NCBI GenBank assembly: GCA_030525825.1
Contig: JAUNDZ010000018.1
Span: 1-43,284, forward strand
Reading direction: 5' to 3'
Source: Moraxella sp.
Lineage (GTDB): Bacteria; Pseudomonadota; Gammaproteobacteria; Pseudomonadales; Moraxellaceae
Length of the DNA: 43,284 nt
The notes under the pieces are model-generated. The model made no database searches, was not told the DNA's origin, and saw only the letters and a program-made list of their open reading frames with translations. How positions within the stretch are numbered: the first letter of the stretch is position 1; each line of letters starts with the position of its first letter. The position numbers and the translations under genes are program-made. This document shows positions 1 to 43,284 of the stretch, one piece after another.

Positions 1-414
1 CCCGTAATGCTTCATCGTGCGATTTTGGGCAGTTTTGAACGCTTTATTGGGATACTCATTGAGCATTATGCTGGCTGGTTCCCTGCGTGGCTTGCCCCTC
101 AGCAGGTCGTGGTAATGAATATCACCGATAAGCAAGCGGACAATGTCGCTGACACCGTCAAAGCCTTGACCGACAAGGGCTACCGTGCCATTGCCGATGT
201 TCGTAACGAAAAAATCGGCTTTAAAATCCGTGAACGCACCCTTGAACGCATTCCCTTTATGCTCGTTTTGGGCGATAAAGAAGTGGAGTCTGGTACGGTC
301 AATGTCCGCACTCGTGAAGGCGAAAACTTGGGCAGTATGAGTCTATCTGACTTTATGAGTGTACTGGATACGGCGATTGAGAAAAAGGGAAGGGTTGAGC
401 CAAAAAGCGAATAA
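1..414 (+). CDS. thrS: Threonine-tRNA ligase, C-terminal part (partial, 5' end outside window)
   Basis: This is the last 137 codons of threonyl-tRNA synthetase, which charges tRNA-Thr in the cytoplasm. The frame is open from base 1 and begins [15 protein letters not shown], the class II motif 3 region that carries the ATP-binding arginine. The remainder (from about residue 25 of the visible part, [14 protein letters not shown]) is the C-terminal anticodon-binding fold, ending with TAA at 412-414. The internal ATG at 7 is not the start, because the conserved motif continues upstream of it. In many gamma-proteobacteria thrS is followed directly by infC; here about 3.0 kb of accessory DNA separates them. 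A hairpin terminator follows immediately. Identity is secure; only the 5' part is missing. Confidence 0.96.
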
Positions 415-428
415 TTTGGCTTGATATT

Positions 429-468
429 AAAATCCACTCAAAGGGTATTTTGGGTGGATTTTTTATTT
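429..468 (+). terminator. Intrinsic terminator after thrS
   Basis: An 11-bp stem (429-439 with 452-462, one G-T pair) with a 12-base loop runs straight into a T-rich stretch. It lies 15 bases after the thrS stop and separates thrS from the accessory block. Confidence 0.8.
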
Positions 469-510
469 TAATTGGGTTATGATAATCAAAATGGTTTTTT
501 AGGAAAGTCT

Positions 511-900
511 ATGAAAAGTTTAAAAGTTTTGTTAATCTTTGGGACAATCATAATGAGCAATCAAAGTTTTGCAAATCCTACCAAATCCAATGTTACACCC
601 ATTGTTTTTGCTAAGGGTAGTCATTGTGGTAGTTTTAGCGGTGATATTGATAATCGTCAATTTACACTTTATCTTAATCAATCCCAAACACTTGAAATTC
701 TACTTAATGATGTTAGAGACATTTTTCCAACTGTTAAAAATCCAAAACACAAAATAGTCAATCCCGAATATGGCCCCTATTCAGAATATGTTGGCTATGC
801 TTATTTTATTAAAACAAAAGGTAAACACACCATCACCTTCAAAACAGATAGGGAGTATAAAGTCAATCCTTATGCAAAGATTGAATTTTGTGCTTATTGA
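511..900 (+). CDS. Small secreted beta-rich protein with one cysteine pair, unknown function
   Basis: This is a 129-residue protein I do not recognise by name. Residues 1-21 form a clear Sec signal peptide (MKSLKVLLIF, cleavage after SFA), so the mature protein should be exported. The start at 511 is chosen because AGGAAAG sits 4-10 bases upstream and the signal peptide begins there. Mature features are C39 in a GSHCGSFSG motif and C127 in the terminal IEFCAY motif, probably a disulfide closing the fold. Between them are alternating strand-like segments (FTLYLNQSQTLEILL, GKHTITFKT) that resemble the small beta-sandwich PPC-type domains. That resemblance is an inference by eye. The frameshifted gene at 2947 encodes a clear paralogue with the same two motifs. 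The gene is AT-rich compared with the housekeeping genes nearby. Confidence 0.7.
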   Translation: MKSLKVLLIFGTIIMSNQSFANPTKSNVTPIVFAKGSHCGSFSGDIDNRQFTLYLNQSQTLEILLNDVRDIFPTVKNPKHKIVNPEYGPYSEYVGYAYFIKTKGKHTITFKTDREYKVNPYAKIEFCAY

Positions 901-961
901 TTTTTTAAAATTTATTCAAAAACCTTGAATACTTTTTTGCTTAAAACAACTTGCCAATTTT

Positions 962-986
962 GTAAGGTGCGTAATACACACCTTAC
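962..986. repeat. 25-bp imperfect palindrome
   Basis: GTAAGGTG at 962-969 pairs with CACCTTAC at 979-986 around a short centre. There is no following T tract, so it looks more like a dispersed palindromic repeat than a terminator. Confidence 0.45.
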
Positions 987-1012
987 GATTTGCCATAATT
1001 TTATGACCCCAC

Positions 1013-1046
1013 AAAAATCCATTCAAGAAATTGAGTGGATTTTTTG
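1013..1046 (+). terminator. Hairpin with T tract, likely terminator of the 511-900 gene
   Basis: An inverted repeat (1013-1026 with 1031-1044, one internal mismatch) is followed by a run of T. It faces the + strand gene ending at 900, and its stem sequence resembles the thrS terminator. Confidence 0.6.
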
Positions 1047-1063
1047 TAAAAATTTAAAAGAAT

Positions 1064-1167
1064 TAGATCTCTTGCAAAACTAAAAAATAGTTAGGCTAAA
1101 GCCCTTGTTTTTGGTCATTGTTCTAAATTTAAAAACCTAGAAAAATCAAACTTTCGCAAGAAGTCTA
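1064..1167. mobile_element. MITE-like element with IS5-like terminal inverted repeats
   Basis: This is a segment of about 104 bp bounded by inverted repeats. Reading inward, the left end is TTAGATCTCTTGCAAAACT and the right end is TTAGACTTCTTGCGAAAGTT, about 15 of 19 matching. A possible TA target duplication lies at each edge. There is no coding capacity. The CTTGC-AAA type of terminus resembles those of IS5-family elements, so this is probably a non-autonomous derivative; that assignment is an inference. The right edge supplies the stop codon of the adjacent - strand gene. Confidence 0.5.
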
Positions 1168-2289
1168 ATAAAAATTGATTGCTGAGCATTCACCAAACAA
1201 TCCCGATGATACTGTCACACTAACAACCATCTCTCGACCAGAAGAGCGGTAAATACCTCGACAAGTATCATACCTGCCAGTAACATTATCAAAAAAATCA
1301 ACCTCCACCTGATAACTGCCACTTAACGAAGCTCCATACATAGATGAGACATTAACACCTCTGACATCGTCATGACCAAGACTTCCATTATTGTAAGCAA
1401 GAGTTCTACCATCAGCAGATCGCACACGCATGGCAGTGCAACGTGCAACACTACAATCATTTAAAACAAAGGAAATGACACTAACTTTCCGTTGTTCTGC
1501 TTGGCGTTTTAAATCTGCTTGGCGTTTTAAATTAGCAACTTGCAATTGCAACTCATCAACTACTTCTTTTTTGCAGGTGGTAACATTGGCATTATAAAAT
1601 CTTTCTATTTCAGCTGCGTTTTTTGCCTTTTCTGTAATTGGGTATACCTTAACTTCATATGCCCTAGCAAGATATTTATTATAAATTGAATTTATTGCAC
1701 CACTGCCATTTACCTTATTTTTTATTTGATCTTCTGGTGTATTCATAATTTTTGCCCTAATCGGACTTTTTAAGTAATACTGGCAAGCATTATCAGCAAA
1801 TTTCTCAATTTCACCCTGACTGGTATGGTTGGTTAACGACATTTCACTTGCAAGACCCTCTTTTTTGGATTGTGCCGTCAATTCATTGATGATTTTCTTT
1901 TTATTAGACATTTCGGTACGAAATTCCGATAGACAAACTGGCATATTTTTTTCATAAAAAGCATCTAAAACCTCCATATTTTTATCGCCCAAACGACTGG
2001 TATTACCTTGCGGATATATTTTTACTTTTAAACTTTCGGTAAGATATTTTGTCAAATGCCTTTGCAAACGAGCATATTCATATTGGTCAGATTCTTGGCT
2101 GGGTACTTGTAGTGATGACCTGATTTCTTGTTCACTGTAACCCTGCATTCTTTTTTTTAGAGGCGTTATGATTGCAATTTCGCAAAATTGTTCACTCACT
2201 TCCAATTCTTCTTGTGTTAAGTCAGCTGAGTATGAACTTGTACAAAATAATAACAGCATAGCAAGTGGCAACTTAAGATATCTTGTCAT
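1165..2289 (-). CDS. Secreted protein with two helical Cys-paired modules and a C-terminal beta domain, unknown function
   Basis: This 374-residue protein has a Sec signal peptide (residues 1-22, ending SSYSA). I do not recognise the family. Two successive predicted helical modules share a pattern. Module 1 runs from C36 to C119 and ends FYEKNMPVC. Module 2 runs from C169 to C239 and ends FYNANVTTC. Each contains a matching K(V)K(I/V)YP segment before the end. A charged linker (LKRQADLKRQAEQRK, residues 254-268) includes a six-residue tandem repeat. The C-terminal domain (about 270-374) has four cysteines (C279, C284, C343, C368) and alternating hydrophobic strands. The start at 2289 has GAGG upstream. 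The neighbour at 2361-2771 carries one copy of the same module. The stop TAG is the outermost base triplet of the adjoining MITE-like element, so the native 3' end may have been altered. Confidence 0.7.
   Translation of the reverse strand: MTRYLKLPLAMLLLFCTSSYSADLTQEELEVSEQFCEIAIITPLKKRMQGYSEQEIRSSLQVPSQESDQYEYARLQRHLTKYLTESLKVKIYPQGNTSRLGDKNMEVLDAFYEKNMPVCLSEFRTEMSNKKKIINELTAQSKKEGLASEMSLTNHTSQGEIEKFADNACQYYLKSPIRAKIMNTPEDQIKNKVNGSGAINSIYNKYLARAYEVKVYPITEKAKNAAEIERFYNANVTTCKKEVVDELQLQVANLKRQADLKRQAEQRKVSVISFVLNDCSVARCTAMRVRSADGRTLAYNNGSLGHDDVRGVNVSSMYGASLSGSYQVEVDFFDNVTGRYDTCRGIYRSSGREMVVSVTVSSGLFGECSAINFY
1497..1532. repeat. 18-bp perfect tandem duplication inside a coding region
   Basis: The unit CTGCTTGGCGTTTTAAAT occurs twice head to tail (1497-1514 and 1515-1532). 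It encodes the in-frame repeat LKRQA(D/E) in the linker of the 1165-2289 gene. Copy changes would alter linker length by six residues without a frameshift. Confidence 0.85.
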
Positions 2290-2301
2290 TTTTTTTCCTC
2301 A

Positions 2302-2336
2302 TAAAAAAGCCCTATTAAATATACTTAATGGGGCTT
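2302..2336 (-). terminator. Intergenic hairpin terminator or attenuator between the two helical-module genes
   Basis: A 12-bp stem with one mismatch (2307-2318 with 2325-2336) is followed on the - strand by a run of T. It lies between the stop of the 2361-2771 gene and the start of the 1165-2289 gene, so it may reduce read-through into the downstream gene. Confidence 0.65.
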
Positions 2337-2360
2337 GTTATTTCTTCAACTATCATTCAA

Positions 2361-2771
2361 TTATTTTTTCTGCATTTTGGTTTGTTTTTCCACACATAAA
2401 TCATAATGCTTTTTTGTAAACTGTTCAATATGCCTTTCTAATTTAATTTGCCCACGCTGTTTAGGTTGTTTTGAGATTTCATCAAGAATACTTACTGTAT
2501 AATCCACAGATCTTCCTGTTGCTGTTTTAAAAAAATCTGTTTTTGGAAGAGCTTCAATAAATTCTTGCGTTTCTTTGTCCAATAAGTTACGTAATTCCTT
2601 TGAAGTCGCACCTTTTTGCTGTGCATCTAAAAGTACTGGCAAAAAACTATCAACCAATGTACATGAAACCGTTGGATTAGGGTTTAATATGTCATCATCA
2701 GCATAAGCATGACCGCCAGTCAAACCCAATACAAGCATTAGTACAGCTGGCAAAGAAGTAAGTTTTTTCAT
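2361..2771 (-). CDS. Small secreted protein with one helical Cys-paired module, unknown function
   Basis: This 136-residue protein starts with a Sec signal peptide (MKKLTSLPAVLMLVLG, cleavage near HAYA, residue 24). The start at 2771 is preferred over a GTG nine bases earlier because AAAGGTGA lies just upstream of the ATG. The mature part is mostly predicted helix, with C37 and C126 near its two ends and the closing segment KKHYDLC. That matches the closing segments of the two modules in the downstream protein. I infer that the two genes share a domain family of unknown function. Its promoter contains an 8-base poly-G tract between -35 and -10 sequences (see 2796-2833), so expression may be phase variable. 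No catalytic motif was seen; it could be an adhesin accessory factor, an inhibitor or a lysozyme-inhibitor-like protein, but nothing proves this. Confidence 0.7.
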   Translation of the reverse strand: MKKLTSLPAVLMLVLGLTGGHAYADDDILNPNPTVSCTLVDSFLPVLLDAQQKGATSKELRNLLDKETQEFIEALPKTDFFKTATGRSVDYTVSILDEISKQPKQRGQIKLERHIEQFTKKHYDLCVEKQTKMQKK

Positions 2772-2795
2772 ACAAATCACCTTTGTTAACTAAAA

Positions 2796-2833
2796 ATTAT
2801 ATTATCATCTTATCACCCCCCCCGCATTGTCAA
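2796..2833 (-). promoter_or_regulatory. Promoter with poly-G(8) tract between -35 and candidate -10 boxes
   Basis: On the - strand a perfect TTGACA (2828-2833) is followed by ATGC, then eight G (2816-2823 as C on the + strand), then several -10-like hexamers. These are TAAGAT at 2807-2812 (spacer 15), GATAAT at 2801-2806 (spacer 21) and TATAAT at 2796-2801 (spacer 26). None has the ideal 17-base spacer at the present tract length, but a change of a few G would create one. This is the classic layout of transcriptional phase variation. The ATG of the regulated gene is at 2771. Confidence 0.6.
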
Positions 2834-2946
2834 GAGTTCTTTAATGCTTTATGGAATTGAGATGAAAATTAGATAATTTTGAGAGATATATTGTTTTTTG
2901 ATTTTTGGTAGAATGTGTTTAGTTTCTTATCAATTAAGGAGTATTT

Positions 2947-3298
2947 ATGAAAGCCTTAAAAATTTTGGCAGTGTCTGCTTTATTGACATTAAGCGAACAA
3001 GCTTTCTCTCAAACTACACCCGATTAAATTTGCTAAAGGTAGTTATTGTGGCAGCTTTAGCGGTAATTACGCCAAACGCACTTTTACCATTCATTTAGGC
3101 AAAGGACAGACATTGGCGATCAGTGGAGCAGAAGGTGTTCGAGATATTATCGTCAAAAGCCCTAATGGTAAAGTATTACCATACAAAGGACAGGATTATG
3201 CCGAATGGATTACTCGTATGAAAGGCAATCACACCATTAAACTTATCCCTTATAGTAAGAGCAACACCTACACCAATATCGAGTTTTGTGCTTACTAA
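2947..3298 (+). pseudogene. Frameshifted paralogue of the secreted protein at 511-900
   Basis: The gene begins with ATG at 2947 behind a strong AAGGAG site and encodes a signal peptide (MKALKILAVSALLTL, cleavage near SFS). The reading frame hits TAA at 3025-3027, right after ACACCCGAT. One extra base near 3019-3022 explains the break. From 3020 the other frame continues without interruption to TAA at 3296-3298 and encodes PIKFAKGSYCGSFSG and a terminal IEFCAY. These match the corresponding motifs of the 511-900 protein, including its ACA CCC ATT codon context. The ancestral protein would be about 117 residues. The lesion could be a real decay event, a reversible slip in a three-C run, or a sequencing error. 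A hairpin terminator follows. Confidence 0.75.
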
Positions 3299-3303
3299 TT
3301 AGC

Positions 3304-3331
3304 AAACCTGCTCAATAAAGCAGGTTTTTAT
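3304..3331 (+). terminator. Intrinsic terminator after the frameshifted gene
   Basis: A 9-bp perfect stem (3304-3312 with 3319-3327) with a 6-base loop is followed by T residues, immediately upstream of the infC promoter. Confidence 0.8.
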
Positions 3332-3349
3332 TTACACACCAAAAACCCC

Positions 3350-3378
3350 TTGAATTCCCCAAAATTTTTAAGTAAAAT
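3350..3378 (+). promoter_or_regulatory. infC promoter
   Basis: TTGAAT at 3350-3355 and TAAAAT at 3373-3378 are separated by exactly 17 bases. Transcription would begin about 25 bases before the AUU start, so infC has its own promoter here rather than depending on thrS. Confidence 0.6.
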
Positions 3379-3410
3379 AAAAGTCTATATTTTTATTTGG
3401 AGTATGACTT

Positions 3411-3932
3411 ATTAAACCGTCAAACCGTTTGAATATCAATGAAGATATTCGTGCCAAAGAAGTCCGTCTGGTTAAAGAAGACGGCGAGCAATTGGGTGTA
3501 GTAGATTTAAAAACTGCTTTAAAAGCTGCCAGCGATGAAGGATTGGATTTGGTTGAGATTGTGCCTGATGCCAAGCCGCCCGTTGCCAAGATTATGGACT
3601 ACAAACGCTATTTGTACGACCAAAAACAAAAGGCAAAAGAAGCCAAAAAGAACCAAAAACAAACCCAAGTCAAAGAAATCAAACTTCGCCCTGGTACCGA
3701 AGAAGCGGACTATCAGGTCAAGCTGCGTAAGATTGTGGAGTTTTTGGAAGACAAAGATAAAGTCAAAGTCTCCATTCGTTTCCGTGGTCGTGAGATGGCT
3801 CACCAAGAAATCGGTAAAGCTCAGCTAGAACGCATCATCAAAGACACCGAAGAGATTGCCAGTGTTGAACAAGCACCGAAAGTCGAAGGTCGTCAGATGG
3901 GCATGCTGCTTGGTCCTGCCAAGAAAAAGTAA
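3411..3932 (+). CDS. infC: Translation initiation factor IF-3
   Basis: IF-3 binds the 30S subunit, blocks premature 50S joining and checks the initiator tRNA-start codon pairing. The 173-residue product has the N-terminal domain ([15 protein letters not shown], about residues 6-20), the lysine-rich linker and the C-terminal domain ending in [13 protein letters not shown] and [15 protein letters not shown] are family hallmarks. The start is ATT at 3411: GGAG lies 8 bases upstream at 3399-3402, the frame is closed by TGA at 3405-3407, and no ATG or GTG fits the conserved N terminus. The AUU start is known from E. coli infC, where it allows IF-3 to repress its own translation; the same control is likely here. 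rpmI and rplT, often next in this operon, do not follow. Confidence 0.95.
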
Positions 3933-3951
3933 GCCAGCGCGATTAATGATG

Positions 3952-3983
3952 AATAGCAAGGGTGGCACTCTTGCTATTTTTCT
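3952..3983 (+). terminator. Intrinsic terminator after infC
   Basis: A perfect 9-bp stem (AATAGCAAG at 3952-3960 with 3970-3978) and a T-rich tail lie 20 bases after the infC stop. Confidence 0.8.
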
Positions 3984-3999
3984 AAATTACCGCACCGAT

Positions 4000-4479
4000 T
4001 TAGCCCAGCTCCCTTTGTAAAATCAGTGCGTCCATCACCCCCCACTCGTCCTTATAATAGCCTTTTCTGACATCGATTTGGGTAAAGCCATGCTTCTCAT
4101 ACAGGCGTATCGCTGGGGCGTTGTCGGCTCGCACTTCAAGTAAAATTCGCTCCGCTCCTTTGCTTTGGCACAGTGTGATAAATTCACGCATCAGCCTTGC
4201 CCCCACGCCCTGTTTTTGGTGAGTGTGGGCGGTGGCGATGCGTAAAATCTCCGCCACTTCAAAGACGATTTGATAAATCAAATAACCCATACACTCATCA
4301 TCGTCATCGCCCTCATCGTACAGCACCAGCACCCCTGCCCCAAACTGCGACAGCACTGACTGCACCGCCAAGCCGTCCCACGCATCATCAAAAAGCTCTC
4401 GCTCGATGTTTGCCACATCACTGACATAACCGCCCTGCTCGGCTTGGCGGACATCGTCTAAATTTAATAAAATTGCCAT
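4000..4479 (-). CDS. rimI: Ribosomal protein S18-alanine N-acetyltransferase (GNAT family)
   Basis: This 159-residue GNAT-fold protein probably acetylates the N-terminal alanine of ribosomal protein S18 using acetyl-CoA. The acetyl-CoA binding loop appears as HQKQGVGARL. It is followed by the strong RimI signature LLEVRADNAPAIRLYEKHGF and the GYYKDEWGVMDALIL segment. An ATG at 4530 would extend the frame, but it gives a non-conserved leader and overlaps the divergent rnr promoter. I therefore use 4479 (MAILLNLDDV), although its ribosome binding site is weak. The stop is TAA at 4000-4002. It is divergent from rnr with about 80 bases between the starts. A run of acidic residues (EGDDDDE) in the middle is unusual but lies in a loop region. 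Confidence 0.85.
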   Translation of the reverse strand: MAILLNLDDVRQAEQGGYVSDVANIERELFDDAWDGLAVQSVLSQFGAGVLVLYDEGDDDDECMGYLIYQIVFEVAEILRIATAHTHQKQGVGARLMREFITLCQSKGAERILLEVRADNAPAIRLYEKHGFTQIDVRKGYYKDEWGVMDALILQRELG

Positions 4480-4505
4480 AAAATCATCAGATAATTTAAC
4501 AAGTG

Positions 4506-4514
4506 TGATATGAT
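4506..4514 (+). promoter_or_regulatory. Possible extended -10 promoter of rnr
   Basis: TG-A-TATGAT at 4506-4514 fits an extended -10 element, 46 bases before the chosen rnr start. No convincing -35 is visible. Confidence 0.35.
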
Positions 4515-4560
4515 AACCCAAAATCATCAAATTTCACAAATACCAAATAACGAGATAACC

Positions 4561-6816
4561 ATGAAAAAGACAAAACCTACTTGGAACGACCCCAACGCCC
4601 ATGACGAGGCAAATAAATACCAAAACCCCATTCCCTCACGCCTGCTTATCCTACAAACTGTCGCCCAGATGAATAATGACAGCAAACCTGCCACGATGGA
4701 GAGTTTGGGGCTACACTTTGAGATTTTGGGCGATGAGGAGCGATTCTTTGCCTTAACCAACCGCCTAAAAGCCATGCTAAGAGACAATCAGCTTGAACGC
4801 ACGGACGGCATTCATTTTAGTATCGCTCCCCTACCGACCACCGTAACAGGCAAAATCATCGCCAACCCTAAGGGCTTTGGCTTTGTGGTGCTTGATGATA
4901 TGCCTGATTTATTTGTCCACGAAAAGCAGATGCGTGTGGTCTTTGATGGCGATACGGTGGAGGCGGTGGCAACCGAATATAAAGGCAAGGCGGAGGCTCG
5001 CATTCAGACGGTCATCGAGCGTGCCAGCACTGAATTTATCGGTGTCATCGATGAGGACGATGAGGGTTATTTTGTGCAGTTAAGTGGGGCAAACGCCCAT
5101 CAGCCCATCACACTAAGTGATGATGATATCGCTCATCATGGCGTGTCGGTGGGCGATAGCGTCAAGGTCGCCATCATTGATATGCCCACTTATCAAGAGT
5201 ATGCCACAGGTAAGATTGACGAGGTACTTACCAACTTAAACGACCGTGAGCTAATTATTGAGACCACACTTTTAAACCATGCCATACCGTCCGAATTTAG
5301 CAAAGCAACCATCGAGCAAGCAGACAGCTATGATGAGCCGACCGCTAAGGACTTTAAGGGGCGAGTGGATTTGCGAGATTTACCGCTGATTACCATCGAT
5401 GGCGAGGATTCGCGAGACTTTGACGATGCCGTCTATGCCTGTAAGCGAGCTGGGGGCAATTATCGTGTGGTAGTGGCCATTGCCGATGTTAGCCACTATG
5501 TAACGCCAAGCTCCCCCTTAGATATGGACGCTTATGAGCGAGGCACGAGTGTTTATTTTCCGCACCGTGTCATTCCTATGCTCCCAGAGGTGTTATCCAA
5601 CGGCTTATGCTCGCTAAACCCCAAAGTCGATAGGCTGTGCATGGTGGCTGACATCAAGCTGTCTTACACTGGCAAGATAACAGGCTATGAGTTCTACCCT
5701 GCCATCATGCACTCACAGGCTCGCCTGACTTATAACCAAGTCAATGCCTATTTTAACGACCCGACCAACGAAACTCTGCCTGATGATTTGGTTAAAAATG
5801 CCGATGTGTGCAAATCAGTCGATACCATGTATCAGCTTTATCAAATCTTAGATAAAAAGCGTGAGGAGCGTGGGGCGATGGCGTTTGAGACACCAGAGAG
5901 CTACATCGTCTTTGGCGAGGACGGCGACATCAAAGACATCAAAAAACGCACCAGAGGCGATGCCCACAAGCTCATCGAGGAGATGATGCTACTTGCCAAT
6001 ACCTGTGGGGCAAATTTTGCCCTAAAACACGACCTGCCTGTGCTATACCGCAACCACGACAAGCCATCTGATGAAAAGAGTGCCAAACTGTCTGAATACC
6101 TAAAATCCTTTGGCTTATCTTTTCCCACCAAAAACCCAACCCATGCCGATTATCAGCGAGTGATTAAAGCAACACAGGGACGAGCCGACACCGAGAGCAT
6201 TCACGCCATGCTCCTTCGTTCGATGATGCAGGCAAATTATAGCCCTGATAACATCGGTCATTTTGGCTTGGCTTATGATGAGTATAGCCACTTTACCAGT
6301 CCGATTCGCCGTTATCCTGACCTCATGCTCCACCGAGCCATCAAGGATAAGGTAACGGGTAAAAAAGCAGGCAAACCCCTTTATAAGCACCTAGATGAGG
6401 CAGGCGAACAGACTTCCACGACCGAACGGCGTGCAGAGGAGGCAAGCCGTCATGTAGAGACTTGGCTAAAATGCCACTATATGCAAAGACACTTGGGCGA
6501 TGAGTTTGTGGGGACGATTACCACCGTAACGAGCTTTGGCTTATTTGTTACCCTAAATGATTTGTTCATCGATGGTCTTATCCACATCTCAGGACTGGGA
6601 CAAGAATACTTTGATTATGACGAACGCCAACAAGCTCTGGTGGGCGAGCGTGGCTCTGTCTTTAGGCTTGGCGAGCAGGTGCTGATTAAGGTCGCTGGGG
6701 TCAATATGGATTTGTTGCAGGTGGATTTTATGCTGATTGAAAAATTGGGCAGCGAAAAACCCATCAAAGACAAAGCCGCTAAGAACAAAACCACCAAAAA
6801 GAAAAAATCATCTTAG
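4561..6816 (+). CDS. rnr: Ribonuclease R
   Basis: RNase R is a processive 3'-to-5' exoribonuclease that degrades structured RNA and takes part in rRNA and mRNA quality control. The 751-residue product has an N-terminal helical and cold-shock region (TGKIIANPKGFGFVVLDD, about residues 98-115), a second cold-shock domain, and then the RNB catalytic domain. The metal-binding aspartates are in DGEDSRDFDDAV (about residues 280-291). A C-terminal S1 domain (about 645-730, TSFGLFVTLNDLFIDGLIHI) is followed by a lysine-rich tail. The frame is open to 4510, but ATG at 4561 with GAG upstream gives the conserved start. It is slightly shorter than the E. coli enzyme (about 813 residues), mainly in the tail. 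It stands alone between divergent rimI and convergent hisA. Confidence 0.94.
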   Translation: MKKTKPTWNDPNAHDEANKYQNPIPSRLLILQTVAQMNNDSKPATMESLGLHFEILGDEERFFALTNRLKAMLRDNQLERTDGIHFSIAPLPTTVTGKIIANPKGFGFVVLDDMPDLFVHEKQMRVVFDGDTVEAVATEYKGKAEARIQTVIERASTEFIGVIDEDDEGYFVQLSGANAHQPITLSDDDIAHHGVSVGDSVKVAIIDMPTYQEYATGKIDEVLTNLNDRELIIETTLLNHAIPSEFSKATIEQADSYDEPTAKDFKGRVDLRDLPLITIDGEDSRDFDDAVYACKRAGGNYRVVVAIADVSHYVTPSSPLDMDAYERGTSVYFPHRVIPMLPEVLSNGLCSLNPKVDRLCMVADIKLSYTGKITGYEFYPAIMHSQARLTYNQVNAYFNDPTNETLPDDLVKNADVCKSVDTMYQLYQILDKKREERGAMAFETPESYIVFGEDGDIKDIKKRTRGDAHKLIEEMMLLANTCGANFALKHDLPVLYRNHDKPSDEKSAKLSEYLKSFGLSFPTKNPTHADYQRVIKATQGRADTESIHAMLLRSMMQANYSPDNIGHFGLAYDEYSHFTSPIRRYPDLMLHRAIKDKVTGKKAGKPLYKHLDEAGEQTSTTERRAEEASRHVETWLKCHYMQRHLGDEFVGTITTVTSFGLFVTLNDLFIDGLIHISGLGQEYFDYDERQQALVGERGSVFRLGEQVLIKVAGVNMDLLQVDFMLIEKLGSEKPIKDKAAKNKTTKKKKSS

Positions 6817-6848
6817 CCAAAAGCTCTCATTTCATAACCAAAAAAAAG

Positions 6849-6880
6849 AAAAAGGTGAAATCACTTCACCTTTTTTTATT
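6849..6880. terminator. Bidirectional terminator between rnr and hisA
   Basis: An 11-bp perfect stem (6849-6859 with 6865-6875) has a T-rich tail on both strands. It serves the convergent rnr and hisA genes. Confidence 0.85.
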
Positions 6881-6914
6881 GCACATAACTACCAGCTGTT
6901 ATATTGCTAATATA

Positions 6915-7646
6915 CTACTTATCCAAAAATGCCTGAGCTGTCGCCAAATCCAGCGTTCCTTCATAGATGGCACGTCCTGTGATGGCTCCTAGCAGATATT
7001 CGCTGTATGGTTTTAGCTGCTCGATGTCTGTCATGTTCGTAACTCCGCCCGATGCGATGACAGGTAGTCCGCACGCTTTGGCGAGTCTTACCGTCTCATC
7101 GATATTCACGCCCTGCATCATGCCATCTTTGGCGATGTCGGTATAGACGATGGACGATACGCCAGCATCGGCAAATCGCTTGGCTAGGTCGGTGGCACGA
7201 GTATCGGTAACATTCGCCCAGCCGTGTGTTGCCACATAGCCGTCTTTGGCATCGATGCCGACAATGATATGTCCTGCAAACTCACGACACGCTTCATCAA
7301 CAAACTCAGGGGTTTCTAGGGCTTTGGTGCCGATGATGATGTAGTTTAGCCCTGCTTCTAGATAATGACGAATGGTATCAAGACTACGCACGCCGCCGCC
7401 CAGCTGAATGGGCAGCTCTGGATGAGCCTTAGCAATGGCGGTAACGACTTCTTTATGCACAGGCACACCATCAAACGCTCCATTTAAATCCACCAAATGC
7501 AGTCGTCTCGCCCCTTGTGCCACCCATTGACTTGCCATATTCACAGGGTCATCACTAAATACCGTATCATCTTCCATGCGTCCTTGTTTTAGGCGGACGC
7601 ATTTACCATCTTTTAGGTCGATTGCAGGGATGATTAACATAGACAT
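6915..7646 (-). CDS. hisA: Phosphoribosylformimino-5-aminoimidazole carboxamide ribotide isomerase
   Basis: HisA catalyses the Amadori rearrangement of ProFAR to PRFAR in histidine synthesis. The 243-residue (beta/alpha)8 barrel shows the first catalytic aspartate in [13 protein letters not shown], the phosphate-binding GGGVRS, and the second half signature [15 protein letters not shown] with SGGVTN. The start is ATG at 7646 with AAAGAG about 8 bases upstream; a GTG at 7655 and an ATG at 7640 are in the same frame but less well placed. No other his gene is in the window, so hisA is not in a his operon here. The length is normal for the family. Confidence 0.95.
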
Positions 7647-7703
7647 AATAAACACTCTTTTACTTTTTAAATAAAAAAATCAACAAAACCGATTGATGCT
7701 GTG

Positions 7704-7733
7704 ATTGTAACAAATAATGATAAATTTGGGCAA
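7704..7733 (-). promoter_or_regulatory. hisA promoter
   Basis: On the - strand TTGCCC (7728-7733) and TACAAT (7704-7709) are 18 bases apart, and the -10 has an upstream TG (extended -10). The leader to ATG 7646 is about 50 bases. Confidence 0.45.
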
Positions 7734-7962
7734 TATTTTTCAATTTTTATGCAAAATTTCTATAATAACCAAAAAAACCATTAAATATCATACATTTAAT
7801 CTACTTTTTAACAGCCATTTTGTCAAAAAGCCTGTAAATTTTATAGAATTTAGCGTATAATTGATAGGATTATCGTATGTATTGGGTCAATTTGGTAAAG
7901 TTTTAGCAATAAAACACATACTCATTTTTACCCACACATACACACCTTTAGACAAAATCAAC

Positions 7963-8095
7963 TTACCAGTTGGCATAGCCACGCCAGTAGGTTTTGGATG
8001 TTTTTAGGATTTTGGTAGCCAGCCTTAGGGTAGCCACGACGACGCTTGATGTTGGGTTTGCCTGTGCTGGTGTGTTTTGGTCTTAATTTAAGTAT
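7963..8095 (-). pseudogene. Possible remnant of the DNA-binding end of an H-NS-like protein
   Basis: On the - strand one frame encodes KPNIKRRRGYPKAGYQNPKN. After a one-base frame change it continues KTYWRGYANW and stops at TAA (7963-7965). The order of basic stretch, Y-x-NP-x-N, then T-x-W-x-G and a final aromatic at the C terminus resembles the C-terminal DNA-binding motif of H-NS-family proteins. There is no N-terminal oligomerisation domain; upstream the frame runs antisense into nqrA. This is a reading by eye of a short stretch and may be chance. Confidence 0.3.
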
Positions 8096-8101
8096 GCGCT
8101 T

Positions 8102-9448
8102 ATGATTACCATCAAAAAAGGCTTGGACTTGCCCATCACGGGTGAACCCGCCAAAGAGATTAGTGAGCACACGCCAACTCAAGTCGCCCTTATCGGTTAT
8201 GACTATATCGGTATGCGTCCGACCATGAGTGTCAAGGAAGGCGATGTCGTTGCCAAAGGACAAGTGCTGTTTGAAGATAAAAAACGCGCGGGTGTGAAAT
8301 ACACTGCTCCGACGGGCGGTCGTGTGGTTGCCATCAATCGTGGCGAGCGTCGTGTATTTGAAAGCATCGTCATCGATGTGGATGATGCGGCAGCACCAGA
8401 GATTACTTTCAACGCCTATTCTTCAAAAGATTTGGCGTCGATTGACACCCAAACTGTCAAAGAGCAACTGGTCGCATCAGGCGAGTGGACGGCGTTTCGT
8501 ACCCGCCCGTTTAGCCGCACACCAGAGCTTGACAGCACCCCATCGGCGATTTTTGTTACCGCCACCGATACCAACCCCTTAGCTGTTGATCCTGCCATAA
8601 TCATCAATGACAACATTGATGCCTTTAATGACGGTTTGGCGGTCATCTCAACCTTATCACCAAAGACCTTCGTCTGTCATGGCGAGACTGCCCCTACCAA
8701 AGCGACCAATGTCGCCAACAGCACCGAATATCACGGTTTTACAGGTAAGCACCCAGCAGGTAACGCTGGCACGCACATTCACTTTTTGCATCCGCTGGCT
8801 CGTGGCGTGCAGGTCTGGACAATCGGCTATCAAGATGTGATTGCCATTGGCAAGCTCTTTACCACAGGCAAGATTTATACCGACCGTGTGATTAGCCTAG
8901 CAGGTCCTGCGGTCAAAAACCCACGCCTGATTCGCACCACGCGTGGGGCTGACCTTAGTGATTTGACAAAGGGCGAGCTAAATGACGGCACAAACCGTAT
9001 TATTTCAGGTTCGGTGCTATCAGGGCGTAAATATAGCCCAACAGTGGCTCACTTAGGAAGATTTCACAACCAAGTCTCGGTTTTGGCAGAAGGCTTTGAA
9101 CGCCCTAGTATGCACTTCTTTACACTTGGGGCAAATCGCTTTTCGTTCTTGCCGATTTATATCTCACAATTTTTCAAAGGCAAAAAATACGCCTTTACCA
9201 CCAGCACCAACGGCTCACCCCGTGCGATGGTGCCGATTGGCTCATTTGAGCAGGTAATGCCCCAAGATTATTTGCCCACCCAGCTACTTCGTGCTTTGAT
9301 TGTCGAAGACATTGTTACGGCGGTGGATTTGGGAGCGTTGGAGCTTGACGAAGAAGATTTGGCACTTTGTACTTTTGTCTCTCCTGGCAAGTACGAATTT
9401 GGCGACATCTTACGAGACAACCTAACTCGCATTGAAGCCGAAGGTTAA
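8102..9448 (+). CDS. nqrA: Na+-translocating NADH:quinone reductase subunit A
   Basis: NqrA is the peripheral cytoplasmic subunit of the Na+-pumping NADH dehydrogenase and is thought to contribute to ubiquinone binding. The 448-residue product begins MITIKKGLDLPI and continues with IGMRPTMSVKEGD, VLFEDKKRAGVKYTAP and NRGERRV, which are diagnostic of NqrA and distinguish it from RnfC. RnfC would carry ferredoxin-type cysteine clusters, and none are present. The start at 8102 has only a weak Shine-Dalgarno sequence (TTAAG upstream). It is the first gene of a six-gene operon; nqrB follows after 23 bases. The length matches the family. Confidence 0.96.
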   Translation: MITIKKGLDLPITGEPAKEISEHTPTQVALIGYDYIGMRPTMSVKEGDVVAKGQVLFEDKKRAGVKYTAPTGGRVVAINRGERRVFESIVIDVDDAAAPEITFNAYSSKDLASIDTQTVKEQLVASGEWTAFRTRPFSRTPELDSTPSAIFVTATDTNPLAVDPAIIINDNIDAFNDGLAVISTLSPKTFVCHGETAPTKATNVANSTEYHGFTGKHPAGNAGTHIHFLHPLARGVQVWTIGYQDVIAIGKLFTTGKIYTDRVISLAGPAVKNPRLIRTTRGADLSDLTKGELNDGTNRIISGSVLSGRKYSPTVAHLGRFHNQVSVLAEGFERPSMHFFTLGANRFSFLPIYISQFFKGKKYAFTTSTNGSPRAMVPIGSFEQVMPQDYLPTQLLRALIVEDIVTAVDLGALELDEEDLALCTFVSPGKYEFGDILRDNLTRIEAEG

Positions 9449-9471
9449 TGGACAGCTAAGGAAATGATAAA

Positions 9472-10695
9472 ATGAAATTCATTCACAATATCTTTGACCG
9501 TATGGAGCCGTCCTTTACCAAAGGCGGTAAATATGAAAAATACTATGCCATTTTTGAGATGTTTGACACTTTTTTTCGTCAGCCAAGCTCTCAAACCTAC
9601 TCGGCAAGTCATATCCGTGATGGCATTGACCTAAAACGCATTATGATTACCGTGTGGCTTTGTACTTTCCCTGCGATGTTTTGGGGTATGTACAATGTTG
9701 GCTTTCAAGCCTTGACCTATATGGCTCACGCAGGTGTTACCCCTGACGGCTGGCGGACGATTATTACATCTATGGCAGGCTATGACCCAAACAGTATTTG
9801 GGCGTGCTTTGTTTATGGGGCAATGCAGTTTTTGCCAATTTATATTGTAACCTTTGCCGTTGGTATCCTGTGGGAGATTATCTTTGCGGTGGTGCGTGGA
9901 CACGAAGTCAATGAAGGCTTTTTCGTTACTTCTGTTTTGTTTGCTCTATCTTTGCCCCCAGATACCCCACTTTGGCAAGTGGCACTTGGGATTAGCTTTG
10001 GTGTCGTGGTTGCCAAAGAAGTGTTTGGCGGTACAGGCAAAAACTTCCTAAACCCTGCTTTGGCTGGACGAGCTTTCCTTTACTTTGCTTATCCTGCGTC
10101 TATGTCAGGCGATGCGGTATGGACAGCGGTTGATGGCTTCTCTGGGGCAACGCCACTGGGTCAAGCGGCCGTTGGCGTAACCGCGGATAAATTTGTCGAC
10201 GCTTATGGTAATACCCTATCTTGGGGACAGGCGTTCTTAGGACAAATGCAAGGCTCTATCGGCGAAGTTTCTACCCTTGCCATCATCATCGGCGGTGTGG
10301 TGCTTTGCTATATGAAAATCGCGTCTTGGCGAGTGATAGCAGGTTCTATCATTGGTCTTGTTGTTACCGCCTTCATCTTTAATATGATTGGTGGCGAAAA
10401 CCCCATGATGAGCCTTGCTCCACACTGGCATTTGGTCATCGGTGGCTTTATGTTTGGTGCGGTCTTTATGGCAACTGACCCAGTCTCTGCCGCTCACACC
10501 AATACAGGTCGCTGGTGCTATGGACTACTCATCGGCTTTATGACGGTGGTCATTCGTGTGATTAACCCTGCGTTCCCAGAGGGCATTATGCTGGCAATCC
10601 TATTTGCTAACTTGTTTGCCCCACTGTTTGACTACTTTGTAACCCAAGCCAACATCAAACGCCAAGCAGCACGGAGAATGCGTTATGTCAAATGA
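9472..10695 (+). CDS. nqrB: Na+-translocating NADH:quinone reductase subunit B
   Basis: NqrB is an integral membrane subunit that carries riboflavin and a covalently bound FMN and forms part of the Na+ path. The 407-residue product has multiple membrane segments. The flavinylation motif S-G-A-T occurs in [12 protein letters not shown] with the acceptor threonine at residue 227. The start has AAGGAAA upstream. The 3' end overlaps nqrC by 11 bases, suggesting translational coupling. The length is close to the Vibrio protein (about 415). Confidence 0.96.
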
Positions 10696-11665
10696 TATTG
10701 ATAAAGTAAAAACAAGCGATTTGGTTACGCCAAGCGGTCAGACCAATGACCCTTTGCCAGACAATGTCAAGGCAGACGAAAATGCCAATGATGAGGCGGT
10801 ATTAAAGTCAAATGACAAAGAAGCCAAAGACAACACCCAAGCAAAAAAAACCGACAAAGAACAGTCGTCCGCCCCCAAAAAAGGCGGCAATGCCCAAACC
10901 TTGATGGTTGCCCTTGTCTTGTGTTTGGTCTGCTCTATCTTGGTATCAGCAGTGGCGGTGGGTCTAAAACCCAAACAACAAGCCAACCAAGCCCTTGACC
11001 GCAACAAGAACATCTTGATTGCAGGTGGCTTGGCAGAGGCGAGTACCAGCAGTAGTGAAGTTGATGAGAGGTTTAAGGACTTTGAGGTTAAACTGGTTAA
11101 TCTTGCCACAGGCGAGTATGCCACAGAAGAAGAGTTGTCATCGGCAGGCATTAGTGATGTCAATGCTTATGATGCCAACGCCGCCGCCAAAGACCCAAAA
11201 CTTAACAACCCTTTGACAGAAGACCCAGCAGGCATCAAGGCAACGCCAAAATATGCCAAAGTCTATATCAAGCCTGACGCATCAGGCAAGCCAGAGCTTG
11301 TAGTACTGCCTGTACACGGCTATGGGCTGTGGGGGACGATGTATGCGTTTTTGACCTTAGAGAGTGATTTGAACACCATTAAGGGTATTAGTTTCTATGA
11401 GCACAAAGAGACCCCCGGTCTTGGCTCGCTCGTTGCTGAACCTAAGTGGCGTAGTCAGCTTGTGGGCAAACAAGCCTATGATGAGAGCGGTCAAGTGGTA
11501 ACAGGCGTGGTTAAGGCAGGCACACCAAAGCCGAACGAGAACTATGTGGACGGCGTGAGCGGTGCAACCTTGACCAGTCGTGGTGTGCATAACTTGCTAC
11601 AATTTTGGCTTGGCGAGCAAGGCTATAAGCCATTTTTGGACAATCTGAAAAAAGGAGGGGCATAA
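10685..11665 (+). CDS. nqrC: Na+-translocating NADH:quinone reductase subunit C, with a long N-terminal extension
   Basis: NqrC carries a covalent FMN on the periplasmic side of the membrane. The flavinylation site is in [10 protein letters not shown] with threonine 295. A single N-terminal membrane helix spans about residues 72-94 ([18 protein letters not shown]), followed by the conserved [10 protein letters not shown]. The 326-residue protein is about 70 residues longer than the Vibrio homologue (about 257). The extra residues 1-70 are hydrophilic, rich in D, K, N and Q, and should be a disordered cytoplasmic tail. The start at 10685 has GGAG upstream and overlaps nqrB. There is no good internal ATG nearer the helix, so the extension looks real. 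FMN attachment to NqrB and NqrC needs ApbE, which is not encoded in this window. Confidence 0.95.
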
Positions 11666-11666
11666 A

Positions 11667-12323
11667 ATGGCGAACACCAAAGAAATTTTAACCAAGCCAA
11701 TATTTAACAATAACCCCATCGCCCTACAAATCTTGGGTATCTGTTCGGCATTGGCGGTTACTACCAGCATCAAAAATGCCCTGATTATGAGCATTGCCCT
11801 AACTTTGGTAACGGCATTTTCTAGCTTTTTTATCTCAATCATTCGTAACAACATTCCGTCAAGCATTCGTATCATTGTGCAGATGGTCGTGATTGCGTCT
11901 TTGGTGATTGTCGTTGACCAAATCCTAAAAGCGGTCGCCTATGACACCAGTAAGGCTCTGTCGGTATTCGTTGGTCTGATTATTACCAACTGTATCGTAA
12001 TGGGTCGTGCCGAAGCCTTTGCAATGAGTAACCCACCCATCCCAAGTTTCTTGGACGGTATCGGTAACGGTCTTGGTTACTCGGCGGTCTTGATTTTTGT
12101 GGCGGTGATTCGTGAGCTACTGGGTAATGGTTCGCTGTTTGGTATGCAAATTTTAAGCAAAGTCAGCGATGGCGGTTGGTACATTCCAAATGGTCTGTTA
12201 TTATTGCCACCGTCTGCGTTCTTTATCATTGCTCTGTTTATTGCGATTATCCGTACTTGGAAGCCAAATCAGGTTGAGCCTGCGGAATTTAGCATTAAGC
12301 CAAATTCTAAGGGAGGACACTAA
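11667..12323 (+). CDS. nqrD: Na+-translocating NADH:quinone reductase subunit D
   Basis: NqrD is a 218-residue integral membrane subunit, homologous to NqrE with inverted topology. Together they frame a membrane Fe-S centre and part of the ion path. The family cysteines occur in LGICSAL and [13 protein letters not shown], which are typical. A strong AGGAGGGG site precedes the ATG, one base after the nqrC stop. The stop TAA shares its last base with the nqrE ATG. Confidence 0.95.
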
Positions 12324-12931
12324 TGGGACACTATCTAAATTTATTCATCACCTCGATGTTTATCGAGAATATGGCACTTGCCTACTTTTTGGGTATGTGT
12401 ACATTCATTGCCATCTCAAAGAAAGTCTCCACCGCCATCAGTCTTGGCATTGCGGTCATTGTGGTAATGGCAATCACCGTACCGCTTAACAACCTGCTTT
12501 ATCAGTTTTTGTTAAAAGACGGTGCTTTGGCGTGGGCAGGTTATCCTGATATGGACTTGTCGTTCCTAGGACTGCTCTCTTACATCGCCCTGATTGCGGC
12601 GGTGGTACAGATTATGGAGATGTTCTTAGATAAGTTTATGCCTAGCCTTTATAACGCACTGGGCGTGTATTTGCCACTCATCACCGTAAACTGTGCCATT
12701 ATGGGTGGAGTACTGTTTATGGTGGAGCGAGACTACAACTTTGGCGAGTCTGTGGTTTATGGCGTGGGTGCAGGTGCTGGCTGGGCGTTGGCGATTGCTG
12801 CCCTTGCAGGTATCCGTGAAAAGCTCAAATACTCTGATGTGCCAGCTCCTTTGCGTGGTCTTGGCATTACCTTTGTTACCGTAGGACTGATGTCGCTAGG
12901 CTTTATGTCCTTTGGCGGTATGTCGTTATAA
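12323..12931 (+). CDS. nqrE: Na+-translocating NADH:quinone reductase subunit E
   Basis: NqrE is a 202-residue integral membrane subunit paired with NqrD. It begins [26 protein letters not shown], with the conserved cysteine in FLGMCTF and the second in TVNCAIMGG. Six membrane segments are evident. The start overlaps the nqrD stop by one base and has GGGAGG upstream. nqrF follows after 10 bases. Confidence 0.95.
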
Positions 12932-12941
12932 GGGGGAGAGA

Positions 12942-14177
12942 ATGGAATTTGGAACAGCAATATTTGGCGTGATAATGTTTACCGCCATTATTATGAGCCT
13001 TGCGGTGGTCATTTTGATTGCTCGCAGTCGGCTTGTCAGCACAGGCAATGTAAACATTAACATCAACGAAAACCCTGACAACAACATCAGTGTTGAAGCA
13101 GGTGGCAAACTCTTACAAACCCTTGCCAATCAAGGCATTTTCCTATCATCGGCTTGCGGTGGTGGTGGTACTTGTGGTCAGTGCCGCTGTAAGGTCATCT
13201 CTGGCGGTGGCGACATTTTGCCGACCGAAGAGGGGCATTTTACCCAAGGCGAGATTCGTGATGGTATGCGACTTGCGTGCCAAGTGGCAGTCAAGCAGGA
13301 TATGGCGATTGAGATTGACCCTGAATTTTTTGATGTTAAAAAATGGGAATGCGAGGTCATCTCTAATGACAATGTGGCAACTTTTATTAAGGAATTAACC
13401 CTAAAAATTCCAGAAGGCGAGGTGGTGCCGTTCCGTGCAGGGGGTTATGTACAGCTAGAAGCCCCACCGCACACCGTGCATTATAAGGACTTTGACATTG
13501 ACCCTGAATATCACGAGGATTGGGATAAGTTTAATCTATGGCAGTACACTTCTAAGGTGGACGAGCCTGTGATTCGTGCCTATTCTATGGCAAACTACCC
13601 AGAAGAAAAGGGCATCATCAAATTTAATATCCGTATCGCAAGCCCACCGCCAAGAGGCGGCGAGGGCATCCCCCCTGGTAAGATGTCCTCTTATGTGTTT
13701 AGCCTAAAACCTGGGGATAAGATTACGGTATCGGGCCCGTATGGCGAGTTCTTTGCCAAAGACACTAAGGCAGAAATGGTATTCATCGGTGGTGGTGCAG
13801 GTATGGCACCGATGCGTTCGCACATCTTTGACCAACTAAAACGCCTAAAATCCGACCGTAAGATTAGCTTTTGGTATGGTGCTAGAAGTAAGCGAGAGAT
13901 GTTCTATGTGGAGGACTATGACGGACTTGCCAAAGAGTTCCCCAACTTCACTTGGAATGTCGCTCTATCTGACCCAATGCCAGAGGACAACTGGGAGGGC
14001 TATACAGGCTTTATTCACAATGTTCTGTATGAAAACTATCTAAAAGACCACCCAGCCCCAGAAGACTGTGAGTTCTATATGTGTGGACCTCCTGTGATGA
14101 ATGCGGCGGTCATCAAAATGCTCAAAGATTTGGGCGTAGAAGATGAAAACATCTTGCTTGATGACTTTGGTGGTTAA
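12942..14177 (+). CDS. nqrF: Na+-translocating NADH:quinone reductase subunit F
   Basis: NqrF is the NADH-oxidising entry subunit. The 411-residue product has one N-terminal membrane helix (about residues 5-27). A 2Fe-2S ferredoxin domain follows with C72, C78, C81 and C113 ([13 protein letters not shown] and LACQ). Next comes an FAD domain (RAYSMAN) and an NADH domain ([12 protein letters not shown]), ending ILLDDFGG. The start at 12942 is preferred over an upstream ATG at 12912 because AGGGGGAGAG immediately precedes it and the conserved membrane helix begins there. It is the last gene of the operon and is followed by a strong terminator. Confidence 0.96.
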
Positions 14178-14190
14178 TATGAATTAACCT

Positions 14191-14222
14191 AAAAAACCTG
14201 CTCTTTGGGGCAGGTTTTTTTA
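14191..14222 (+). terminator. Intrinsic terminator of the nqr operon
   Basis: An 11-bp perfect stem (14191-14201 with 14210-14220) ends in a T run, 13 bases after the nqrF stop. Confidence 0.9.
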
Positions 14223-14233
14223 TGCCAAAATAT

Positions 14234-14272
14234 CCAACCAACCAATCAAGCAAACAAGCGACCGACCAGCCA
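14234..14272. repeat. Degenerate tetranucleotide (CCAA-like) tract
   Basis: About ten consecutive 4-base units resemble CCAA/NCAA: CCAA three times, then TCAA, GCAA, ACAA, GCGA, CCGA and related units. It lies upstream of the restriction enzyme promoter and outside its reading frame. It looks like a decayed simple sequence repeat. Confidence 0.5.
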
Positions 14273-14290
14273 CAAAAGCCTGCGACTTTT

Positions 14291-14299
14291 TGTTATAAT
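14291..14299 (+). promoter_or_regulatory. Extended -10 promoter of the restriction-modification gene
   Basis: TG-T-TATAAT is a perfect extended -10 element, about 32 bases before the ATG at 14331. No good -35 is visible, as expected for this promoter class. Confidence 0.55.
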
Positions 14300-14330
14300 A
14301 GCTGCCATCAACTCAGCTTAGGATAGACCC

Positions 14331-17300
14331 ATGTTTCAATCACTCATCATCAATCAGTTCATCTCTCGATTGGATCAGCATCAGCTACTGACCGCCTATG
14401 CTGATTTTACCGCCCATTTTCATAATGATGAGATTCAAGCCAACATCCGCCAAGCCAAAGAAGAACAATACCAAGAAGGCTTCTTAAAAGATTTGTTTGT
14501 TAAGATTCTCGGTTACACCATCAATCCACAGCCCAATTACAACCTAACCACCGAACTTAAAAACATCAAAGGTGCCAAAAAATGCGATGGTGCCATTCTA
14601 CAAGACGGACACGCCATCGCCGTCATCGAACTAAAAGGCATGGACACCACCGACCTAGACCGTATCGAAACGCAGGCTTTTGGGTACAAAAACAACCATC
14701 CACATTGCCGCTATGTCATCACCAGTAATTTCCAAAAATTGCGTTTTTATATGGATAACAGCGTCCAGCACCTAGAATTCAATCTATTTAAGCTAAGTTT
14801 TGACGAATTCAGCTTACTGTACCTACTACTGCACCGCAATCATTTGCTAACCAACCTACCCGTTCAGCTCAAACAATCAAGCATCAGCCAAGAAGAGAAA
14901 GTTACCAAACAGCTATACAAAGACTACTCCGCCTTCAAAAGTGCATTATTTGAAGATTTGGTGCGTCATAATGAGCAATACGACCAACTCACTTTATTTA
15001 ACAAAACCCAAAAACTACTCGATCGCCTACTTTTCATATTCTTTGCCGAAGATGGTGGGCTACTGCCTGCTAACACCGCCCATAAGATGATTAAAGAATG
15101 GGAACAGGCACGCCAGCTTAATATCCCCATCAGCATCTACGGACACTTAAAAAATTATTTTGGCTACCTAAACACAGGACATAAGACCGACACGGTCGAG
15201 ATTTTTGCCTATAATGGCGGTTTGTTCAAACCAGATGAAATCCTAGACCACCTAAGCATTCCTGATGATGTGCTGTACACACACATCAAAAAACTTGCCG
15301 ATTATGATTTTAATAGCGAAATCGATGTCAATATTCTGGGGCATATCTTCGAAAACAGCCTAAACGAAATCGATGAAATTAAAGCCAAAATCAACGGCAA
15401 ATCCTTTGACAAATCACAATCAAAACGCAAAAAAGACGGCGTATTCTACACCCCAAAATACATCACCAGCTACATCATCACAAACACGGTCGGCAAACTC
15501 TGCAACGACAAAAAAACCGAGCTTGGCATCATCGACACCGAGTATACGCCAAACCGCTCCACAAAAATCCAAGAAAAACTCTATCACAACCTAACCAGCT
15601 ATCGAGACTGGCTACTTTCTATCACCATCTGCGACCCTGCTTGTGGCTCTGGGGCATTCTTAAATGAAGCACTAAACTTCCTAATTGCGGAGCATCGCTA
15701 TATCGACGAACTCGAAGGCAAGCTGACAGGCAGCAGCCTACAATATCAGAACATCTCTAATCATATTTTAGAGAACAACCTGTTCGGCGTGGACATTAAT
15801 GATGAAAGCGTGCAGATTGCCAAGCTCTCACTGTGGCTACGCACCGCCGAACCCTATCGCAAACTGTCCAATCTCAACGAGAACATCAAATGCGGCAACT
15901 CACTCATTGACGACCCAGCTGTGGCAGGCGACAAAGCCTTTGATTGGCACGCCCAATTCCCAGCGGTATTTGAAAAAGGTGGTTTTGATGTGGTAATTGG
16001 CAATCCGCCTTATGTGCGTGCGGAACTTTTACCCAATAAACATATCAATTTTTATAAAGAAAAATATCAAGTGTTTAGCGGTACTGGTGATTTATTTTCC
16101 TATTTTTATGAAAAAAGCTTTGCCATTCTTAAGGATACTGGATTATTTGGTTTTATTTCTAACACATTTGACAAGACAGCGGCAGGTGCTACACTTAGAG
16201 ATTATCTACAAAATACCAAAAAATTTATCAAATATGTTGATTTTACCGAAGTACAAATTTTTGAAGGTGCGACAACCTATCCAATTATTTTAATCGCTTC
16301 AAAAAATCATCAAGATGACAATGAATTTGAATACATCAAAATTCCAAAATCAATGCAGGGCAATGTATCTATCGATGATGCAAAAGTTGTCAAGGTCAGT
16401 CAAAACACACTTGATAAAAATACTTGGTCGTTTAATAATAATATCCTTGTTGGCATTATGGAAAAAATCAAAAAATTCCCAACTGTTAGAGAAAGTTTTG
16501 GCAAATGTTATTATGGTATTAAAACAGGTTTAAACGAAGCCTTTATCATTGATAAAGCAACTTGTGATATGTTAATTGCCAAAGATAAAAATAGTGCTGA
16601 TATTATTGAGCCAATTTACGAAGGCAAGGATTTAAACAAATGGATAAATCCGTTGATTGAGAAATACATTCTTGGATTGTACCCTGCCAAAAAATTGGAT
16701 ATTGAAAATTATCCAGCCATTAAAGAATATTTGGTTAATTTTGGTTATGAGCGATTACAGCAAATTGGCGGTGCAGGTCATAGAAAGAAAACATCAAATA
16801 AATGGTTTGAAACACAAGATAGCATTGGTTATTATCCATTATTAAAACAGCCAAAAATTGTTTGGTCAAATTTATGCAATTCAAATAAATTCAGTTTTGA
16901 CGAAAATGGATATTCAATTAACGCCCCTGCGTGCTTATTGCCAACAGACAATAAAGGCTTATTGGCGGTATTAAATTCCAAAATTGTTTGGTTATTTTTG
17001 ACTAATATTTGCGTGGTTAGAAATGGCGGTTACATTGAAGTAAAACCACAATATTTTGAACAAATCCCAATTCCAAATAATAGCGAAAGTTTGACCGAAA
17101 AAGCCGAACAAATGCTCGCCCTAAATGCCGAGTTACAATCGGTGCTGGCGAAGTTTTTGCGAACGCTTGAGCGTAAATTTGAGCTTAGCGACTTTTCTAA
17201 GAATCTGCAAAGCTGGCACACGCTCGATTATAAGGCATTCATCAAAGAGCTTGCCAAAAAGAAAATCAAGCTGTCGTTGTCCGATGAAGCCGAGTGGGAG

Positions 17301-17441
17301 GATTATTTTATCGACCAGCAACAAAAAGCGGCAGCACTCGCCAGCCAGATTGACCGCACCGACCATGAGATTAACCAGCTGGTCTATGAGCTGTACGGTC
17401 TGACCGACGAGGAAATCGAGGTGGTGGAGAATGGCAGTTAG
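14331..17441 (+). CDS. Type IIG restriction-modification enzyme (fused nuclease, adenine methylase and specificity domain)
   Basis: This 1036-residue protein should both cut and methylate DNA. The N-terminal region (about 40-140) is an HsdR_N-like PD-(D/E)xK nuclease with D86, E100 and K102 (CDGAIL and AVIELKG). A helical connector follows. The N6-adenine methylase domain has motif X (FYTPKYI, about 370), motif I (DPACGSGAF, about 435) and motif IV (NPPY, 558-561). Residues about 560-920 form a TaqI/Eco57I-like target recognition region, and the C terminus is helical. The bases encoding about 555-917 (15990-17080) are visibly more AT-rich than both flanks, so the recognition domain seems to have been exchanged. 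The gene stands alone: no separate methylase or specificity gene is adjacent. A stop codon lies in frame just upstream of the ATG, and an extended -10 precedes it. The recognition site cannot be read from the sequence. Confidence 0.88.
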   Translation: MFQSLIINQFISRLDQHQLLTAYADFTAHFHNDEIQANIRQAKEEQYQEGFLKDLFVKILGYTINPQPNYNLTTELKNIKGAKKCDGAILQDGHAIAVIELKGMDTTDLDRIETQAFGYKNNHPHCRYVITSNFQKLRFYMDNSVQHLEFNLFKLSFDEFSLLYLLLHRNHLLTNLPVQLKQSSISQEEKVTKQLYKDYSAFKSALFEDLVRHNEQYDQLTLFNKTQKLLDRLLFIFFAEDGGLLPANTAHKMIKEWEQARQLNIPISIYGHLKNYFGYLNTGHKTDTVEIFAYNGGLFKPDEILDHLSIPDDVLYTHIKKLADYDFNSEIDVNILGHIFENSLNEIDEIKAKINGKSFDKSQSKRKKDGVFYTPKYITSYIITNTVGKLCNDKKTELGIIDTEYTPNRSTKIQEKLYHNLTSYRDWLLSITICDPACGSGAFLNEALNFLIAEHRYIDELEGKLTGSSLQYQNISNHILENNLFGVDINDESVQIAKLSLWLRTAEPYRKLSNLNENIKCGNSLIDDPAVAGDKAFDWHAQFPAVFEKGGFDVVIGNPPYVRAELLPNKHINFYKEKYQVFSGTGDLFSYFYEKSFAILKDTGLFGFISNTFDKTAAGATLRDYLQNTKKFIKYVDFTEVQIFEGATTYPIILIASKNHQDDNEFEYIKIPKSMQGNVSIDDAKVVKVSQNTLDKNTWSFNNNILVGIMEKIKKFPTVRESFGKCYYGIKTGLNEAFIIDKATCDMLIAKDKNSADIIEPIYEGKDLNKWINPLIEKYILGLYPAKKLDIENYPAIKEYLVNFGYERLQQIGGAGHRKKTSNKWFETQDSIGYYPLLKQPKIVWSNLCNSNKFSFDENGYSINAPACLLPTDNKGLLAVLNSKIVWLFLTNICVVRNGGYIEVKPQYFEQIPIPNNSESLTEKAEQMLALNAELQSVLAKFLRTLERKFELSDFSKNLQSWHTLDYKAFIKELAKKKIKLSLSDEAEWEDYFIDQQQKAAALASQIDRTDHEINQLVYELYGLTDEEIEVVENGS

Positions 17442-17458
17442 CCCATCAAGCACCAGAC

Positions 17459-17493
17459 AAAACACCCCAAAAGCCAAGCCTTTGGGGTGTTTT
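17459..17493. terminator. Bidirectional terminator between the type IIG gene and slyD
   Basis: A 13-bp perfect stem (17459-17471 with 17481-17493) with a 9-base loop has T-rich ends on both strands. It serves the two convergent genes. Confidence 0.85.
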
Positions 17494-17506
17494 ATTCAGC
17501 CATCGA

Positions 17507-17992
17507 TTAGTGATGATGACCGCCTACGCCATGTGCATGACCGTGGGCGATTTCGTCAGCGGTCGCTGCACGCACTTCGACGATTTCTACATCAAAGGTC
17601 AGCGTCTGACCTGCTAATGGGTGGTTGCCATCAACCACAACTTCTTCATCGGTTACTTCTTTGACAGTAACAAGCATCACATGACCGTCGTCGGTCTGTG
17701 ATTGAAACTGCATACCCACTTCGATGTTGTCCACGCCTTGGAAATTGGCACGAGGTACAGACTGCACAGCTTCTGCCAAATACTCGCCATAAGCGTCCGC
17801 AGGGGCAACGGTAGCGACGAATTTATCGCCAGCCACTTTGCCTTCCATTTGGGCTTCTAGACCTGGGATGATGTTGTGATGACCGTGCAGATATGCCAAT
17901 GGCTCGCCACGAGATTGGTCGAGCGTTTCGCCTTGGTCGTTGGTTAGGGTGTAGTTGAACTGAACTACGGTGTCTTTGGTAATTGCTGTCAT
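17507..17992 (-). CDS. slyD: FKBP-type peptidyl-prolyl cis-trans isomerase, SlyD-like
   Basis: This 161-residue cytoplasmic isomerase and chaperone catalyses proline isomerisation. It has the short FKBP core (VVQFNYTLTNDQGETLDQS, then GEPLAYLHG and IIPGLEAQMEG) and the inserted chaperone flap (about residues 70-125, starting DAYGEY). The histidine-rich C terminus (AHGHAHGVGGHHH) is typical of the metal-binding tail of SlyD, although shorter than in E. coli. ATG at 17992 is chosen because AAGGAAAA lies 7-14 bases upstream; two upstream ATG codons add a non-conserved leader. It is monocistronic and shares a terminator with the restriction gene. Confidence 0.92.
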   Translation of the reverse strand: MTAITKDTVVQFNYTLTNDQGETLDQSRGEPLAYLHGHHNIIPGLEAQMEGKVAGDKFVATVAPADAYGEYLAEAVQSVPRANFQGVDNIEVGMQFQSQTDDGHVMLVTVKEVTDEEVVVDGNHPLAGQTLTFDVEIVEVRAATADEIAHGHAHGVGGHHH

Positions 17993-18059
17993 GAAATTTT
18001 CCTTCATAAAATGGCTTAAATTAAGAGATGGTATCGCTACCACAGATAGACTTCATCGC

Positions 18060-18068
18060 ATTATAGCA
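18060..18068 (-). promoter_or_regulatory. slyD promoter (extended -10)
   Basis: On the - strand TG-C-TATAAT covers 18060-18068. A TTGACA lies 21 bases further upstream, which is too far for an ideal -35, so the extended -10 probably dominates. Confidence 0.5.
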
Positions 18069-18205
18069 GACTTTTGTCAGATTGTTTGTCAAAATTAAAA
18101 AAAATCCTGTGCTTGATTTGTTACTTTTAAGCATTCATCAAAAATGATATGATATGCACGCAAACAATCACAAACAACATCACAAATAATAATGAGGAAA
18201 AAAAT

Positions 18206-19969
18206 ATGAATTATTTGATAGATTTTCGCCGTTTTTATGCTCACTTGGTCGATGTGTCAATCAGCTTCGTGGCAGACAAAGACGCACCGACACTGTGGCT
18301 GCCGACTTGGATAGCAGGTAGCTACATGATTCGAGAGTTTAGCAAGAACATCACTTTGGTGCAATACGAACACGATGGCGGGCTGGTTGATTCGCTCAAA
18401 TTATCCAAAAACACCTATGAGCTTAGCCACATCAAGGCAGGTGATACCGTCAAGGTGCATTATGAGGTGTATTGTCATGATTTGTCGGTACGCACCGCCT
18501 TTATTGATAATACTCGCCTGTTTGGCAATTTTAGCTCGCTCTTACTGATGGTGCAAGGATATGAAAACGCTCTGGCAAGCATCACCCTGCAAGTGCCGAA
18601 TGCCTTTTATGCCAAGAACCCTACCGCCAAGCTCGCCTGCGGTCTTAGCCACATCACAGACAGCGATGGCGATGCGGTGCGTTATCATCTATCGCCTGTG
18701 GCTGCTTTTGAGTGCTATGATTATCCTTTTGAAATTTCTGTTCAAGATGAATTTAACTTCATCGTCCATGATAAAGATGGCAAAGCCCTGCCACATCGTT
18801 TTTTTATTGCAGGCAAACACCGTGGCAATCTTGACCGCCTAAAAACCGATGTCGCCAAAATCTGCCAAAGCTATCTTGATGAGCTGGGTACTGCTCCGTT
18901 TGATGATTATACCTTTATGACGATGGTAACAGGCACGGATTATGGCGGACTAGAACACATCAATTCAACCGCCCTAGTTACCCCACGCACCGACCTACCG
19001 ACCGCCTGTGAGCCTTCCATACCCAGCGATGATTATCAGCAGTATCTTGGGCTGTGCAGTCATGAATACTTTCACGCATGGTGGGTAAAAACCGTACGCC
19101 CCGATGTGATGATGACCTCAACCCTACAAACCGAAGCACCCACACCGCTACTTTGGGTGTTTGAGGGTTTTACGACTTATGTTGATGATTTGATGCTGCT
19201 GCGTTCTGGGGTGATTGACAAACCCACTTATCTAAAACTGTTGGCATCTGCCATCAATCGCTACTATCAGACTGCAGGCAGAGACCTACAAAGCGTGGCA
19301 GAGTCAAGCTTTGATGCGTGGATTAAGCTGTATCGTGCCGATGAAAACTACACCAATCAAGGGGTAAGCTACTACAACAAAGGTTCGCTGGTCGCCCTGC
19401 TGCTTGATTTGACACTCATCAAGCACTCCGATGGCAAATATCGCCTATTTGATGTCATCAAGGCTTTTTATCAAAAAGCTCTAAGCCAAGATGACAGACG
19501 ATTTGGCATGACGCATGAAAATCTGGGCGAGGTCATCACAGGCTTCATTCCCAAGGGCGTATGGCAGTCGTTCTTTGATGATTATGTCATCGGTCGCACG
19601 CCTTTACCGATTGAACAGATGCTAAGTGAAATCGGCATATCCATTCAAGCCAAATCCACCCAAAAACCTTGGGGCATGACCTGCGATGAATCTGCCAACG
19701 GACTGACCATCAAGCATCTGCTGCGTGATGGTGCAGCCAGCTTATCTGGTCTATCCACAGCCGATGTCATCATCGCCATTGATGGCATCAAAGCCACCCA
19801 AAAACAGCTGAAAATCGCTACCAGTCATCAAGAATACCACCGCCAAAGTGTCAGCGTACACGCCTTTCGCCGTGATGAGCTGATGACTTTTGAGGTGGGC
19901 TTGGGCAGCAGCGAACACCGACAAATCAGCCTACACGCAGACAGCGATAATTCATGGCTTGACCAATGA
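18206..19969 (+). CDS. M61-family metallopeptidase (glycyl aminopeptidase type)
   Basis: This is a 587-residue zinc aminopeptidase of family M61. The N-terminal beta domain (about 1-170) is followed by the gluzincin-type catalytic domain with the zinc motif H286-E-Y-F-H290 (HEYFHAWWVKTVRP), which is characteristic of the family. The third ligand is probably the glutamate in the EGFTTYVDD segment. A C-terminal PDZ domain (about 490-580) may recognise substrates. There is no signal peptide, so it is probably cytoplasmic. The start at 18206 has GAGGAAA just upstream; the longer frame from 18149 adds an unlikely Asn/Thr-rich leader. The in vivo substrate is unknown. Confidence 0.88.
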   Translation: MNYLIDFRRFYAHLVDVSISFVADKDAPTLWLPTWIAGSYMIREFSKNITLVQYEHDGGLVDSLKLSKNTYELSHIKAGDTVKVHYEVYCHDLSVRTAFIDNTRLFGNFSSLLLMVQGYENALASITLQVPNAFYAKNPTAKLACGLSHITDSDGDAVRYHLSPVAAFECYDYPFEISVQDEFNFIVHDKDGKALPHRFFIAGKHRGNLDRLKTDVAKICQSYLDELGTAPFDDYTFMTMVTGTDYGGLEHINSTALVTPRTDLPTACEPSIPSDDYQQYLGLCSHEYFHAWWVKTVRPDVMMTSTLQTEAPTPLLWVFEGFTTYVDDLMLLRSGVIDKPTYLKLLASAINRYYQTAGRDLQSVAESSFDAWIKLYRADENYTNQGVSYYNKGSLVALLLDLTLIKHSDGKYRLFDVIKAFYQKALSQDDRRFGMTHENLGEVITGFIPKGVWQSFFDDYVIGRTPLPIEQMLSEIGISIQAKSTQKPWGMTCDESANGLTIKHLLRDGAASLSGLSTADVIIAIDGIKATQKQLKIATSHQEYHRQSVSVHAFRRDELMTFEVGLGSSEHRQISLHADSDNSWLDQ

Positions 19970-19978
19970 TTTGCAATA

Positions 19979-20011
19979 AAATGCCCATCTGACATACAGA
20001 TGGGCATTTTT
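19979..20011. terminator. Bidirectional terminator between the M61 peptidase and rluE
   Basis: A 13-bp perfect stem (19979-19991 with 19997-20009) has T runs on both strands between the convergent stops at 19969 and 20032. Confidence 0.85.
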
Positions 20012-20031
20012 GTTGTGTGCATTATTGTTCT

Positions 20032-20739
20032 TTATCTTTTCTTGGCTCTGATGGTGGGCTTGGCTTGTCTGTAACGAGCCTGCTTTGTGCGGACATCGGT
20101 ACGCTTAGGTGTTGATGGTGTGCTTTTTGTGTCGTCGAGACCCAGATGAGCCATCGCAGATTTGTCCAGCATGATTTCACAATGCTCGCCCACACCAAGC
20201 TGATGACCACCATGCACAAGCGACCAACTGCCGATTTGCTGACGAATGAGTCGCAGGCAGGGCAAGCCCACATGAGCCACCATGCGACGCACTTGGCGGT
20301 TCTTGCCTTCGTAGATGGTGATGGCAAGCCACGCTGTCGGTATCGCCTTTCGCTCACGAATGGGTGGGTCTCGCTCCCATAGGTCGATGGGCAACTCATC
20401 AAGTAGCCTTACCTGACAAGGTAGGGTTTTGCCGTCTTTTAATTCCACGCCCTGTTCAAGCTGTGTGATTTGCTCTGCACTTGGGACATTTTCTACCTGC
20501 ACCAGATAAGTCTTGCCAAACCTCTTGCCACCGCCTTTATTGGGTGGGGTGGTGATGGCATGATTGACGCTGCCACTGTCAGTCAAGATGAGCAAGCCTT
20601 CGCTGTCTTTATCCAGTCTACCTGCCACACGCAGAGATTTATCTTTAAAAAAATCTGCCAAAGTCTGCATTTGCTCATGCTCTTTTCGAAACTGGCTATG
20701 CACGCCATAGGGCTTATTAAATAATACTATCTTTGCCAT
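20032..20739 (-). CDS. rluE: 23S rRNA pseudouridine synthase, RluE-type
   Basis: This 235-residue member of the RsuA/RluE family converts a uridine in 23S rRNA (U2457 in E. coli) to pseudouridine. The catalytic aspartate is D43 in AGRLDKDSEGLLILTD. Other hallmarks are VLFNKPYGVHSQF at the N terminus and the EGKNRQVRRM and GLPCLRLIR segments. The N-terminal S4 domain of RsuA/RluB/RluF is absent, which favours RluE. ATG at 20739 begins at the conserved MAKIVLFNKP; the open frame upstream to 20859 overlaps a terminator and is not conserved. The C-terminal tail is lysine and arginine rich (about 25 residues). Confidence 0.88.
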   Translation of the reverse strand: MAKIVLFNKPYGVHSQFRKEHEQMQTLADFFKDKSLRVAGRLDKDSEGLLILTDSGSVNHAITTPPNKGGGKRFGKTYLVQVENVPSAEQITQLEQGVELKDGKTLPCQVRLLDELPIDLWERDPPIRERKAIPTAWLAITIYEGKNRQVRRMVAHVGLPCLRLIRQQIGSWSLVHGGHQLGVGEHCEIMLDKSAMAHLGLDDTKSTPSTPKRTDVRTKQARYRQAKPTIRAKKR

Positions 20740-20752
20740 CTTATTAAAATCA

Positions 20753-20790
20753 ATTAAAAAAACCAGATGATAGTTTACCATCATCTGGTT
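20753..20790 (-). terminator. Intrinsic terminator after the OmpA-domain gene
   Basis: A 10-bp stem (20761-20770 with 20781-20790) is followed on the - strand by seven T. It separates the OmpA-domain gene from rluE. A second, shorter hairpin (7-bp stem around 20797-20817) lies before it. Confidence 0.75.
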
Positions 20791-20862
20791 TTGATTGCTT
20801 GGGCAAAACACCCAAGCCCGTTCATTGATGGCGATGACAAAGCAATTGCCATCACTCAATCA

Positions 20863-22509
20863 TTATTTTTTGTCAGCTTCGGCTGCTGGTGCTTCTGCGG
20901 TTGCAGTCGCTTCGGCTTGGGCAGCTTCTACTTTGGTCGCTTCGCTGGTAGGTGCATTACCCACCGCTGCTACTTGCTCACCTGCTTGAGACAAAGTGAA
21001 CTCGATACGACGGTTTTGGAAACGGCCTTGTTCAGTAGCGTTCGATGCTACTGGGTGGTCATAGCTTGCACCTTCGATGCTTAGACGCTCAGCCGGTACG
21101 CCTTTTGATACCAGGTAATCACGAACAGCAGCAGCACGCTTCTCTGATAGTGTCTTGTTGTACTCGTGTGATGCTTGGTTGTCAGTATGACCGATGATTT
21201 TTAGAGTTGCATCTGGACGTTCTGCCATCTTCGCTGCTGCTAGGTCAAGAATCTCTTTGTTTTCAGCAGGGATTTCGTTTGAATCGGTCGCAAAGTTGAT
21301 GATTTGTAGGTTTAGAGCACGAACGATGTCATCAGCAGTTGCTTTGTCGCCAAGACCAGAGATGGCTTCTTTGGCAGAAGTGATGCTGCCTGCAACAGCG
21401 GCTGCGATGTCAAGTTTTGGCTCTGCTTCTACAGTGAAATCCGTTGGCAAGATGCCCTTAGCACCATCGATAAGTTTTTGAACATCAGCTTCATTAGCTG
21501 CATTGAAACGAAGTACTTTATCAGCAATACTTACGCTTGAGCTTGGCACGCCTTTCATTAGACCCAAGATGGCAGGCAGATGCTCTGCTGCTGGCATGGT
21601 GTCAGAGTAGCCAGTCGCTGTTTGAAGTGTACATTTATCAGTACCAAACACGCCTGCGATGGCGGTACGGATAGTACCAAGAATGCCTTCAGTACCTGCT
21701 TGACCACGGCATGAGTAGATGGCATTACCAGTCTCATCAACAGCGATGTTCAAGGTTGCAGGGGTAGCATCAGCGGCTGCGGTGGTGGCAGGAGTGGTGG
21801 TCTCTGCTGGTTTTTCAGCAGGAGCAGCCACAGGAGCTGGCTTGTCTTGGCAGCTGCGTAGTAGTAGCCATGCCAGACCTGCTAGGATAATTAAACCGAT
21901 GATTGGTAGTAAGCTCTTTAAGAAACCGCCTTTTTTCTCTTCTTCACGCACAACATGCGTGGTTTTTACAGGCTCAGCTTTAACGGCAGCAGGAGCGACG
22001 GTTTGAGCAGGAGCAGGCTTAGCGTTTAGCTGGTTTGCTGCTACGGCTGCACCACCAAATAGACCTGCTGGCAGTAGTGCATAAGCCCATGATGGGATTA
22101 GCGAGCTAAATACTGAAAGATTGTCTTTTAGGAATACTGGCAAAGCAGTTGTACCAGACAGCTCTTGTAGCTTTCTTAGGATAAGTGGTGCTGATACAGC
22201 GGTCAATGCACTGGTGGTCGCTGTAGATAGGTTGAATTCTTTTGCCAACTGGTCGTTTAGGTTGGCAGTTTGGTTGATGGTGTTGTTGTCGTTAAATACC
22301 GCATCTAAAATGGCACGACCGTTATCCAAATCCAAAGGATTAAGAGCCGATAGACGAGCATAAGCATCGCCATCGCTTAGACGAGATGCAAAGATGGCAT
22401 AAAATGCAGAAAGCAGCTTTGATTTAACGGTGTTGTCGCCTGCGTGTGTTGCAGTCGCCGCTAGGACATGCGGGGTAACCAATTCAGAAAGGGTGTTGAT
22501 AAGGTTCAT
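20863..22509 (-). CDS. Inner-membrane-anchored protein with a helical N-terminal domain and a C-terminal OmpA domain
   Basis: This is a 548-residue protein. Residues 1-150 form an alanine-rich helical domain resembling DUF937 (MNLINTLSELVTPHVLAAAT-like repeats of helices). A proline/alanine linker follows, then one membrane helix at about 196-217 (GFLKSLLPIIGLIILAGLAW). The periplasmic part has a BON-like region with two cysteines (about 290-400). An OmpA peptidoglycan-binding domain lies at about 410-515 (INFATDSNEIPAENKEIL, KIIGHTDNQASHEYN, LSEKRAAAVRDYLV, RFQNRRIEF). The final 35 residues are a low-complexity A/E/T tail. The start at 22509 has TTGGAG upstream. The layout resembles ArfA-type and other non-porin OmpA proteins that tie the inner membrane to peptidoglycan. 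The role of the N-terminal domain is unknown. Confidence 0.82.
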   Translation of the reverse strand: MNLINTLSELVTPHVLAATATHAGDNTVKSKLLSAFYAIFASRLSDGDAYARLSALNPLDLDNGRAILDAVFNDNNTINQTANLNDQLAKEFNLSTATTSALTAVSAPLILRKLQELSGTTALPVFLKDNLSVFSSLIPSWAYALLPAGLFGGAAVAANQLNAKPAPAQTVAPAAVKAEPVKTTHVVREEEKKGGFLKSLLPIIGLIILAGLAWLLLRSCQDKPAPVAAPAEKPAETTTPATTAAADATPATLNIAVDETGNAIYSCRGQAGTEGILGTIRTAIAGVFGTDKCTLQTATGYSDTMPAAEHLPAILGLMKGVPSSSVSIADKVLRFNAANEADVQKLIDGAKGILPTDFTVEAEPKLDIAAAVAGSITSAKEAISGLGDKATADDIVRALNLQIINFATDSNEIPAENKEILDLAAAKMAERPDATLKIIGHTDNQASHEYNKTLSEKRAAAVRDYLVSKGVPAERLSIEGASYDHPVASNATEQGRFQNRRIEFTLSQAGEQVAAVGNAPTSEATKVEAAQAEATATAEAPAAEADKK

Positions 22510-22618
22510 AAAAAACTCCAATGTGTTAAGTACTTGACAAACAATTCCAAGCACCGCCAAGAACACACCGTGCAGGAACATATTTTCAATATTTACTATT
22601 TTGACTTAATTTTCGCCG

Positions 22619-22647
22619 ATAATAAAGCCCTTGCAACAATACTTCAA
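22619..22647 (-). promoter_or_regulatory. Candidate promoter of the OmpA-domain gene
   Basis: On the - strand TTGAAG (22642-22647) and TATTAT (22619-22624) are 17 bases apart. The leader to the ATG at 22509 would be about 100 bases. Confidence 0.4.
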
Positions 22648-22825
22648 CAAAACTATCACCAATCACGACATCAAACCGCTTTTTTTACACAAAAACTGTA
22701 CAACTGTGCATTTTTACCAAAAAAGAAATATGATGACATTAGATTATCACACCCAACAGCGTCAATCCTTATGCTTATCGCCCCACTGGTTAATTGTGAT
22801 GGTGTCCAGCTTGTCATTTTATGAT

Positions 22826-22853
22826 TTGCCAAATTGATTTAACCTGCTATACT
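22826..22853 (+). promoter_or_regulatory. Rhomboid gene promoter
   Basis: TTGCCA at 22826-22831 and TATACT at 22848-22853 are 16 bases apart, with TG one base before the -10. The ATG is at 22906. Confidence 0.5.
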
Positions 22854-22905
22854 TGTTCATCTTTTTGACCATTTTCGCCCATTTATCTAAAAGTACCGCA
22901 GCACA

Positions 22906-23520
22906 ATGACCATCAATCACACCACTGTTATCATCATCATTACCGTCATCATCAGCCTTTTGGCATGGCAAAACAGAAACATCATGGGACGGCTGATTTT
23001 TGACCCCATTTCGGTCAATCGTTTTAAGCAGTATGACCGCTTCATCACGCACGGTTTTATCCATGCTGATGGGATGCACTTATTGTTTAATATGTTTACG
23101 CTGTACTTTTTTGGGCGTGTGATTGAGCGGTTTTATATCGCCAAATTTGGCTCATTGGGCTTTGTGGCGTTCTATGTGCTTGCCATCATCGTCGCCATCA
23201 TTCCCACCTACTTAAAAAACAAGCACAACACTCGTTATCTAAGTTTGGGGGCATCAGGGGCGGTGTCGGCGGTGCTGTTTAGCTTTATTTTGTTCGCTCC
23301 ATGGGAGACTTTGTATTTCTTTGGGATTTTGCCGATTCCTGCCATCGTCTTTGCCGTGCTGTACACCGCTTATAGCATCTATGCCGAACGCCGTGGCATG
23401 GGCAATACCAATCACTCAGCCCATCTGTTCGGTGCTGCCTTTGGGGTGGTTGCCACCATCGCTGTTGAGCCTGCTTTGCTGCTGCACTTTGTCAATGCCT
23501 TATTAAAACCAAATTTTTAG
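22906..23520 (+). CDS. Rhomboid family intramembrane serine protease
   Basis: This is a 204-residue integral membrane protein with about six membrane segments. The catalytic serine is S117 in LGASGAV (GxSG motif) and the partner histidine is H173 in SAHLFGAAFG. The oxyanion region HLLFN (H58, N62) precedes them. These match the GlpG-type active site, so the protein should cleave membrane-embedded substrates. The N terminus is short, without the cytoplasmic domain of E. coli GlpG. The start has a weak ribosome site. The substrate cannot be inferred; the adjacent divergent gene encodes a single-pass membrane protein, but this is only proximity. Confidence 0.85.
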   Translation: MTINHTTVIIIITVIISLLAWQNRNIMGRLIFDPISVNRFKQYDRFITHGFIHADGMHLLFNMFTLYFFGRVIERFYIAKFGSLGFVAFYVLAIIVAIIPTYLKNKHNTRYLSLGASGAVSAVLFSFILFAPWETLYFFGILPIPAIVFAVLYTAYSIYAERRGMGNTNHSAHLFGAAFGVVATIAVEPALLLHFVNALLKPNF

Positions 23521-23605
23521 CACACAGGTTTTAGCATCACTGGCAAAGTGATGACCATCTTGATTTGATGAGCAACACAGGCAATTTGATTGATATATTG
23601 ATACT

Positions 23606-24517
23606 ATGATTTACGACATCATCGGCGACATACACGGGCAAGCGGACAAGCTGCTGGGGCTACTGGCACAGCTTGGCTATCATCACGACGGCACCAGCCA
23701 CATCGCCCCACCCAATCACATGGCGATATTTGTTGGCGATTTGATTGACCGTGGGCAAATGCAGCTTGAAACACTGGGCATCGTCTTTGATATGCTGGAC
23801 AATCATCAAGCCCTAGCCGTCATGGGCAATCACGAATACAACGCCATCGGCTATGCCACAGCAGACAGCACTGGCAACAAAATCTACACCCCCACCCCAC
23901 GCCAAAATGAAGTGCATCAAGTATTTTTGGATGCAGTTGGCGAGGGTTCGGTGCGTCATCGGTATTGGCTGTCTCGGTTTTTTGAGTTGCCGCTGTGGCT
24001 GGAATTTGATGAATTCATCGTCGTACACGCCTGCCATGACGCTCATGCCATGCTATCTTTAATACCCTACTTGCACAATGGGCGACTACGCCAAGCTGAC
24101 TTTGCCAACTTGCCCAAAGATGCCCATACCAACATCCTAAAACTACTCGCAGGTGTGCAGGCCACATTGCCTGATGGCATTCATATCAAAGACGGCATGG
24201 GTCATCTTAGGCAGAATGTCCGCATTCGCTGGTGGGCGGACGACTTAGCACAGCCCATCATCAAGCTATCCGCCGCCAACAACTGCGACTTATCTGGCGT
24301 GCCTGATGAGCTGGTCTGTCCGATTGACTTTCATCTAGGCACAACCAAGCCCATCATCATCGGGCATTATTGGCTGACAGGCACACCCACACCTCTTTCC
24401 CATCAGGTCGTCTGCACCGACTATTCAGCGGGCAAAGACGGGTATTTGACCGCTTATCAGCTTGACACAGATAATCCTGCCATTAGTGCAGATAATTTTG
24501 TGCAGTTTGTCGGGTGA
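23606..24517 (+). CDS. Calcineurin-like metallophosphoesterase
   Basis: This 303-residue phosphoesterase of the PPP superfamily has the metal-binding signatures GDIHG (residues 7-11), GDLIDRG (about 45-51) and GNHEY (about 74-78), plus later histidines (VVHACHD, IIGHYW) that complete the dinuclear site. It could be a Ser/Thr-type protein phosphatase or a nucleotide phosphatase related to ApaH; the sequence does not decide. It has no signal peptide and is therefore cytoplasmic. The start has a poor ribosome binding site. It stands alone between the rhomboid gene and purE. Confidence 0.8.
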   Translation: MIYDIIGDIHGQADKLLGLLAQLGYHHDGTSHIAPPNHMAIFVGDLIDRGQMQLETLGIVFDMLDNHQALAVMGNHEYNAIGYATADSTGNKIYTPTPRQNEVHQVFLDAVGEGSVRHRYWLSRFFELPLWLEFDEFIVVHACHDAHAMLSLIPYLHNGRLRQADFANLPKDAHTNILKLLAGVQATLPDGIHIKDGMGHLRQNVRIRWWADDLAQPIIKLSAANNCDLSGVPDELVCPIDFHLGTTKPIIIGHYWLTGTPTPLSHQVVCTDYSAGKDGYLTAYQLDTDNPAISADNFVQFVG

Positions 24518-24598
24518 TGGTTACTCCCACATTAAGGAAATCAATTCCTTTCTTTTTTGTTGATGGTGTAAAATTTTAGCAAATTTTATGTGAAATTT

Positions 24599-24607
24599 TG
24601 GTATAAT
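24599..24607 (+). promoter_or_regulatory. purE promoter (extended -10)
   Basis: TG-G-TATAAT at 24599-24607, followed by AAAG. The ATG is 38 bases downstream. No PurR-like palindrome was recognised. Confidence 0.5.
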
Positions 24608-24644
24608 AAAGTGCTTTATTGCACCCGTCTTTTAAGGAAAAACT

Positions 24645-25181
24645 ATGTCTAGCCAAGCACAGCCCGCTCCCATCACATCGCCAGACGGCACACCTAAAGT
24701 TGGCATCATCATGGGCAGTCAGTCAGACTGGGCGACCATGATTGAAGCCGCCCAAGTGCTTGCTGACTTTGGCGTACCCTTTGAATGCGAAGTTGTCTCA
24801 GCCCACCGCACGCCTGACAAGCTCTTTGACTACGCCAAATCTGCCAAAGCTCGTGGTCTGTCCATCATCATTGCAGGGGCAGGCGGTGCAGCTCACCTTC
24901 CTGGAATGTGTGCCAGTCAGACCGATTTGCCTGTTTTGGGCGTGCCCGTCAAATCCAGCACCCTATCAGGTTGGGACAGCTTGCTGTCCATCGTGCAGAT
25001 GCCCCGTGGCGTATCGGTTGGCACGCTTGCCATCGGTGGTGCTGGGGCTTATAATGCAGGACTGCTTGCCGTGCAGATGCTTGCCATCAGTGATGACGCA
25101 TTGGCTCAAAAAGTGAGCGAGTTTCGCAGCAAACAAACTCAAAGTATCCTAGACAACCCAACTCCAGGGATTATCGGTTAA
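24645..25181 (+). CDS. purE: N5-carboxyaminoimidazole ribonucleotide mutase
   Basis: PurE moves the carboxyl group of N5-CAIR to give CAIR in purine synthesis. The 178-residue product has the class I signature MGSQSDW near residue 25, the catalytic histidine in SAHRTP, and [12 protein letters not shown] 15-residue hydrophilic N-terminal extension precedes the core. AAGGAAAA lies just before the ATG. It is followed by a hairpin and then purK, its pathway partner. Confidence 0.95.
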
Positions 25182-25190
25182 TTAAAAATC

Positions 25191-25220
25191 AAAAATCGTC
25201 TCACTCAGGGACGATTTTTA
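25191..25220 (+). terminator. Terminator or attenuator between purE and purK
   Basis: A perfect 10-bp stem (25191-25200 with 25210-25219) precedes a T-rich end, 10 bases after the purE stop. purK therefore probably needs partial read-through or its own promoter. Confidence 0.7.
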
Positions 25221-25299
25221 CTTAAAATATTGCCTGGCAGACCATCGTTAATGATGTACGCCAGTAGCAACAAAACCAACACTCTCAATAAGGTTTATC

Positions 25300-26421
25300 A
25301 TGACAACACTTGCCCCCATTCGCACCATCGGTATTTTTGGCGGTGGTCAGCTTGGTTTGATGCTAGGCAATGCCGCTCGCCCACTAGGCATTAAGACTGT
25401 ATTTTTAGAAGATGCTCCCAATCCACCAGCGGCGTTGGCAGGGCAAGTCTTTACCACCGCTCAATTTGACGAGTTTGCCAAAGCCTGCGACACCGTTACC
25501 CTAGAATTTGAAAACACACCCCTAAACACCGCCCAACGCATAGAGCAAGGCAAACCGCTGTATCCACCATCAAAAGCCCTACTCATCGCCCAAGACCGCC
25601 TAAACGAAAAAAATCTATTCAACGAGCTTGGCATCACCACCGTGCCTTTTTTGGCGGTAAATTCATTTGACGAATTACAAACCGCCTGTGAAAAGTTGGG
25701 TCTGCCACTCGTCCTAAAAACTACTCGTGGCGGTTATGACGGCAAAGGGCAATTTGTGATTAAAAGTGAGAGCGGCATCAAAACCGCTTGGGACGAACTG
25801 GGCAAAGCAACCGATACCGCTCCTTTGATTGCCGAAGGCTTTATTAATTTTAGCCGTGAAGTGTCCATCATCGCTGTCCGCTCTCAAACAGGCGAGATTC
25901 GTTATTATCCACTGGTGGAAAATGTCCATCACAACGGCATTTTAGCCAAAACGACCGCCCCTGCCCCCAATTCAGAAAACTTGACTGCCCAAGCCCAAGA
26001 AAATATCAAAAAACTTCTTAAACACCTAGATTATGTGGGCGTTTTAACCTTGGAACTTTTTGTGACTGATGACGGTTTAATCGCCAACGAAATCGCCCCA
26101 CGAGTGCATAATTCTGGACATTGGAGTATTGAAGGGGCGGTGTGTAGCCAGTTTGAAAACCATATGCGGGCGGTGGCAGGCTTGCCACTTGGCGATATCA
26201 GTATCGTCAAGCCGTCTGTGATGCTCAATGTCATCGGCAAATACCCAGACTTACAACAAATTCTCGCCATTGATGGTGTGCATTTTCACCACTACCATAA
26301 AGATGAGCGAGATGGTCGTAAAATCGCTCACATCACCGTGATGCCGACCGACAGTAGTAAGCTTACCGAGACGGTGGCACAGGTGGTGAAGCTGTTGCCG
26401 AATAAGCTGGGTCTTGCTTAA
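25300..26421 (+). CDS. purK: N5-carboxyaminoimidazole ribonucleotide synthase
   Basis: PurK carboxylates AIR to N5-CAIR using ATP and bicarbonate, supplying the PurE substrate. The 373-residue ATP-grasp protein begins with the Rossmann-like IGIFGGGQLGLML and has the ATP-binding loop TTRGGYDGKGQ. The metal-binding NEIAPRVHNSGHW follows near residue 264. An AATAAGG site precedes the ATG. Its TAA stop overlaps the ATG of the following fic gene by one base, so the two are translationally coupled. Confidence 0.95.
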   Translation: MTTLAPIRTIGIFGGGQLGLMLGNAARPLGIKTVFLEDAPNPPAALAGQVFTTAQFDEFAKACDTVTLEFENTPLNTAQRIEQGKPLYPPSKALLIAQDRLNEKNLFNELGITTVPFLAVNSFDELQTACEKLGLPLVLKTTRGGYDGKGQFVIKSESGIKTAWDELGKATDTAPLIAEGFINFSREVSIIAVRSQTGEIRYYPLVENVHHNGILAKTTAPAPNSENLTAQAQENIKKLLKHLDYVGVLTLELFVTDDGLIANEIAPRVHNSGHWSIEGAVCSQFENHMRAVAGLPLGDISIVKPSVMLNVIGKYPDLQQILAIDGVHFHHYHKDERDGRKIAHITVMPTDSSKLTETVAQVVKLLPNKLGLA

Positions 26422-27149
26422 TGTTTGCTGACATTGACCGCCTAAAATCCGCCCTTGATACACACCGCCCCCTACCGCCCTATTTGGTTAAAAATCTGGC
26501 GGAGGATTTGGCGATTCGCTGGACTTACCACAGTAACGCCATCGAGGGCAATACGCTCACCCTGCTTGAAACCAAAGTGGTGTTAGAGGGCATTACGGTG
26601 GGTGGCAAGTCTTTACGTGAGCATTTTGAAGCAGTCAATCACAAAGAGGCGATTGACTATGTTAATGAACTTTGTGATAAAAATGAACCCCTTAACCAGT
26701 GGCACATCAAAAACTTGCACGGCTTGGTGCTAAAAAACATCGATAACGACAACGCAGGACGGTATCGCACCGCCAATGTCATCATTACAGGGGCAAGCCA
26801 CACACCGCCAGAGCATTTTTTGCTAAGCGAACAGATGGATAAGCTCATGGCGTGGTACGAGAGTGATACAGCCACACACCCCATAGAAAAGGCGTGTCAG
26901 CTTCATTGTGATTTTGTCATTATCCACCCCTTTATTGATGGCAATGGGCGTACCGCTCGTCTGCTCCTTAACCTTGAACTCATCAAACACGGCTATCCGC
27001 CTTGTGTCATCACGTTGGAACGGCGACTTGCCTATTATGAAGCGATTAACGAGTGGGCAACGACAGGCAGTCGCCAAAAATTCTTAACGCTCATTGGCGA
27101 GTGCTTAAAAGAGAGCTTTTTGGTATATCAAAGGCTGTTAAATTTATGA
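26421..27149 (+). CDS. Fic family AMPylating enzyme (class II, N-terminal inhibitory motif)
   Basis: This 242-residue Fic protein probably transfers AMP from ATP onto a hydroxyl of a target protein. The catalytic loop HPFIDGNGRTAR has H169 and the phosphate-binding GNGR. An inhibitory helix with the (S/T)xxxE(G/N) motif lies upstream at S38-N-A-I-E42-G43, which is the class II arrangement; E42 should block productive ATP binding until relieved. Length and order are like short stand-alone Fic proteins without an added DNA-binding domain. Its ATG overlaps the purK stop and its TGA overlaps the next ATG (ATGA at 27146-27149), so it is translated as part of the purK transcript. The target is unknown. 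A separate antitoxin is not expected for class II. Confidence 0.88.
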   Translation: MFADIDRLKSALDTHRPLPPYLVKNLAEDLAIRWTYHSNAIEGNTLTLLETKVVLEGITVGGKSLREHFEAVNHKEAIDYVNELCDKNEPLNQWHIKNLHGLVLKNIDNDNAGRYRTANVIITGASHTPPEHFLLSEQMDKLMAWYESDTATHPIEKACQLHCDFVIIHPFIDGNGRTARLLLNLELIKHGYPPCVITLERRLAYYEAINEWATTGSRQKFLTLIGECLKESFLVYQRLLNL

Positions 27150-27607
27150 AAATTCTCATAGACGCCGACGCCCTACCCACCATCGCCAAAGAACTGATTA
27201 TCAGGACGGCTAACCGCACACAGGTGCAAGCCGTTTTTGTGGCAAATCGTTTTATCAAGTTACCGCCCTCGCCTTATCTGATGATGCAAGTGGTGGCACA
27301 GGGTTTTGATGTGGCGGACACTTACATTATGGAAAATGTGAGCGTGGGCGATTTGGTGATTACCAGTGATATTCCACTTGCCAATGATGTGCTAGAAAAA
27401 GGAGCAAAGGTTTTGACATCACGAGGCGAGGAATTTACCACAGACAACATCAAACCTAAGCTGAACGCCCGTGATTTTATGGAATCGTTGCGTGGCACAA
27501 ATGTGCTAGACCCCAGTCAAATGGGCGGTCAAAAACCCTATGACGATAAAGAAAAACAAGCCTTTGCCAATGGGCTAAACCGACTGGTCAAATCCCAGCA
27601 CAAGTAG
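27146..27607 (+). CDS. YaiI/YqxD (UPF0178) family protein
   Basis: This 153-residue conserved protein begins MKILIDADALPTIAKEL. The family usually has DADACP at this place, so the cysteine is replaced by leucine here. Other family motifs are GDLVITSDIPLA and TSRGEEFT near the middle. The fold is related to PIN/NYN-type nucleases and the aspartates (D6, D8, D68) could bind metal; the biochemical role is not established. ATG at 27146 overlaps the fic stop. The longer frame from 27053 lies inside fic and is not used. Confidence 0.85.
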   Translation: MKILIDADALPTIAKELIIRTANRTQVQAVFVANRFIKLPPSPYLMMQVVAQGFDVADTYIMENVSVGDLVITSDIPLANDVLEKGAKVLTSRGEEFTTDNIKPKLNARDFMESLRGTNVLDPSQMGGQKPYDDKEKQAFANGLNRLVKSQHK

Positions 27608-27695
27608 CCAAAACCGCCCACAAAACCCCACTTAAAATCCAGCAACACAAATACGCAAAAAACCACAAAAAGATGGAGCCAAATCATCAAAAATT

Positions 27696-27704
27696 TGGCA
27701 TAAT
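27696..27704 (+). promoter_or_regulatory. Promoter of the permease-pdxB-epmA operon (extended -10)
   Basis: TG-G-CATAAT at 27696-27704, followed by AAAG, closely resembles the purE promoter. The ATG at 27743 is 38 bases further on. Confidence 0.4.
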
Positions 27705-27742
27705 AAAGCCCTATTTTTGTCATCTTGCCACACTGCCTTGTC

Positions 27743-28897
27743 ATGCTAGAAACTTGGACCAAAGAAGTCGTACTACAACGCCTACTCGCCCTAACCTTGC
27801 TCACCATCTTGATTATCTTGTGCTTTCAGGTGGTCAAGTTCTTTATCTCGCCTGCCATTTGGGGGGCGATTTTGGCGTACATCACTTTTCCTTTGTACCG
27901 CTTCTTTCATCAAAAGGTGCGTTTTAGCCCGACATTAAGTGCCTTGATTATGACGGTTGGTATTTCGCTGGCGATTGGTGTGCCACTCGTGGTGGGGGTG
28001 TTTTTCTTACAGCAAGAAGTTATCAGCTTTTATGGCATGGCAATCCATCGCCTACAAGCAGGTTATGTGGACTTGCCCGATAACATAAAAAACCTGCCCG
28101 TCATCGGTCAGCAGATTAAAAATATCCTGTGGGAGATTAACAAAGACCCCGAAGCGTCTATGGCGGCGGTGCGGACATGGGTGCAGTCGCATCTGTATTA
28201 TGGCAAGATGGCGTTTGATGCGGTGCTAAAAAACCTTGCCAAACTTGGCATGGCACTCATGACCTTGTTTTTCTTTTATCGAGATGGTCATATCCTGATG
28301 CGGCAGATTCGCCAAGCCATGCGAAACATCATTGGCGATCGTATTGACGACTACATCAACTCAGTGGGAGCGACTACTCAGGCGGTCATCTATGGCATTG
28401 GACTGACGGCAGTCGTACAGGCTTTGCTGGCAGGTGTGGGCTATGCGGTGGCAGGTGCTCCCAACCCCATCTTATTGACCGTCATTACCTTTGTGGTGGC
28501 ACTCATTCCCTTTGGTACGCCCTTTGCTTGGGGCGGGGTCGCTCTGTGGCTACTGTCGCAAGGTCATACCACCGAAGGCATTGGACTGGCTCTATGGGGG
28601 ATACTGGTGATTAGCTGGGTGGATAATCTGATTCGCCCCATCGTGATTAGCGGTGCGACCAAGATTCCTTTTATCATCATCTTTATTGGGGTGCTTGGGG
28701 GTTTGACGGCGTTTGGGTTTGTGGGTTTGTTCATCGGTCCTGTGGTGCTGGCCATTGGGCTTGCGGTGTGGCGTGAGTGGGTCAGCCAGCACAAGAACGA
28801 GATTTTTGCCAAAAAAGATGGCGAGATTGTCGTGGGTGATGGTACAGGTCTTTTGACAGATACCGAGCCTAAGCACACAGCGGACAATGACAAATAA
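27743..28897 (+). CDS. AI-2E/PerM family membrane transporter
   Basis: This 384-residue polytopic membrane protein belongs to the AI-2E exporter/PerM family. N-terminal paired helices (ALTLLTILIILCF, then SPAIWGAILAYITFPLY) are followed by a soluble insert of about 100 residues. The C-terminal block of helices has the family motif GTPFAWGGVALWLL and IISWVDN-like sequence (LVISWVDNLIRPIVISG). Substrate is uncertain: members have been linked to autoinducer-2 or to Na+/H+ exchange. ATG 27743 is used although its ribosome site is poor; a TTG at 27725 is possible. It is separated from pdxB by only 25 bases. Confidence 0.82.
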   Translation: MLETWTKEVVLQRLLALTLLTILIILCFQVVKFFISPAIWGAILAYITFPLYRFFHQKVRFSPTLSALIMTVGISLAIGVPLVVGVFFLQQEVISFYGMAIHRLQAGYVDLPDNIKNLPVIGQQIKNILWEINKDPEASMAAVRTWVQSHLYYGKMAFDAVLKNLAKLGMALMTLFFFYRDGHILMRQIRQAMRNIIGDRIDDYINSVGATTQAVIYGIGLTAVVQALLAGVGYAVAGAPNPILLTVITFVVALIPFGTPFAWGGVALWLLSQGHTTEGIGLALWGILVISWVDNLIRPIVISGATKIPFIIIFIGVLGGLTAFGFVGLFIGPVVLAIGLAVWREWVSQHKNEIFAKKDGEIVVGDGTGLLTDTEPKHTADNDK

Positions 28898-28922
28898 AAA
28901 CAACCACAAGGACAATGACACC

Positions 28923-29984
28923 ATGATAACCATCATCGCTGATGAAAACATCGCCAGTCTCGATGACTACCTAAACCATCATGCGATTCGTCTGATCAAG
29001 ATGAAAGGGCGTGATATTAACCAAGCCGCCATTGATACACATCAGCCTGATGCTCTATTTGTACGGTCGGTAACGCCCATAAGCCCACAGACCATCCAAG
29101 ATTTTGGTCGCATTCGCTTTATCGGTTCTGCGACCATCGGCACCGACCACATTGACATCGATTATCTACACCACAAGGGCATCCATTTTGCCAACGCCCA
29201 AGGGTCTAGCAAGCATTCGGTTGCCCAATATGTCATCAGTGCCATCTTGCATCTACGCCCACAGTCTTTGGATACACCCACCACACTTGGTATCATAGGG
29301 CTTGGCAATATCGGCAGCACCCTTGCCAAATATGCACAGGATTTGGGCTGGCAGATTTTAGGACATGACCCATTTTTATCCAAATCAGCCCTAAACAACA
29401 GCGAGCTAAACCAGCTTTTGGCAAACAGCGACATCATCAGCATTCACACACCATTAACCCACACAGGCACGCACCCCACGCACGAGCTTGTTAATAAACA
29501 CACGCTAAGCCAATTAAAACCCAACGCCCTACTCATCAACACCGCTCGTGGCGAGATTATCCATCAGACAGATTTATTGACCGCCATTGATAATACAAAT
29601 GTACAAGTCGCCCTAGATGTCTTTCCATGCGAGCCAAGCATTGATAAGGAACTTTTGGATCAGCTTGACCTTGCCACACCACACATCGCAGGCTACACCA
29701 TCGAAGGTAAGCTGCGTGGTACGGACATGATTTATCAAGCCTTTTGTCAGGCATTTGACCTGCCCATCATACAACACCTTAAAACGCTGCTGCCGCCCAA
29801 TCCTTATCATTGGGCAGACTTTAAAAGCAGCGTCCATCAAGACCATCAAAAGACACTACAACGCTTCTACGACATCCATCAAGACGACCAAAGCCTACGA
29901 GCGGTCAATCAAGACGGTGTATCCGCCCAAGACTTCGACGCTCTACGCAAACATTACGCTCTACGCCACGAATGGCAATTTTAA
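28923..29984 (+). CDS. pdxB: Erythronate-4-phosphate dehydrogenase
   Basis: PdxB oxidises 4-phosphoerythronate in the DXP-dependent route to pyridoxal phosphate. The 353-residue D-2-hydroxyacid dehydrogenase has IIADENI at the N terminus, GSATIGTDHID, and the NAD-binding GIIGLGNIGS (about 126-135). The catalytic arginine is in NTARGEI and the histidine in TPHIAGYT, followed by EGKLRGTD, which is characteristic of PdxB. ATG 28923 with AAGGAC upstream is preferred over the in-frame 28887. It is slightly shorter than the E. coli protein at the C terminus. epmA follows after 12 bases. Confidence 0.92.
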   Translation: MITIIADENIASLDDYLNHHAIRLIKMKGRDINQAAIDTHQPDALFVRSVTPISPQTIQDFGRIRFIGSATIGTDHIDIDYLHHKGIHFANAQGSSKHSVAQYVISAILHLRPQSLDTPTTLGIIGLGNIGSTLAKYAQDLGWQILGHDPFLSKSALNNSELNQLLANSDIISIHTPLTHTGTHPTHELVNKHTLSQLKPNALLINTARGEIIHQTDLLTAIDNTNVQVALDVFPCEPSIDKELLDQLDLATPHIAGYTIEGKLRGTDMIYQAFCQAFDLPIIQHLKTLLPPNPYHWADFKSSVHQDHQKTLQRFYDIHQDDQSLRAVNQDGVSAQDFDALRKHYALRHEWQF

Positions 29985-29996
29985 CTCATCATTATC

Positions 29997-30953
29997 ATGA
30001 CCTATCAACCCACCCAAAGTCTCATTCACGCCCAGCAGCGTGCCGCCTTGCTCGCCAAGATTCGTCAATTTTTCGCCGATAAAGGCGTACTGGAAGTCAG
30101 CACACCGCTGCTGTCCCATGCAGGTAATACCGATGTATTCATCGATTCTGTGTCGGTCAATTTTCATCAAGCAGGCAAGGCAACCACAGGCTATCTACAC
30201 ACATCGCCAGAGTTCGCCATGAAACGCCTTCTGGCGACTTGGCAAGTGCCAATTTATCAGCTGTGTCCTGTCTTTCGGGACAACGAGCGTGGGCATAAGC
30301 ACAACATCGAATTCACTATGCTAGAATGGTATCGCCCGCATTTTAGCCTAGATGAGCTTGCCTGTGAGCTTGGCGAGCTGATCAGTATGGTATTTGATAA
30401 ACCCATCACCCTACAACGAACCAGCTACCAAGGCAGCTTTGAGCCGCTAGACATTCACCCTTTTGTCAGCAGCATGGATGAGCTGCGTGATTGTGCCATC
30501 AGACATGGCATCACGCTGGACATGGGCGATGACAGACAAGGCTGGCTTGACTTGTTGTTCAGTCATTTGATTGAGCCAAATCTGGGCAGGGATACCCCGA
30601 CTTTGATAACAGACTACCCGCCTGCCACCGCCGCCCTTGCCAAGATGGCTCATAATGACGAAGGGCATTTGGTCGCAAAAAGATTTGAGCTGTACATTGA
30701 CGGCATTGAGATTGCCAACGCTTATGATGAGCTGTCATCAGGTGATGAACTGTTGGCACGCTTTCATGCGGACAATGCCGAACGAGAAAAACTTGGTCGC
30801 CCTATCATGCCGATTGATATGAATCTGGTGCGTGCGTGTGATGATTTGCCGCCGTGTAGCGGCATTGCGTTGGGTGTAGATAGGCTGCTTATGGTGAGTG
30901 CCAATTTGACCGACATCGCACAAGCCATCGCCCTTACCACCGAGCAGGCTTGA
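29997..30953 (+). CDS. epmA: Elongation factor P-lysine lysyltransferase
   Basis: EpmA (PoxA/GenX) attaches beta-lysine to a conserved lysine of elongation factor P, helping ribosomes pass polyproline. The 318-residue product is a class II lysyl-tRNA synthetase catalytic core without the anticodon domain. Motif 2 reads VFRDNERGHKHNIEFTMLEWY and motif 3 GIALGVDRLLM. ELYIDGIEIANAY lines the amino acid site. efp and epmB are not in this window. It ends the operon before a strong terminator. Confidence 0.94.
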   Translation: MTYQPTQSLIHAQQRAALLAKIRQFFADKGVLEVSTPLLSHAGNTDVFIDSVSVNFHQAGKATTGYLHTSPEFAMKRLLATWQVPIYQLCPVFRDNERGHKHNIEFTMLEWYRPHFSLDELACELGELISMVFDKPITLQRTSYQGSFEPLDIHPFVSSMDELRDCAIRHGITLDMGDDRQGWLDLLFSHLIEPNLGRDTPTLITDYPPATAALAKMAHNDEGHLVAKRFELYIDGIEIANAYDELSSGDELLARFHADNAEREKLGRPIMPIDMNLVRACDDLPPCSGIALGVDRLLMVSANLTDIAQAIALTTEQA

Positions 30954-30986
30954 TGGTCATGCTTGACCGAACAAGATGACAAAATG

Positions 30987-31018
30987 ACTAAGCCGACCGC
31001 AGAAGTCGGCTTATTTTT
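30987..31018 (+). terminator. Intrinsic terminator after epmA
   Basis: A perfect 9-bp stem (30989-30997 with 31005-31013) is followed by a T-rich run. It also lies just beyond the stop of the convergent lyase gene. Confidence 0.85.
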
Positions 31019-31026
31019 GCTTATTT

Positions 31027-31842
31027 TTATGAGCGTGCCAGCAGATTTTTTGCCCAGTTAATGACAGGCAAATCCACCATCTTGCCCTGCACCGAAAACA
31101 CCGCCCGCCCTGTCTCATCATGCACCGCTAGGACTTGTCTGGCGAAGTTTAGCACTTCATCGCTAGGGGTGGTGGCACGCTGCACAGGAGGGACCTGCCG
31201 TGGGTGAATGAGCAGCTGCCCACCAAAGCCAAACGCTTGGGCGTATTTGGCAAACTCCCCCACCCCACTGTCATCTTGAAAATCTGCAAAAATCGTCTCA
31301 ATCGGTGCAGACAGCCCATTGGCAACCGAGTGCAATAATAAATCAGTCCGAATCCTATCAAACACCACCTTTGCCGATGGTGTATCCGCCAAGACCCCCA
31401 ACGATTTCCCCAAATCCAGACAGCCATAAGTCATGGCAAACAGCCCTGCAGCGGTGGCAATCTGCGGAATGTTCAAAACCCCTTTGGCGGTCTCAATCAC
31501 CGCAATGATGGGCAGCGATGTCGCCTGATGCAAGGCGGTAACGGACAAGGCGGATTCCGTCTTTGGCAGCAGCACGCCTTGGGCATGAGTTAGCTCATTT
31601 AATAGCTTGACATCGTGAGTATAATCACAAGTGTGAGCGGCATTGATACGCAGCCAATACGGTATATCGCTTTGGCGGTCAAAGGCAAGTAGGTCATCTC
31701 GCACCTGTGCTTTATGCTCGGGTTCTACCGCATCTTCTAGGTCGATGATGATGTGACTTGCCCCACTACCTGCCGCCTTGACTGCCCTATCTAGGCGAGT
31801 GGCAGGCACGAACAGGTAGGTTGAAAAGTGGTCTTGATACAT
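31027..31842 (-). CDS. CitE-like (HpcH/HpaI family) lyase
   Basis: This 271-residue TIM-barrel protein belongs to the citrate lyase beta-subunit-like family, whose members cleave or hydrolyse CoA thioesters such as citramalyl-CoA or malyl-CoA. The metal-binding acidic residues are in IIDLEDAVEP and AVIETAKGV, and LIHPRQV near the C terminus is a family signature. It lacks the partner alpha and gamma subunits of citrate lyase, so it acts on its own. ATG 31842 with GGAG upstream is chosen over an in-frame leader to 31878. It is third in a - strand cluster behind a PLP enzyme and a dioxygenase (86 bases from the former), which suggests a role late in the same pathway. The substrate is unknown. 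Confidence 0.82.
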   Translation of the reverse strand: MYQDHFSTYLFVPATRLDRAVKAAGSGASHIIIDLEDAVEPEHKAQVRDDLLAFDRQSDIPYWLRINAAHTCDYTHDVKLLNELTHAQGVLLPKTESALSVTALHQATSLPIIAVIETAKGVLNIPQIATAAGLFAMTYGCLDLGKSLGVLADTPSAKVVFDRIRTDLLLHSVANGLSAPIETIFADFQDDSGVGEFAKYAQAFGFGGQLLIHPRQVPPVQRATTPSDEVLNFARQVLAVHDETGRAVFSVQGKMVDLPVINWAKNLLARS

Positions 31843-31928
31843 GGATAATCTCCAACGGATAATCATGCACATTATCACTTTTGGGGCGTGTTGTAAATGG
31901 CTTTTGTGATTTTGTCTAAGTTTGCAGT

Positions 31929-33164
31929 CTAAACCTGTGCAACATATTCATCAAGCAGCTCAAAGAGCCTACCAATCTCATCAAGCGTGGTGTAATGCAA
32001 AAATCCCACTCGCAAAAAGCCACATTCTGTCAAACCCAAATGACGCACCACATCAAGTGCATAAAAATTGCCCGATGGCAGAGCAACATTTCTATCGCCC
32101 AGCCATTTTGAGACATCGGCAGGCGGTATCAGCTTGCCTGACTTGATGATATTAAAAGCGAAAGTTGGCGTACGGTCATCATTGCTGTTTTTGCCATAAA
32201 GCCTGATATACGCTCGCTCATTGGCATAAGCCAAGAAAGCCTGACTTAATGAACACTCATAAGACTGCACCACTTGATAGGCATGGCTTAGGCGTGTATT
32301 CATGTCGCCATCTTGCCCGCCAAGACTCGCCCAGTAGTGCATTAAAGCAATAAACCCTGCCTGAGCTTCAAAAGACTGCGTCCCCTGCTCAAAGGCAAAG
32401 GGGCGTATGTCAGTGGCAGGCTCTACCTTATAAGGCGGCAAATCAAGCACTCGCTGTGATGCATACACCATACCAAGTCGAGCACCGCCCAGCTTATAGC
32501 TCGATGCAAATAACAAATCGCAGCCCAACTGTGTGACATCCACCTTTTCGTGTACGATGGCATGCACCGCATCAATGGCGACATAGGCATCCATCGCCTT
32601 AGCACGACTTATGACGGGAGCGATGTCGGTGCGTGTGCCGATGACATTAGACGCCAAAGACACCGCCACCAACCGAGTGCGTTCATCGATGAGCAAGTGC
32701 AAATTGCTCAAATCAAGCGAGTTGCCATCAGCGGTCAAAGGGATTCTTCTGACTTGCACGCCCTTATCTTCGGCAGCACTTTGCCACGATGACACATTAG
32801 AAAAATGATCAATCTGACTGACGACAATATTATCGCCCGCCTGCCAAGTGCGTGCCAACACTCGTGAAAACTGAAACATCAGGCTTGTGGCATTAAGCCC
32901 AAAGACGACTTGCTTGGGCTGACAGCCTAGCCATAGCCCTGCCATCTGACGGGCTTTGTCATTGATGGCGGTCGTGCGTCTGCCTGCTTCTGCCAAGCCG
33001 CCCATATTGCTGTGATACTTACCCAAATAGTCGCTCATGGCATCGGTAACCACTTTGGGTACTTGACTGCCGCCTGGACCATCAAAAAATATGGGGGATT
33101 GTCCCTGCTCATCTGGGCAGGCAAAAGCCAAAAACTGCTGGCGGATGGTTTGTGGGTCGTACAT
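31929..33164 (-). CDS. Class V aminotransferase-fold PLP enzyme (cysteine desulfurase-like, TIGR01976 type)
   Basis: This 411-residue fold-type I PLP enzyme has the Schiff-base lysine at K224 in FASSYKLGGARLG. The cofactor-contacting D198 and H201 are in AIDAVHAIVHE, and a stacking histidine, H120, is in SQIDHFSN. It belongs to the divergent cysteine desulfurase-like group rather than IscS or SufS. There is no mobile Cys loop of the IscS type and no isc or suf partner genes. A desulfurase name may therefore be misleading; members could act on other amino acids (lyase, desulfurase or transaminase). The start at 33164 is MYDPQTIRQQF. It is preceded by 57 bases and the dioxygenase gene, and followed by the CitE-like gene on the same strand. 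Confidence 0.82.
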   Translation of the reverse strand: MYDPQTIRQQFLAFACPDEQGQSPIFFDGPGGSQVPKVVTDAMSDYLGKYHSNMGGLAEAGRRTTAINDKARQMAGLWLGCQPKQVVFGLNATSLMFQFSRVLARTWQAGDNIVVSQIDHFSNVSSWQSAAEDKGVQVRRIPLTADGNSLDLSNLHLLIDERTRLVAVSLASNVIGTRTDIAPVISRAKAMDAYVAIDAVHAIVHEKVDVTQLGCDLLFASSYKLGGARLGMVYASQRVLDLPPYKVEPATDIRPFAFEQGTQSFEAQAGFIALMHYWASLGGQDGDMNTRLSHAYQVVQSYECSLSQAFLAYANERAYIRLYGKNSNDDRTPTFAFNIIKSGKLIPPADVSKWLGDRNVALPSGNFYALDVVRHLGLTECGFLRVGFLHYTTLDEIGRLFELLDEYVAQV

Positions 33165-33221
33165 GTATATTCCTAATTGAGCACCGAATTTAGCATCAAA
33201 GACTTTTTACCAAAGACATCA

Positions 33222-33854
33222 TCATGACAAATGTGCCGTCAGCACGAACAAATCCCAATGCCCCGCCTGCCCTGTGGTCAGCTCGGTGGCGTAATGCCAC
33301 AGCTTATCATCATCCATCACGCAGTACACACCCACATCACTGGGCAGTGTTGTCATAATATCGTCAGCATCGTTGGTCTGATACACACACAAATCACCGC
33401 CTTTTACCCCATCAAAGCTGACCGTAAACATACCAATGCGATCAAAGCCGTCTTGATGAATGCCTTCTGGGGTGGTGATGGTGGGGGTTTTGGGGTTGTT
33501 GGCGACGACTCGTATCTGGTGCACTTCGATAATGGCGTGATTTGACAGACCACCTTGCTTGGCAAAAGTATCTACAATGGTCAAAAATCCTTTGCTTTTA
33601 ATCAGCTCATCGCTCAAATCATCATACTGACGAACCACACCACCTTGAAACTTATTCAGCGTTTCGCTTTGTACAAACTGACTGCCACGCATCAGCTCAA
33701 TGCTACTGACATCTTGGTCGTAGATGAGCTTGGAATAACGACGCAGCCGATAACTACCGTCCTTGTATTGGCTCGGTGTTAAGGTGTTAAAATCCTTGGT
33801 CAAAGGGGCAATGATGTCTTGGGGCAGTCGCCCTGTGTGTAATAATGCAGTCAT
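33222..33854 (-). CDS. 2-oxoglutarate/Fe(II)-dependent dioxygenase, amino-acid hydroxylase type (PF10014-like)
   Basis: This 210-residue enzyme resembles the 2OG-Fe dioxygenase family that includes bacterial L-isoleucine and related free amino acid hydroxylases. The facial triad is visible as H133-x-D135 in PEGIHQDGFD and H187 in KLWHYATEL, with QIRV before them. It would use O2 and 2-oxoglutarate and release succinate and CO2. AAGGA lies before ATG 33854, and a promoter with a 17-base spacer lies upstream. It is the first gene of the three-gene cluster with a PLP enzyme and a CitE-like lyase, which suggests that a hydroxylated amino acid is further processed. The actual substrate is not deducible here. 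Confidence 0.82.
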   Translation of the reverse strand: MTALLHTGRLPQDIIAPLTKDFNTLTPSQYKDGSYRLRRYSKLIYDQDVSSIELMRGSQFVQSETLNKFQGGVVRQYDDLSDELIKSKGFLTIVDTFAKQGGLSNHAIIEVHQIRVVANNPKTPTITTPEGIHQDGFDRIGMFTVSFDGVKGGDLCVYQTNDADDIMTTLPSDVGVYCVMDDDKLWHYATELTTGQAGHWDLFVLTAHLS

Positions 33855-33915
33855 GTCATGTCCTTATGCTTGCTGATAACAAGATGGGTCTTAAAAATGA
33901 GTGTTATTGACTGCT

Positions 33916-33944
33916 AATATATCAAAAAAATTTTTTGCTTACAA
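33916..33944 (-). promoter_or_regulatory. Promoter of the dioxygenase-PLP-lyase cluster
   Basis: On the - strand TTGTAA (33939-33944) and TATATT (33916-33921) are 17 bases apart. The leader to ATG 33854 is about 55 bases. Confidence 0.5.
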
Positions 33945-34000
33945 ATAAAAATTATTTATTAGTAAAGCCAAAATAACCAGCCAATAAAAAATAACAACAA

Positions 34001-34032
34001 AAAAAAGCCAAGTCAAACAACTTGGCTTTTTA
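34001..34032 (-). terminator. Intrinsic terminator after the ETF-QO gene
   Basis: A 12-bp stem (34002-34013 with 34020-34031 approximately) has a T run on the - strand. It isolates the dioxygenase cluster from the upstream ETF-QO gene. Confidence 0.85.
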
Positions 34033-34042
34033 TATAAAATCA

Positions 34043-35710
34043 TCACATATTTGGATAGTTCGGACCACCGCCACCTTCTGGTGTTACCCAAGTGATGTTT
34101 TGGCTTGGGTCTTTAATGTCGCAGGTCTTACAGTGGACGCAGTTTTGACTGTTGATGACAAATCTCGCCCCATGCGGTGCATTTTCATCTTCTACCACTT
34201 CATACACCCCTGCTGGGCAGTACAGACGAGCAGGCTCTGCATACAGCGGCAGGTTTTTGGTGATGGGTACGGTCGGGTCGGTCAGTTTTAGATGGCACGG
34301 CTGGTCTTCTGCGTGATTGGTGTTGGAGATGAACACGCTAGACAGCTTGTCAAAGGTCAGCTTGCCGTCTGGCTTTGGATAATCAGGCTTGTAGCTGTGG
34401 TCTGCTTTGTCTAATTGGGCAAAGTCGTAGCTGTTATCATTGATGGTGAATGGTATCTTGCCACCCAGCAAGTTTTGCTCCACAAAGCTAAACGCACCAC
34501 CCATCCACGAACCCATGCGGTGCATGGCAGGCGTGAAGTTACGAGCAGCATGAGATTCTTCAAACAGCCACGAGTTTTCAAAGGCAGTTTGGTACTCTAC
34601 CACTTCATCATGCTGTCTGCCTGCTTGTAGTGCCGCAAAGATGCTCTCTGCTGCCAGTATGCCCGACTTCATGGCGGTGTGCGAGCCTTTGATTTTGGCA
34701 GGGTTTAAAAATCCTGCGTCATCACCCACCAGAACCCCGCCTGCAAAGCTGAGCTTAGGCAGGCTGTTTAGACCACCTTTTGCCAATGCTCTTGCCCCAT
34801 ACGACAGGCGTTTGCCACCTTCTAGGATGGGGCGGATGACAGGGTGCAGTTTTAGGCGTTGTAATTCATCAAAGGGCGACAGATATGGATTGTGATAAGA
34901 CAAATCCACCACCAGACCAAAGCTGACTTGATTGTTCTCGGCAAAGTACAAGAACCAGCCCCCTGTTGAACCCGTCTCGTTCAAAGGCCAACCCGAACCG
35001 TGCAAAATCACGCCTTCTTCGTGCTTAGCAGGGTCAATCTCCCACAGCTCTTTTAGACCAATGCCGTAGTGCTGTGGGTCTTTGTCTTTGTCCAGATGAA
35101 AGCGGCTGATGAGTCGTTTGCCCAGATGGCCACGACAGCCTTCGGCAAACACGGTGTATTTGGCAAGCAAGTCATAACCTGCTTCAAAGCTCGGCTTCGG
35201 CTCGCCTTTGGCATTGATGCCCATGTCGCCTGTACGCACGCCACACACCGAACCATCGGCATTATATAGGATTTCGCTGGCGGCAAATCCAGGGAACAGC
35301 ATGATTTCCATCGCTTCGGCTTGTTCGGCAAGCCAGCGGACGACATTACCCAAAGACACGATATAATTGCCGTCGTTGTGCATGGCAGCAGGGATGATGC
35401 CGTGCGGTAGCTGAATGGATTTTTCAGCATTTTTTAGCATATAGACACGGTCTTCTTTGGCTTTGACCGTGATGGGAGCCCCCATCTCACGCCAGTTCGG
35501 CAGCAGCTCATCTAAGGCACGAGTCTCTAAAATCGCCCCTGACAGCGTATGAGCCCCAAACTCCGAGCCTTTTTCAAGAACGCACACCATAAACTCATCA
35601 AGCCCTGCATCATTGGCAAGCTGCTTTAAGCGAATGGCAGTTGCAAGCCCCGCAGGTCCGCCACCGACGATGATGACATCAAACTCCATAGATTCTCTTT
35701 CGATTTGCAT
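34043..35710 (-). CDS. Electron transfer flavoprotein-ubiquinone oxidoreductase
   Basis: ETF-QO passes electrons from reduced electron-transfer flavoprotein (fatty acid and amino acid oxidation) to ubiquinone in the inner membrane. The 555-residue product has the FAD-binding IIVGGGPAGLATAIRL at residues 12-27, the GAHTLSGAILE segment and GDDAGFLNPAKIKGSHTAM. The C-terminal 4Fe-4S domain has cysteines in YCPAGVYE and NCVHCKTCDIKDP. ATG 35710 is chosen because AAGGAAA lies upstream; an inner ATG at 35689 (MEFDVIIVGGG) is possible. The etfA and etfB genes are not adjacent in this window. A terminator follows. Confidence 0.94.
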   Translation of the reverse strand: MQIERESMEFDVIIVGGGPAGLATAIRLKQLANDAGLDEFMVCVLEKGSEFGAHTLSGAILETRALDELLPNWREMGAPITVKAKEDRVYMLKNAEKSIQLPHGIIPAAMHNDGNYIVSLGNVVRWLAEQAEAMEIMLFPGFAASEILYNADGSVCGVRTGDMGINAKGEPKPSFEAGYDLLAKYTVFAEGCRGHLGKRLISRFHLDKDKDPQHYGIGLKELWEIDPAKHEEGVILHGSGWPLNETGSTGGWFLYFAENNQVSFGLVVDLSYHNPYLSPFDELQRLKLHPVIRPILEGGKRLSYGARALAKGGLNSLPKLSFAGGVLVGDDAGFLNPAKIKGSHTAMKSGILAAESIFAALQAGRQHDEVVEYQTAFENSWLFEESHAARNFTPAMHRMGSWMGGAFSFVEQNLLGGKIPFTINDNSYDFAQLDKADHSYKPDYPKPDGKLTFDKLSSVFISNTNHAEDQPCHLKLTDPTVPITKNLPLYAEPARLYCPAGVYEVVEDENAPHGARFVINSQNCVHCKTCDIKDPSQNITWVTPEGGGGPNYPNM

Positions 35711-35987
35711 AAGATTTCCTTGATTTGGCTGGTTGGCTGCCCAACTCGCTAGGCAAAAAATAATCAATAAAGATATATTTTACCTAACTAGAATTTTTAG
35801 GCAAGTTAATTATGAGCCAAGTGGCAGCTTTATGGTGCAAAATCTGAATCATTTTGCTGATTGGTTGTGCCAAATCGGTTGCTTTTTTTGCGTTAATTGG
35901 GCTAAAATGCCACTTAAAAACTTACCAATTTCTGCCATCTGTTGTCATCAAATCACACACAAAACAACCAGCATAAGGACGGTAACA

Positions 35988-36620
35988 ATGATGCACCCAA
36001 AGAGCCAAAACCCACGAGACGACAGCGAAAATCACAATAAAAACAATATCTTAAAAAGCATCAGCGAGCTTATCCCATCAGCCAATACTCGTAAGATTCC
36101 GCCCCTTGATTCATGGTCGCCCACACGCATGCATGATTTTGACATCATCATTAAGGACAATGGCGACTGGTATCATGAAGGCGAAAAAATGACCCGTCAG
36201 TCATTAGTGGATTTATTCGCCAGCGTGTTGTGGGGAGAGATTGATGAGACAGGCAAAAAAACCTATTTTTTAAAGACACCCAGCGACTTATATCGCATAC
36301 AGGTTGAAGATACCCCCTTACTCATTCATCGTGTTGATGAAGTCATCAAAGATGGCGTCTCTTGGCTGGTCTTTGGTACGACCAATGGCGATGAGATTGT
36401 CCTAGATGATGACAGCGTGCCATATTTTCAGGATTTTATAAAAGATGGTCGCACCGAACAAAGGCTGTATATAGACACTCGCTTTAACCTTACCGCCAGA
36501 ATGAATGCCAATGTGCTGTATCATCTGGTGGAGATGGGTAAGATGAATGAAATGAACGATGCCGTAACATTAACCTTAACAAGTGGCGGCAAGACTCATC
36601 AGCTGGTGGTGGATAAGTGA
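35988..36620 (+). CDS. DUF1285 family protein
   Basis: This 210-residue conserved protein of unknown function is recognised by the DUF1285 pattern: PPLDSWSP, DIIIKDNGDWYHEGEKMTR, LVDLFASVLWGE, then YFLKTPSDLYRIQVEDTPLLIH. A hydrophilic N-terminal tail of about 45 residues precedes the domain. ATG 35988 is chosen with AAGGA 8 bases upstream; the longer frame from 35733 crosses AT-rich non-coding DNA. murI starts two bases after its stop, so the two are co-transcribed. Confidence 0.82.
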   Translation: MMHPKSQNPRDDSENHNKNNILKSISELIPSANTRKIPPLDSWSPTRMHDFDIIIKDNGDWYHEGEKMTRQSLVDLFASVLWGEIDETGKKTYFLKTPSDLYRIQVEDTPLLIHRVDEVIKDGVSWLVFGTTNGDEIVLDDDSVPYFQDFIKDGRTEQRLYIDTRFNLTARMNANVLYHLVEMGKMNEMNDAVTLTLTSGGKTHQLVVDK

Positions 36621-36621
36621 T

Positions 36622-37494
36622 ATGATTAACCAACATCCCGATTATGTCAATGACCCTGATAATGCACCGATTGGCGTGTTTGACTCTGGCGTGGGCGGAC
36701 TGTCGGTCTATCGCCACTTAAAGCAGCTACTGCCCAACGAACGCTTCATCTACTATGCCGACACCGCCAATGTCCCCTATGGCAACAAGGCAGGCGATGA
36801 AATCCTACTTTTGACCTTGCAAGCGGTGGCACGATTATGCAAACGGGGCTGCAAGCTCATCGTCATCGCCTGCAACAGTGCATCTGCCCATGCTCTTGAT
36901 ACCATCAGGCAGCGGTGTAGCGTACCGATTGTCGGGCTGGTGCCTGCGGTCAAGCCTGCCTGCACCATGACCAAAACCAAAAAAGTCGCTGTACTTGCCA
37001 CCAAAGCCACGCTGGGCGGTCGCCTATTGAACGAAGTGATTGACACCGTCGCTGTCCCACAAGGCATTCAAGTACACAAGCACTTTGAGCCCATGCTCGT
37101 GCCGTGGGTGGAGAGCGGTATGCCGATTGACAGTCAGGTCGCCAATCTATTGATTGAGCAGGTCAAAATCTGGTCAGCAGATGGCGTGGATGTGATTGTA
37201 CTTGGTTGTACGCATTATCCATTTTTTAAGCAGTTTTTACAAAACTTCATTGATGACAATCAACTAAATATCGCCTTGGTCGATTCTGGGGCTGCCATCG
37301 CTGAGCGGGTGCATTCTTTATTAAATATGTATCAAATTGCCGCCGCCACCCCAAAGAGCAGTCCTTTGACTTTCTACGCCAGTGCCTTTGATGAAGAGCT
37401 GGTGCGGACGGTGGCAGGACTGATTGATGATGTGCCTGTGTTTGTCGGGCATGATTTTTTGCCCCTACCCAATCAGATGACAGCCGTGCAATAA
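36622..37494 (+). CDS. murI: Glutamate racemase
   Basis: MurI makes D-glutamate for peptidoglycan. The 290-residue product has the two catalytic cysteines, C84 in IACNSASA and C196 in GCTHYP, with the N-terminal GVFDSGVGGLSV (D21, S22) and YYADTANVPYG. A 13-residue N-terminal extension precedes the core. The start is 2 bases after the DUF1285 stop, with GGATAAG as ribosome site. The next gene has its own promoter-like sequence. Confidence 0.95.
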   Translation: MINQHPDYVNDPDNAPIGVFDSGVGGLSVYRHLKQLLPNERFIYYADTANVPYGNKAGDEILLLTLQAVARLCKRGCKLIVIACNSASAHALDTIRQRCSVPIVGLVPAVKPACTMTKTKKVAVLATKATLGGRLLNEVIDTVAVPQGIQVHKHFEPMLVPWVESGMPIDSQVANLLIEQVKIWSADGVDVIVLGCTHYPFFKQFLQNFIDDNQLNIALVDSGAAIAERVHSLLNMYQIAAATPKSSPLTFYASAFDEELVRTVAGLIDDVPVFVGHDFLPLPNQMTAVQ

Positions 37495-37528
37495 AATGTA
37501 GAAAAATGTAATTTATCAGCTTTTTGCA

Positions 37529-37557
37529 TTGTAAATGCAGTAAAAATCTGCTGTAAT
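37529..37557 (+). promoter_or_regulatory. Candidate promoter of the 58-residue small gene
   Basis: TTGTAA at 37529-37534 and TGTAAT at 37552-37557 are 17 bases apart, about 43 bases before the ATG at 37601. Confidence 0.4.
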
Positions 37558-37600
37558 GCTAGCGTATCATCGCAGATTAACCCCAACATAAGGAGCCACC

Positions 37601-37777
37601 ATGTCAGATACTTCAAAACTAAGCGAGCAAATCAAACAATTTGAAGAATTGCAAGACAGCATGCACGATGCACAAAAGACTCGTACCCTAGAAGAGCAAG
37701 TCGCCTACCTAAAATCACAAGGCATCGACCCATCAAAGACCTATGCCAAATGGGACGACGATAAAGAAGAAGAGTGA
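37601..37777 (+). CDS. 58-residue charged helical small protein, unknown function
   Basis: This small gene encodes MSDTSKLSEQIKQFEELQD and continues to an acidic end (WDDDKEEE). A strong AAGGAG lies 7 bases before the ATG, a candidate promoter lies upstream, and a terminator follows, so it is a complete transcription unit. The protein is highly charged with heptad-like hydrophobic spacing in residues 7-42, consistent with a single helix or short coiled coil. It has no signal peptide or membrane segment. I do not recognise a family; it may be a conserved small cytoplasmic protein of the Moraxellaceae. Confidence 0.7.
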   Translation: MSDTSKLSEQIKQFEELQDSMHDAQKTRTLEEQVAYLKSQGIDPSKTYAKWDDDKEEE

Positions 37778-37816
37778 TGCTTTGATGGTGTTTGCTTCAC
37801 AAGCTAAGCCCCCAAT

Positions 37817-37852
37817 AAAAAACAAGCCCCAATCTTAGGGCTTGTTTTTTGT
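37817..37852. terminator. Bidirectional terminator between the small gene and the lytic transglycosylase
   Basis: A perfect 10-bp stem (37820-37829 with 37838-37847) has T runs on both strands between convergent genes. Confidence 0.85.
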
Positions 37853-37858
37853 AACTGC

Positions 37859-39271
37859 TTAGTTGGTCGGTACTAAGGCTATCGTGCCATCTGCCTTGAC
37901 CACTCGGCGGTAGGTCTTAGGGGCGGTGCTGACAGGCTGAATGCTTGTCGGCTGAACCTGCTGGTACTGCGGTGCTGTCTGTACAGGGCGAGCTTGGCTT
38001 GGTGCCTGATTTACTGCTTGGTTTGGCACTTGGCTTGACTGGCTTGGTGCGATGGGTACCTGACTGGTGATGAGTCGGTGGAATTTTTGTCCCGCTCGAC
38101 CATCAGGCACAACGCCAGCTTTGCTCTGATAATCCATGATGGCACGGCGAGTGTTGTCGCCGATGATGCCATCGACCTTACCAATGTCATAGCCTGCGTT
38201 CAATAATGCCTGCTGAATCTCTTTGGCTTCACGGCGGCTGATACCAGGGTCGTCGGTCGGCCACGGGGTAGCGAAGTTGGTATTGGTGTCGTTATTTTCA
38301 ATCAAAGTGGACAGATGAGCGATGGCAAGGGCATAACTTTCTGACGCATTGTAGCTATAAAAAGTGTCGAAGTTCTTGCCCACCAAGAACGCAGGTCCTT
38401 GGCGACCTGCTGGCAGTAGCAAGCCTGCCGATACCATGCTGTGCGGCAGTGGGCGACCATCTGGCAAGGTGATGCCTTGTGCCTGCCAATGACTGATGGA
38501 TTTTTTGTTGGTGCGACCGCTTGAACCTACATAGCCGTTCAATGCAACTTCATAGCCCCACGGCTCGCCTGCACGATAGCCCCGCTTAGATAAGAAATTG
38601 GCGGTACTGGCGAGAGCGTCTGCCTTGCTATTAACCAAGTCTTTTTTGCCATCACCATCAAAATCAACCGCCAATTCCAAAAAAGTACTCGGCATGAACT
38701 GCGTCTGACCAAACGCCCCAGCCCACGACCCCATCATGTCTTCTGGGCGAATGTCGCCATTTTGGACGATGCGTAGGGCGTTGGCGAACTCACCACGAAA
38801 ATAACTCTGACGACGGTCAAAACACGACAAAGTCGCCAAGCTACTAAATAGGTTCTTGCCACCCAAAGTCTGCCCAAAATTACTCTCAACACCCCAAACG
38901 CCAAGCACATGCTCAGGCTGTACGCCATAGCGTGATTGGATGCGACGCAGCACATCGGCTTGTTCTTGTTTGGCTTTTAAGCCGTCCAGCACTCGCTCGC
39001 TGTCCACCAATGACGCATGATAATCCCATGCGTCTTTTTTAAATTCTGGTTGATAATTCAGTGAGCGAATCACGGTTGGGTCAGGCTCGCTAGGACGATA
39101 AGTCTCAAAAGTGCTGCTTGAAATACCACGAAAAGCCGATGAACCTTTTAAGTTATCCAAGCACTGCTGAAACTGGGCGTTAGACAGATTTGGCAAATCG
39201 TTGGCACTGGCGACAGTACAGATACCAAGGGCTGACAATGCCAAGAGTAATTTGGCAGGGCGTAATTTCAT
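37859..39271 (-). CDS. MltB-family lytic murein transglycosylase with a peptidoglycan-binding domain
   Basis: This 470-residue periplasmic enzyme cleaves peptidoglycan glycan strands to 1,6-anhydro ends. A signal peptide (residues 1-23, cleavage after ASA) has no lipobox, so it is soluble rather than a lipoprotein. The SLT_2 domain (about 30-340) has the catalytic glutamate E129 in GVWGVESNFG, plus GSWAGAFGQTQFMPS and the DFDGDGKKDL calcium-type loop. A PG_binding_1 domain follows (about 365-425, IQQALLNAGYDIGKVDGIIG). The last 45 residues are rich in Q, P and V (low complexity). ATG 39271 has AGGACA upstream; the open frame to 39361 is not conserved. Confidence 0.9.
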   Translation of the reverse strand: MKLRPAKLLLALSALGICTVASANDLPNLSNAQFQQCLDNLKGSSAFRGISSSTFETYRPSEPDPTVIRSLNYQPEFKKDAWDYHASLVDSERVLDGLKAKQEQADVLRRIQSRYGVQPEHVLGVWGVESNFGQTLGGKNLFSSLATLSCFDRRQSYFRGEFANALRIVQNGDIRPEDMMGSWAGAFGQTQFMPSTFLELAVDFDGDGKKDLVNSKADALASTANFLSKRGYRAGEPWGYEVALNGYVGSSGRTNKKSISHWQAQGITLPDGRPLPHSMVSAGLLLPAGRQGPAFLVGKNFDTFYSYNASESYALAIAHLSTLIENNDTNTNFATPWPTDDPGISRREAKEIQQALLNAGYDIGKVDGIIGDNTRRAIMDYQSKAGVVPDGRAGQKFHRLITSQVPIAPSQSSQVPNQAVNQAPSQARPVQTAPQYQQVQPTSIQPVSTAPKTYRRVVKADGTIALVPTN

Positions 39272-39473
39272 AAGATGTCCTGTTGTTTGGTCGGTTGATG
39301 AATAGCGACAAGGCGATTTCTTGCCAACAAAATTTCGTATAGGGTACAAAATTTTTGTCAATTAAAAAAGCGAAATTGACAAAATCAACCAATGAGCAAG
39401 GTTTGTGTAAGATAACTTAACCGACTTATTTGGATGATTGGTGGTGCTGGTCGGTTGGCAGCTGATTAGCAAA

Positions 39474-40871
39474 TCATCTTGGTCGATACTGCTCGATGAC
39501 GATTTTGCTGTGGCGTTCAAGATACCACAACAGAAAAATCGCCGCCACCGTCAAAGAAACCACCAAAGCCAGCCAAAAGCCATAAATCCCCATGCCATAA
39601 TGAGCCGCCAAAAAATAACCTGGGATCAGACCACAGCCCCAAAACGCAATCAAATGAATCACCATCGGAACACGGGTAACCTGATAGCCCCGCAGAGCAT
39701 AGCTTGCCACACATTGAATGGCATCCACCACCTGAAACGCTGCCGCAAACAAAATCACCGTCGCAGCGATGGTAATCACTGTCACTTCATCGGTGTACAT
39801 CCTAGCCAAAGGCTCTCTTAAAAATACCAGCAACGCCGCCGTCAAAAACGACAATAGCACCGCTGTCAAGACCGCCACGCCTGCCACATAACGGGCTCGG
39901 TGCGGTTTTTGTTGCCCCAGATAAAAGCCTGTACGCACCGTGCTGGCAATGCCGATACTTTGTGGCAGCATAAATATCAGACTGGTCAAACTGATGACAA
40001 TCTGCTGAGCAGCGACATAATCTTCGGTCGTGCCATTTGCGTCGCCTTTTAGCCTTGCCACCAAAAACATGATGCAGGTAAATAAACTTACTTCAATAAA
40101 AAAAGACAATCCAATCGGCAGCCCCAAGCGATTGATTTTCTTTAAGATGGCAAGATTTGGCGGACTGAATTTATCGGTCAAACCAAAGGGTTTAAAATAA
40201 ATGTCTTTGGCAATATAGATGCCAAGCACGATGGCATTGACCCAAAACACGATGGCAGTCGCTAAGCCACAGCCTGCCCCACCCAACGCAGGCATGCCAA
40301 ATTTGCCATAGACAAAAATCCAGTTTAAAGGAATGTTCACAAAAAAACACAGCCAACTGACAATCATAATCGCTCGTGGTCTATTTAGGCTAGACGCATA
40401 AGCGTGCAGTGCTCGGTGTATCATGGCGGCAGGCATGGCAAGCCCGATGAACCAAAGATAATCGCCAGTGATGGTCAAGGTGCGTTCACTTAAATCAAAA
40501 AAAGTCTGAAATGGCGTAATAGCAACCCACATGAGCAGCATTCCAATGATGCCTGTGATGAGTCCATACCACAAGCCCTGCCGCCCCATCTCACCAATTT
40601 CTGTGCGCAGGTTTGCTCCATGTTGCTCAGAGAGCATGGGATTTAAGGCACTCATCACGCCCACTAAGGTAACATAGACGGTAACAAACAAGCTATTGCC
40701 CAAAGCCACCGCCGCTAAGTCGTCAATGCCAGCACTCCCTGCCATCACCGTATCCACAAAGCCTGTACCAACCTGTGCCACCTGTGCTAAAAGCATGGGT
40801 AGGGCAAGCGTGGTTAAGGCGGTCAGCTCTTTTTTATAAGTGGTGATGGGGTATTTGGTGATGTCTAGCAT
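39474..40871 (-). CDS. MATE family multidrug/Na+ antiporter
   Basis: This 465-residue integral membrane protein has 12 predicted membrane helices in two six-helix halves. It matches the NorM-type MATE family (LAQVAQVGTGFVDTVMAG near residue 30, and the LPQSIGIASTVRTGFYLG repeat region in the second half). Such proteins export cationic drugs in exchange for Na+ or H+. Given the Na+-pumping NQR in the same genome, sodium coupling is plausible but not shown. ATG 40871 (MLDITKYPITTYKKEL) has a weak ribosome site. An 11-bp perfect palindrome lies 33 bases upstream. The last residues extend to TGA at 39474-39476. Confidence 0.88.
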   Translation of the reverse strand: MLDITKYPITTYKKELTALTTLALPMLLAQVAQVGTGFVDTVMAGSAGIDDLAAVALGNSLFVTVYVTLVGVMSALNPMLSEQHGANLRTEIGEMGRQGLWYGLITGIIGMLLMWVAITPFQTFFDLSERTLTITGDYLWFIGLAMPAAMIHRALHAYASSLNRPRAIMIVSWLCFFVNIPLNWIFVYGKFGMPALGGAGCGLATAIVFWVNAIVLGIYIAKDIYFKPFGLTDKFSPPNLAILKKINRLGLPIGLSFFIEVSLFTCIMFLVARLKGDANGTTEDYVAAQQIVISLTSLIFMLPQSIGIASTVRTGFYLGQQKPHRARYVAGVAVLTAVLLSFLTAALLVFLREPLARMYTDEVTVITIAATVILFAAAFQVVDAIQCVASYALRGYQVTRVPMVIHLIAFWGCGLIPGYFLAAHYGMGIYGFWLALVVSLTVAAIFLLWYLERHSKIVIEQYRPR

Positions 40872-40903
40872 GATGATAGTGCAGTTTGATGATAAAAGAA
40901 TGT

Positions 40904-40928
40904 CTGCATGATGAGTATCATCATGCAG
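40904..40928. promoter_or_regulatory. Perfect 11-bp inverted repeat upstream of the MATE gene
   Basis: CTGCATGATGA at 40904-40914 is mirrored by TCATCATGCAG at 40918-40928 around a 3-base centre. It lies 33 bases before the MATE start and 143 bases after the stop of the TonB receptor. No long T run follows, so it may be an operator or leader hairpin rather than a terminator. Confidence 0.5.
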
Positions 40929-41070
40929 ATGAAACTAGACATTATAGCATATTTCGGGCGGTTCTATCATCTATCTGCTGTGATTGTGGGGTTTGGGGCT
41001 AAGGGGGTTGGTCTATAAAATTCTTGATTTAAAACATTCTGCTACAAACCCACTCATCAGCAAACACCCC

Positions 41071-43284
41071 CTAAAACTTCATATTCAGCGACACACTCAC
41101 ATTTCTGCCCTGCTGTGGCACAAAGGGCAAAAATGAGTTATGTACATAGACCTTCTCGTTCAGTAGGTTATTGGCACGGATTGACCAAGTATAATCCATT
41201 TGCCCTTTGTGTCCATGATAATCTAAGCCGATATTGAGTAGGTTGTAGCCATCGGTGGCGTCCTCATTGATATAAATGGGGCAAAGTTTGTTGCGTCCTG
41301 CGTTATGATAGGGGCATTCGCTGTCGTATTTGGCGGCGACAGACTCCGAGGTGCGTTTTTGGGCAAAGACTTTGCTAAACTCCAAAGACGACGACCAATT
41401 ACCGTGTTCGCCATTGATACGAAATCCAAGACGGTCAGGTGACAGGCGTGGGGCGTGTCGGTCTGGGCGAGTGATGGTTTCTTGACCGATGATGGGGCGT
41501 TTGTAGATGGCACATTCTTCTTCATAATCTGGGTGCATTCTGCTCCAACCGCAGTCTTCTGGGTCTTCGTAGCCAACCAGTTGCCTGTCGCCATAGATGT
41601 TACCCACAAAAATGGGGTCAAAGCCGTACAACCTCCCACGCACTTTATCACCAAAGACTGCTACTTTATAATTGGGGTTAAATTGATAGCCGATTTCAAG
41701 CTCCGCCCCACGAATCTTGGCTTTGGACTGGGTGTATCGTCTCATCGCCAAATTACCCACCTTGTAGAGATTTTCTGGGTGGATAAAGTTGTCAAAGTTA
41801 TTGCCATACACACTGCCCTTAACGCTCCATTTATCGCCCTTAAAGGTCGCTCCAAATTCTAGGTTGTTTGATTTTTCTTTATCAAGATTTTTATTGCCAA
41901 ACATAAAGGAGTTGGTCGCCAAATGCTTACCGTGATAATAAAGCTCCATCGGGCTTGGTATGCGTTCGTTGTGCGAATAAGTGGTATCAAGGCGAAGTTT
42001 GGGCGTGATGTCGTACAAGGCGGTAATGGCGTAGGATTTGGCGTTTTGCTTGTAGGTCGTCAAATCAGGATATTCTTGGCGAACCGCTCGCCCAAAACTC
42101 TTTAAGGTGTGGTCAATCTCATCTAGGTCATAATGCACAGGGATTTTGGTGTTTTCAAAACGATAGCCCGTTTCAAGTGTCAGATTGCCAAATTTGGCAT
42201 TGGTCAAGGCAAACAGCCCCAATGATTTTTGGGTATTTTCTACCAAAGGTCGGCGGTTTTCTGACTTTTCTTTAATGCTGGGGATTAGGGCGTGTGTGCG
42301 GTTTTGGGCGTAGTCTGCCCCCCATACCAGACCGTATTTATCAGCAATATTGTGATGAAAACTTAGCTTGCCAAGATAAGCATCGTTGCCATAATAAACA
42401 GGATTGCCCTGTACAAACCGCTCTTTGCTACCGCTCATAATGGGCTTGCCTTCGTCAAATTCGGTATGCTTATAATTGGTGTAGCCTAAGTTTAATTTGA
42501 CTTTATCCAGCCAATTAAATGGCTTATCAAGCTCGCCTTGAATGGTGGTGGAGCTTGACCGCATTTCTAGCCAAGGGGCTTTGTGGTTGTGGTCGTGCTT
42601 GTGTCCATAGACATGGTCGTGGCTGTGGGCGGGGTCAGCTTCGTGGTCGTTACCACAGTGAAAATGCAAAGCGTCCACCATATCACGATCTTCCATCAGA
42701 TGTGGATAAATGGTCAAATAATGCCGACCCCAACCAAGCCTAGCCAAAGGCTCGGTAACGTGTGCCATACACTGATCAAACTTATGGTTATGCCCCACCA
42801 GTCCATAAGTCTCACGCCGTAGCGTGTGAGCAAGCCCCAAATACCCCTTATCGCCGATGTAGGATAAGCCGATGGTACTGGCTTTGGTTTTATTATATGA
42901 GTCAGGCAGATAGTTTAGGACACCGTCATCAAACTTAATGGCGGGGACATTATAAGGGTTAGCGTCCCTCGCCAAGCCCTCCACACGCATCGCCAAACGG
43001 CTACCCAGCGGAAAAGCAAGCGATGAGGTGATGAGCTTTTCGTCCGACCCTAAGTTAAAGCGAAACAAGGTCTCGCCCTCCACCCCAGACGGCAGACGGC
43101 TTGGCACCTTGCCGTCTATGACATTGATGACCCCAGCAGGCGAGGCGTTGGCGTGCATGAGCGTGCTTGCCCCACGCACAAGCTCCACACGACTGGCAAG
43201 CAAAGTATCCACCCCCACAGCGTGGTCAGGACTGATGTTTGACATATCCGCCACGCCCAAGCTGTTGTTTAGCACCTTGACTCG
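41071..43284 (-). CDS. TonB-dependent outer membrane receptor, ZnuD-like (partial, N terminus outside window)
   Basis: This is a receptor that imports zinc (or heme/metal) through the outer membrane using TonB energy. At least 737 residues are visible; the frame remains open to the window edge, so the signal peptide, TonB box and first part of the plug are missing. The plug is seen as RVKVLNNSLGVADMSN and VELVRGASTLMHAN with the GVINVIDGKVPS end. The barrel follows and ends in the C-terminal aromatic signature VSLNMKF. An extracellular loop near 42570-42665 is very rich in His, Asp and Cys (HFHCGNDHEADPAHSHDH, then further HKHDHNH), as in ZnuD-type zinc receptors. Two more Cys pairs (EDCGWSR/EECAIY, ECPYHN/KLCPIY) suggest loop disulfides. 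The gene is probably controlled by Zur, but its promoter is outside the window. Confidence 0.85.
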   Translation of the reverse strand, partial: RVKVLNNSLGVADMSNISPDHAVGVDTLLASRVELVRGASTLMHANASPAGVINVIDGKVPSRLPSGVEGETLFRFNLGSDEKLITSSLAFPLGSRLAMRVEGLARDANPYNVPAIKFDDGVLNYLPDSYNKTKASTIGLSYIGDKGYLGLAHTLRRETYGLVGHNHKFDQCMAHVTEPLARLGWGRHYLTIYPHLMEDRDMVDALHFHCGNDHEADPAHSHDHVYGHKHDHNHKAPWLEMRSSSTTIQGELDKPFNWLDKVKLNLGYTNYKHTEFDEGKPIMSGSKERFVQGNPVYYGNDAYLGKLSFHHNIADKYGLVWGADYAQNRTHALIPSIKEKSENRRPLVENTQKSLGLFALTNAKFGNLTLETGYRFENTKIPVHYDLDEIDHTLKSFGRAVRQEYPDLTTYKQNAKSYAITALYDITPKLRLDTTYSHNERIPSPMELYYHGKHLATNSFMFGNKNLDKEKSNNLEFGATFKGDKWSVKGSVYGNNFDNFIHPENLYKVGNLAMRRYTQSKAKIRGAELEIGYQFNPNYKVAVFGDKVRGRLYGFDPIFVGNIYGDRQLVGYEDPEDCGWSRMHPDYEEECAIYKRPIIGQETITRPDRHAPRLSPDRLGFRINGEHGNWSSSLEFSKVFAQKRTSESVAAKYDSECPYHNAGRNKLCPIYINEDATDGYNLLNIGLDYHGHKGQMDYTWSIRANNLLNEKVYVHNSFLPFVPQQGRNVSVSLNMKF

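Follow-up and report, generated by a model that had tools for sequence, protein, structure and literature searches.

The question raised by this locus is whether a run of eight G, lying upstream of a small gene for an exported protein in a Moraxella sp. genome, serves as the adjustable spacer of a promoter, such that changes in its length would turn the gene up or down. The stretch of DNA analyzed here (the window) comprises 43,284 nucleotides, and a preliminary description of it had proposed a phase-variable promoter of this kind. We find the underlying observation to be sound, and the interpretation to be plausible on sequence grounds and strengthened by comparison with related genomes.

On the minus strand, TTGACA is followed by ATGC, the G8 tract, and, directly 3′ of the tract, TGATAAGATGATAATATAAT, after which comes a short leader with AAAGG (Table 1); all of this lies in a divergent intergenic gap of 175 bases. 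The preliminary description had reported TTGACA, ATGC, G8, and −10 hexamers at spacings of 15, 21, and 26 on this strand, and direct reading bears out both its coordinates and its spacings. Its further claim, that these were three alternative −10s of which none is optimal at G8, proved too simple: the three spacings stand, but it had missed GATGAT, already at spacing 18, and the TG ahead of TAAGAT, with which TGATAAGAT fits an extended −10 that may tolerate a spacing of 15. TATAAT, 26 bases away, is an unlikely partner for TTGACA. A homopolymer is present between −35 and −10 hexamers in the order TTGACA-ATGC-G8-TGATAAGAT, the −10 part of which is within chance in shuffles. The pair TTGACA and GATGAT scored 10/12, the top of 9 matches in a consensus scan of positions 2000-3500. 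We rejected this promoter score as evidence, since dinucleotide shuffling of the 175-base gap reached it, at spacings of 15-19, in 114 of 1000 trials. The gene had been said to start at 2771 and to encode an exported product, and there is indeed an ATG at that position, followed by a signal-peptide-like start as judged by eye.

Table 1. Features of the putative promoter and its genes in the window, with the Opacity-family genes found at other Moraxella loci (positions within each locus)
Feature	Position	Strand	Basis or remark
−35-like hexamer TTGACA (6/6)	2833-2828	−	direct reading, consensus scan
ATGC between TTGACA and G8 tract		−	
G8 tract, proposed variable spacer	2823-2816	−	direct reading, run count
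Extended −10-like element TGATAAGAT	2807..2815	−	preferred −10 candidate
TAAGAT (4/6), hexamer within TGATAAGAT	2812-2807	−	spacing 15 from TTGACA
GATGAT (4/6)	2804..2809	−	spacing 18 from TTGACA
GATAAT (5/6)	2806-2801	−	spacing 21 from TTGACA
TATAAT (6/6)	2801-2796	−	spacing 26 from TTGACA
AAAGG, ribosome-binding-site-like	2784-2780	−	direct reading; 8 bases upstream of ATG
ATG of 136-aa gene	2771	−	short leader precedes
136-aa orphan protein, putative phase-variable gene	2361..2771	−	N-terminal signal-peptide-like segment by eye
Imperfect hairpin then T run, between the two minus-strand genes	2302..2336	−	folding energy
374-aa orphan, exported-looking, downstream on same strand	1165..2289	−	open-frame reading
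Opacity-family porin gene	L128:764-1333		
Opacity-family porin gene	L146:714-1442		
Opacity-family porin gene	L146:1674-2291		
Opacity-family porin gene	L147:848-1435		
Opacity-family porin gene	L148:1560-2243		

The tract is the sole run of at least seven G or C in the window, and hence the longest. The genome (1.82 Mb) holds eight such runs, and G8, as one of its five runs of at least eight, is long for its genome; two of the other four are G9. Under a first-order Markov model, 0.61 runs of at least eight are expected in the window, where one is seen, and by this expectation the tract would be unremarkable. That argument was dropped: for the whole genome the same model expects 25.6 such runs against the 5 seen, and since it overstates long runs to this degree we used the genome's own rate instead, which is about 0.12 per window. 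TTGACA lies 0-8 bases upstream of one of the genome's eight G7+ runs, namely the window tract. Based on the frequency of TTGACA in the window, the chance of the hexamer ending 0-8 bases upstream of a G run is about 0.0046 per run, and that of its adjoining any of the eight G7+ runs about 0.04. On the other side of the tract, a −10 of 4/6 at spacing 15-19 occurs in 35% of 2000 leader shuffles, while TGnTAnnT in the first five offsets has a shuffle chance of 0.033 in a test that was picked after inspection of the sequence. The perfect −35 adjoining the tract is unusual, and the −10 hexamers are not.

A comparison with relatives bears more directly on function. The pattern searched, TTGACA-N0-8-G7+, was modelled on the window's own site, and the genus set consisted of 22 genomes, one per species and including that of the window (G000); matches to G8 in these genomes range from 0 in G007 and G014 up to 144 in G016, overlapping matches being counted. 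The genus yielded 18 raw matches, 2 of them the window's, against 0 in the reversed control, and these resolve into 10 distinct sites in 6 of the 22 genomes; without the window's own site, 9 remain, spread over 5 of the other 21. The family set of 199 genomes includes the same 22, and the remaining 177 gave 12 distinct sites from 14 raw matches with 23 in the control, which is no excess. Among the genomes sampled, the excess of TTGACA-poly-G sites is confined to the genus, and its absence from the rest of the family favors a real poly-G spacer promoter. When a −10-like hexamer was required at spacing 15-19, with A2 and T6 present and 4/6 or better, 9 of the 10 genus sites had one versus 3 of the 12 outside, as did 6 of 10 versus 3 of 12 when at least 5/6 was asked for; with the window site left out, the genus figures are 8/9 and 6/9. 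The spread of spacings from 15 to 19 at the genus sites carries no weight, as the search was confined to that range. TAAGAT stands immediately 3′ of a G11 tract at genus locus L091, and TGATATAAT stands 3′ of G11 at L124. One genus site, at L092, has no −10 and falls inside a 444-aa open frame; it is probably a chance match. The window site has TTGACA before a G7+ run, lies outside long open frames (the longest stop-free frame across it is 33 codons), and has an exported protein downstream, the signal peptide being judged by eye.

These comparisons also bear on a simpler reading, in which the promoter is constitutive, the G8 sits in its spacer by accident, either GATGAT at 18 or TGATAAGAT at 15 is used, and the tract is too stable to make a difference. 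The spacing of 18 falls in the normal range, G8 would be one of the shorter tracts among those that slip frequently, and the genome's four other runs of at least eight are not 3′ of TTGACA, showing that long G runs also arise outside such promoters. We nonetheless hold this reading to be fairly unlikely in view of the genus excess, which has no counterpart in the rest of the family, and of the tract lengths at the 10 genus sites, which range from G7 to G14.

The genus was also searched for poly-G tracts with a −10-like TANAAT close behind. The pattern G7-N0-8-TANAAT gave 55 raw matches versus 16 in the reversed control, corresponding to 30 distinct sites (counted from the listing) in 12 of the 22 genomes. 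The window's genome contributed no TANAAT within 0-8 bases 3′ of a G7+ run, and in this respect the window site is atypical of the genus poly-G sites. We examined 23 of the distinct TANAAT sites (loci L120-L148), the remainder being without a locus or having identical surroundings, and at 12 of the 23 the frame that closely follows begins like a signal peptide or a lipoprotein, as judged by eye with inner start codons allowed. Some sites clearly are not promoters of this type: by eye, both at L126 are in repeated sequence, and that at L134 lies ahead of a transposase-like frame. Eleven proteins behind genus poly-G sites were located and 10 scanned for families (L131 was left out), in a hand-picked rather than random sample. 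Five of these 10 are Opacity porins (E 6.4e-31 to 1.8e-21); the others comprise one Fimbrial protein, one SBP_bac_3, one DUF4407, one without a family, and one with a weak MotA_ExbB match barely over the cut-off. At all five Opacity-family genes, a poly-G tract of G8-G15 stands 0-1 bases ahead of TANAAT. Opacity proteins in Neisseria are switched by coding repeats; their Opa-like counterparts in Moraxella may be switched at the promoter.

As a separate observation (L088:1569-2852 and L091:1589-3019), the promoter-like G10 and G11 sites of L088 and L091 adjoin SMC-like frames that by eye are near-identical, while the membrane-protein genes that the two sites precede differ, one having the weak MotA/ExbB match and the other being DUF4407. 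The first of the two, to judge by resemblance, might be part of a defence system.

The product of the window's gene is an orphan. The 136-aa protein has no Pfam family over the cut-off (one lies below it, at E 0.011), no NCBIfam match, a best PHROGs E value of 0.12, and no match at E 0.001 in the 21 other genus genomes. Against the contigs of the wider genome collection it matched three Saprospiraceae loci over only 26-37 residues at E 1e-6 to 6e-6, values that are relative to the candidate stretches only; we took these matches to be chance. The 374-aa protein encoded downstream likewise has no Pfam family over the cut-off and no NCBIfam match, its best PHROGs E value is 0.49, a comparison with viral contigs returned no match, and in 347 other family genomes there is one marginal match, at E 0.003 over 93 residues. 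A tblastn search of plasmids found no match for either protein, nor did the region's DNA match any plasmid. The N-terminal part of the 374-aa protein is internally duplicated, with a score equalled by 0 of 500 shuffles, and the two related repeats contain cysteines. Its predicted fold is poor (mean pLDDT 45.7), reaching moderate confidence only in places beyond about residue 270, and the C-terminal part is predicted as strands with low to moderate confidence. When the 136-aa protein was aligned with this neighbor, 10 of 500 shuffles did as well for the first repeat, 42 of 500 for the second, and 13 of 500 when the C-terminal part was used; a relationship between the small protein and the first repeat is thus only suggested.

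Between the two genes, the hairpin has a folding energy of −11.3 kcal/mol on the minus strand and −16.2 on the plus strand (for stretches of slightly different length), and the consensus scan reported it on the plus strand only. It is a possible terminator, and with this hairpin and its T run between the genes, the 374-aa gene may depend on read-through.

Both orphan genes sit between a synthetase-like gene (7-414), whose end matches an anticodon-binding domain and which we take as thrS, and infC. Both flanking genes were matched in 11 of 19 relative loci, where the gap between the two matches measures anywhere between about 0.1 and 3.1 kb; that of the window is 3.0 kb (415-3428). In G004, which has the most similar infC (98% identity), the gap is occupied by other DNA with no match to the window's genes. 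The content of this stretch, as well as its length, varies between species of the genus. Because both differ between relatives, positions 415-3428 are on this comparison a fast-changing, variable stretch. Absences are perhaps uninformative in G007, which yielded neither infC nor a G8 run, and in G015 (63% complete), which yielded no infC. The divergent gene 2947-3298 (+) shares 44% identity over 110 aligned positions with an intact exported-looking gene at 511-900 (+) and looks like a frameshifted relative of it. Relatives of the gene at 511 occur near infC in three loci (L013, L040, and L041), and its comparison with solved structures gave one weak match (E 0.042).

Such a stretch could also harbor no switch at all: the promoter likeness would be a product of chance in AT-rich DNA, with the true promoter elsewhere, or the island would be decaying and its gene silent. 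The apparent frameshift of the gene at 2947 is consistent with this, as are the 11% of shuffles that reach the promoter score and the lack of a match for the 136-aa protein in the 21 other genus genomes, for which reason selection cannot be demonstrated. We consider it improbable, however, given that four bases separate a perfect TTGACA from the tract, for which the chance is about 0.04 over eight G7+ runs, given that both minus-strand genes are intact open frames, and given the presence of a ribosome-binding-like site.

A poly-G spacer promoter of the fetA type is the best reading, mainly because of the genus comparison, and we think it somewhat probable that the G8 tract is the spacer of a length-switched sigma-70-type promoter for gene 2771-2361. 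The phase-variable interpretation put forward earlier gains from the anatomy and from a genus excess absent from the rest of the family, and needs amending in its too simple picture of the −10s. Anatomy, tract rarity, and the genus-wide excess of the architecture are matters of observation; we infer promoter activity, slippage, the −10 that is used, and any benefit to the cell. In the proposed mechanism, the G8 spacer would form part of a sigma-70-type promoter driving the 136-aa gene, and slipped-strand gain or loss of G would alter the distance from TTGACA to a −10, most likely TGATAAGAT. Transcription of the small exported protein would then rise or fall randomly from cell to cell, and the 374-aa gene would perhaps be switched with it through read-through. 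At G8, with TAAGAT at spacing 15, the promoter is probably in its low state; by simple arithmetic, the spacing would be 17 at G10. G8 is short for a switch tract and could be a fixed feature.

The tract might instead act in some other way than through −35/−10 spacing, for example by setting how far away a regulator site lies upstream. The region is a divergent gap of 175 bases, and the available text of PMC2791445 reports that repeat length controls nadA by way of distal promoter elements and their spacing. We regard such a route as very improbable here, the tract lying between the −35 and −10 candidates and not upstream of them.

Taken across the genus, the data suggest to us, tentatively and at somewhat short of an even chance, that poly-G spacer promoters of the genus's own switch exported proteins, both Opacity-family porins and species-specific orphans, and that the fast-changing synthetase-infC island has brought a new exported pair under such control. 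If this is true, an orphan exported protein joins the switchable genes of the genus. Taken alone, the window site is modestly interesting. More useful is the excess across the genus, with Opacity porins encoded downstream of some sites, and the comparison supplies a set of candidate poly-G promoters for Moraxella that would lend themselves to immediate testing with ordinary read data. Among the literature matches listed, mostly from outside subscription journals, no title concerned genus-wide poly-G spacer promoters, which is weak evidence of absence.

The kind of mechanism, a poly-G promoter switch, is already known, and the window site looks like one more member. The poly-C of opc in Neisseria is located within the promoter spacer, and the poly-G of uspA1 lies close to the reading frame, within the leader, rather than between −35 and −10. 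As far as the available text of each source goes, the poly-C of fetA/frpB of Neisseria lies between −10 and −35 and its length sets promoter strength (PMC5320596); porA is classed there as transcriptional, with a paper on its spacing in the reference list (PMC5320596); and 11 versus 12 C in the promoter poly-C of opc give different expression (PMC3447861). The window site resembles all three in having a homopolymer in a promoter, here a putative one. It differs in that their variation and its effect have been measured, whereas those of the window site are predicted, in that its tract is G8 with a weak −10 nearby, and in that it precedes the gene of a small orphan exported protein and not that of a known outer-membrane protein.

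The preliminary description had also invoked poly-G control of uspA1 in Moraxella catarrhalis, and rightly so: in the available text of PMC7302503, a poly-G tract upstream of the uspA1 reading frame alters transcript level, with G8-G10 low and G11-G12 high in strain 195ME, and G9 low and G10 high reported for two other strains. Transcription is thus known to be under poly-G control in the likely genus. That G8-G10 are all low in one strain, as given in that text, counts against a G8 switch. The window site shares with uspA1 a poly-G tract upstream of a reading frame, but the product of uspA1 is a large adhesin and its tract belongs to a leader rather than to a spacer.

Comparable sites also occur within the genus. 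Unlike the window protein, which is without a Pfam family over the cut-off, the genes concerned encode Opacity-family proteins, and TANAAT stands 0-1 bases past their tracts, whereas in the window TAAGAT is 3 and TATAAT 14 bases past. What the window site has in common with those at L128, L146 (twice), L147, and L148 is a poly-G tract between −35-like and −10-like elements and an exported product downstream.
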